Assembly: GCA_903955385.1 (NCBI GenBank)
Contig: CAJBNH010000094.1
Span: 1 to 34,127 of the forward strand
Direction of reading: 5' to 3'
DNA from: an uncultured Myxococcales bacterium
GTDB lineage: Bacteria; Myxococcota_A; UBA9042
DNA: 34,127 bases
The translations under genes and the position numbers were made by a program. The notes beneath the pieces were generated by a model. That model did not search any database. It was given only the letters and a program-made list of their open reading frames with translations, and was not told the DNA's origin. Positions 1-34,127 of this stretch are shown piece by piece (the first letter of the stretch is position 1; every line of letters begins with the position of its first letter).

Positions 1-52
1 CCAATGAGACGGCGAGAGCGGAGGCAAGAAGGGGGCGAGTAGCGAACGACAT
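1..52 (-). CDS. N-terminus of an exported protein (partial, runs off left edge)
   Basis: Only the first 17 codons lie in the window. Reading leftward from an ATG at 50-52 they give Met-Ser-Phe-Ala-Thr-Arg followed by a Leu/Ala-rich stretch, the n- and h-region of a Sec signal peptide. A GGAG motif lies about 8 bases upstream on the minus strand, which supports this start. The rest of the protein is outside the window, so no function can be given. It is read away from the crotonase gene, in the same direction, with 186 bases between the crotonase stop and this start. Confidence 0.6.
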   Translation of the reverse strand, partial: MSFATRPLLASALAVSL

Positions 53-238
53 GGAGGTTCTCCGGGCAAATAGGGGCGACAGCGGGAGGACTCGCGGCAC
101 TGCGCTCGCGAATGAGTCCGTTCAGCGGCTTCGAAAACAAGTTAAGTGCGCCTGTTCAGGAAGCAATAGCGACAACGTGCAACGGATTGTTTCCCGCCAG
201 ACGCTAATCGCAGCGCGTGGACCGAAGGCCTGTAGCGA
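53..238 (-). other. Leader region of the left-edge gene, with an inverted repeat
   Basis: This gap separates the crotonase stop from the exported-protein start. It contains an inverted repeat, GGACTC at 88-93 and GAGTCC at 114-119, which can be extended inward by GCG/CGC around a short bulge. The stretch at about 135-215 is clearly less G+C-rich than its surroundings, as a promoter would be, but I see no convincing -35/-10 pair. Treat it as a probable promoter/leader region without an assigned box. Confidence 0.3.
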
Positions 239-1024
239 TCAACGCCCGCGAAACACGGGCGGTCGCTTCTCGAGCAGGGCGGCGACACCCTCACGCACAT
301 CGTCCGTGTCCAACGTCGCGGCCTGCATGAAGGACTCCTGCCGGGCCGCGTCGCGCACCTGGGCTGCCACACCTTGCTGCAACGCACGCTTGGTCAGTCG
401 CACCGCGATGGGCGCGTTGGCGGCGATGTCGCGGGCCAGCTGCCACGCCACGCTGCGGACCTCATCGGCCGCAACCGCCCGATGGAACAGGCCCAATGCC
501 TCGCCTTCGGTGCCGGAGAACAGGCGTCCCGTCAGCAGCAGCTCCGTGGCGCGCGGTACGCCGACCAGCCGGGGCAGCAACCAGCTGATGCCTAGACCCG
601 GATGCAGGCCAAGCCGCGTGAAGTTCGCGCCGTGCCTTGCATTCGCACACGCCACCCGAAGGTCGCACAGCAACGAGAGACCGAAGCCGCCGCCCACGGC
701 GTGGCCGTTCATCGCCGCGATCACCGGCACCTCGAGGTCCAGAACCTTCAGGAAGGGCTCGTACATCGCGAACGAACGCTCGGCTGCCAAACGGTCTGGG
801 CCGGCTTCTCGCTGAACGGCCGCGCGAAAGTCGGCACCCCCACAGAAGCTGGGGCCGTGGCCGGTGATGATCACGCAGCGGGCGTCACTGGCGCGAACCT
901 GGTCGATGGCCAACGAGAAGGCGTCGAGCAGCTCGGGCGTCATGCTGTTGCGATTCTCTGGCCGGTCCAAGGTGAGGATGGCCAGATCGGCTTCGCGTTC
1001 TACGTAGACAGCGGGACGGGTCAT
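239..1024 (-). CDS. Crotonase-family protein (enoyl-CoA hydratase/isomerase-like)
   Basis: A 261-residue cytosolic protein of the usual crotonase length, expected to act on an acyl-CoA thioester. The CoA-binding/oxyanion segment GPSFCGGADF (about 57-66) and the second oxyanion segment HAVGGGFGLS (108-117) are clear. The position of the first catalytic Glu of rat enoyl-CoA hydratase (E144) appears to be Phe135, while the second Glu is kept as Glu161 in ATELLLTG. One-Glu crotonases are often isomerases or other acyl-CoA enzymes, so a hydratase label is not safe. The open frame extends upstream to 1261, but the Met at 1024 is where homology to the family begins. The gene is divergent from the CAP-domain gene and no other beta-oxidation gene is nearby. 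Confidence 0.85.
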   Translation of the reverse strand: MTRPAVYVEREADLAILTLDRPENRNSMTPELLDAFSLAIDQVRASDARCVIITGHGPSFCGGADFRAAVQREAGPDRLAAERSFAMYEPFLKVLDLEVPVIAAMNGHAVGGGFGLSLLCDLRVACANARHGANFTRLGLHPGLGISWLLPRLVGVPRATELLLTGRLFSGTEGEALGLFHRAVAADEVRSVAWQLARDIAANAPIAVRLTKRALQQGVAAQVRDAARQESFMQAATLDTDDVREGVAALLEKRPPVFRGR

Positions 1025-1095
1025 GGCAGGCTCTGTGTGCAAGGCAGGAAGGTTCGGACCTCGCGGCGCGTTGTAGCGCGAAATGCCCGAAGCCG

Positions 1096-1101
1096 TACAC
1101 T
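1096..1101 (+). promoter_or_regulatory. Possible -10 box for the CAP-domain gene
   Basis: TACACT lies about 60 bases upstream of the TTG start at 1160 in the divergent spacer between the crotonase and the CAP-domain gene. No good -35 sits at 17 bases; TTGTAG is present with a 19-base spacer. Weak candidate only. Confidence 0.25.
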
Positions 1102-1159
1102 CGACTGGCACCGTCTGGCGCAAACGAGCGCTTGGCGACGCCGACCGCCGGAGTTCCCG

Positions 1160-2878
1160 TTGCGAAATGCCATCGCCAGCCTGTTCGGAGTGCTCGCCCT
1201 CATGGGCGTCGGCTGGGGGCTGTGGACCTGGGCAGCCGCGGCGCCGCAGGCACGCACGCAACGGCGACCCGCGGTGCTCTCAGTTTCGGCGCGGACTTCG
1301 CCTGTGCTCGAGCGGCCCGGCAGCGCCGTTGCCGACGCCCCACCGACCCACGCGGGGCTGGGGGCGGGGCGGCAGGTCACGGTTGAACTGAGCGAGCCCC
1401 CCGCAACGGCCTATCTGGCGGCCTGGCCCGACGACAACGACGCCTTCTACCGCAAGCTCGTGACACAGGTCAGCCGTGGCCGCGCGGTCTATGACCCGGA
1501 TCTGGGTCGCGCGGCGCGGGAATTCGTATTCCAGTACACAGAGTTCGGAAGCGACCCGCCGTCGGATGTGCGCGATTTCCTGCTGGCCGGATCAGGCGCC
1601 ATCGCGGGTGACACGGTCTTCCAGCATCTGCGCACGACGTCCGAGGCCGAAGAGTCGCTGCGCAAGGCGATCGCCACCGTGGTATCCGAGCCCCCGAGCG
1701 GCACCGGCGATCTTCACGTCGGCGTCGGCGAGATCTACATGACAGGCGCAGACTTGCCTCGCCACATCGGCGTGGTCGGCACGAGACTGCCGCTGCGTTT
1801 GGACCCGATGCCAAGGCGCGCGGAGCTCGGCACGGTCTGGCGGATGTCCGGTCGTCTGGTGACACCGTACACGGGGCTCGAGGCGCTGGTGCTGCGCCCG
1901 GGCGGCAGCATCGAGTCGCTGAAACCTGAGGTGCAAGGCGACCTTCTGACCCTCGACGTGGCCGTGGGTGACCGTCGCGGAACGCTGCAAGTGCAGTTGA
2001 TCGGTGAGGGGCCGAGCGGACCGGGAAAGTTGGTTCAGGTGCAGGTCGAGGTCGGACAGGATCCGCCACGGCGGTTCACGACGCGGATCGCACCCGATGA
2101 AGGGGGACTGCAGACCGCCGATCAGGCCGCACAGTACGCGTTTGCGCTGGTCAACGCCGACCGGGCCCGACACGGCGTGCCGACGCTGCTCTGGGACGAC
2201 AAGCTCGCCGCCGTCGCCCGCGACCACAGCGCCGACATGCGGGACAACGGCTTCTTCGGGCACCGCTCGCCCACGACCGGCCTGCACACGCAGAGGCTGG
2301 AGGGGGCGCGCTACCGGGCCGTCGCCTCGTCCGAAAACCTGGCGCACAACACCTCGATCGCGGAGGCGCAGGCGGGCCTGATGGACAGTCTGGGCCACCG
2401 TCGCAACATGCTGGATCCCAAGGTGACGCATCTGGGCATCGGCGTGGTGGGAGAGGAGGGAGACGACGGTGACCGACGCTGGTGGGTGACCCAGATCTTC
2501 TCCAAGCCGGTCGAGGACTTGGACGTCTCGGCGGCAGCGACTGAAGTCCTGCGACGGGTGACCGAGCTGCGGGCCAAAGAGGGGCTCACCGACCTGCAGC
2601 CCGACTCGGGCCTGGATTCCGTGGCGGCGCAGGCGGCCGATGCGGCGCTGCAGGGAGAGCTTGACGGCGTATCGTCGCGGGCGCTGGACCGGGCGCGCGC
2701 GCGTGGGCTGCTGAAGGGCAAGCTGCGGGCGTGGGCGGCGCTGGTGCCCGAGCTGGACGCGCTGGACCTGCCGGAGTCGGCCAAGGCGGCAAGCGCGCGG
2801 CGCATTGGCGTCGGAGTGGCCCAGGACCGACGGTCGCTGGACGGGCGGGTGTCGGTGGTGCTGCTGGTGGGAGACTGA
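1160..2878 (+). CDS. Membrane-anchored or secreted multi-module CAP/SCP-domain protein
   Basis: A 572-residue protein read from a TTG start with GGAG six bases upstream; an ATG at 1201 is the alternative. The N-terminus (about 5-30) is a hydrophobic signal peptide or anchor followed by an Ala/Arg-rich stretch. The clear domain is a CAP (SCP/PR-1) fold at about 325-455: NADRARHG, then RDHSADM, GFFGHRSP, SENLAHN and GHRRNML, which supply the His/Glu/His positions of the CAP cavity. Residues about 95-160 (YDPDLGRAAREF) and the C-terminus after about 465 (VTELRAKEG, LDSVAAQAAD, RRIGVGVAQD) look like degenerate CAP copies without the His/Glu set. Between them lies a beta-rich segment of Ig type (inference). 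Bacterial CAP proteins are often exported with unknown substrate. It precedes the exporter operon by 88 bases. Confidence 0.8.
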   Translation: MRNAIASLFGVLALMGVGWGLWTWAAAAPQARTQRRPAVLSVSARTSPVLERPGSAVADAPPTHAGLGAGRQVTVELSEPPATAYLAAWPDDNDAFYRKLVTQVSRGRAVYDPDLGRAAREFVFQYTEFGSDPPSDVRDFLLAGSGAIAGDTVFQHLRTTSEAEESLRKAIATVVSEPPSGTGDLHVGVGEIYMTGADLPRHIGVVGTRLPLRLDPMPRRAELGTVWRMSGRLVTPYTGLEALVLRPGGSIESLKPEVQGDLLTLDVAVGDRRGTLQVQLIGEGPSGPGKLVQVQVEVGQDPPRRFTTRIAPDEGGLQTADQAAQYAFALVNADRARHGVPTLLWDDKLAAVARDHSADMRDNGFFGHRSPTTGLHTQRLEGARYRAVASSENLAHNTSIAEAQAGLMDSLGHRRNMLDPKVTHLGIGVVGEEGDDGDRRWWVTQIFSKPVEDLDVSAAATEVLRRVTELRAKEGLTDLQPDSGLDSVAAQAADAALQGELDGVSSRALDRARARGLLKGKLRAWAALVPELDALDLPESAKAASARRIGVGVAQDRRSLDGRVSVVLLVGD

Positions 2879-2966
2879 CCGCCATCCCGGCTCTCTTCAG
2901 CGACACCGCTATCGAATTCCTGTAGATCTGCACCGTCCGGTTCGTCGGCAGCGGTGGAGGTTGGGG

Positions 2967-4058
2967 ATGAAGCGAGTCGCGGTCTTCTTCGTGGTGCTGG
3001 TCGCGGTCCTGTCGACGCTGCTGTACTGGCGTCTGCGGGAGCAGCGGCTGGAGTCCGAGCGACCGTCCGGCGGCAGCGCGACACTGGAAGGCATCGAAGT
3101 CGATGTGACGGCGCGCATTTCGGCACGCATTTCGAAGCTGCACGTTCGCGAAGGAGATGCGGTCAAGGCCGGTCAGGTCGTCGCGGAGCTGGAGTGTGAC
3201 GAGCCGCGGGCTACGCTGGCACAGGCCACGGCGGCAACGGAAGGCGCGAAGATCGGCGCCGAAGCGGCCAAGCTGGGCGTGGAGCTGGCGGCACAGGCCG
3301 AGGTCGCAGCATCGCGACAGGCGACGGCGGCGCAGGCAGTGGCGCGTGCGAGCAAGGCCCAGGGCGCGGCAGTGCAGGTCCAGCAGGTGGCGGCAGCGCG
3401 CGAGGTGCGGCGGATTGAGTCGCTGCGGGCGGTTGGCGCGGCGTCAGAGCAGGCGCGGGACCAGCTGCAGACGCAGTCGTCGGGTCTGGGTCGGCAGGTC
3501 GCGGCCTTGGGTGCCAGCGCGCAAGCTGCTGAGGCTCAAGCGCAGGCGGTCGAGGCGGGCCAGTCCACTGCGGCCGTGCAGGCCCGGATCGCGCAGGTCA
3601 AGGCTCGGGGGGCAGAGCAGGAGCTCGCGGCGGCACAGGCGAACCTGACCAAGGCACAGGCGCTGGTGGCTGAGTGCACGTTGCGCGCGCCCGAAGACGG
3701 CTTGATCCAAACGCGGGCATACGAGGTTGGCGAGGTCGTGTTGCCGGGCACCCGCCTGCTGACGATTGTCGATGCGCGCGTACTCGACGCCACTTTCTAT
3801 TTGCCGAATGCAGAGTTGGCTGTGGCAAAACCGGGCAGCAAGGTCAACGTCATCGCCGACGCCCTGCCCAATCGGACGTTCGCCGGCACGATTCGCCGCG
3901 TGGGAACTTCCGCCGAGTTCACCCCACGCAACGTGCAGACTCGGCAGGACCGCGACCGGCTGGTCTACGCCGTCGACGTCCAAATCCCCAATCCAGACGG
4001 CCTGTTGAGGCCGGGCATGCCGGTCGAGATTGCGATCGCCGCGCAGGGAAAGCCGTAG
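2967..4058 (+). CDS. HlyD/YbhG-type periplasmic membrane-fusion protein
   Basis: A 363-residue adaptor of an ABC-2 exporter. The N-terminus has one transmembrane helix (about 5-22), then half of a biotinyl-lipoyl-like domain (ARISKLHVREGDAVKAGQVV, about 53-72). A long Ala/Gln-rich alpha-hairpin coiled coil follows (about 80-235), then the second lipoyl half (LRAPEDGLIQTRAYEVGEVV) and a beta-barrel part containing FTPRNVQT. The C-terminus LRPGMPVEIAI is typical of the family. GGAGG six bases upstream supports the ATG at 2967. Only two bases separate its stop from the first ATPase. The protein is expected to bridge the inner-membrane permeases to an outer-membrane TolC-like channel, but no such channel is encoded in this window. 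Confidence 0.9.
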   Translation: MKRVAVFFVVLVAVLSTLLYWRLREQRLESERPSGGSATLEGIEVDVTARISARISKLHVREGDAVKAGQVVAELECDEPRATLAQATAATEGAKIGAEAAKLGVELAAQAEVAASRQATAAQAVARASKAQGAAVQVQQVAAAREVRRIESLRAVGAASEQARDQLQTQSSGLGRQVAALGASAQAAEAQAQAVEAGQSTAAVQARIAQVKARGAEQELAAAQANLTKAQALVAECTLRAPEDGLIQTRAYEVGEVVLPGTRLLTIVDARVLDATFYLPNAELAVAKPGSKVNVIADALPNRTFAGTIRRVGTSAEFTPRNVQTRQDRDRLVYAVDVQIPNPDGLLRPGMPVEIAIAAQGKP

Positions 4059-4060
4059 CC

Positions 4061-4999
4061 ATGACCGCCCCCGGGTTCGCCATGGAGGCCCGCGACCTGC
4101 GCCGTTCGTTCGGAAGCGAGCGAGCGGTGGACGGCGTGACCTTTGGTGTCCGCGCAGGGGAACTGTACGGCCTGGTCGGTCCTGACGGGGCGGGCAAGAC
4201 GACGACGGTGCGCATGCTGGTCGGCCTGATGGCACCGGACGGAGGCGAGGTTCGGCTGGAAGCGGCCGGCGGCGCCAAGGCGGGAAGTGAGGCGGCGCGC
4301 GAGGCCGTGGGGTACATGCCGCAGCAGTTCAGCCTGTACGGTGACCTGTCGGTCGGGGAAAACCTTCAGTTCTTCGGGCAGTTGTTCGGGCTGACCAAGA
4401 CCCAGCGTCAAGAGCGCGAGACGCGACTGCTCGACGTAACCCGGTTGGGACCGTTTCGCGACCGGCGCGCCGATGCGCTGTCGGGCGGCATGTACAAGAA
4501 GCTCGCGCTGGCTTGTGCGTTGCTGCATCACCCCAAGGTCTTGCTGCTGGATGAACCGACCAACGGGGTAGACCCGGTGTCGCGCCGCGAACTTTGGGAT
4601 CTTCTTTATGAATTCGTGTCCGAAGGGATGGCCGTACTGCTGGCGACCCCCTACATGGACGAAGCCTCGCGCTGCCATCGCGTGGGCCTGATGCACCGGG
4701 GGCGGCTGATTGCCGAGGACGCTCCGGCCGCGCTGGTCCGCTCGTTTCCCCATCCCGCGCTGCTGCTGCACGCCACCGACCGGGACGGGCTGGAGCGTCG
4801 GCTGGCCGGCCGCCCGGATGTGATGGCGTTGTCACCGCAAGGCGCGTCGCTGCGGGTAGTGGTGCGCGCGAGCGGGCAGGCGGACTTCCGTGCGTGGTTC
4901 GCTGCACAGGTGCCTGACGGGACGATGGAAGTAGTCGCTCCGGACTTCGAGGACGTGTTTCTGGGCCTGAGCTCGGCGCCGCGCGAGGTGGCTCCATGA
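4061..4999 (+). CDS. ABC exporter ATP-binding protein 1 (H-loop His replaced)
   Basis: A 312-residue nucleotide-binding subunit of an ABC-2 exporter. Walker A is GPDGAGKTTT (about 40-49), the signature is LSGGMYKKLAL, and Walker B with catalytic Glu is LLLDEPTNGVDP. At the H-loop the sequence is LLATPYMDEASRC, so the switch His is Pro; the second ATPase keeps THHLDEAEHC. This matches known fused two-ATPase exporters in which the first site is non-canonical (family knowledge), and suggests an asymmetric ATPase pair (inference). The gene follows the fusion protein by two bases, and its stop overlaps the next ATG in an ATGA arrangement, so it is translated as part of the operon. Substrate cannot be read from the sequence; drugs, lipids or peptides are all possible. 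Confidence 0.92.
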   Translation: MTAPGFAMEARDLRRSFGSERAVDGVTFGVRAGELYGLVGPDGAGKTTTVRMLVGLMAPDGGEVRLEAAGGAKAGSEAAREAVGYMPQQFSLYGDLSVGENLQFFGQLFGLTKTQRQERETRLLDVTRLGPFRDRRADALSGGMYKKLALACALLHHPKVLLLDEPTNGVDPVSRRELWDLLYEFVSEGMAVLLATPYMDEASRCHRVGLMHRGRLIAEDAPAALVRSFPHPALLLHATDRDGLERRLAGRPDVMALSPQGASLRVVVRASGQADFRAWFAAQVPDGTMEVVAPDFEDVFLGLSSAPREVAP

Positions 5000-5943
5000 T
5001 GCCCACCGTCGTCGAAGTGCAGGAGCTGACCAAGCGCTACGGCAGCTTCACGGCCGTCGACCGGGTGTCCTTCGAGGTCGGCCGTGGAGAGATCTTCGGC
5101 TACCTCGGTGCCAACGGCGCGGGAAAGTCAACCACGATCAAGATGTTGTGCGGGCTGGCTGCCCCCACATCGGGTCGTGCGAGCGTCGCGGGGGCGGACA
5201 TCGCCCGCGAGCCAGAGCGGGTGAAGCGCTCGATCGGCTACATGTCGCAGCGGTTTTCCCTGTATCTGGACCTGACAGTCGAAGAGAACTTGCGTTTCTT
5301 TGCGGGCGCTTACGGCCTGGGCGGCGCGCGACGCGACCGAAGGGTGCAGGCTGCGCTGGAGCTCGCGGGCCTGACAGACCGGCGCGGCACCCTGACGTCG
5401 GCGCTGCCCGGTGGCGTGCGACAACGGCTGGCGCTGGGGTCGGCGCTGCTGCACGAACCGCCAATCGTCTTCCTGGACGAGCCCACCGCGGGTGTAGATC
5501 CCGAGGCGCGGCGCGGCTTTTGGCGCGTGATCCGCGACCTGGCTAGCCAGGGCACGACGGTCTTCGTCACGACCCACCACTTGGACGAGGCCGAGCACTG
5601 TGGCCGCGTGGGGCTGATGGTCGATGGCAAGCTGGTGGCATTGGACACCCCGGGCGGGCTGAAGGCGACGCACGTCCCCGGGGCGCTCTATGCGGTCGAG
5701 CTGGCGGACTCGCGCAAGATGCGGCACGAACTTGCGAATTGGCCGGGCGTCGTCGAAGTCGAGCCGTTCGGTCCGCGCCTGCACGTCCGCGTTCAGGGCG
5801 AGCTGGAGGACGACGGCCGGCTGGAGCACGAGCTCAAGCACCACGGACACAACGATGCCGTGGTGTCTCGCGTCGAGCCGACGTTGGAGGATGTGTTTCT
5901 GGCGCTGGTCGGCACCGGTCGACAGAGCAAGGGGGCCGCATGA
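4996..5943 (+). CDS. ABC exporter ATP-binding protein 2
   Basis: A 315-residue ATPase subunit. Walker A is GANGAGKSTT, the Q-loop region reads YMSQRFSLYLDLTVEEN, and the signature is LPGGVRQRLAL (Pro in the second place, common in this branch). Walker B is FLDEPTAGVDP, and an intact H-loop His lies in TTHHLDEAE. The C-terminal segment after about residue 220 carries the usual regulatory tail ending in LEDVFLALVG. The gene begins inside the previous one (ATG at 4996 or 4999, four-base overlap), and its own stop overlaps the first permease start, so the two ATPases and permease are tightly coupled. With the first ATPase it likely forms a heterodimer under the two permeases in the inner membrane. 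Confidence 0.93.
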   Translation: MMPTVVEVQELTKRYGSFTAVDRVSFEVGRGEIFGYLGANGAGKSTTIKMLCGLAAPTSGRASVAGADIAREPERVKRSIGYMSQRFSLYLDLTVEENLRFFAGAYGLGGARRDRRVQAALELAGLTDRRGTLTSALPGGVRQRLALGSALLHEPPIVFLDEPTAGVDPEARRGFWRVIRDLASQGTTVFVTTHHLDEAEHCGRVGLMVDGKLVALDTPGGLKATHVPGALYAVELADSRKMRHELANWPGVVEVEPFGPRLHVRVQGELEDDGRLEHELKHHGHNDAVVSRVEPTLEDVFLALVGTGRQSKGAA

Positions 5944-7067
5944 TGCCCCGACCGCTGGTCCGTATCGCCGCGATGGCCAACAAGGAGATGCGGCACATCC
6001 TGCGCGACCCGCAGATGCTCGCGTTCGCCTTGGTCATGCCCGTGGGGCTGCTGCTGCTGTTCGGCGTGGCGGTGTCGTTCGACATCGAGCACATTCCGAT
6101 GGTGGTGGTGGACCAGGACCACAGCCAGAGCTCTCGCAAGCTCGCAGATTCCTTCACGGTATCCAATACGTTCAACGTCGTGGCCCATCGAGGCGATCCA
6201 GACGACGCCGAGCCCCTGTTCCGCTCGGGTGCGGCACGGGTGGCTCTGGTGATTCCCCGCGGTTACGAGGCATCGGTGCTGCACGGTCCCGAGGCGGTGG
6301 CGCAGCTGCTGATCGACGGCGCCGACAACACTTCCGCTTCTGTAGCGCTTGGTTACGCCAACGCCGTGGCGCTGTCTTCGTCGCAGCGCGCGTTCGTGGA
6401 GCTGCTGGGCGACGCCACCCCACCGCTGGAAGCCCGTCCCCGCACGTTCTTCAACCCCGAGCTCCGCAGCGCCGTGTTTCTGGTGCCCGGGCTGATGGTC
6501 ATGGTGCTGGTGATGGTCGCGGTGATGCTGACGGCGCTGACGGTAGCGCGGGAGTATGAGCGGGGCTCGATGGAGCAGCTGTTCGCCACGCCAGTCGGTC
6601 GGCTGGAGATCATCCTGGGCAAGTTGGGGCCGTACTTCGCGATCGGGCAAGTCCAGGTGCTGATGGTGCTGACGTTGGGGGTGTGGGTCTTCGACGTGCC
6701 GATGCGGGGCAGCGTCGCCCTCGTGTTCCTTGTCGCGTCGGTGTTTCTGTTCGCGATGCTGATGCAGGGCCTGTTCATCAGCGTGGTGACACGCAACCAG
6801 ATGCTGGCCGGGCAGATCGCCGCCGTCAGCACCTTTCTGCCCGCCCTGCTGTTGTCCGGCTTCATCTTTCCCGTCGAGTCGATGCCGTGGGTCCTGCAGG
6901 TCATCGCGCGCATCCTGCCGGCGAGGTACCTGGTGCGCGCGCTGCGGGCGGTGATGCTGCGCGGGGCGGATTTCGAGACGGTGCTGCCTGACATCGGGGC
7001 AATGTTCCTGTTCTTCGTGTTCCTGCTGGTGGTGGCGACCAAGCGGTTCAAGCGGACCGTCGCGTGA
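5940..7067 (+). CDS. ABC-2 type exporter permease 1 (YbhS/YhhJ-like)
   Basis: A 375-residue inner-membrane permease. Topology follows the ABC-2 pattern: one helix near the N-terminus after KEMRHILRDPQM (about 29-48), a large extracytoplasmic domain (about 49-180, with VVDQDHSQSSR), then five closely spaced helices from about 185 to 372. The cytoplasmic coupling segment AREYERGSMEQLFATPV precedes the third helix, and the helix-ending LLSGFIFPVESMPWVLQ is typical of this family. It starts in an ATGA overlap with the second ATPase. The similar arrangement of the next gene indicates a permease heterodimer rather than a homodimer. Confidence 0.92.
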   Translation: MMPRPLVRIAAMANKEMRHILRDPQMLAFALVMPVGLLLLFGVAVSFDIEHIPMVVVDQDHSQSSRKLADSFTVSNTFNVVAHRGDPDDAEPLFRSGAARVALVIPRGYEASVLHGPEAVAQLLIDGADNTSASVALGYANAVALSSSQRAFVELLGDATPPLEARPRTFFNPELRSAVFLVPGLMVMVLVMVAVMLTALTVAREYERGSMEQLFATPVGRLEIILGKLGPYFAIGQVQVLMVLTLGVWVFDVPMRGSVALVFLVASVFLFAMLMQGLFISVVTRNQMLAGQIAAVSTFLPALLLSGFIFPVESMPWVLQVIARILPARYLVRALRAVMLRGADFETVLPDIGAMFLFFVFLLVVATKRFKRTVA

Positions 7068-7080
7068 CGAGGAGACGGCG

Positions 7081-8220
7081 ATGCGGCTCGCGCTGACGGC
7101 GCTGATCATCAAGGAATTTCAACAGACCTTCCGGGACAAGCGGATGGTCGGCGTGCTGGTCGTGGTGCCGCTGCTGCAGCTGGTCGTGCTGGGCTACTCC
7201 GTCAACCTCGACGTCAACCATGTGCCGACGCTTGTGGCCGACGAGGATCGGTCGGTGCAGAGCCGCGAGCTGGTGGCTGGGCTGGTGGCCGGCGACGCCT
7301 TTGATCAGGTGGGAGAGCTGGCGACCGGACAAGCGGCGCTGGGTGCCTTCGAGCACGGGCTTGCGTCGATCGTGATCGTGGTGCCGAAAGGCTTTGGCGA
7401 GCGGGTGAAGCGGGGAGCCCCGGCCGCCGTGCAAGTGCTGGTCGACGGCAGCGACTCGAACCGCGCGATCGTGGCGCAGAACGCTGCGACGGCCTACATG
7501 TTGGGTCGCGCCGTCGCGCTGGCTCAGGAGCGCATCGCCCAAGTCGCCCGCCAACGCGGGTTCGTCCCCCAGATACGCCCGCTGCGGGTCGAGCCCCGCC
7601 TGCTCTACAACCCTGCACTCGACAGCGCGATCTTCTTCGTCCCGGGAGTCGCCGCAACGCTACTGCTGATCGTCACCCTCATCGTGACGGCGATGGGTCT
7701 GGCGAGAGAGAAGGAGTCCGGCACGCTGGAACAGGTCCTCGTCACGCCGCTGACGCCCACGACGCTGATCCTCGGCAAGACGCTGCCGTACGCAGCGATC
7801 GGGTTGGTGGACCTCGGGTTGGTGCTTGCGGCCGGCAGCTGGCTGTTCGGCGTGCCGTTGCGGGGACCACTGGTCGTCGTGTTCGCTGCCGGGCTGCTGT
7901 ATCTACTGGCCACGCTGGGTCTGGGCCTGTTTCTCGCCGCCGTCGTCCGCAACCAACAGCAGGCGCTGATGGCGGCTTTCTTCGTGCTGCTGCCCGGAAT
8001 GCTGCTGTCGGGATTCGTGACACCGATCGAGAACATGCCCACGTGGCTGCAGCCGGTGACCGCCCTGAACCCCGTGCGTCATTTCGTGGAAGTGTTGCGG
8101 GCCGTGCTGCTCAAGGGCGCCTCGTTCAGCGACCTGACGTCGCAATTCGTTGCGCTGGCGGGCATCGGCATCACCCTGTTCGGCGCGGCGTCCTACACGC
8201 TGCGGCGGCGGCTCGGTTGA
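7081..8220 (+). CDS. ABC-2 type exporter permease 2 (YbhR-like)
   Basis: A 379-residue permease paralogous to its upstream neighbour. It has the amphipathic start LIIKEFQQTFRDKRM, a first helix at about 22-42, a periplasmic domain to about 185 (VADEDRSVQSREL), then five helices. The coupling motif AREKESGTLEQVLVTPL and the segment LLSGFVTPIENMPTWLQ match permease 1 position for position. A GAGGAGA ribosome binding site lies about nine bases before the ATG, 13 bases after the previous stop. It completes the set fusion protein, ATPase, ATPase, permease, permease, the order of known YbhGFSR-type exporters. Confidence 0.92.
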   Translation: MRLALTALIIKEFQQTFRDKRMVGVLVVVPLLQLVVLGYSVNLDVNHVPTLVADEDRSVQSRELVAGLVAGDAFDQVGELATGQAALGAFEHGLASIVIVVPKGFGERVKRGAPAAVQVLVDGSDSNRAIVAQNAATAYMLGRAVALAQERIAQVARQRGFVPQIRPLRVEPRLLYNPALDSAIFFVPGVAATLLLIVTLIVTAMGLAREKESGTLEQVLVTPLTPTTLILGKTLPYAAIGLVDLGLVLAAGSWLFGVPLRGPLVVVFAAGLLYLLATLGLGLFLAAVVRNQQQALMAAFFVLLPGMLLSGFVTPIENMPTWLQPVTALNPVRHFVEVLRAVLLKGASFSDLTSQFVALAGIGITLFGAASYTLRRRLG

Positions 8221-8254
8221 CGGCCATCGGCCCCCCCGTCAACATCGCGCGCCC

Positions 8255-8812
8255 ATGAACGAAGCTCCCGCCACCACCGAACGCGCCTGGACTCGCAACT
8301 TCACCGAGGCCGGGATCGCGCTTGCGCTCGTCGCCCTGTTGGCCGGCATCGGCACCGTCGGCTGGCAGCGCGCGACGCGACGCGCCCATGTGCGGCAAGC
8401 AGTTGCATTTCTGAACGATCTCGCCGAGCGGCAGCGCGCGTATCGTCAGGAACATCATCGCTACGCCGCCACCGGCAACGACGTGCAGGACTTCTGGCCG
8501 CGCGACATCGGCAACGGTCAGTCCAACCTCTGGGGACTCGACTGCCGCAAGAAGGGCGACGCGGCTACCCACCCGGGCTGGTGCGCGCTCGAACTCGAGA
8601 TGCAGCCCCACGAACGCGTGTGGTTCCAATTCGTGGTGCTGGCCAAGGACACGACCAAGCCTTGGACTCCGCCTGAGGCCGACATCCGCAAGCCCCAGAA
8701 CGACTGGTGGATCGCCAAGGCCCGCGCAGACTTGGACGGCGACGGCCAGTTCTCGGACTTGACGTTTTCGTCTGAGATGAAGGAACCCCGGCTGGTCGAC
8801 GAGCTGGAGTAG
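8255..8812 (+). CDS. Pilin-like, N-terminally membrane-anchored protein
   Basis: A 185-residue protein 34 bases downstream of the exporter. Residues 16-37 (FTEAGIALALVALLAGIG and following) form one hydrophobic helix that continues into an amphipathic helix with QAVAFLNDLAERQRAYRQEH. This resembles the alpha-1 spine and the AYxxEHxRY region of type IV pilins and pseudopilins. The C-terminal part has DLDGDGQFSDLTFSS, like the last strands of many deltaproteobacterial pilins, and two Cys (DCRKK and GWCAL) that could pair. The usual prepilin peptidase site, Gly before Phe with Glu at +5, is absent: Asn precedes Phe and the Glu is at +3. It may be an uncleaved pilin-fold protein. No pilus assembly gene lies in the window. 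Confidence 0.65.
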   Translation: MNEAPATTERAWTRNFTEAGIALALVALLAGIGTVGWQRATRRAHVRQAVAFLNDLAERQRAYRQEHHRYAATGNDVQDFWPRDIGNGQSNLWGLDCRKKGDAATHPGWCALELEMQPHERVWFQFVVLAKDTTKPWTPPEADIRKPQNDWWIAKARADLDGDGQFSDLTFSSEMKEPRLVDELE

Positions 8813-8815
8813 CCG

Positions 8816-10447
8816 TCAGCGCCCCAGCACCGCGTGCACGGCCTTGACCAGCGGCGCGCAGTCGCCTCGCTCACGGGCCAGCAGCTTGCCCAGATCGACG
8901 GCCAGGCCCGGCTCGCCCAGCCCGCTGGCAATGTCAGACAACGCACTGATCTCATTCTGAAACTGCCGCACCGACGTGCCCGGCGATGTCGCCAGCGCCG
9001 TCAACCGCGCCGCACGCCCAAAGAAGGCGGCCAACGGGTCCAGCTCGGCCAGATGCTCCAAAGCGTCGCGCACGGTGCGATCGGCCAGCGGTCCGGTCAT
9101 GATCGCGTGCAGCAACGCCTCGACCGCGTCGGGCTCGCCTGCCAGCCGGTCGGCCAGCCACGCCGGGTCGCCCTCCGACAACAGCCGCGCCACCAGCATC
9201 GGCCGCCGCTCACGCCACACGCGCGGACTTGCCGTGCGGCTCAGCAGGTCGAACCATGGCTCGCTGGGCTGCTGCTCGAACGCCCGCGCAGCCAGCCTGT
9301 GCGCCGTGTCGCGTTGGCCAGCTTCGAGCGCCGCTTCTGCCGCCGCCCCCACGCCCGCCGTCCACGATTCGCCGCGCGGATCATAGAAGTCCGCAATCGC
9401 CATGGCTTCTTCGCCGTGCCCCACCCGACCCAACGCCGCCATCACGACCTGCAGGTCGCGTCGCATCGGCGGCCACGACCGCGCAAGGTCCGTCGCACGG
9501 TCCAGGCTGCCGTGATGCACGGCTGCCGACGCAAGCGCCGACAGCAGCCGGTCGCGCCCCGAAGGCATCGCCACCTCGCGCCACTCGACTCGCCCCCGGT
9601 GCAGCCCTTCAAGGGCCCGCGCAGACACCGCCGCAAACAGTCCTGCCGACCGCAGGCACGCGATGTCCAGCCCCGCCGCGACGTGGGCCGCCACTTGCGG
9701 CCGCGCATCCAGGGCGAAGTCGACCAGCGCTTGCACGGCTTCTTCGGGCGGCACCTCGTCGGTCCCCACCCCGATGGCCACCGGCACCAACCGAATCACC
9801 ACGTGCTCTGCCGCCTCGGGCAGCGGCACATATACGACCTTGGTGGCCGCCAGCGCCCCCAGCAGCTTCAGCGACAGGGCCCGCGCCGTCGGCGGGTCCG
9901 CCACCGCAACCTCCTCGATCCTCGCCGCAATCCCTTGGAGTTCCTTGACTTCCAGCGGCCCCTGACGGAGCCCCTGACGCCAGGTCAACGCCACCATGTC
10001 CACCCCGGCAGGCAGCGGCAGGCGGTCAATGGAGTCCAGCAGTTTGGTCCGGTTGGCCTGCGGCGTCTCCGACCGGGCGCCATCCAGGCGGCTGCGCAGC
10101 GTCGACATCACGGCCGTCAGCTGCTCGCTGGACTGGCGCGCCTGGCGAACCCGGCGCTGCAACTCGATCAACGCCACAACGGCGTGTGCACACGGTTGCC
10201 CATCGGTGCACGTGCACTGCGAGGTCACGTCGTCGCCGGCCGCTCCCAGCACGACTCGCTGAACTACCTGACCGTCCCGCACCTGCACAACGGCCTGACC
10301 GTCGCTTGCGCCGAACCGCACCACCGCCGCATCGCGGTGCAGCATCATCCCGCGCGACGACGTGCGCGCGCCGGCCCAAGCCACACTCGACAGGCGCAGC
10401 ACGGTCTCGGCCATCGCCATCAGGGCTTGGACTTCCTCACTCTTCAC
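8816..10447 (-). CDS. SWIM zinc-finger domain protein
   Basis: A 543-residue protein with a SWIM motif C-x-C-x5-C-x-H at Cys78, Cys80, Cys86 and His88 (QCTCTDGQPCAHAV). That is a zinc-binding fold associated with DNA or protein binding. The preceding residues (REGION about 30-75: SRGMMLHRDA, VVQVRDGQ) form the small beta domain usually found before SWIM. The remaining 400 residues are Ala/Leu-rich and helical, like TPR/HEAT-type repeats (DLARSWPP, HRLAARAFEQQP), without a recognisable catalytic motif. Start is GTG at 10445-10447 with AAGGAAG about seven bases upstream; it overlaps the 3' end of the [2Fe-2S] gene by 11 bases, so the two are coupled. In other bacteria SWIM proteins sit with MoxR/VWA genes, but none is seen here. 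Confidence 0.8.
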   Translation of the reverse strand: MKSEEVQALMAMAETVLRLSSVAWAGARTSSRGMMLHRDAAVVRFGASDGQAVVQVRDGQVVQRVVLGAAGDDVTSQCTCTDGQPCAHAVVALIELQRRVRQARQSSEQLTAVMSTLRSRLDGARSETPQANRTKLLDSIDRLPLPAGVDMVALTWRQGLRQGPLEVKELQGIAARIEEVAVADPPTARALSLKLLGALAATKVVYVPLPEAAEHVVIRLVPVAIGVGTDEVPPEEAVQALVDFALDARPQVAAHVAAGLDIACLRSAGLFAAVSARALEGLHRGRVEWREVAMPSGRDRLLSALASAAVHHGSLDRATDLARSWPPMRRDLQVVMAALGRVGHGEEAMAIADFYDPRGESWTAGVGAAAEAALEAGQRDTAHRLAARAFEQQPSEPWFDLLSRTASPRVWRERRPMLVARLLSEGDPAWLADRLAGEPDAVEALLHAIMTGPLADRTVRDALEHLAELDPLAAFFGRAARLTALATSPGTSVRQFQNEISALSDIASGLGEPGLAVDLGKLLARERGDCAPLVKAVHAVLGR

Positions 10448-10745
10448 GCGCTGCTTCCTTCGCCATCCCCTGACTTTGCTTCATTTCGCCCGTCTGCGAC
10501 CTCGCCTCGACCAGCAGCTGCACCAAGCGGGGCTGGCAGGTTCCCCCGCACGGCCCGCAGCCCGCCGACGTGGCGTCGAACAGGTCGCCCAGCGTGCGAG
10601 CACCGGCGTCGATGGTCTGCCGAATGTCGCGAATCGACACGTTGTTGCAGAAACAAGCCAGTGGCCCGTCGGCCGCTCGGGCGCGGAACGGGTCTTTGCC
10701 GTCGCGGCGGGGCGCGTCGCCCGGATAGATGTCGTAACGGCCCAC
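10437..10745 (-). CDS. BFD-like [2Fe-2S]-binding protein
   Basis: A 102-residue protein containing a bacterioferritin-associated-ferredoxin-like domain. The cluster ligands are Cys31 and Cys33 (LACFCNNVS) and Cys63 and Cys66 (AGCGPCGGTC), spacing C-x-C-x29-C-x2-C, and a fifth Cys70 lies close by. BFD domains carry a [2Fe-2S] cluster and transfer electrons, for example to bacterioferritin or within nitrite/amine oxidoreductases. The N-terminal 30 residues (GRYDIYPGDAPRRDGKDPF) are an unassigned extension. No bacterioferritin lies nearby. The gene sits between the DHH phosphoesterase (58 bases upstream) and the SWIM gene, which it overlaps. Confidence 0.8.
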   Translation of the reverse strand: MGRYDIYPGDAPRRDGKDPFRARAADGPLACFCNNVSIRDIRQTIDAGARTLGDLFDATSAGCGPCGGTCQPRLVQLLVEARSQTGEMKQSQGMAKEAAREE

Positions 10746-10803
10746 GCAACTTCCCCCGCAGCTTGCGCTTTCTGTCTGGCGTCGCCCGCTTCCGCACGCG
10801 CGG

Positions 10804-11805
10804 CTAGGGCTGGGGCGGCAGCTCTGCCTCGATCTCGACCAACAGCTCTCCGCACAGCGTCATCAGGTCGCCGGTCAAGGTTGCGCCCGCCGCATGGTCG
10901 TGTCCGCCACCGCCGCGCCGTCGGGCCACTTGTCCGATGGGCGTCATGGCCTTGGACCGCAGCGACAGCTTCCACTCGCCAGGATGGCGTGAGGGCTTCA
11001 GCATCATCGCCACCTGCACGCCCTCGATGCCGACAAGCGTAGGGATTGTCTCGCCAATCGCGTCCGGTGCCACGTCCAGCCCATCCTGGATCGAGGCGTC
11101 CAGCGCGGCGTACGCGACTCGACCGCCCGCGGTGAACCTGGTCTGCGCCAGAATCCGCCCCAGCAACACCACCTCATCGCGCGGGCGACTGGCCCACAGC
11201 GCCTCTTGAATCGGATTGGTGTCCAAGCCGGTGTCCAGCAGCTCTGCCGCCACCCGCAGGGTATCGCCTTGGTTACGCAGGAAGCGAAACGAGCCGGTGT
11301 CGAAGCTGATCGCCGCGTACAGTCCCAGCGCCACCTGCGCATCGACCGGCCAGCCCAGCGCCTGCAGCAGACGGTAGACCAGCTCTCCCGACGACGAAAA
11401 GCCGGTGGCCACCACGCCGGTGACGTCCAGCGTCGGCGCCACGTGGTGGTGATCGACGACCCACACGTCCACGCCGCGCTCGCGCAGCCACGCGGCGGGC
11501 CGGTCGGCGCGCTGTGGCTCGTGGGCATCGAAGATGAGTCCCAAGTCCACGCCTGCCAGCCGCCCGACGTGCTGGTCAAAACCGCCCACCACTCGCTCAG
11601 GGTCCAGCCAGGCGTAGCGAGGCGGCAGCGGATCCTCATTGACGATGCACACTTGCTTGCCGGCACGGCGTGCCGCCAGCGCGAACGCGATCTGGCTGCC
11701 CAGACCGTCCGCATCGGGACCCACGTGGGTCATCAAGGCGATCGAGCGGGCCTGCGACACGCGCTCCAGGAACCAAGGGGCGATGGGATGACCGGAAAGG
11801 CGCAC
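10804..11805 (-). CDS. DHH/DHHA1 phosphoesterase (NrnA-like)
   Basis: A 333-residue cytosolic phosphoesterase of the DHH superfamily. Metal-binding motifs are HVGPDADGLGS (His27, Asp31, Asp33), Asp91-93 in LIFDAHEP, the DHH triad VVDHHH at 118-121, and Asp169 in SFDTGSFRF. The C-terminal DHHA1 substrate motif is GGGHDHAAG (about 299-307). NrnA-type members degrade short oligoribonucleotides and dephosphorylate 3'-phosphoadenosine 5'-phosphate; either role is likely but not proven here. The frame is open to an ATG at 11919, but a GTG at 11803-11805 preceded by GGAG at five bases fits family length and starts just before conserved sequence, so I chose it. It heads the leftward cluster with the BFD and SWIM genes. 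Confidence 0.88.
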   Translation of the reverse strand: MRLSGHPIAPWFLERVSQARSIALMTHVGPDADGLGSQIAFALAARRAGKQVCIVNEDPLPPRYAWLDPERVVGGFDQHVGRLAGVDLGLIFDAHEPQRADRPAAWLRERGVDVWVVDHHHVAPTLDVTGVVATGFSSSGELVYRLLQALGWPVDAQVALGLYAAISFDTGSFRFLRNQGDTLRVAAELLDTGLDTNPIQEALWASRPRDEVVLLGRILAQTRFTAGGRVAYAALDASIQDGLDVAPDAIGETIPTLVGIEGVQVAMMLKPSRHPGEWKLSLRSKAMTPIGQVARRRGGGGHDHAAGATLTGDLMTLCGELLVEIEAELPPQP

Positions 11806-11959
11806 GAAGACTCCAGGGTGGATGGGCGACCGGGCCGGAATGCCCGAACGGCGGGGGTGTTGCACACGATGCGGTCCGGGCATGGGCGTGTCAACGGCAG
11901 GCACACCTGTCGACTGCAAAGCCCGCGGGCAGCCTGTCCTTTCCGGCAGACCGGGGGAG

Positions 11960-11968
11960 TGCTATAGA
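11960..11968 (+). promoter_or_regulatory. Extended -10 promoter for exbB-exbD
   Basis: TG at 11960-11961, one base, then TATAGA at 11963-11968 make an extended -10 element about 48 bases upstream of the exbB start. The hexamer 17 bases further upstream, TTTCCG, is a poor -35, as is common for extended -10 promoters. It lies in the divergent spacer with the DHH gene. Confidence 0.45.
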
Positions 11969-12015
11969 AACACGAGGCCCACCACAGGGTTTGGCCGCAG
12001 GAGCGACGACACATC

Positions 12016-12723
12016 GTGACCGACTTGCAACACCTGTTCCAGTTGGGCGGCCCGACCATGTACGCCATCGCGGCCGTGGCGGTGTTCGGCATCACGCTGT
12101 TTCTCGAACGTTTGTTCGTCGTGTTCAGCCTGATCGGCCAGATCCGCACGCTCGAGCGCCGGATCCACGACGCTGCCGCCGCCGGCCACATGCCCGATCT
12201 GGTCAAGGCCTGCGCCAGCGCACCCGCCGGGCTGTCGACCGTGCTGATGCGCGGCATTGAAGCCACACTGCGCCACGCTTCCCGCGATGACATCCAATCC
12301 GAGATGAGCCGGGACACGCGCAGGCTGTCGCTCAAGCTCAGGCGCGGTCTGGGGATGCTCGCCACGCTGGGCACCATGTCGCCGTTTCTGGGGCTGTTCG
12401 GCACCGTGCTGGGCGTGATGCAGGCCCTGCGCGACATCGGCCGCAGCGGCATGGGCGGCATGGAAGTCGTGGCCACCGGCGTATCCGAGGCCTTGGTCAC
12501 GACGGCGGCGGGCATTCTGGTCGCCATCGTGATCGTGATGATGCACCAGCTGCTGCGGGCACAGCTGAATCGCGCTGTGCTGGAAGTGCAGGTGCTGGTC
12601 GAGGACGTCGCCGACGCTCTGGCCCGCGTGCCCGCCCAAGCGCTTGGCAACCTTGAGAAGACGCTGGGAATCGCCCCCGTCGCTGCGCCCAACGCCGCCG
12701 AGGCATCCCATGTCACGGCCTGA
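12016..12723 (+). CDS. MotA/TolQ/ExbB proton channel family protein
   Basis: A 235-residue inner-membrane protein with three helices: about 13-33, 113-140 (LGTMSPFLGLFGTVLGVMQAL) and 160-180 (EALVTTAAGILVAI). Both quoted segments are the conserved core of ExbB/TolQ proteins, which form the pentameric proton channel that powers TonB- or Tol-dependent outer-membrane work. It uses a GTG start with a GGAG about 11 bases upstream. It overlaps the ExbD gene by 14 bases. No tonB, tolA, tolB or pal lies in the window, so whether it serves TonB transport, the Tol system or another motor cannot be decided. Confidence 0.92.
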   Translation: MTDLQHLFQLGGPTMYAIAAVAVFGITLFLERLFVVFSLIGQIRTLERRIHDAAAAGHMPDLVKACASAPAGLSTVLMRGIEATLRHASRDDIQSEMSRDTRRLSLKLRRGLGMLATLGTMSPFLGLFGTVLGVMQALRDIGRSGMGGMEVVATGVSEALVTTAAGILVAIVIVMMHQLLRAQLNRAVLEVQVLVEDVADALARVPAQALGNLEKTLGIAPVAAPNAAEASHVTA

Positions 12724-13159
12724 TTGGGACGACCGGCCCGAGCTCGACACGCCCGAGAACGTCGAGCTGAACCTCACGTCGCTGATCGACGTCGTGCTGG
12801 TGCTGCTGATCGTGTTCATGGTGTCGGCGGGCGTGTATGTCGAGTCGGGCCGCGCCGATGCCGGTACCCAGGTGGAGCTGCAGCTGCCCAGCGGAAGCTC
12901 GGTGACCGACCAGCCGCCCAAGTCCGAGATGGTCGTGCAGATCAACGCCGACGGCCTGCTGTTCCAGAATGGCGCTGCGACCGAGTGGCGCTCGATGACC
13001 AAGGAGCTCGCGGACCGTCTGGGCCGCGAGCCGGACTTGCAAGTCCGCGTCGAGGCTGACGAAAGGCTGTCCTACTCGAAGGTGATGGAGACGATTCTGG
13101 AGCTCCAGTCGCTGGGCGTGCGCAACATCGGCCTGGGCACCCGCTCGCAACAGCCGTAG
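12710..13159 (+). CDS. ExbD/TolR-type biopolymer transport protein
   Basis: A 149-residue protein with a short cytosolic tail and a single transmembrane helix (about 23-42, NLTSLIDVVLVLLIVF). The essential proton-carrying Asp is kept at Asp27. The periplasmic domain (about 60-145) has the usual pattern ending in RVEADERLSYSKVMETI and IGLGTR. It partners ExbB in a 5:2-type motor complex (family knowledge). It starts inside the ExbB gene, which implies translational coupling, and ends just before the shared terminator hairpin facing rplI. Confidence 0.92.
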   Translation: MSRPDWDDRPELDTPENVELNLTSLIDVVLVLLIVFMVSAGVYVESGRADAGTQVELQLPSGSSVTDQPPKSEMVVQINADGLLFQNGAATEWRSMTKELADRLGREPDLQVRVEADERLSYSKVMETILELQSLGVRNIGLGTRSQQP

Positions 13160-13172
13160 CCGCAAAAAGCGA

Positions 13173-13206
13173 GAGCCCCCACCGCCCGAAAGGACGGCAG
13201 GGGCTC
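13173..13206 (-). terminator. Hairpin terminator between exbD and rplI
   Basis: GAGCCCC at 13173-13179 pairs with GGGGCTC at 13200-13206, and an inner CCG/CGG can extend the stem around a CGAAAG-like loop. On the minus strand the hairpin is followed by TCGCTTTTTG, a T-run that makes it an intrinsic terminator for the rplY-rplI operon. On the plus strand no T-run follows, so termination of exbBD there would be weaker. Confidence 0.7.
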
Positions 13207-13220
13207 CCAGAAACAACGCA

Positions 13221-13236
13221 ATTCCCTTGCGGGAAT
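13221..13236. repeat. Small perfect inverted repeat before the terminator
   Basis: ATTCCC (13221-13226) and GGGAAT (13231-13236) flank a TTGC loop, six bases downstream of the rplI stop on the minus strand. It could be a processing or pause site ahead of the main hairpin. Confidence 0.4.
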
Positions 13237-13242
13237 CCCAGA

Positions 13243-13692
13243 CTACTCGGCCTCGGCGATGACGGTCAGGGTCAGCTTGGCAGCGACGTCGCTGTGCAGC
13301 TTGACGGTGACGGCGTACTCGCCCACGGCCTTGATGTTGTCGGGCATCACGATGTCGCGACGGTCGACGCTGTAGCCCTGTTCGGCCAGCAGGTCGGCGA
13401 CCTCGCGCGTGGTGACGGAGCCGAACAGCCGGCCGTCCTCACCCGCATGACGGGTGACGGAAAGCTTGACGTTCGACATGGCCTCAGCCACCGACTTGGC
13501 CCCGGCGCGAGCCTTGGCCAGCCGCGAAGCCACGACACGCTTATTGTGCTCGAGCTCGTGCACGTTGCGCTCGTTGGCCAACATCGCCAAACCGCGGGGC
13601 AATAGATAGTTGCGCCCGAAGCCATCGGCTACGGTCAGGATGTCGCCGATCTTGCCGACGTTCGGCACGTTCTCACGGAGAATGACTTTCAT
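13243..13692 (-). CDS. rplI: 50S ribosomal protein L9
   Basis: At 149 residues it has the standard L9 length. The N-terminal domain begins MKVILRENVPNVGK and contains GFGRNYLLPRGLA, the L9 family signature. A long central helix (about 45-75) follows, then the C-terminal RNA-binding domain with GRLFGSVTTREVADLL. An AGGAGG six bases before the ATG is the strongest ribosome binding site in the operon. It is the last gene of the rplY-pth-rpsF-rpsR-rplI operon, nine bases after rpsR. Confidence 0.98.
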   Translation of the reverse strand: MKVILRENVPNVGKIGDILTVADGFGRNYLLPRGLAMLANERNVHELEHNKRVVASRLAKARAGAKSVAEAMSNVKLSVTRHAGEDGRLFGSVTTREVADLLAEQGYSVDRRDIVMPDNIKAVGEYAVTVKLHSDVAAKLTLTVIAEAE

Positions 13693-13701
13693 GGCGACCT
13701 C

Positions 13702-13953
13702 CTAGTCCGCAGTCGAGCTGGAGTACGGCATGAACGCCACGATGCGAGCCCGCTTGATGGCGGTCTGCAGCGAGCGCTGATGCGGAGCACACACGCCCGA
13801 GATGCGACGCGGAACGATCTTTCCGCGCTCGGAGATGAACCGCTTCAGCATGCTCGGGGTCTTGTAATCGATGTACAGCGTCTTGTCGGCGCAGAAGGGG
13901 CAAACCTTGCGGCGGCCGAAGCGGCGCTGACGTGTGGGTTCGGCGGGCTTCAT
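13702..13953 (-). CDS. rpsR: 30S ribosomal protein S18, zinc-binding form
   Basis: 83 residues with the S18 core [19 protein letters not shown] and a tail [14 protein letters not shown]. It carries Cys18, Cys21 (CPFC), Cys55 and His58 (CAPH), the four ligands of the zinc-binding (C+) type of S18 rather than the zinc-free paralogue. S18 pairs with S6 on the 30S platform. Its ATG overlaps the rpsF stop by four bases, so the two partners are translated together. Confidence 0.98.
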
Positions 13954-14426
13954 ACGGCCTCCTCTTCGTTGTCGTCGTCGTCGTCATGGCGACCGCCACG
14001 GTCACGACCGCCGCGGTAGCCGTCCTCGCTCTGACGGCGCAGGTACTGCTCTTCCTCGTCCTCTTCGCGCTCCGGCGTGAGGCCCTCGACGCGCTTGCGC
14101 TCGGCCTCGATGTCGAATGCCTCGAACTGGTCGAGCTCAGACAGACGCACCGTCTGGTAGCGCAGAACCTCGGTCGACAGGCGGAGCTGACGCTCGCACT
14201 CGGCGACGAACTCCGGCGTGGAGACATACCCGAAGTACCAGTAATTGCCCTTCTTCTGGCGATTGATCTCGTAGGCCAGCTTGCGCTTGCCCCAGTCGGC
14301 CAGCTTCAACTCGGCTCCACCCAACGTTTCGAGCGCCTTGGTCAGACGGCCGTGCAATTTCTCGACGGCCTCTGCCTCGGTCTCGAGACGCGTGATGAAG
14401 ATCGTCTCGTACATACGAACCAGCAT
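13950..14426 (-). CDS. rpsF: 30S ribosomal protein S6 with acidic tail
   Basis: 158 residues beginning at the ATG of [11 protein letters not shown], with GGGGAGAG about six bases upstream. The frame is open further upstream but no S6 homology lies there. The S6 fold covers about 5-105, with [19 protein letters not shown] as the typical core. The remaining fifty residues are charged, with EREEDEEEQ, an Arg/Gly patch and a final Asp5-Asn-Glu3 run. Acidic S6 tails are known as targets of glutamate ligation by RimK in some bacteria; whether that applies here is unknown. Confidence 0.96.
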
Positions 14427-14634
14427 GGAAAACTCTCCCCTCGGTTCCGCGACGGCTGCAATCCAGCCCTCGCGTTCGCCCGACATCCTCGAAAACCCTT
14501 GCCCGAAGGCGTCGGTTCCGTTGGTTGACGAGCGAGGAGCCGACCGCGTCGGACCTCCCGACGCAGTCCCGGTGGCGCAGACCTGCCGCCCACCGGTTCG
14601 GTCACGACCAGGACGACCCGGCCGCAACCTCGTT
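14427..14634 (-). promoter_or_regulatory. rpsF leader with a stable hairpin and a repeated 9-mer
   Basis: This 208-base spacer between pth and rpsF holds a perfect seven-pair hairpin, GCGTCGG at 14546-14552 and CCGACGC at 14558-14564 with a five-base loop. No T-run follows on the minus strand, so it does not look like a terminator. The nine bases TCGGTTCCG (plus-strand reading) occur at 14441-14449 and 14512-14520. On the RNA this is CGGAACCGA, capable of base pairing with GGTCGG segments. A leader bound by S6:S18 is known upstream of rpsF in many bacteria; this could be a version of it, but I cannot match the consensus from memory. Confidence 0.35.
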
Positions 14635-15276
14635 CTATTTCGCCGCCTTGGCCTCTGCCGGCGGCTTCTCCTTCACGACGGTGTTGTACCGGTTCATCGC
14701 CGGTCGAACGCCGTCCTGCACGATCGCATCCACTGCCTCTGCGGCCCGCTCGATCACCTGCCCCAGCTCCGTCCGCTCGTGCGGCAGGAATGGCGACAGC
14801 ACGTGATCCGCGGCATCGGCCTCGTCGGGTCGCCCGATGCCCACCCGGACCCGGACAAAGCCGTTCTGGGCGAACTGGGCGATGATGGACCGCAGGCCGT
14901 TGTGCCCGCCGTGACCACCACCCGCCTTGATCTGCGTGCGACCGAACGCGAGGTCCAGATCGTCGTGGATCACGAGCAGCTCTTCGGGCGCGATGCCCAG
15001 AAACGCGCACATGGCCTGCACGGGGTGACCGCTCAGGTTCATGAAGCTGCCGGGCTTGAGCACCGCCACGTCGGTCGAGCCGAACCGCAGCTTGGTGAAC
15101 TCACCCTGGAAGCGCGTCTGCCAGCTTGCGCCTTGGCGCTTGGCCAGCAGATCCACGACCATCCAGCCCACGTTGTGTCGCGTCTCCGCGTACTTGCGGC
15201 CCGGGTTACCGAGCGCCGCGATCGCGCGGATGGGTGCATCGGTGACAGGGGTCTTCTCAGCCATCGCTTCGCCCAT
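14635..15276 (-). CDS. pth: Peptidyl-tRNA hydrolase
   Basis: 213 residues. It cleaves peptidyl-tRNA released by stalled ribosomes and recycles tRNA. The conserved elements are LGNPGRKYAETRHNVGW with the catalytic His (His34), FMNLSG, IHDDLDLAFG and GGGHGGHNGLRSI. These carry the tRNA-contacting Asn and Asp residues. The start is uncertain: an ATG at 15276 and one four codons later (15264) are both possible and neither has a strong ribosome binding site. The C-terminal KEKPPAEAKAAK is a short charged extension. It stands in the common order rplY-pth, 72 bases after rplY. Confidence 0.96.
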   Translation of the reverse strand: MGEAMAEKTPVTDAPIRAIAALGNPGRKYAETRHNVGWMVVDLLAKRQGASWQTRFQGEFTKLRFGSTDVAVLKPGSFMNLSGHPVQAMCAFLGIAPEELLVIHDDLDLAFGRTQIKAGGGHGGHNGLRSIIAQFAQNGFVRVRVGIGRPDEADAADHVLSPFLPHERTELGQVIERAAEAVDAIVQDGVRPAMNRYNTVVKEKPPAEAKAAK

Positions 15277-15348
15277 GTGAGGCGCGTGGAGCCACCGGGA
15301 GGCCGCGCAGGTCTCCCTCAGGTGGTCCGGACGGCCGGAGTGCCTGGA

Positions 15349-15948
15349 TTACTTGACCTTCTTCTCGTCACCGGGGGCCGCAGCCTCGATCTTGACGGAG
15401 AAGACCTCGAAGATCTTGAAGCGCTTCTTGAACACCGGCGTGACGCCAGCGGGCAGCGGCAGGTCTTCGATGAACATCGCGTAGCCGTTGTCGAACGGCG
15501 TGATGTCGATCTCGACCTTCTGCGGCAGCGTGGCCGGGGTGCACGAAACGCGAACGAAGCGGGTGATGTGCTCAAGACGACCGCCGGCCTTCTGACCCGC
15601 GGAACGGCCGACCAGCGTCACGGGCAGCGTGACGTCGATGCGGGTCTCTGCGGTGACGCGCAGGAAGTCAACGTGGCGCAGCTCGCGGGTGACCGGGTGC
15701 AGCTGCACTTCCTTGGCGATCGCCAGCTGCTCGCCGGTCTCGCCATCGATCGCCAGAGAGAACAACTGGTTGCGGCCATACGGTCCCTGCAGGCCCTTGC
15801 GCAGCGGACGGGGCTCGACGACGACCGACTTGGCCGCGGAGCCGCCACCGTAGACGACGGCAGGCAGCAGACCGGCGCGACGCACCTTCTTGGCGACGTC
15901 GCTGCCGGACAGGTAACGGGACTTGACCTGAATCTGGACGGTGTTCAT
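15349..15948 (-). CDS. rplY: 50S ribosomal protein L25/general stress protein Ctc
   Basis: 199 residues: the 5S-rRNA-binding L25 domain (about 1-95, with PAVVYGGG and DGETGEQLAIAKEVQLHPVTRELRHVDF) followed by the TL5/Ctc C-terminal beta domain (about 100-190). The long form is typical outside the Gammaproteobacteria. GGAGCG lies five bases before the ATG. As first gene of the operon it has a leader of about 165 bases from the predicted promoter. Confidence 0.97.
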   Translation of the reverse strand: MNTVQIQVKSRYLSGSDVAKKVRRAGLLPAVVYGGGSAAKSVVVEPRPLRKGLQGPYGRNQLFSLAIDGETGEQLAIAKEVQLHPVTRELRHVDFLRVTAETRIDVTLPVTLVGRSAGQKAGGRLEHITRFVRVSCTPATLPQKVEIDITPFDNGYAMFIEDLPLPAGVTPVFKKRFKIFEVFSVKIEAAAPGDEKKVK

Positions 15949-16114
15949 GGACGCTCCGTGCTGGGGTGGCCTGCCTGCGTGATCGCCCATCGTGGGCCCC
16001 GGGACCGGACAATGCCGGGCCGGCGTGATCTGCAACGCTGCAGACTGTCTCGCGAAGTGACGTTCCGACCGGTGTTCCGGGCGGGCCGGACCGGGTCGCG
16101 TCAGAAACGCGGGG
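15949..16114 (-). promoter_or_regulatory. Long 5' leader of the rplY operon
   Basis: About 165 bases separate the predicted transcription start from the rplY ATG. The leader contains a six-pair hairpin with a tetraloop, TCTGCA at 16029-16034 and TGCAGA at 16039-16044, and several GGCCGG-type segments able to fold. Ribosomal operons often have regulatory leaders; no known family is recognised here. Confidence 0.35.
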
Positions 16115-16120
16115 CCTGCG

Positions 16121-16148
16121 AGTATAGAGATCGATTGCGCAAAGTCAA
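16121..16148 (-). promoter_or_regulatory. Sigma70-type promoter of the rplY-pth-rpsF-rpsR-rplI operon
   Basis: On the minus strand TTGACT (16143-16148) is followed after 16 bases by TATACT (16121-16126). Both boxes differ from consensus at only one position, the best promoter match in the window, and it faces rplY. The 91 bases left between this promoter and the dnaJ stop hold no gene and no obvious terminator. Confidence 0.75.
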
Positions 16149-16239
16149 TCGGGCGGCGAGGACCCACCGAACCGGGACGCGGCCGAGGTCTCGACGCCGG
16201 GGCAGATGCTCAGAGGCATTCGGAGGCGCGCAAGTGCCA

Positions 16240-17313
16240 CTATCCCAAAGTGTTTTGCAGCTTCTCGAACAGGTCGCGCTGTTCAGCCGACAGCTTGCGC
16301 GGCACGACCACCCGCACATGGGCGAACAGGTCGCCCCGGCCGCTGCCACCCAGATGGGGCACGCCCTTGCCGCGGATGCGCACCTGCTCACCCGGTTGGA
16401 TGCCGGCCGGCAGCTTGACCGCTTCGGTGCCGCTGTCGACCAAGGGGACGTCGATCGTCGCGCCCAGCACGGCCTGGACGACGTGCACGTCCACCTCACA
16501 GTGCAGGTCGTCGCCGTTGCGCTGGAAGGTGTCGTGCGGCTCAACCGAGAGCACGACGTACAGATCGCCAAGGGGCCCGCCGCGTTCGCCCTTCTCACCC
16601 TCGCCGGAGATCCGCAGCCGGGTGCCGGTGTCCACGCCAGGCGGAACCTTCACCGCCACCTTGCGTTCGACCCGCTTCTGCCCTGCGCCGCCGCAGGTGC
16701 CGCAGCGATCGGCCGGCCGGAGGATGCGCCCCTCGCCCTGGCAGCTGGGGCAGGTCACCGTGAAGAGGAACGGCCCTTGGCTGTGCGCGACTTGACCGCG
16801 TCCCTGACACTGACCGCAAGACTCGGCCTTGGAGCCTTCCTTGGCACCCGTGCCGTGGCAGGGCTCGCAGGACTCCAGACGCGGGATGACGATCTCCTTG
16901 CGCACGCCGGACACCGCCTCTTCCAAGCGTAGGCCCAAGTCGTAACGCAGGTCGCTGCCCCGGGCAGGTCGATTGCGAGGGCCGCCCCGCCCCCTGCTGC
17001 CGCCAAAGATGTCGCCGAAGAGGTCGCCGAAGTGGCTGAACAGGTCGTCCATCGAGCCGTAGTTTCCGGCCGAGGGTCCGCCGCCGCCTTCGAACGCCGA
17101 GTGGCCGAAGCGGTCGTAGCGGGCGCGCTTCTGGGCGTCGCTGAGGACCTCGTAGGCCTCGGCACATTCCTTGAAACGCTCTTCTGCCGCCTTGTCGCCC
17201 GGATTGCGGTCGGGGTGGTGCGCCATCGCGGCCTTGCGGAAGGCCTTCTTGATGTCTGGGTCCGTCGCGTCGCGCGGCAGCTCGAGAACCTCGTAGTAGT
17301 CGCGCTTTGCCAT
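16240..17313 (-). CDS. dnaJ: Chaperone protein DnaJ
   Basis: 357 residues, a type I (full) DnaJ. The J-domain (1-70) has the HPD motif at 33-35. The Gly/Phe-rich region follows (GGGGPSAGNYG, FGDLFGDIFGG). Four zinc-binding repeats are CEPCHGTG, CGQCQGRG, CPSCQGEG and CGTCGGAG. The two C-terminal beta domains then run to the end. It stimulates DnaK ATPase and delivers unfolded clients. dnaK and grpE are not adjacent; the gene seems to be transcribed alone, leftward, divergent from rpoN. No CIRCE inverted repeat is seen upstream. Confidence 0.97.
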   Translation of the reverse strand: MAKRDYYEVLELPRDATDPDIKKAFRKAAMAHHPDRNPGDKAAEERFKECAEAYEVLSDAQKRARYDRFGHSAFEGGGGPSAGNYGSMDDLFSHFGDLFGDIFGGSRGRGGPRNRPARGSDLRYDLGLRLEEAVSGVRKEIVIPRLESCEPCHGTGAKEGSKAESCGQCQGRGQVAHSQGPFLFTVTCPSCQGEGRILRPADRCGTCGGAGQKRVERKVAVKVPPGVDTGTRLRISGEGEKGERGGPLGDLYVVLSVEPHDTFQRNGDDLHCEVDVHVVQAVLGATIDVPLVDSGTEAVKLPAGIQPGEQVRIRGKGVPHLGGSGRGDLFAHVRVVVPRKLSAEQRDLFEKLQNTLG

Positions 17314-17371
17314 CGCCCGCTTCTCCCGTTGCGCCGGTCACCGCATGTCGGACACACCGTGCCGCGGGCGC

Positions 17372-17400
17372 AAACAAGGCGAGATCCACGCGCGTGTCAA
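17372..17400 (-). promoter_or_regulatory. Possible dnaJ promoter
   Basis: A perfect TTGACA -35 lies at 17395-17400 on the minus strand. The hexamer 17 bases downstream is TTGTTT (17372-17377), a poor -10. The mismatch could mean dependence on an activator or another sigma factor. Confidence 0.3.
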
Positions 17401-17469
17401 GGCCCATCCGCTGTGCTCTTGCCTGCATGCATGAAATGGGCCGAAACCGTCTGAGGGGCTTGCTGCGAC

Positions 17470-17498
17470 TTGCTGTTTCGCTCCCGCGCTCCTAGACT
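17470..17498 (+). promoter_or_regulatory. Possible rpoN promoter
   Basis: TTGCTG at 17470-17475 and TAGACT at 17493-17498 are separated by 17 bases. Each box is a partial sigma70 match. A start near 17505 would give a 5' leader of about 170 bases before the rpoN ATG. Confidence 0.35.
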
Positions 17499-17675
17499 CG
17501 ATGCGTACCAGCCTTGAGGCGCGCGTTCGTGGAACAGGAGACCCCCGGGTCCCGTCCGCGATGTACAGCCTGTCTGCTGGTGTGTCTGGGTGGGCTACCG
17601 AATCTTTCGCAGCAGCGCCGCCGCGTGCCGGAACGCGCAGCGCCGACCCGACCACTTTCCGGAGCCGCACGGGAC

Positions 17676-19385
17676 ATGGAACTCAAGCAGGGCCTCTACA
17701 TCGGTCAAAGGTTGGAGCAGCGGCTGGTGATGACCCAGCAGCTCCAGCAGGCGATCCGGCTGCTGCAGCTCTCCCGCACCGAGCTTGTCGATAGCATCAC
17801 CGACGCGCTGAACGAGAACCCGCTGCTCGAGGAGGCCGCGCCCGCCGACGTGCCCTCGATGACGATGTCGAACGCCATCACCAGCGGTGAAGGTCAGGTA
17901 GCGGACTTCGAAGGGCCCGCGCAACGTCAGGAAAAGACTGAGATCGACTGGCAGTCCTACTTCACGGATCTGGCCCGCAGCCCCACCGAAGGGACCGGCA
18001 GCTACCGGGACAGCGATGAGGAGCGGCCGGCCCTGTCGCAGACGCTGACGCGAGCGTCGACGCTTTCGGAATTTGTCACCGAACAGCTAGGAACCATTGC
18101 GCTATCAGCCCTGCAGCGCGAGGTCGCCGAGGACATCCTGGGCAATCTCGACGACGACGGGTTCTTCCGCCCCAGCCGACTCGACATCTCGGGGGGAACA
18201 GAGTCTGCGCGTCGGCAGCTGATGCGTCAGGCGGCGGCGGCCGACATCGAAACGCAGGACACCCGCACGGGCTTTTCGCTGTACTGGCTGACCGACGACG
18301 AGATGGCCGCGTGGGAGGAGTTGATCGGCGCCAAGGGCTGCAAGGTCGAGTCGTACTATGCGAATTCGACGCGGGCGACGGCGGTGCTGCACGAGACGAC
18401 CGAGCCTCAGGTTCGCGAGGTGCTGGACGCCATCCGGACGATGGACCCGCTGGGAGTCGCCAGCCGCGACCTGCGCGAGTGCCTGCTGACTCAGGCACTG
18501 GTACGGCATCCGGAGGAGAAGCGGCTGCACAAGCTGATCGACCGCCACCTGCCGAACATCGAAGCGCGCAACCATCAGGCGATTCGCAAGGATCTGCGGC
18601 TGACGGCGGAAGAGCTGCAGCGTCTGCTGGAGCTGCTGGCGACGATGGAGCCACGGCCCGGTCGCGAGTTCGTGGGGGAGAGCGCGCGCTACATCACGCC
18701 CGACGTCCACGTGATCAAGGTTGGCGACGACTACACGGTGGTGCTGAACGAGGACGGCTTGCCTAGGCTGCGGGTGTCGAAGTTCTACCAGAACGCGCTG
18801 TCGGAGCAGTCGGGCAGCGAGGCGAAGGACTACCTGCAGGAGAAGATGCGGTCGGCGATGTGGATGATCCGCTCGATCCATCAGCGCCAGAGCACGATCC
18901 AGCGCGTCACCGAGTCGATCATGCGCTTTCAGAGGCCGTTTCTGGACGGGGGCATTGAGAAGCTCAAGCCGCTGGTCCTGCGCGACGTGGCTGAGGACGT
19001 GGGGCTGCACGAATCGACGGTCTCTCGCGTCACGACCAACAAGTACTGCCACACGCCGCAAGGCATCTACGAGCTGAAGTTCTTCTTCAACAGCCGTATC
19101 CAAGCGCAAGGCGGCGACGACATGGCCAGCGAGGCCGTCAAGCACGCGATCGCGAGGCTGGTCGAGAAGGAGCAGCCCACCGCACCCTTGTCGGATCAAG
19201 AGATTGCGGAGATCCTGCAGGGCGAGTGGGACCGGGGGCGAATGCTGTCCCGGCTGAACTGCACCGAGCACCAGCTCGAGGCGCTGTACCCCACCCAGAC
19301 GATGACGATTGCCCGGCGGACCGTCGCCAAGTATCGGGAAGCCATCCATATTCCTTCGTCGTCGCATCGGCGCAAGGTGTACTGA
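17676..19385 (+). CDS. rpoN: RNA polymerase sigma-54 factor, with two insertions
   Basis: 569 residues against about 480 in most homologues. Region I is clear (MTQQLQQAIRLLQLSRTEL, then LNENPLLEE), as are the acidic linker (60-125), the core-binding domain (DPLGVASRDLRECLL at 257-271), the HTH region (VLRDVAEDVGLHESTVSRVT at 434-453) and the RpoN box ARRTVAKYRE at 546-555. Two parts exceed the family pattern. About 60 extra residues lie between LDDDGFF (158-164) and EVLDAIRTMDPLGV. About 18-20 extra residues (roughly 516-540) lie between LSDQEIAEIL and the RpoN box. Start is the ATG of MELKQGL; GGAG lies 11 bases upstream. RpoN directs transcription from -24/-12 promoters with enhancer-binding ATPases, none of which is in the window. 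rapZ follows 22 bases later. Confidence 0.96.
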   Translation: MELKQGLYIGQRLEQRLVMTQQLQQAIRLLQLSRTELVDSITDALNENPLLEEAAPADVPSMTMSNAITSGEGQVADFEGPAQRQEKTEIDWQSYFTDLARSPTEGTGSYRDSDEERPALSQTLTRASTLSEFVTEQLGTIALSALQREVAEDILGNLDDDGFFRPSRLDISGGTESARRQLMRQAAAADIETQDTRTGFSLYWLTDDEMAAWEELIGAKGCKVESYYANSTRATAVLHETTEPQVREVLDAIRTMDPLGVASRDLRECLLTQALVRHPEEKRLHKLIDRHLPNIEARNHQAIRKDLRLTAEELQRLLELLATMEPRPGREFVGESARYITPDVHVIKVGDDYTVVLNEDGLPRLRVSKFYQNALSEQSGSEAKDYLQEKMRSAMWMIRSIHQRQSTIQRVTESIMRFQRPFLDGGIEKLKPLVLRDVAEDVGLHESTVSRVTTNKYCHTPQGIYELKFFFNSRIQAQGGDDMASEAVKHAIARLVEKEQPTAPLSDQEIAEILQGEWDRGRMLSRLNCTEHQLEALYPTQTMTIARRTVAKYREAIHIPSSSHRRKVY

Positions 19386-19407
19386 GTCCACGGCGGGAGG
19401 CGAGACG

Positions 19408-20280
19408 ATGACGGCCAACGTTCGTCTGGTGATCGTGACGGGCATGAGCGGCTCCGGCCGCTCGACCTGCCTGCGCGCCCTGGAGGACGTCGGCTACTAT
19501 TGCGTCGACAACCTGCCCGCCGGCCTGCTTCCGCAACTAAACGAAACCATTCGTGATCGCCTGAAACACACGCCCGTTGCCGTCGGGATCGACGTCCGCG
19601 CTGGCACCCTGCTGGGCGACCTGGACCACGCACTCGACACGTTGATCGCATCCGGCGTCCGGCCGGAGGTCGTGTTCCTGGATTGCGCCGACGACATCCT
19701 GGTCCGCCGCTTTGCCGAGACGCGCCGCAAGCACCCGATTTGGCGGGCAGGCACGGTGAGCGAGAGCATCCGCTCGGAACGTCTGGCGATGTCGGCGATC
19801 CGCGAGCGCACCAGTCTGGTGCTCGACACGTCCGAGATGAACGTGCACCAGCTGAAGCGACAGGTGCAGAAGCTGTTCGACCCGGAGCACTCGGCCGAGA
19901 TGCGCATGGTCGTGTCGGTCCTGTCGTTCGGCTACAAGCACGGTCTGCCACGCGATGCCGACTATGTGTTCGACGTGCGGTACGTGGAGAACCCGTTCTT
20001 TATCGCAGAGTTGGCTCCGCTGTCCGGACTGGACCACGACGTCGCGGACTTCGTGATGCGCCGGGGCGGTGACCAGGCACTGGCCAAGATGACGGCGCTG
20101 CTGGACCACGTGCTGCCGCTGCACGCCGCCGAGGGTCGGGCGATGGTGTCGGTTGCTTTCGGCTGCACCGGCGGCCAGCACCGGTCGGTCGCGCTGGCTG
20201 AGGCGATGGCCCAGCACCTGCAAGCCTCGGGAATCGGCCGCGTGACGGTCACCCATCGCGACGTACGCACCCCGGACTGA
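19408..20280 (+). CDS. rapZ: RapZ/YvcJ family nucleotide-binding protein (RNase adapter)
   Basis: 290 residues of the standard family length. The N-terminal P-loop reads GMSGSGRST, with Arg18 in place of the usual Lys. LRALEDVGYYCVDNLP follows, which is the family signature. The C-terminal half carries LSFGYKHGLPRDADYVFDVRYVENP and VSVAFGCTGGQHRSVALAE, the RNA/metabolite-binding motifs. In Escherichia coli RapZ recruits RNase E to the small RNA GlmZ; in other bacteria the role is less clear. GGGAGG before the ATG is a good ribosome binding site. Linkage to rpoN is common, but here hpf and ptsN, usually between them, are missing. Confidence 0.95.
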   Translation: MTANVRLVIVTGMSGSGRSTCLRALEDVGYYCVDNLPAGLLPQLNETIRDRLKHTPVAVGIDVRAGTLLGDLDHALDTLIASGVRPEVVFLDCADDILVRRFAETRRKHPIWRAGTVSESIRSERLAMSAIRERTSLVLDTSEMNVHQLKRQVQKLFDPEHSAEMRMVVSVLSFGYKHGLPRDADYVFDVRYVENPFFIAELAPLSGLDHDVADFVMRRGGDQALAKMTALLDHVLPLHAAEGRAMVSVAFGCTGGQHRSVALAEAMAQHLQASGIGRVTVTHRDVRTPD

Positions 20281-20317
20281 ATCCGCAGCACTTTCTGGCG
20301 CCTCGTCGCAAGACCGC

Positions 20318-20323
20318 GATACT
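20318..20323 (+). promoter_or_regulatory. Possible -10 box of a leaderless transcript
   Basis: GATACT ends eight bases before the ATG at 20331. No ribosome binding site precedes that ATG, so a leaderless mRNA is possible. The -35 at 17 bases is poor. Confidence 0.25.
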
Positions 20324-20330
20324 GCGCGGC

Positions 20331-21149
20331 ATGCGTTGGGGACTTGCCACCATCCTGGGTTTCGGACTCGCCTGCCAAGCGTGCGGGGCGGCCGAGGTCG
20401 AAGTCGATGACGACTGGGGCTACGCCGACGAGAGCGCGGTCGAGACGATTCCCGGTCGGACGCCCCTTCCGCACCGGCCGGGCACGCCCAAGTCCTCCCT
20501 GTCGTTTGGTTCTGGCGGCGCGTCCGGGCCCGCGACCTGCTCCAACTCGCGGGAGGGTCCATCGCGGTCGATCGGCAAGGCGTCAGAGGGAAGTCTGGAA
20601 AACCCTTGTCGCATCCCACCTTCTGGTCCCGGCTACTTGGCGCTGAGCAAGGACGCTTGGGCCACCGACGAGACGATCGCGCTGCTGCAGCAGGCCGCCC
20701 GACAGGTCTCCGAGCAGTTTCCCGGCAGCGGACCCGTGCTGGTCGGCGGGCTCTCGGCGGAAACCGGCGGCTTCCTGCCGCCACACCGGTCGCACCAGTC
20801 GGGGCGGGACGTGGATCTCGGGTATTTCCGGACGGATCAGCCCAACGCCCGGCGCTTCTCGCTGGTGGGACCCGATGAGTTGGATGCCGAGAAGACCTGG
20901 GCACTGATCGAGGCGCTGCTGTATACCGGCGAGGTCACTTTCGTCTTCATTGACCATGGGTTGCAGGCAAGATTGTACGAGGAGCTGGTCGATCAAGGCT
21001 GGAGTGAGGACAGTCTCCAGCAGCTGTTCCAGTACCCGGAGGGGCCGACCGTGCCGCGCGGGCTGATCCGCCACTCGCCCGGACACGACAATCACCTGCA
21101 TGTCCGGTTCCGCTGCGCCGCCAAGGACCGCCCGGACTGCGTGGACTAA
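20331..21149 (+). CDS. MepA-like penicillin-insensitive murein endopeptidase (M74)
   Basis: 272 residues. The N-terminus is a short signal peptide (LATILGFGLACQACGA); Cys15 is preceded by Gly-Leu-Ala, an imperfect lipobox. A low-complexity linker runs to about 90. The catalytic domain contains HRSHQSGRDVDLGYF (His152, His155, Asp160, Asp162) and, near the C-terminus, DNHLHVRF (His255, His257), the LAS-type zinc-peptidase pattern. Cys pairs (70/93, 262/270) suggest disulfides. Such enzymes cut D-Ala-meso-DAP crosslinks of peptidoglycan in the periplasm (family knowledge). The gene lies 50 bases after rapZ and converges on the barrel gene with only 27 bases between stops. Confidence 0.88.
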   Translation: MRWGLATILGFGLACQACGAAEVEVDDDWGYADESAVETIPGRTPLPHRPGTPKSSLSFGSGGASGPATCSNSREGPSRSIGKASEGSLENPCRIPPSGPGYLALSKDAWATDETIALLQQAARQVSEQFPGSGPVLVGGLSAETGGFLPPHRSHQSGRDVDLGYFRTDQPNARRFSLVGPDELDAEKTWALIEALLYTGEVTFVFIDHGLQARLYEELVDQGWSEDSLQQLFQYPEGPTVPRGLIRHSPGHDNHLHVRFRCAAKDRPDCVD

Positions 21150-21176
21150 CGCAACCGCTTGCTCAGACAGATGTTT

Positions 21177-21827
21177 TCAGAACGGCCTGGGCAACCTTGC
21201 CCAGTTCAGCGTGTAGGCGCGCCAACCGACCAGCAGCATGACCTGCTGATCGTCCAAGTGCGTCTTCGGCAAGCCGTCACCCACCGACAGCCAACGGTTC
21301 GCCCAGCGCAAGGTCAGCCACAGACCCGAGGCACCTCCGCGTGGTGACAAGGGAAAGTCGAGTCCGGCCCCCAGACCGACCGTCGGCGCCCAGTGCACGC
21401 GCGCTTCCGGTCCGTCGGTGCGCGCCACCGCCGCCGAGGCAAACAGGTGAAAGCCCGAGATGACGTCGCTTGCGTAGGCGTCCCACACAAGGAACGGGAA
21501 GCCCGGATGCGTCGCCAACAGGACGCCCACCTCGTCGCGCGACAGGCGTGAACCCTGCGACGCGTGCTCGTAACCCAGCTCCGCGTCGACCAATTGCAGG
21601 ACCGTCGCAAGCCGCCCAGCCACCCGCACCCCCCATCCGGATCGGTCGATACCGACCACCGAACGGTCCAGATGCGACAACGTCGGACCGACCACGAAGC
21701 CCGTGGACTTGCCGTCGAAGTGATACTCAGGGGGCGAGATGGGAGCCGGTGCCGCAAGGGCCAAGTCCGCGACCAGACCACACGCCAAGGTCGCGATCAG
21801 GCGGACGGTCGCGCGCCGTAGCGGCAT
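21177..21827 (-). CDS. Predicted outer-membrane beta-barrel protein
   Basis: 216 residues. A signal peptide (about 1-25, ending ADLALAAPA) precedes alternating hydrophobic strands (STGFVVGPTLSHL, GWGVRVAGRL, VDAELGYEHAS, GLWLTLRWANRW, QVMLLVGWRAYTLNW). The chain ends in Phe, as many barrel proteins do for BAM recognition. No named family is recognised. It begins five bases after the stop of the Cys-rich lipoprotein and has no clear ribosome binding site of its own, so the two are probably translated together and may work together at the outer membrane (inference). Confidence 0.65.
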   Translation of the reverse strand: MPLRRATVRLIATLACGLVADLALAAPAPISPPEYHFDGKSTGFVVGPTLSHLDRSVVGIDRSGWGVRVAGRLATVLQLVDAELGYEHASQGSRLSRDEVGVLLATHPGFPFLVWDAYASDVISGFHLFASAAVARTDGPEARVHWAPTVGLGAGLDFPLSPRGGASGLWLTLRWANRWLSVGDGLPKTHLDDQQVMLLVGWRAYTLNWARLPRPF

Positions 21828-21832
21828 CGTGG

Positions 21833-22765
21833 TCAGCGCCGAATGACGGCCGACGTATTGCCGGCGAACGCGGTCGGCGGCAACTTCGAGGTGGCCTTCG
21901 AGCGGAACGGATAGACCTCGACGATCGTGAAGCTGCTGCCCTTGAGACCCTTGACCGAGCCGGTCATGCCCTTCTTCACTTCCTTGTTGTCGCCCGCGGA
22001 AAGCGTCAGGAACGAGCCTCCGCCGGAATCACGCGCGTCGATGACCGTGCAGTTGATGTCTTCGACTTCGGGGACCGCGGGGGTCGGGGTGGGGGTCGGC
22101 TCCTTGGCGGCAGGCGTCACGCAGCGTCCTGTGGCGCGCACGCAGACCTGACCGCGCGGGCAGGTGACGCCCTCGCACTTGTTCTCAGGCCGCGTCGCTG
22201 TCTTGACGCACTTGTTGGTCGCCTTGTCACAAGCCGAGTCTTCCGGGCAATCCCCACCGCAGGCCTTGTCGACGCACTTCTGGTCCACGCACTCCTGCTG
22301 CGGTGTGCACGCGGCGCACGGGTCCGAAGCCTCGCCCACCTCGACCGCGTACTTGCCCTTGCCGCTGGTGGCCTTGAACCGCACCAGGTAGCGCATGTCG
22401 GGCTCGACTTCGAACTCGAGCTTGATCGTCACGGCGCTGCCGGGCGGGATGGGCTTCTCAGCGACGCGGTCGCCGACCTCTGTGAAGACGGTGACGAAGC
22501 CGACGATCGTCGACTCCTCCCACTTGCCGAGCGAAATCCGCAGCTCCATCTTGCCCTTCTGCTCGGGCAGGATGAACCGCCAGTCCTCCTGATCGCCGGC
22601 AGCCGCGTCGAGCTTGTCGTCGGTGGGCTCAAGCCGGGCGAACGGACGGGCCTTGGTGCGCGACTCGTCACCGTCGGGGTCCTTGAGGCTTTGACCGGAA
22701 CAGGCCGACAGGACGGCGAGCCACGCGGTCAGGGCCAACAGAAGACTGCGGGAAGAACAGAACAT
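21833..22765 (-). CDS. Cysteine-rich lipoprotein
   Basis: 310 residues from an ATG preceded by AAGGTGG. The N-terminus is a lipoprotein signal with lipobox LSAC (Cys22). Residues about 40-145 form a beta-sandwich resembling PPC-type domains (DQEDWRFILPEQKGKMELRI, YLVRFKATSGKGKYAVEV). Two to three short Cys repeats follow (CAACTPQQECVDQKC, CGGDCPEDSACDKATNKC, CEGVTCPRGQVCVRATGRC), Dickkopf-like in spacing, then a Pro/Thr linker. A C-terminal domain (about 235-310) reads like the beta domains that follow GDNKEVKKGMTGSV. The Cys repeats resemble those in the TSP3 lipoprotein 8 kb away. The function is unknown. Confidence 0.75.
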   Translation of the reverse strand: MFCSSRSLLLALTAWLAVLSACSGQSLKDPDGDESRTKARPFARLEPTDDKLDAAAGDQEDWRFILPEQKGKMELRISLGKWEESTIVGFVTVFTEVGDRVAEKPIPPGSAVTIKLEFEVEPDMRYLVRFKATSGKGKYAVEVGEASDPCAACTPQQECVDQKCVDKACGGDCPEDSACDKATNKCVKTATRPENKCEGVTCPRGQVCVRATGRCVTPAAKEPTPTPTPAVPEVEDINCTVIDARDSGGGSFLTLSAGDNKEVKKGMTGSVKGLKGSSFTIVEVYPFRSKATSKLPPTAFAGNTSAVIRR

Positions 22766-23094
22766 CTCGCACCACCTTATGATCAAGCGGACCCGACGAA
22801 CCCGGGACCACGCGGGGTTCTCGTCCCCTGCGCCGACTGCCGAGCCGACCGCAAGTTCCAGATCCAAGCCCCAAGCGTTGCCACAATTCCGCACGAATGT
22901 GCAAGGGGGCCACACGCGGAATCGCGGCGCGACGCGTCACATGTTCACTGTTTCTGGCTTTCTGTCCAGAGGTTGCCGCATCCGGCCGGGAGGTTCCGCG
23001 CCGCGCCCTGCTCCTGCCGTCAGTCGCAACGGCGATCGGAATCGGGTAGAACTCGGCCCGCGCGCCCGGCCGACCGCGCCCGCCAAGGACCCTC
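22766..23094. other. Divergent spacer between the lipoprotein and rdgB-rsmB genes
   Basis: 329 bases without a convincing gene. It must hold promoters for both directions, but no -35/-10 pair stands out. The centre has GCACGAATGTGC (22891-22902), a small inverted repeat embedded in a larger imperfect one (TTGCCACA/TGTGCAA), a possible operator. Confidence 0.35.
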
Positions 23095-25179
23095 ATGACC
23101 GACGCCCTGCCCCCCGAACGTCTGCTGCTGGCCAGCGGCAACGCAGGAAAGCTGCGCGAATTGCGAGAGCTGTGTCGCGATCTGGGCGTGGCCGTGTGGG
23201 GGCCCGCGGAGTGGACGGCCGAGTCCGGTCAAGAGCTGCCAGAGGTCGTCGAGGACGCCAACACGTTTCTGGGCAACTCGCTGAAGAAGGCACTGTCGGC
23301 ATTTCGGGCCACGGGTCTCAGCGTGGTCGCCGACGACTCTGGCCTGTGCGTCGATGCGCTGGGGGGCGACCCCGGCGTCCACAGCGCCCGTTTCGCCGGA
23401 CCGCAGGCAGACGATGCGGCCAACCGAGCGCTGCTGTTGGAGAAGCTCGCCAACGTCGAGGACGGCGCGCGTGGGGCAGCGTTCCTGTGCACGCTGGTGC
23501 TGTGCGGTCCGTTGGCGGAAGGACCCGACGCTGGCCGCTCCGAGGACGGGGTGCCGTGGCGCGCGTTCGTCGGCCGCACCGAGGGGCGTATCACGCGAGC
23601 GCCTGCTGGTGACGGCGGCTTCGGCTACGACCGGCTGTTCCTGTCGCCTGAGCTGGGCGTGACGTTTGCCCAGGCCGACGCCGCGGCAAAGAACCGCCTT
23701 TCGCATCGCGGACATGCCTTTGCCCGGCTGGCCACCCACCTCGCGTCGGTCCGGAGAGGCGAGCCCAAGCGCCCGCTGTACGTGCGGCTGACCGGACTGC
23801 ACGCGCTGACGCGGGCGTTGGACCTCAGCATCGCCCGCGAGCTGCGCTATGCCGACACCGCGCTCGAGAACGCGCTGGGCGAGCAACCGCAGCTGGGTCC
23901 CAAGGAGCGCGCCGCCGTCGCTGAGCTGCATTGGCACGCGTTGCGGACGCTGTCGCGCCTGACGCTGGCCCGCATGGCGGTGCTGGGCGCCGCCGCGCCG
24001 CCCGGCCCGCCCGACCCGCGCCGCCTGGATGCGCGCGATGCCCCGCTGTTGGCCACGCTGGCTGCGACCGATCTGGATGCTGAGGGCGCCCCCCGTAGTT
24101 GGGAGAAGAAGACCGGACCCGCCACGGTGCTGGACGGACTGCTCGACCGCAATCCTGGCTTCAACGAGCGGCTGAAGGTGCCGCGCCAAGGGCTGGAGTC
24201 GGCACTGCGAACCGCGGCCTACGCCTCGCGATCCTGGTCCGATGTCGAGGCCTTGGCATTGGAGCTCGGCTATACGGTCGAGTTCGTGCAAGCGTGCATC
24301 GCCCAGCTGGGGCGCGATCACACGGTCGCCGCCCTGACGTACATGAATCGCCGGGGCCCGTTGACCCTGCGCGTGAATTCGCTGCGCACCGACCGCGACC
24401 ACGTGGCGGACCTGCTGCGCGCGGAAGGGATCCCCACCACGCCGATCGACGGACTTCCCCACGCGCTGCTGTCTCTGGCCTCAGCACGGCTGACCGCGCT
24501 GCCGGCTTTCCAGCAGGGGCTGTTCGAGATCCAGGACGAGGGCAGCCAGCGCATCGCCGCCGCCGTACACGCGCAACCCGGTGAAACGGTGCTGGATTGG
24601 TGTGCCGGCGCGGGCGGCAAGACCTTGGCGCTTGCGGCCGATCTGCGCGGACGTGGCCAGCTGGTGGCCCTGGACACCCACGCCAAGCGGCTGAGCGAGT
24701 GCGACCGACGGCTGAAGCGGGCAGGCATTTCCCAAGCGGGGACAAGGGCTTTGCCACGCGGCGAGGGGCCCGTACCGGGCGTGCCGATGGCCGACGCCGT
24801 GCTGATCGATGCGCCGTGTTCGAGCTCGGGCGCCCTGCGGCGCAACCCCGAGCTGCGCTGGCACGTGGACGGCGAGTGGCTGGGGCGTTTCCCGGCGCAA
24901 CAGCTGGCGATCCTGGAGCGCGCCGCGAGGCACGTGAAGCGCAACGGTCGCCTGATCTACGCGACCTGTTCCCTGATGCGTGGGGAGAACGAGGACGTGG
25001 TTGCAGCCTTTCTGGCCCGCCACCCGGACTACCGCAAGCAGACGGAAGCTCGCTTCGGACCAGCGGATTCGGCGTTCCTTGCCACACACCCCCTTGCGCA
25101 TACAGGCCCGGATGGCTTCTACTGTTGCGCCCTGGACCGGACAGCGCCGGTGACAGCGAGAGAACAACCCTCCGAATAG
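23095..25179 (+). CDS. Fusion of RdgB (XTP/dITP pyrophosphatase) with an RsmB-like rRNA m5C methyltransferase
   Basis: 694 residues in one uninterrupted frame. Residues 1-220 are an inosine-triphosphate pyrophosphatase: SGNAGKLRE, VADDSGLCVDAL, HSARFAG, GGFGYDRLFL and KNRLSHRGHAF. This removes non-canonical purine NTPs. Residues about 220-340 look like the NusB-type domain of RsmB (ALTRALDLSIA, PKERAAVAELHWHALRTL). Residues about 400-690 are a class I m5C methyltransferase: RVNSLRT, FEIQDEGSQ, VLDWCAGAGGKT (about 497-508), DAPCSSSGALRRNPELRW (about 569-586) and YATCSLMRGENEDV (about 621), with both Cys of the RsmB/NOP2 mechanism. Start is the ATG at 23095; the upstream bases show no strong ribosome binding site. 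No stop, frame change or compositional break is visible at the junction. It heads a run with era, der and recN. Confidence 0.88.
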   Translation: MTDALPPERLLLASGNAGKLRELRELCRDLGVAVWGPAEWTAESGQELPEVVEDANTFLGNSLKKALSAFRATGLSVVADDSGLCVDALGGDPGVHSARFAGPQADDAANRALLLEKLANVEDGARGAAFLCTLVLCGPLAEGPDAGRSEDGVPWRAFVGRTEGRITRAPAGDGGFGYDRLFLSPELGVTFAQADAAAKNRLSHRGHAFARLATHLASVRRGEPKRPLYVRLTGLHALTRALDLSIARELRYADTALENALGEQPQLGPKERAAVAELHWHALRTLSRLTLARMAVLGAAAPPGPPDPRRLDARDAPLLATLAATDLDAEGAPRSWEKKTGPATVLDGLLDRNPGFNERLKVPRQGLESALRTAAYASRSWSDVEALALELGYTVEFVQACIAQLGRDHTVAALTYMNRRGPLTLRVNSLRTDRDHVADLLRAEGIPTTPIDGLPHALLSLASARLTALPAFQQGLFEIQDEGSQRIAAAVHAQPGETVLDWCAGAGGKTLALAADLRGRGQLVALDTHAKRLSECDRRLKRAGISQAGTRALPRGEGPVPGVPMADAVLIDAPCSSSGALRRNPELRWHVDGEWLGRFPAQQLAILERAARHVKRNGRLIYATCSLMRGENEDVVAAFLARHPDYRKQTEARFGPADSAFLATHPLAHTGPDGFYCCALDRTAPVTAREQPSE

Positions 25180-25218
25180 CCAGGGTTTTCTCCATCCCCC
25201 CCGCACCGGAGGACGATC

Positions 25219-26643
25219 GTGGCCCCCAACATCCGCAAACCGCCGTCCCGGCCGGGGAGCACTCTGGGGCGCAAGCCTGCCAAGCGGCGCGAGAAGGGGT
25301 CGACCAAGCGCGGCGTCGGCTCGACCCGTTCTGCCCCCCGTCCGGCCGTCTACGATCGCGAGCGTACGTCCGAATTCGACCCGAGGTCCGGCCCCCGCGC
25401 CGCGCCGTCCACCGGTCCCCGACCTGCTGCCGGTCCGCGTTTGGGCGCGGGAGCGCGCGCACCCGTCGACCCGCCGGCCCATCCGGCCCCGATCGAGCGC
25501 CCGCTGCCGCCGCCACCGCCCGAAATCCGTTGGGAGGAACTGGCGTGGGAGGCTGCAAGGGCGCATCCCGACGACGACTTTGCGTCCAAGGAGCCGCGGC
25601 CGTTTCGCTGCGGTCAAGTGACGCTGGCCGGCCAGCCCAACGTCGGCAAGTCCACGTTGATGAACCGCGTCATCGGCGAAAAGCTGGCGATCGTCAGCCC
25701 CAAGCCGCAGACGACGCGCGACCGGATCGCGGGCTACTGGACCGGGCCCGACACGCAGATCGTATTTCTGGACACGCCCGGCATCCACAAGGCGCGCTCG
25801 CCGCTGAACCGGGCGATGGTCGGCGTGGCGATCGAGTCGCTGGAGACCGTCGACGTCGTGGTCCTGGTGGTGGATGCCCAGAACGCGGTGCGGTGGGCAG
25901 ACAAGATCGCCAAGCAGAAGGGGCCGTCGGCACCGCTGAGGCAGACGCCCGCGGTCGCAGACGAAGGCAATGAACCTGAGGACTTCGGAGAGGACGAAGG
26001 CGGCGAGGAGGCCAAGGAGACCGAGGCCCCCCTGCTGTTCGACCCGCGCGTGGCTCCCGGGGAGCGGCGGGTGATTCGGTCGATCCTGCGCTACAACAAG
26101 AAGTGGATGGTGGCGCTGAACAAGGTCGACGTAACGCGGCACATGGCGCTGTTGCCGGTGATTCAGGCGTACTCTGGCCTGCCTCACGTGGGGCCGATCG
26201 TGCCGATCAGTGCCCGGACCGCCGACGGTATCGCGCCACTGGTCGAGGCCATTCGCACCTACCTGCCTGAGCAGCCTGCGGAATTCTCTGCCGACGAGTT
26301 CACCGACCGCAGCGTGCGCTTCCTGTGCGCCGAGTTCCTTCGCGAGCAGGTGTTCCTGCAGACCCGCGAGGAGGTTCCGTACGGCGTCGCCGTCGAGATC
26401 GAGAAGTTCGAGGATCTGGCCGACCTGACGCATGTGCAGGCGGTGGTCCACGTCGAGAAGCCGGCCCAGCGCGCGATCCTGATCGGCAAGGCCGGCGCGA
26501 GAATGAAGGAGCTGGCGACCGCCGCCCGCGCCCAGATGGAAGAGCTCTTGGGCCGCAAGGTCTTCCTGGAAGTGCACGTGCGCATCGAGCCCAAGTGGTC
26601 CGAGCGCATCGAGATGCTCAAACAGTTCGGGTACATCCTGTGA
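25219..26643 (+). CDS. era: GTPase Era with long N-terminal extension and acidic insert
   Basis: 474 residues, against about 300 for Era. The start is GTG with GGAGG six bases upstream. Residues 1-130 are Pro/Arg/Ala-rich and probably disordered. The GTPase then shows G1 GQPNVGKS (about 137-144), the switch PKPQTTRD, G3 DTPG, G4 NKVD and G5 SAR. Between G3 and G4 is an insert of about 50 residues rich in Glu (EDFGEDEGGEEAKETEAP). The KH domain is intact (LIGKAGARMKELATAAR, RKVFLEVHVRI, ending FGYIL). Era binds the 3' end of 16S rRNA during 30S assembly. The stop overlaps the der start (GTGA). Confidence 0.95.
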   Translation: MAPNIRKPPSRPGSTLGRKPAKRREKGSTKRGVGSTRSAPRPAVYDRERTSEFDPRSGPRAAPSTGPRPAAGPRLGAGARAPVDPPAHPAPIERPLPPPPPEIRWEELAWEAARAHPDDDFASKEPRPFRCGQVTLAGQPNVGKSTLMNRVIGEKLAIVSPKPQTTRDRIAGYWTGPDTQIVFLDTPGIHKARSPLNRAMVGVAIESLETVDVVVLVVDAQNAVRWADKIAKQKGPSAPLRQTPAVADEGNEPEDFGEDEGGEEAKETEAPLLFDPRVAPGERRVIRSILRYNKKWMVALNKVDVTRHMALLPVIQAYSGLPHVGPIVPISARTADGIAPLVEAIRTYLPEQPAEFSADEFTDRSVRFLCAEFLREQVFLQTREEVPYGVAVEIEKFEDLADLTHVQAVVHVEKPAQRAILIGKAGARMKELATAARAQMEELLGRKVFLEVHVRIEPKWSERIEMLKQFGYIL

Positions 26644-28199
26644 CCGTCATCGAACCGCTCATCGCCATCGTCGGACGCCCCAACGTGGGCAAGTCGACCC
26701 TGTTCAACCGCCTGATCGGCAAGCGCACGGCCATCGTGCACGACCTGCCCGGCGTGACCCGCGACCGCCACTACGGCACTGCAGAGATGCAGGGCCACCA
26801 AGTGCGCTTGGTCGACACGGGCGGTTTTGCTCCCGGCGAGGAGGAGGGGATGCTGCCGCTGATGCGGGAGCAGGCCACCATGGCGATCGAGGAGGCCGAC
26901 GCGATCGTCTTCCTCTGCAACGCCCGCGACGGCGCCACGCCAGCGGACGAGGAAATCGCCCGGATCCTGCGCCGCACCGACAAGCCCGTGTTCTGTGCCG
27001 CCAACAAATGCGACAGCCCCGGCATCGAGATCGAGGCGATGGCGCTGTATTCGCTGGGCTTTGACACCGTCTATCCGATCGCCGCCGCCCACAACATCGG
27101 CACGCTGGATCTGGTCGAGGCCGTCATCGGCACGCTGGAGGCCAACGGCGCGTTCCATCGGGACGCCGACGACGAGGACGAGGCTGAGCAGCCGCCGGTC
27201 GAGGAAGGCCCCGTGCGCGGCGGGCGCGTCGACCGGGTGCGCGTGTGCTTTGTCGGCCGACCCAACGTCGGCAAGTCGACGCTGGTCAACCGCCTGTTGG
27301 GCAGCGAGCGCGTGATCTGCGCCGACCAGCCGGGCACGACGCGTGACGCAATCGACATCGACTTCACCTATCAGGACGAGGCCTTCACCTTGGTCGACAC
27401 CGCCGGTCTTCGCCGCAAGCGAGCGATTACCGAGCAGATCGAGCAGTACTCCGTCAGCCAGGCGGTGCGCGCGATCGAGCGGTGCCATGTGGCGGTGCTG
27501 GTGCTGGACGCGACCCAATCGCTGGCCGACCAGGACGCCAAGATCGCTGCGCTGATCGAGGACCGCGGCCGGGCGTGCGTGATCGCGATCAACAAGTGGG
27601 ATCTGGTCGAGAAAGAGACCATGACGTCCAAGGGTTATGAGATCGACATGGTCGATCGGATGCCCTACCTGACCCATGTGCCTCACGTCTTCATCAGCGG
27701 ACTGACCGGCCAGCGCGTCGAGCGGCTGTTCGACGTCGTGCGCAAGGTCTACGCGAACTTCAACCGACGCGTGGGTACGGGCGAGCTGAACCGGTGGATC
27801 GAGCGCCAGCAGATCAGCCACCAGCCGCCGACGTATCGGGGCAAGCGCCTTCGCATCTACTACGCGGCGCAAGTGGGCGTACGGCCACCGCAATTCGTGA
27901 TGCAGGTCAACACCTTGGGCGCCATCTCGCCGGGCTACGAGAAGTTCCTGATGAGCAAGATGCGGGAACAGTGGGAGCTCGAAGGCTCGCCGATCAAGCT
28001 GCGCCTGAAGCAAAAGGCCGCCCGACGTGCGCGCACTGGCGCCTCTGTCCCCGATGCCGCAGGTTTGACTGGCGAGGAGACTTGGGAAGAAGGAGACGGT
28101 CCCGAAGAGTGGCAGGAAGACGAGGACACTCCCAAGACCGGCGATGCGGTCGAGGGCGATGACGACTTCCCCACGGCCAGCTGGGACGACGACGAGTAA
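26640..28199 (+). CDS. der: GTPase Der (EngA)
   Basis: 519 residues, longer than the usual 440-490. Two GTPase domains carry GRPNVGKS (12-19) with NKCD, and GRPNVGKS (about 204-211) with DTAG and NKWD. They are joined by an acidic linker DADDEDEAEQPP. The KH-like domain follows (YYAAQVGVRPPQFVMQVN). The C-terminal 50 residues are a highly acidic tail (GDGPEEWQEDEDT to WDDDE). Der acts in 50S subunit assembly. The GTG start overlaps the era stop by four bases and has no strong ribosome binding site, so translation is likely coupled to era. Confidence 0.97.
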   Translation: MTVIEPLIAIVGRPNVGKSTLFNRLIGKRTAIVHDLPGVTRDRHYGTAEMQGHQVRLVDTGGFAPGEEEGMLPLMREQATMAIEEADAIVFLCNARDGATPADEEIARILRRTDKPVFCAANKCDSPGIEIEAMALYSLGFDTVYPIAAAHNIGTLDLVEAVIGTLEANGAFHRDADDEDEAEQPPVEEGPVRGGRVDRVRVCFVGRPNVGKSTLVNRLLGSERVICADQPGTTRDAIDIDFTYQDEAFTLVDTAGLRRKRAITEQIEQYSVSQAVRAIERCHVAVLVLDATQSLADQDAKIAALIEDRGRACVIAINKWDLVEKETMTSKGYEIDMVDRMPYLTHVPHVFISGLTGQRVERLFDVVRKVYANFNRRVGTGELNRWIERQQISHQPPTYRGKRLRIYYAAQVGVRPPQFVMQVNTLGAISPGYEKFLMSKMREQWELEGSPIKLRLKQKAARRARTGASVPDAAGLTGEETWEEGDGPEEWQEDEDTPKTGDAVEGDDDFPTASWDDDE

Positions 28200-28217
28200 C
28201 GACGCCGGGGGAATCCG

Positions 28218-29954
28218 ATGCTGACCGCGTTGCGTGTCGCGGACTTCGCGATCCTCGAGGCTGCCGAGCTGTCGCTGGGACCGGGCCTGACCGCCGTGAC
28301 TGGCGAGACGGGCGCCGGCAAGACCATCCTGATCGAGGCGCTGGCCGCGGTACTTGGCGGGCGGGCCACGGAGCGGGTGGTGCGCGCCGGCCGTGAAACT
28401 GCTGAGATTGAAGCGCAATTTGAGGGCGTCGGCCCAACCACCGCAGCCCTGCTGCAGGAGTTGGGCATCCCGGATGGCGACGGCTCGCTGGTGCTGCGGC
28501 GCGTGATCGGCAGACAGGGGGCGCGGCGCTGCTACATCAACGGCCGGCTGGTCACGCTCGCGCAGCTGCGGTCGGTGGCCGCTCCGTTGGTCGATCTGAG
28601 CTCTCAGCACGCACAACATCGCCTGCTGGAAAAGGATTCTCACCTCGAAACGCTGGACCGCTTTGCCGGACTGACGGCCACTCGGGAACGCCACGCGCAG
28701 CTGCACGGCGAGTGGCGGACCCTTCGCGATGAGCTGACCACCCTCGAGTCGCGCCGACAGCAGCAGGCCGAGCGCCTGGACTATTTGCGTTTCGTGCACA
28801 AGGAGTTGCAGGACCTCGACGCCAAGCCGGGCGAGCTGGCGGACCTGCAGGCCCGGTTGCAGCGGATGAAGGCGGCGGAAGCCTTGGCGAAGGCCGTCGG
28901 AGAGGCCTCGGGGCTGCTGGGCGACGACGGCGGTGCGCGCGATCGGCTGTCACGGGCAGCGCGAGCGATCGGACGTTTCGCGCACCTGGACCCCAAGCTG
29001 ACCGATCTGGCCGAGCGCGTGCGTGAGGTCGAGGCGCAGGTGGCCGATGTCGCTGCGGATCTCGAAAGCTACGTCGAGCACGTAGAGCGCGACGAGCGGC
29101 AGTTGACCCGCCTGTCCGAGCGGCTGGACGCCCTGCAACGTGCGGTTCGCAAGTACGGCGGCAGCGAGGAGACCCTGCTGGCGCGGCGCAAGGCGGTGGC
29201 CGACGAGCTGGACGGCGACACGGCCGAGCTGCGCGTGCACGAGCTGGCCAAAGCCGTCGATGCGGCCGCCAAGACCATGCGCGTCCTGACGAACCAGCTG
29301 TCCCAAGCGCGGCGCGACGCGGTCGCGGGGCTGCAAGACGGGGTGGCGGCGGTCGTGCGCCAGCTGGGGATGCCGGCGGCTCGCTTCCGGGTCGCCCTGC
29401 GGTTCGACGCAACTGCGGACCCCGGGCCGTTCGGCTGTGACGATGCGCAGTTCTTCTTGCGCGCCAACGCGGGCGAGGCCGAAGGGCCGCTGCACGAGGT
29501 GGCCTCGGGCGGCGAGCTGTCACGGGTCCTGTTGGCACTGCAGCGGGCGTGCAACGACGCCGTACGGGCGGCCGGCGACGCATCGACAGTGGTGACCTGC
29601 ATTTACGACGAGGCGGACGCGGGACTGTCGGGGTCGACAGGACTCGTCCTGGGTCGCTTTCTGGGTGAGGTCGCCGAGCGCCAGCAAGTCCTGTGCATCT
29701 CCCACTTGCCCCAGGTGGCCGCAGCCGCCGACACGCACATCGCGGTCGCCAAGTCGGAAGTCGACGGTCGCACGCGGTCCGACCTGCGGGTGCTGGACGA
29801 GCCTTCGCGGGTGGCCGAGCTGGCGCGCATGTTGGGGGCGGTCGAGGGAGAGGGTGACACCGCGATCGCCCACGCTCGGCAGCTACTGGCGGCCTGCCGC
29901 AAGCGCGGGTCGACTCCCGTGAATCCGATGGATTGTTCGCCGGGGCAAGGCTAG
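28218..29954 (+). CDS. recN: DNA repair protein RecN
   Basis: 578 residues of SMC-like layout. The N-terminal ATPase half has Walker A GETGAGKTIL (about 29-38) and the family motif SSQHAQHRLL. Two long coiled-coil segments (about 150-240 and 265-370) flank the hinge. The C-terminal half has signature ASGGELSRVLLAL and Walker B YDEADAGLSG, then ISHLPQVAAAAD. RecN helps recombinational repair of double-strand breaks. GGGGGA lies nine bases before the ATG, 18 bases after der, so it probably belongs to the same transcript. No LexA-type box is evident immediately upstream. Confidence 0.97.
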   Translation: MLTALRVADFAILEAAELSLGPGLTAVTGETGAGKTILIEALAAVLGGRATERVVRAGRETAEIEAQFEGVGPTTAALLQELGIPDGDGSLVLRRVIGRQGARRCYINGRLVTLAQLRSVAAPLVDLSSQHAQHRLLEKDSHLETLDRFAGLTATRERHAQLHGEWRTLRDELTTLESRRQQQAERLDYLRFVHKELQDLDAKPGELADLQARLQRMKAAEALAKAVGEASGLLGDDGGARDRLSRAARAIGRFAHLDPKLTDLAERVREVEAQVADVAADLESYVEHVERDERQLTRLSERLDALQRAVRKYGGSEETLLARRKAVADELDGDTAELRVHELAKAVDAAAKTMRVLTNQLSQARRDAVAGLQDGVAAVVRQLGMPAARFRVALRFDATADPGPFGCDDAQFFLRANAGEAEGPLHEVASGGELSRVLLALQRACNDAVRAAGDASTVVTCIYDEADAGLSGSTGLVLGRFLGEVAERQQVLCISHLPQVAAAADTHIAVAKSEVDGRTRSDLRVLDEPSRVAELARMLGAVEGEGDTAIAHARQLLAACRKRGSTPVNPMDCSPGQG

Positions 29955-29988
29955 GATGCCCGGCCGGACGACAGGGGGAGACGACAAG

Positions 29989-32343
29989 ATGGCCACCACC
30001 GCTACCCGCCACATCTGGACCCCGATGGCGATGCTGGCCCCGACGGCCCTGCTGGTCCCGGTTGCGGTGCTGACCTTGGGCGTGCTGGCGGCGGGCTGCT
30101 CCTCGTCACTGGACACCGGTCCGCAGTTTCTGCAAGTCAGCCACTTGCAGGACACGTACAACGTACAGACATCGTATGACATTTGGGCGACGGTACGCGG
30201 TGGATCCGGTGGCGTGCAGCGCGTGGTGCTGGAGTACCGGCGTGCCGGCGATGCTGTGGCGATTTCGCTTGCGATGACTCGGGTTGCGGGCGACGCGTGG
30301 CAGGGCGCGATTCCGCCGCAAGCGGCAGGTACCGACGTGCACTACCGGCTGCAGGCCGTGGACGACAGCGACCAAGAGGCGCGCTATCCGACCGATGCGA
30401 CCGACACGACCGCTTGGCTGCGCTTTCGCGTGATGCGATGGGACGAACAGCCCGGGCAGTACGATGACGCCGGAAGCGCCGAAGTCACTCCGCCCGACGA
30501 TGCCACGGCGTCTGACGCAGACGATGATGCCGCCGACACGCTGGACGTGGAGTCCGATCTCGATGTCGTGGATGCGGAGCCCGACGTCGGGCCCGACCTT
30601 GCCGAGACGACGCCGGTCGACACCCAGCAGGAAGTCGATGCGGGTCCCGACTTCGATACCGTCGACGTCCCCGACACCGCCGACATTCCGTGGGCCGACA
30701 GCGACAAGGATGGCATCCTCGACGGGCAGGACAACTGTCCCAACACCAAGAATACCAGCCAACTGGACGGCGACGGCGACGGGCTCGGCGACGCTTGCGA
30801 CGACGATCTGGACAACGACGGCGTGGTCAACGCCGCGGACAACTGCAGCAAGGTGAAGAACCCGGACCAAGCCAACCTGGACGGCGACAATGTGGGCGAC
30901 GCCTGCGACACCGATCTGGACGGCGACAAGATCCTCAACACGTTGGACAATTGTCCCTACGTCGGCAACGCGAACCAGAAGGACTCGGACGGCGACAAGA
31001 TCGGCGACGCCTGCGACCCCACCGCCGGCAACGACAAGGATCAGGACGGCATCCCCGACACACTGGACAACTGCCCGACGGCACCCAACCCGCAGCAAAA
31101 CGACGTCGACAAGGACGGCTTGGGCGATGCCTGCGATCTGGACCTGGACGGCGACGGCAAGCCCAACAACATGGACAACTGCCCGTTTGTCGCCAACCCG
31201 ACCCAGGCGGACTCCGATGGCGACGGACAGGGCGACGCCTGCGACACAGCGAACGACAAGGACAAGGACGGCGTGCCCGACGCAACCGACAACTGCCCCG
31301 CGGTGGCCAACCCGCAGCAGACCGACCAGGACAAGGACGGCAAGGGCGACGTGTGCGACCCCGACTTGGACGGCGACGGCTGGCCGAACGGCTTCGACAA
31401 CTGCCCCAGCGCGCCCAACAAGGTGCAGACCGACACCGATGGCGACGGCAAGGGCGACGTGTGTGACGACGAGCCCCTCTGCGGCGACGGCAAGCCTGCC
31501 TGTCCCACCGGCATGATGTGCTTCGCGCCGCTGTGCCTGAAGCCAAAACCCTGCACCGCTCAAGCGCAATGCGCGTCGGGGACCTTCTGCTGGGAGGGGT
31601 ACTGTGTGCCGCCTCAAGTCGTGCCGTCTGACTTCTGCACCGCGACCTCGCAGTGCCCGACAGGCTTCGTGTGCCAGCTAGGTCGCTGCTCGCCAGAGAA
31701 ATGCGTGTGGAACGCCGACTGTCCGCAAGGGGAGCAGTGCCTGTTGGGCGAGTGCCTGCCCGTGACCTTGCCGGTCAGCGGCTGCCAGTTCGACGAGCAG
31801 TGCGGCGACAAGCAACAGTGTCTGGGCGGCGTGTGCGTACCGGCGCAGTGCAAGACGAGCGCCGACTGCACAGGACAGAACGGTAACTGTTTCATGGGCT
31901 TCTGCATTCCGCTGCCGATCCCCGAGATGGCGTGCAAGGCCGACAAGGACTGCCCCAAGCTGCCCGGCGTAGGCCAGCTGCAGTGCGCGGCGGGCGTGTG
32001 CATCCCCAGCATCCCTGGCTTGCCCGACCTCTGCACCACCAGCAAAGACTGTGGCGCGAACGAGCAGTGCCTGATCGCCGTGTGCGTGCCCGTGGACTGC
32101 CAGACAGCCGCCGACTGCGCCAAGGACGAGGCGTGCACCTTCGGCGCCTGCATGCCGGCCGGAACGCAGCTTCCCCAGCCGGGGCAGTGCAAGACCGACG
32201 CCGACTGCACGGACGGCGGCACCTGTCTCGCCACCGCGTGCGTACCGCTGCCGGGCGGCCTCCCCGGTGGCATCGACATGTGCGGCGCCGGCGGCTCGTG
32301 CCCCAAGGGCAAGACCTGCCAGTTTGGCCTGATCTGCCTGTGA
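29989..32343 (+). CDS. Lipoprotein with thrombospondin type-3 repeats and Cys-rich repeats
   Basis: 784 residues. The ATG at 29989 has GGGGGAG eight bases upstream; an ATG at 29956 is less likely. The lipoprotein signal ends LAAGC (lipobox). Residues about 40-150 form a beta-sandwich (VQRVVLEYRR, VHYRLQAVDDSDQEARYP). An Asp/Glu-rich spacer follows (about 165-235). Then come seven thrombospondin type-3 repeats (237-493), each with D-x-D-x-D-G and DNCP and ending GDACD or GDVCD, expected to bind many Ca2+ ions. The C-terminal part (from about 498) has about eleven Cys repeats of the form C-x5-C-x4-C-x4-C with small variations (for example CVWNADCPQGEQCLLGEC). Probably anchored in the outer membrane, with structural or adhesive use inferred. 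Function unknown. Confidence 0.88.
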   Translation: MATTATRHIWTPMAMLAPTALLVPVAVLTLGVLAAGCSSSLDTGPQFLQVSHLQDTYNVQTSYDIWATVRGGSGGVQRVVLEYRRAGDAVAISLAMTRVAGDAWQGAIPPQAAGTDVHYRLQAVDDSDQEARYPTDATDTTAWLRFRVMRWDEQPGQYDDAGSAEVTPPDDATASDADDDAADTLDVESDLDVVDAEPDVGPDLAETTPVDTQQEVDAGPDFDTVDVPDTADIPWADSDKDGILDGQDNCPNTKNTSQLDGDGDGLGDACDDDLDNDGVVNAADNCSKVKNPDQANLDGDNVGDACDTDLDGDKILNTLDNCPYVGNANQKDSDGDKIGDACDPTAGNDKDQDGIPDTLDNCPTAPNPQQNDVDKDGLGDACDLDLDGDGKPNNMDNCPFVANPTQADSDGDGQGDACDTANDKDKDGVPDATDNCPAVANPQQTDQDKDGKGDVCDPDLDGDGWPNGFDNCPSAPNKVQTDTDGDGKGDVCDDEPLCGDGKPACPTGMMCFAPLCLKPKPCTAQAQCASGTFCWEGYCVPPQVVPSDFCTATSQCPTGFVCQLGRCSPEKCVWNADCPQGEQCLLGECLPVTLPVSGCQFDEQCGDKQQCLGGVCVPAQCKTSADCTGQNGNCFMGFCIPLPIPEMACKADKDCPKLPGVGQLQCAAGVCIPSIPGLPDLCTTSKDCGANEQCLIAVCVPVDCQTAADCAKDEACTFGACMPAGTQLPQPGQCKTDADCTDGGTCLATACVPLPGGLPGGIDMCGAGGSCPKGKTCQFGLICL
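30697..31467 (+). repeat. Seven-unit TSP3-coding repeat array
   Basis: Tandem units of about 105-120 bases encode the calcium-binding thrombospondin type-3 repeats. Two units (beginning NDKDQDG and NDKDKDG) have the same spacer and end types, suggesting duplication of a two-unit block. Confidence 0.8.
31480..32340 (+). repeat. Cys-rich repeat array
   Basis: About eleven degenerate units of 60-80 bases encode four-Cys Dickkopf-like modules. The DNA identity between units is lower than in the TSP3 array, so this array is older or under less recombination. Confidence 0.65.
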
Positions 32344-32375
32344 TCTTGCCTTGATCCACCGATGTGGAGGACGGC

Positions 32376-34127
32376 GTGCCGAGCCCCTCGCGACCGCCCG
32401 TTACCGATTTCTCGACCGCTGCCGACAGCGCGCCGCTGCACGCCGGTCGACCCGGCGATCGGCCGCTCGACCTGCGCGAAATTGACTTACGGGACGGTCA
32501 GTTCTCTGGCGCGGACCTGACCGATGCCGACCTGTCGCACGCTTGCCTCGCGGGTGCCGACCTGTCCGGTGCGGTGCTGCGCGGCGCGCGACTGTTGCGG
32601 GCGGACCTGACGCTGGCCAAGCTGGTCGGGGCAGACCTGAGCAACGCCGACCTGTCGGGCGCAGACCTGTCCGGCGCCGATCTGTCTGAGGCGCAACTGG
32701 CGGGAGCCGACCTGCACGACGCCGAGTGGGGATGGGCGAAAGTTCAAGGAGCGCGTGGACTTCCTCACGATCTGTTGGCACGGAGCCGGTCGGATGGTCG
32801 CCTGCAAGGCGCCGCAGTCGATGGAGACACGGGCGAGCCGCTGGCCGGTCTGACGGCTTATCGCCGGGGCGAACGGGCACACACGGCAGGCGAGCTGGGG
32901 CTGGCCGAGCGCCATTTTTCGACCGCGCTGCGGTGGGTTCCCGAGTCCGACGCGGCACGCTATGCCTTGGGCGCCGTGGCACTGGACCGCGGCGACGCCG
33001 ACGGCGCAGCGGCCTGGTGGGCAGGGGCCGTACGCGCGGACCCGGCAGCAGACCGTGCCCGGCTTGACCTCGCGGTGTTGCGCGCCTGGCAGGGGCAGTG
33101 GGATGCGGCGGTTGAGCTGCTGGAACCCCTGACGGCCAAGCGCGATGCGGTGGACTGGGCGATTCCGGCGCTGGACGCCGGACGTCACGCCGACTTGGCA
33201 GAGTTGACTCGTTGTCTGGCGCGCAAGGTGCCGGACTCGCCGGGCCTGCGCTGGGCTCGACGACCGCCCGTTGCCGCTGCCGCAGCTCCCGCCGACGACG
33301 TCGCGGTGCGGGTGGGCGACGAGGCTTGGGTGGCTGCCGAACGACTTGACATTGAAGGGCAATTCCGCGTCGGCGACCGCACAGTGGCCGCCTGGCACGC
33401 GACCATCGCCCGAGCGATTGCGATTGGTGCACTGGACCTTGCCTGGCGCGCAGAGCAACGGCTGACGCGGATCGCCCCAGAGCAGCGCTTGTGGGGACTC
33501 GAGCTGCGGCAGCTGGACGTCACGGCGCAAGCCATCGAGTCGCTGGTCCGCACACGTCGGGGCCCTCTGGGCAAAGTTCTGGCGGTTCGTTGGGTTGCGC
33601 TTGGCATCCACGGCCCGACGGCAAGGGTGGTGTGCGAGGGCGGCACTGCTTTCGCCAAGCGTTACTCGGGCATCTCGCGCCCGGCCGCCAGCGTCGCCTA
33701 CACCCATCGTGTGTGCCGTGAGCTTGCTCGGCGCGGTCTTGAAGTTCCCGCCGCACTTGAGGATCGGGCCGGCGACGACACGATGCGTTTCGGCGACGAC
33801 CTGCTGGCCCTGTATCCGGATCTGGCCGGCACTTCGATTCGCGGCGAGGACCTGGATGCGGCCACCGCCGAGCGTCTGGGCGCGCTGCTGGGTCAGGTGC
33901 ATCGGCTGGGCGCGGAGTTCGGCGGCGCGGGCCGACCTCGGGGTGGGGCAAGGGTCGGATCGCGGACCGTGCGGCACTCCTCGCCGGCTCAAGCCTGGCT
34001 GGCGACGCTGGGGCAGGACCCGCAGTGTGCCGCCGAGTTTGACCGGCACCCGCTGGCTGCTCGGCTGGGGTCCCTGATCGACGCGACCGGTCGCAGGCTG
34101 CGCGCGGTGGTGGCAGACTGTCCGCCG
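32376..34127 (+). CDS. Pentapeptide repeat - TPR-like - APH-like kinase protein (partial, runs off right edge)
   Basis: 584 codons are open to the window end without a stop. Start is GTG with GGAGG five bases upstream. Residues about 31-128 are pentapeptide repeats of the A(D/N)LSx type (FSGADLTDADL, LSNADLSGADLSGADL), which fold as a right-handed beta-helix. Residues about 160-280 are helical and TPR-like (LGLAERHFSTALRWVPESDAARYALGAVALDRGD). From about 411 an aminoglycoside-phosphotransferase-like N-lobe appears: ARVVCEGGTAFAKRYSG with the candidate ATP-binding Lys428, then RVCRELARRGLEVPAAL, ALYPDLAGTSI and LGALLGQVHRLG. The catalytic loop (HGD..N) would lie beyond the window, so kinase activity cannot be judged. 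Its substrate is unknown. Confidence 0.78.
   Translation, partial: MPSPSRPPVTDFSTAADSAPLHAGRPGDRPLDLREIDLRDGQFSGADLTDADLSHACLAGADLSGAVLRGARLLRADLTLAKLVGADLSNADLSGADLSGADLSEAQLAGADLHDAEWGWAKVQGARGLPHDLLARSRSDGRLQGAAVDGDTGEPLAGLTAYRRGERAHTAGELGLAERHFSTALRWVPESDAARYALGAVALDRGDADGAAAWWAGAVRADPAADRARLDLAVLRAWQGQWDAAVELLEPLTAKRDAVDWAIPALDAGRHADLAELTRCLARKVPDSPGLRWARRPPVAAAAAPADDVAVRVGDEAWVAAERLDIEGQFRVGDRTVAAWHATIARAIAIGALDLAWRAEQRLTRIAPEQRLWGLELRQLDVTAQAIESLVRTRRGPLGKVLAVRWVALGIHGPTARVVCEGGTAFAKRYSGISRPAASVAYTHRVCRELARRGLEVPAALEDRAGDDTMRFGDDLLALYPDLAGTSIRGEDLDAATAERLGALLGQVHRLGAEFGGAGRPRGGARVGSRTVRHSSPAQAWLATLGQDPQCAAEFDRHPLAARLGSLIDATGRRLRAVVADCPP
32466..32759 (+). repeat. Pentapeptide-repeat coding region
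   Basis: About 19 consecutive five-codon units, most with GCN-GAC-CTG (Ala-Asp-Leu) in phase, encode the beta-helix at the start of the right-edge gene. Confidence 0.75.

Follow-up and report, generated by a model that had tools for sequence, protein, structure and literature searches.

We analysed a stretch of 34,127 nucleotides from an uncultured Myxococcales bacterium (contig CAJBNH010000094.1; hereafter the window). Positions 23095-25179 of its forward strand hold a single uninterrupted reading frame of 694 codons that opens with ATG and closes with TAG, as seen in the list of open reading frames and the translation. The frame encodes, in this order, an RdgB/HAM1 non-canonical purine NTP pyrophosphatase domain (residues 8-219; 23116..23751), a short link (residues 220-231; 23752..23787), a NusB-like all-helical domain (residues 232-395; 23788..24279) and an RsmB-type m5C RNA methyltransferase domain (residues 396-684; 24280..25146). 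The genes rdgB and rsmB are normally separate, and RdgB is usually a stand-alone protein of about 200 amino acids. From an alignment of 18 sequences, AF2 modelled the full-length protein with a pLDDT of 89 and a pTM of 0.84.

Three conserved neighbours follow on the same strand. After a gap of 39 bases lies era (25219..26643; NCBIfam PRK00089, 315.6 bits, over the cut-off), then der (EngA), which encodes a double GTPase (26640..28199, start codon approximate; assigned from the reading-frame list and family synteny), and then the gene of a recN-like SMC protein (28218..29954; Pfam SMC_N). As both Era and Der are GTPases of ribosome assembly, an enzyme that modifies rRNA would be well placed here. 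The order fusion-era-der-recN is kept in the genomes of the family whose contigs are long enough, and several family genomes have rapZ and an M74 peptidase gene upstream of the fusion. In the window, a divergent gene just upstream (21833-22915, reverse strand) encodes a protein of 360 residues that has Cys-rich stretches and matches no Pfam family. In Era itself, about 137 Pro/Arg-rich residues extend the N-terminus ahead of the G1 motif (25219-25629); in family relatives the possible extension is between about 14 and more than 200 residues long, values that are upper bounds, the start codons not being fixed. Further along Era, an acidic insertion, about DEGNEPEDFGEDEGGEEAKETEAP (approximately 25900-26050), splits the GTPase domain match in two, and Der ends in a strongly acidic C-terminal tail, ETWEEGDGPEEWQEDEDTPKTGDAVEGDDDFPTASWDDDE (28080-28199).

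The N-terminal half of the fused protein is assigned to RdgB because Pfam, fold and residues agree. Pfam Ham1p_like matches residues 10-214 (1.1e-51; 175.8 bits against a gathering score of 22.5), and residues 5-219 of the full-length model superpose on E. coli RdgB (1k7k) with a Z score of 26.8 and an rmsd of 1.7 Å over 198 aligned residues at 40% identity. Across the fused family, K19, E53, K65, D80, D81, S82, R99, FGYD 176-179, K199 and SHRG 203-206 are invariant in 18 of 18 sequences; they correspond to K13, E41, K53, D68, D69, S70, R87, F154-D157, K177 and S181-G184 of E. coli RdgB. The catalytic and nucleotide-binding positions that we tested (N10, K13, K53, D69, R87, K177, H182 and R183 in E. 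coli numbering) are all present in the window protein. Among them, only the N10 equivalent (N16) varies at all, being kept in 17 of the 18 sequences. K13 and N10 have been named as catalytic (PMC8893687), and K13, K53 and R87 as the triphosphate site (PMC3899018). The NCBIfam equivalog TIGR00042 scores 129.5 bits, close to but below its cut-off of 145.35, which is a naming threshold rather than a defining feature of the RdgB/HAM1 family. The score has perhaps been lowered by an insertion in the domain, around residues 137-160. In each family genome with any Ham1-family match, the only one is the match inside the fused frame; the two matches in one assembly (G015) are both ends of one gene, split between two contigs. 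The fused gene is thus the sole RdgB of these genomes.

For the middle domain, structure rather than sequence reveals the kinship. From about residue 220 to 395, none of the 18 sequences gives a convincing Pfam match, NusB included, and profile comparison is weak, with a probability of 84% against the N-terminal domains of its closest methyltransferase relatives (branch A, below) and of 9% against those of RsmB. Modelled alone, the domain reaches a pLDDT of 92 in AF2, and the 11 best structural matches are without exception NusB or the N-terminal domain of E. coli Fmu/RsmB (Z 9.6-6.2; best, NusB 3r2d at 9.6 and residues 5-150 of Fmu 1sqf at 9.2), the next, unrelated row having a Z of 3.2. The NusB-like segment noted in the preliminary description is therefore borne out by the domain model and its structural matches, not by a sequence profile. 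The domain probably positions RNA.

The C-terminal part has the full make-up of an m5C methyltransferase. Pfam identifies the ferredoxin-like part at residues 398-459 (RsmF-B_ferredox, PF22458; 4e-10) and the catalytic fold at residues 491-680 (Methyltr_RsmB-F, PF01189; 4e-34, 118.5 against 27 bits). The SAM motif DWCAGAGGK occupies residues 501-509, Cys575 lies in DAPCSS and Cys625 in ATCS. These cysteines are the counterparts of C325 and C375 in E. coli RsmB, of which the former serves in release and the latter is the nucleophile; both are invariant in 18 of 18 sequences. Residues 232-682 of the model align end to end with E. coli Fmu/RsmB (1sqg; Z 35.0, rmsd 4.2 Å, 398 aligned). Reading frame, Pfam matches and residue map thus uphold the original observation of one 694-codon frame with complete motifs of both enzymes.

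Whether this enzyme is the cell's RsmB is a separate question. The fused protein scores 188.6-188.9 bits against TIGR00563, below the cut-off of 269.05, which a copy passes in just two of the 52 genomes of the class. A separate RsmB-type gene in the window's genome (C135:81273-82469), with a TIGR00563 match over its length and a Pfam NusB domain, scores 175.4; because the fused protein stands slightly above this copy, the TIGR00563 scores alone are not decisive. A separate RsmB-type gene also occurs in genomes of the fused family. A maximum-likelihood tree of methyltransferase domains, with references added because an initial version had failed to place E. coli RsmB, pairs that protein with a second Afipia copy (100/88). 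The fused proteins form one clade (100/100) inside another branch, branch A (100/99), together with stand-alone enzymes from the window's phylum, from the phylum of the Afipia relative and from a Chlamydiae MAG. Motif I follows the same division: fused proteins and their unfused relatives have CAGAGGK in common, as against CAAPGGK in E. coli RsmB and, typically, AAGRGxK in the family's separate copy. The separate gene and the tree placement rule out that the fused methyltransferase is the usual rsmB. The preliminary description had called the partner RsmB-like; this stands for superfamily, both cysteines and architecture, but the protein lies outside the E. coli RsmB branch. Given its tree position and its score below the equivalog cut-off, we do not file it as RsmB, and with a separate RsmB-type gene present and the fused domain in another RsmB/NOP branch, the m5C967 target cannot be assumed. 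A further m5C methyltransferase, on a branch of its own, occurs in some genomes of the family (L082, L087) and elsewhere in the class (L105, L108); in the tree, the representatives included fall together with E. coli RsmF (100/99).

The fusion is genuine and fixed in one bacterial family. A single frame spans the junction in 21 of the family's 22 genomes, covering 10 genera, and in the remaining one (G002) a contig end falls within the methyltransferase. The complete copies, 18 in number and 46-58% identical to the window protein, underlie our alignments and residue counts. Stop codons flagged within some family matches sit at the ends of the matches, and the proteins concerned align over their full length. 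The other 30 genomes examined from the class lack the fusion. Among the matches listed for a phylum sample of 379 genomes, near the top of which a fused protein would be expected, none outside the family spans the junction, nor does any in 398 genomes from the phylum to which the Afipia relative belongs. A contig scan returned just two matches, both to the methyltransferase only. One candidate for a second fusion (G032:C123), a match over residues 6-295 within a long frame that includes a TAG, was rejected on closer inspection, as the RdgB part (6-219) alone matched. The long frames around the methyltransferase of G139, G370 and G060 have no RdgB match. The mapping of two-domain proteins across taxa that had been proposed for this gene thus yields a distribution confined to the family among the matches listed for these two phyla. 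We found no published description of an RdgB-RsmB/NOP fusion in the literature searched, whose scope leaves out most subscription journals, in agreement with the earlier remark that no example was known. The pairing is a new domain architecture assembled from known parts.

How the two genes came together is less directly visible. At the loci examined in other families, stand-alone rdgB lies beside RNase PH, amidase or TldD-type peptidase genes, and the stand-alone methyltransferase gene lies beside glutamate dehydrogenase or phosphoglycerate mutase genes; at none of the loci examined in relatives was one within range of the other. In another family, a protein with a match to Pfam 'Bacterial toxin 3' (Ntox3) is encoded next to a branch A methyltransferase that stands alone (L044:7725-9752). 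With the stand-alone genes apart at all of these loci, no intermediate step towards the fusion is visible, and the simple operon fusion suggested at the outset is not directly shown. Probably, a rearrangement in the ancestor of the family placed rdgB before the methyltransferase gene, and fusion followed.

Taken as a whole, the conserved frame, the intact catalytic residues, the selection on the sequence and the predicted folds make it quite probable that the gene is a lineage-specific bifunctional fusion in which two active enzymes share one polypeptide. Its N-terminal RdgB domain would hydrolyse (d)ITP and XTP to the monophosphate and pyrophosphate. The C-terminal part, with its NusB-like RNA-binding domain, ferredoxin-like part and SAM-dependent fold, would be a complete RsmB-type enzyme that methylates C5 of cytosine in RNA, most likely rRNA; Cys625 is predicted to attack C6 and Cys575 to release the product. 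We infer both activities and the RNA target from sequence and model, and we expect the two enzymes on the chain to act independently, each catalysing the reaction typical of its kind. Since RdgB enzymes form dimers, the fusion would render the methyltransferase dimeric. On the most economical view, the link would provide fixed co-production and no substrate channelling, and the chains would probably dimerise through their RdgB domains.

Several other readings of the join have to be weighed against this one. A sequencing or assembly error could have deleted a stop and start that separate two genes, and the window's genome is indeed a draft of 201 contigs. The same join recurs, however, in 21 separate assemblies with copies as divergent as those described above, and the protein is under purifying selection, junction included: each of the three parts has a dN far lower than its dS, pN/pS between close pairs runs from about 0.03 to 0.5 along the whole protein (24-residue windows), and it is 0.26 at residues 214-236. 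An error at the junction and two separate genes in the closest relatives, both raised in the preliminary description as grounds for doubt, thus fall away, since the relatives have the same join and the closest among them are fused too; we regard the error as practically negligible. More worth considering, yet still improbable, is that the gene is fused and its product is cut, or separately started, to give two ordinary enzymes. The link is short, its sequence is poorly conserved (mean identity to the window, 36%) and in-frame starts occur occasionally near the join. None of these start codons is conserved in position among the 18 complete copies, however, and the link ends in a conserved (R/K)P(L/M)(Y/F)(L/V)R motif and varies in length by just 0-3 residues. 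That one half might be catalytically dead and kept as a scaffold or RNA-binding part would fit the scores of both halves below their curated equivalog cut-offs; we consider it very improbable, as all tested catalytic residues are present in both halves and there is no second RdgB copy to take over.

A different matter is whether the two activities, in a bifunctional protein, are coupled. RdgB might be tethered to pre-rRNA or to ribosomes under assembly and clear ITP and XTP there, in line with the shielding of 16S rRNA maturation put forward in the preliminary description, or the state of the nucleotide pool and methylation might influence each other. The adjoining era and der genes point in this direction, as does the near-constant length of the link, and there is precedent in ASMTL, where Maf is joined to a methyltransferase (PMC3899018), and in a viral HAM1 that is partly retained on RNA polymerase (PMC8893687). 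Yet the substrates of RdgB are free, diffusing nucleotides, so coupling is not demanded; the two substrates have no intermediate in common, and the sequence of the link is little constrained. We consider coupling unlikely, although it is the most serious of these alternatives. Slightly less likely again is a dedicated functional unit, in which an ITP/XTP-destroying domain on a pre-ribosomal RNA methyltransferase would bring its surveillance of the pool to ribosome assembly or have it controlled by that process; in a variant, the domain would have shifted, Maf-like, to modified nucleotides released from RNA.

Independent action of two enzymes on one chain thus remains our preferred reading, and even so the fusion is more than a curiosity, because it affects the cell's only RdgB and the join is easily tested by experiment. 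With that sole RdgB tied to an RNA methyltransferase throughout a family, nature has set up a test of a spatial link between nucleotide house-cleaning and RNA maturation, a link hinted at so far just by cases like ASMTL and viral HAM1. The fusion also serves as a marker for the family. It calls for caution in annotation: pipelines may name the protein after one half, or as RsmB despite another RsmB-type gene.

Each part of the protein resembles a known enzyme and departs from it in a specific way. The N-terminal domain has the fold of E. coli RdgB and all its tested catalytic and base-recognition residues, and the fused protein adds to these the stretch near 137-160 and the C-terminal methyltransferase. 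With RsmB (Fmu/Sun, which forms m5C967 of 16S rRNA), it has in common the NusB-like, ferredoxin-like and SAM layout and both catalytic cysteines; in contrast to RsmB, it belongs to the other branch, scores under the TIGR00563 cut-off and has a NusB domain beyond Pfam recognition. Its closest sequence relatives are the stand-alone RsmB/NOP enzymes of branch A, with 38-49% identity and the same motif I, but these are unfused and, in the cases examined, lie beside unrelated genes. The nearest parallel to the arrangement as a whole is ASMTL, in which a pyrophosphatase of the ITPase superfamily is N-terminal to a predicted methyltransferase (PMC3899018). ASMTL is eukaryotic, and Maf stands in place of HAM1. 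To our knowledge, the methyltransferase domain of ASMTL falls outside the RsmB/NOP type. Presumably, ASMTL and the RdgB-methyltransferase fusion arose independently.
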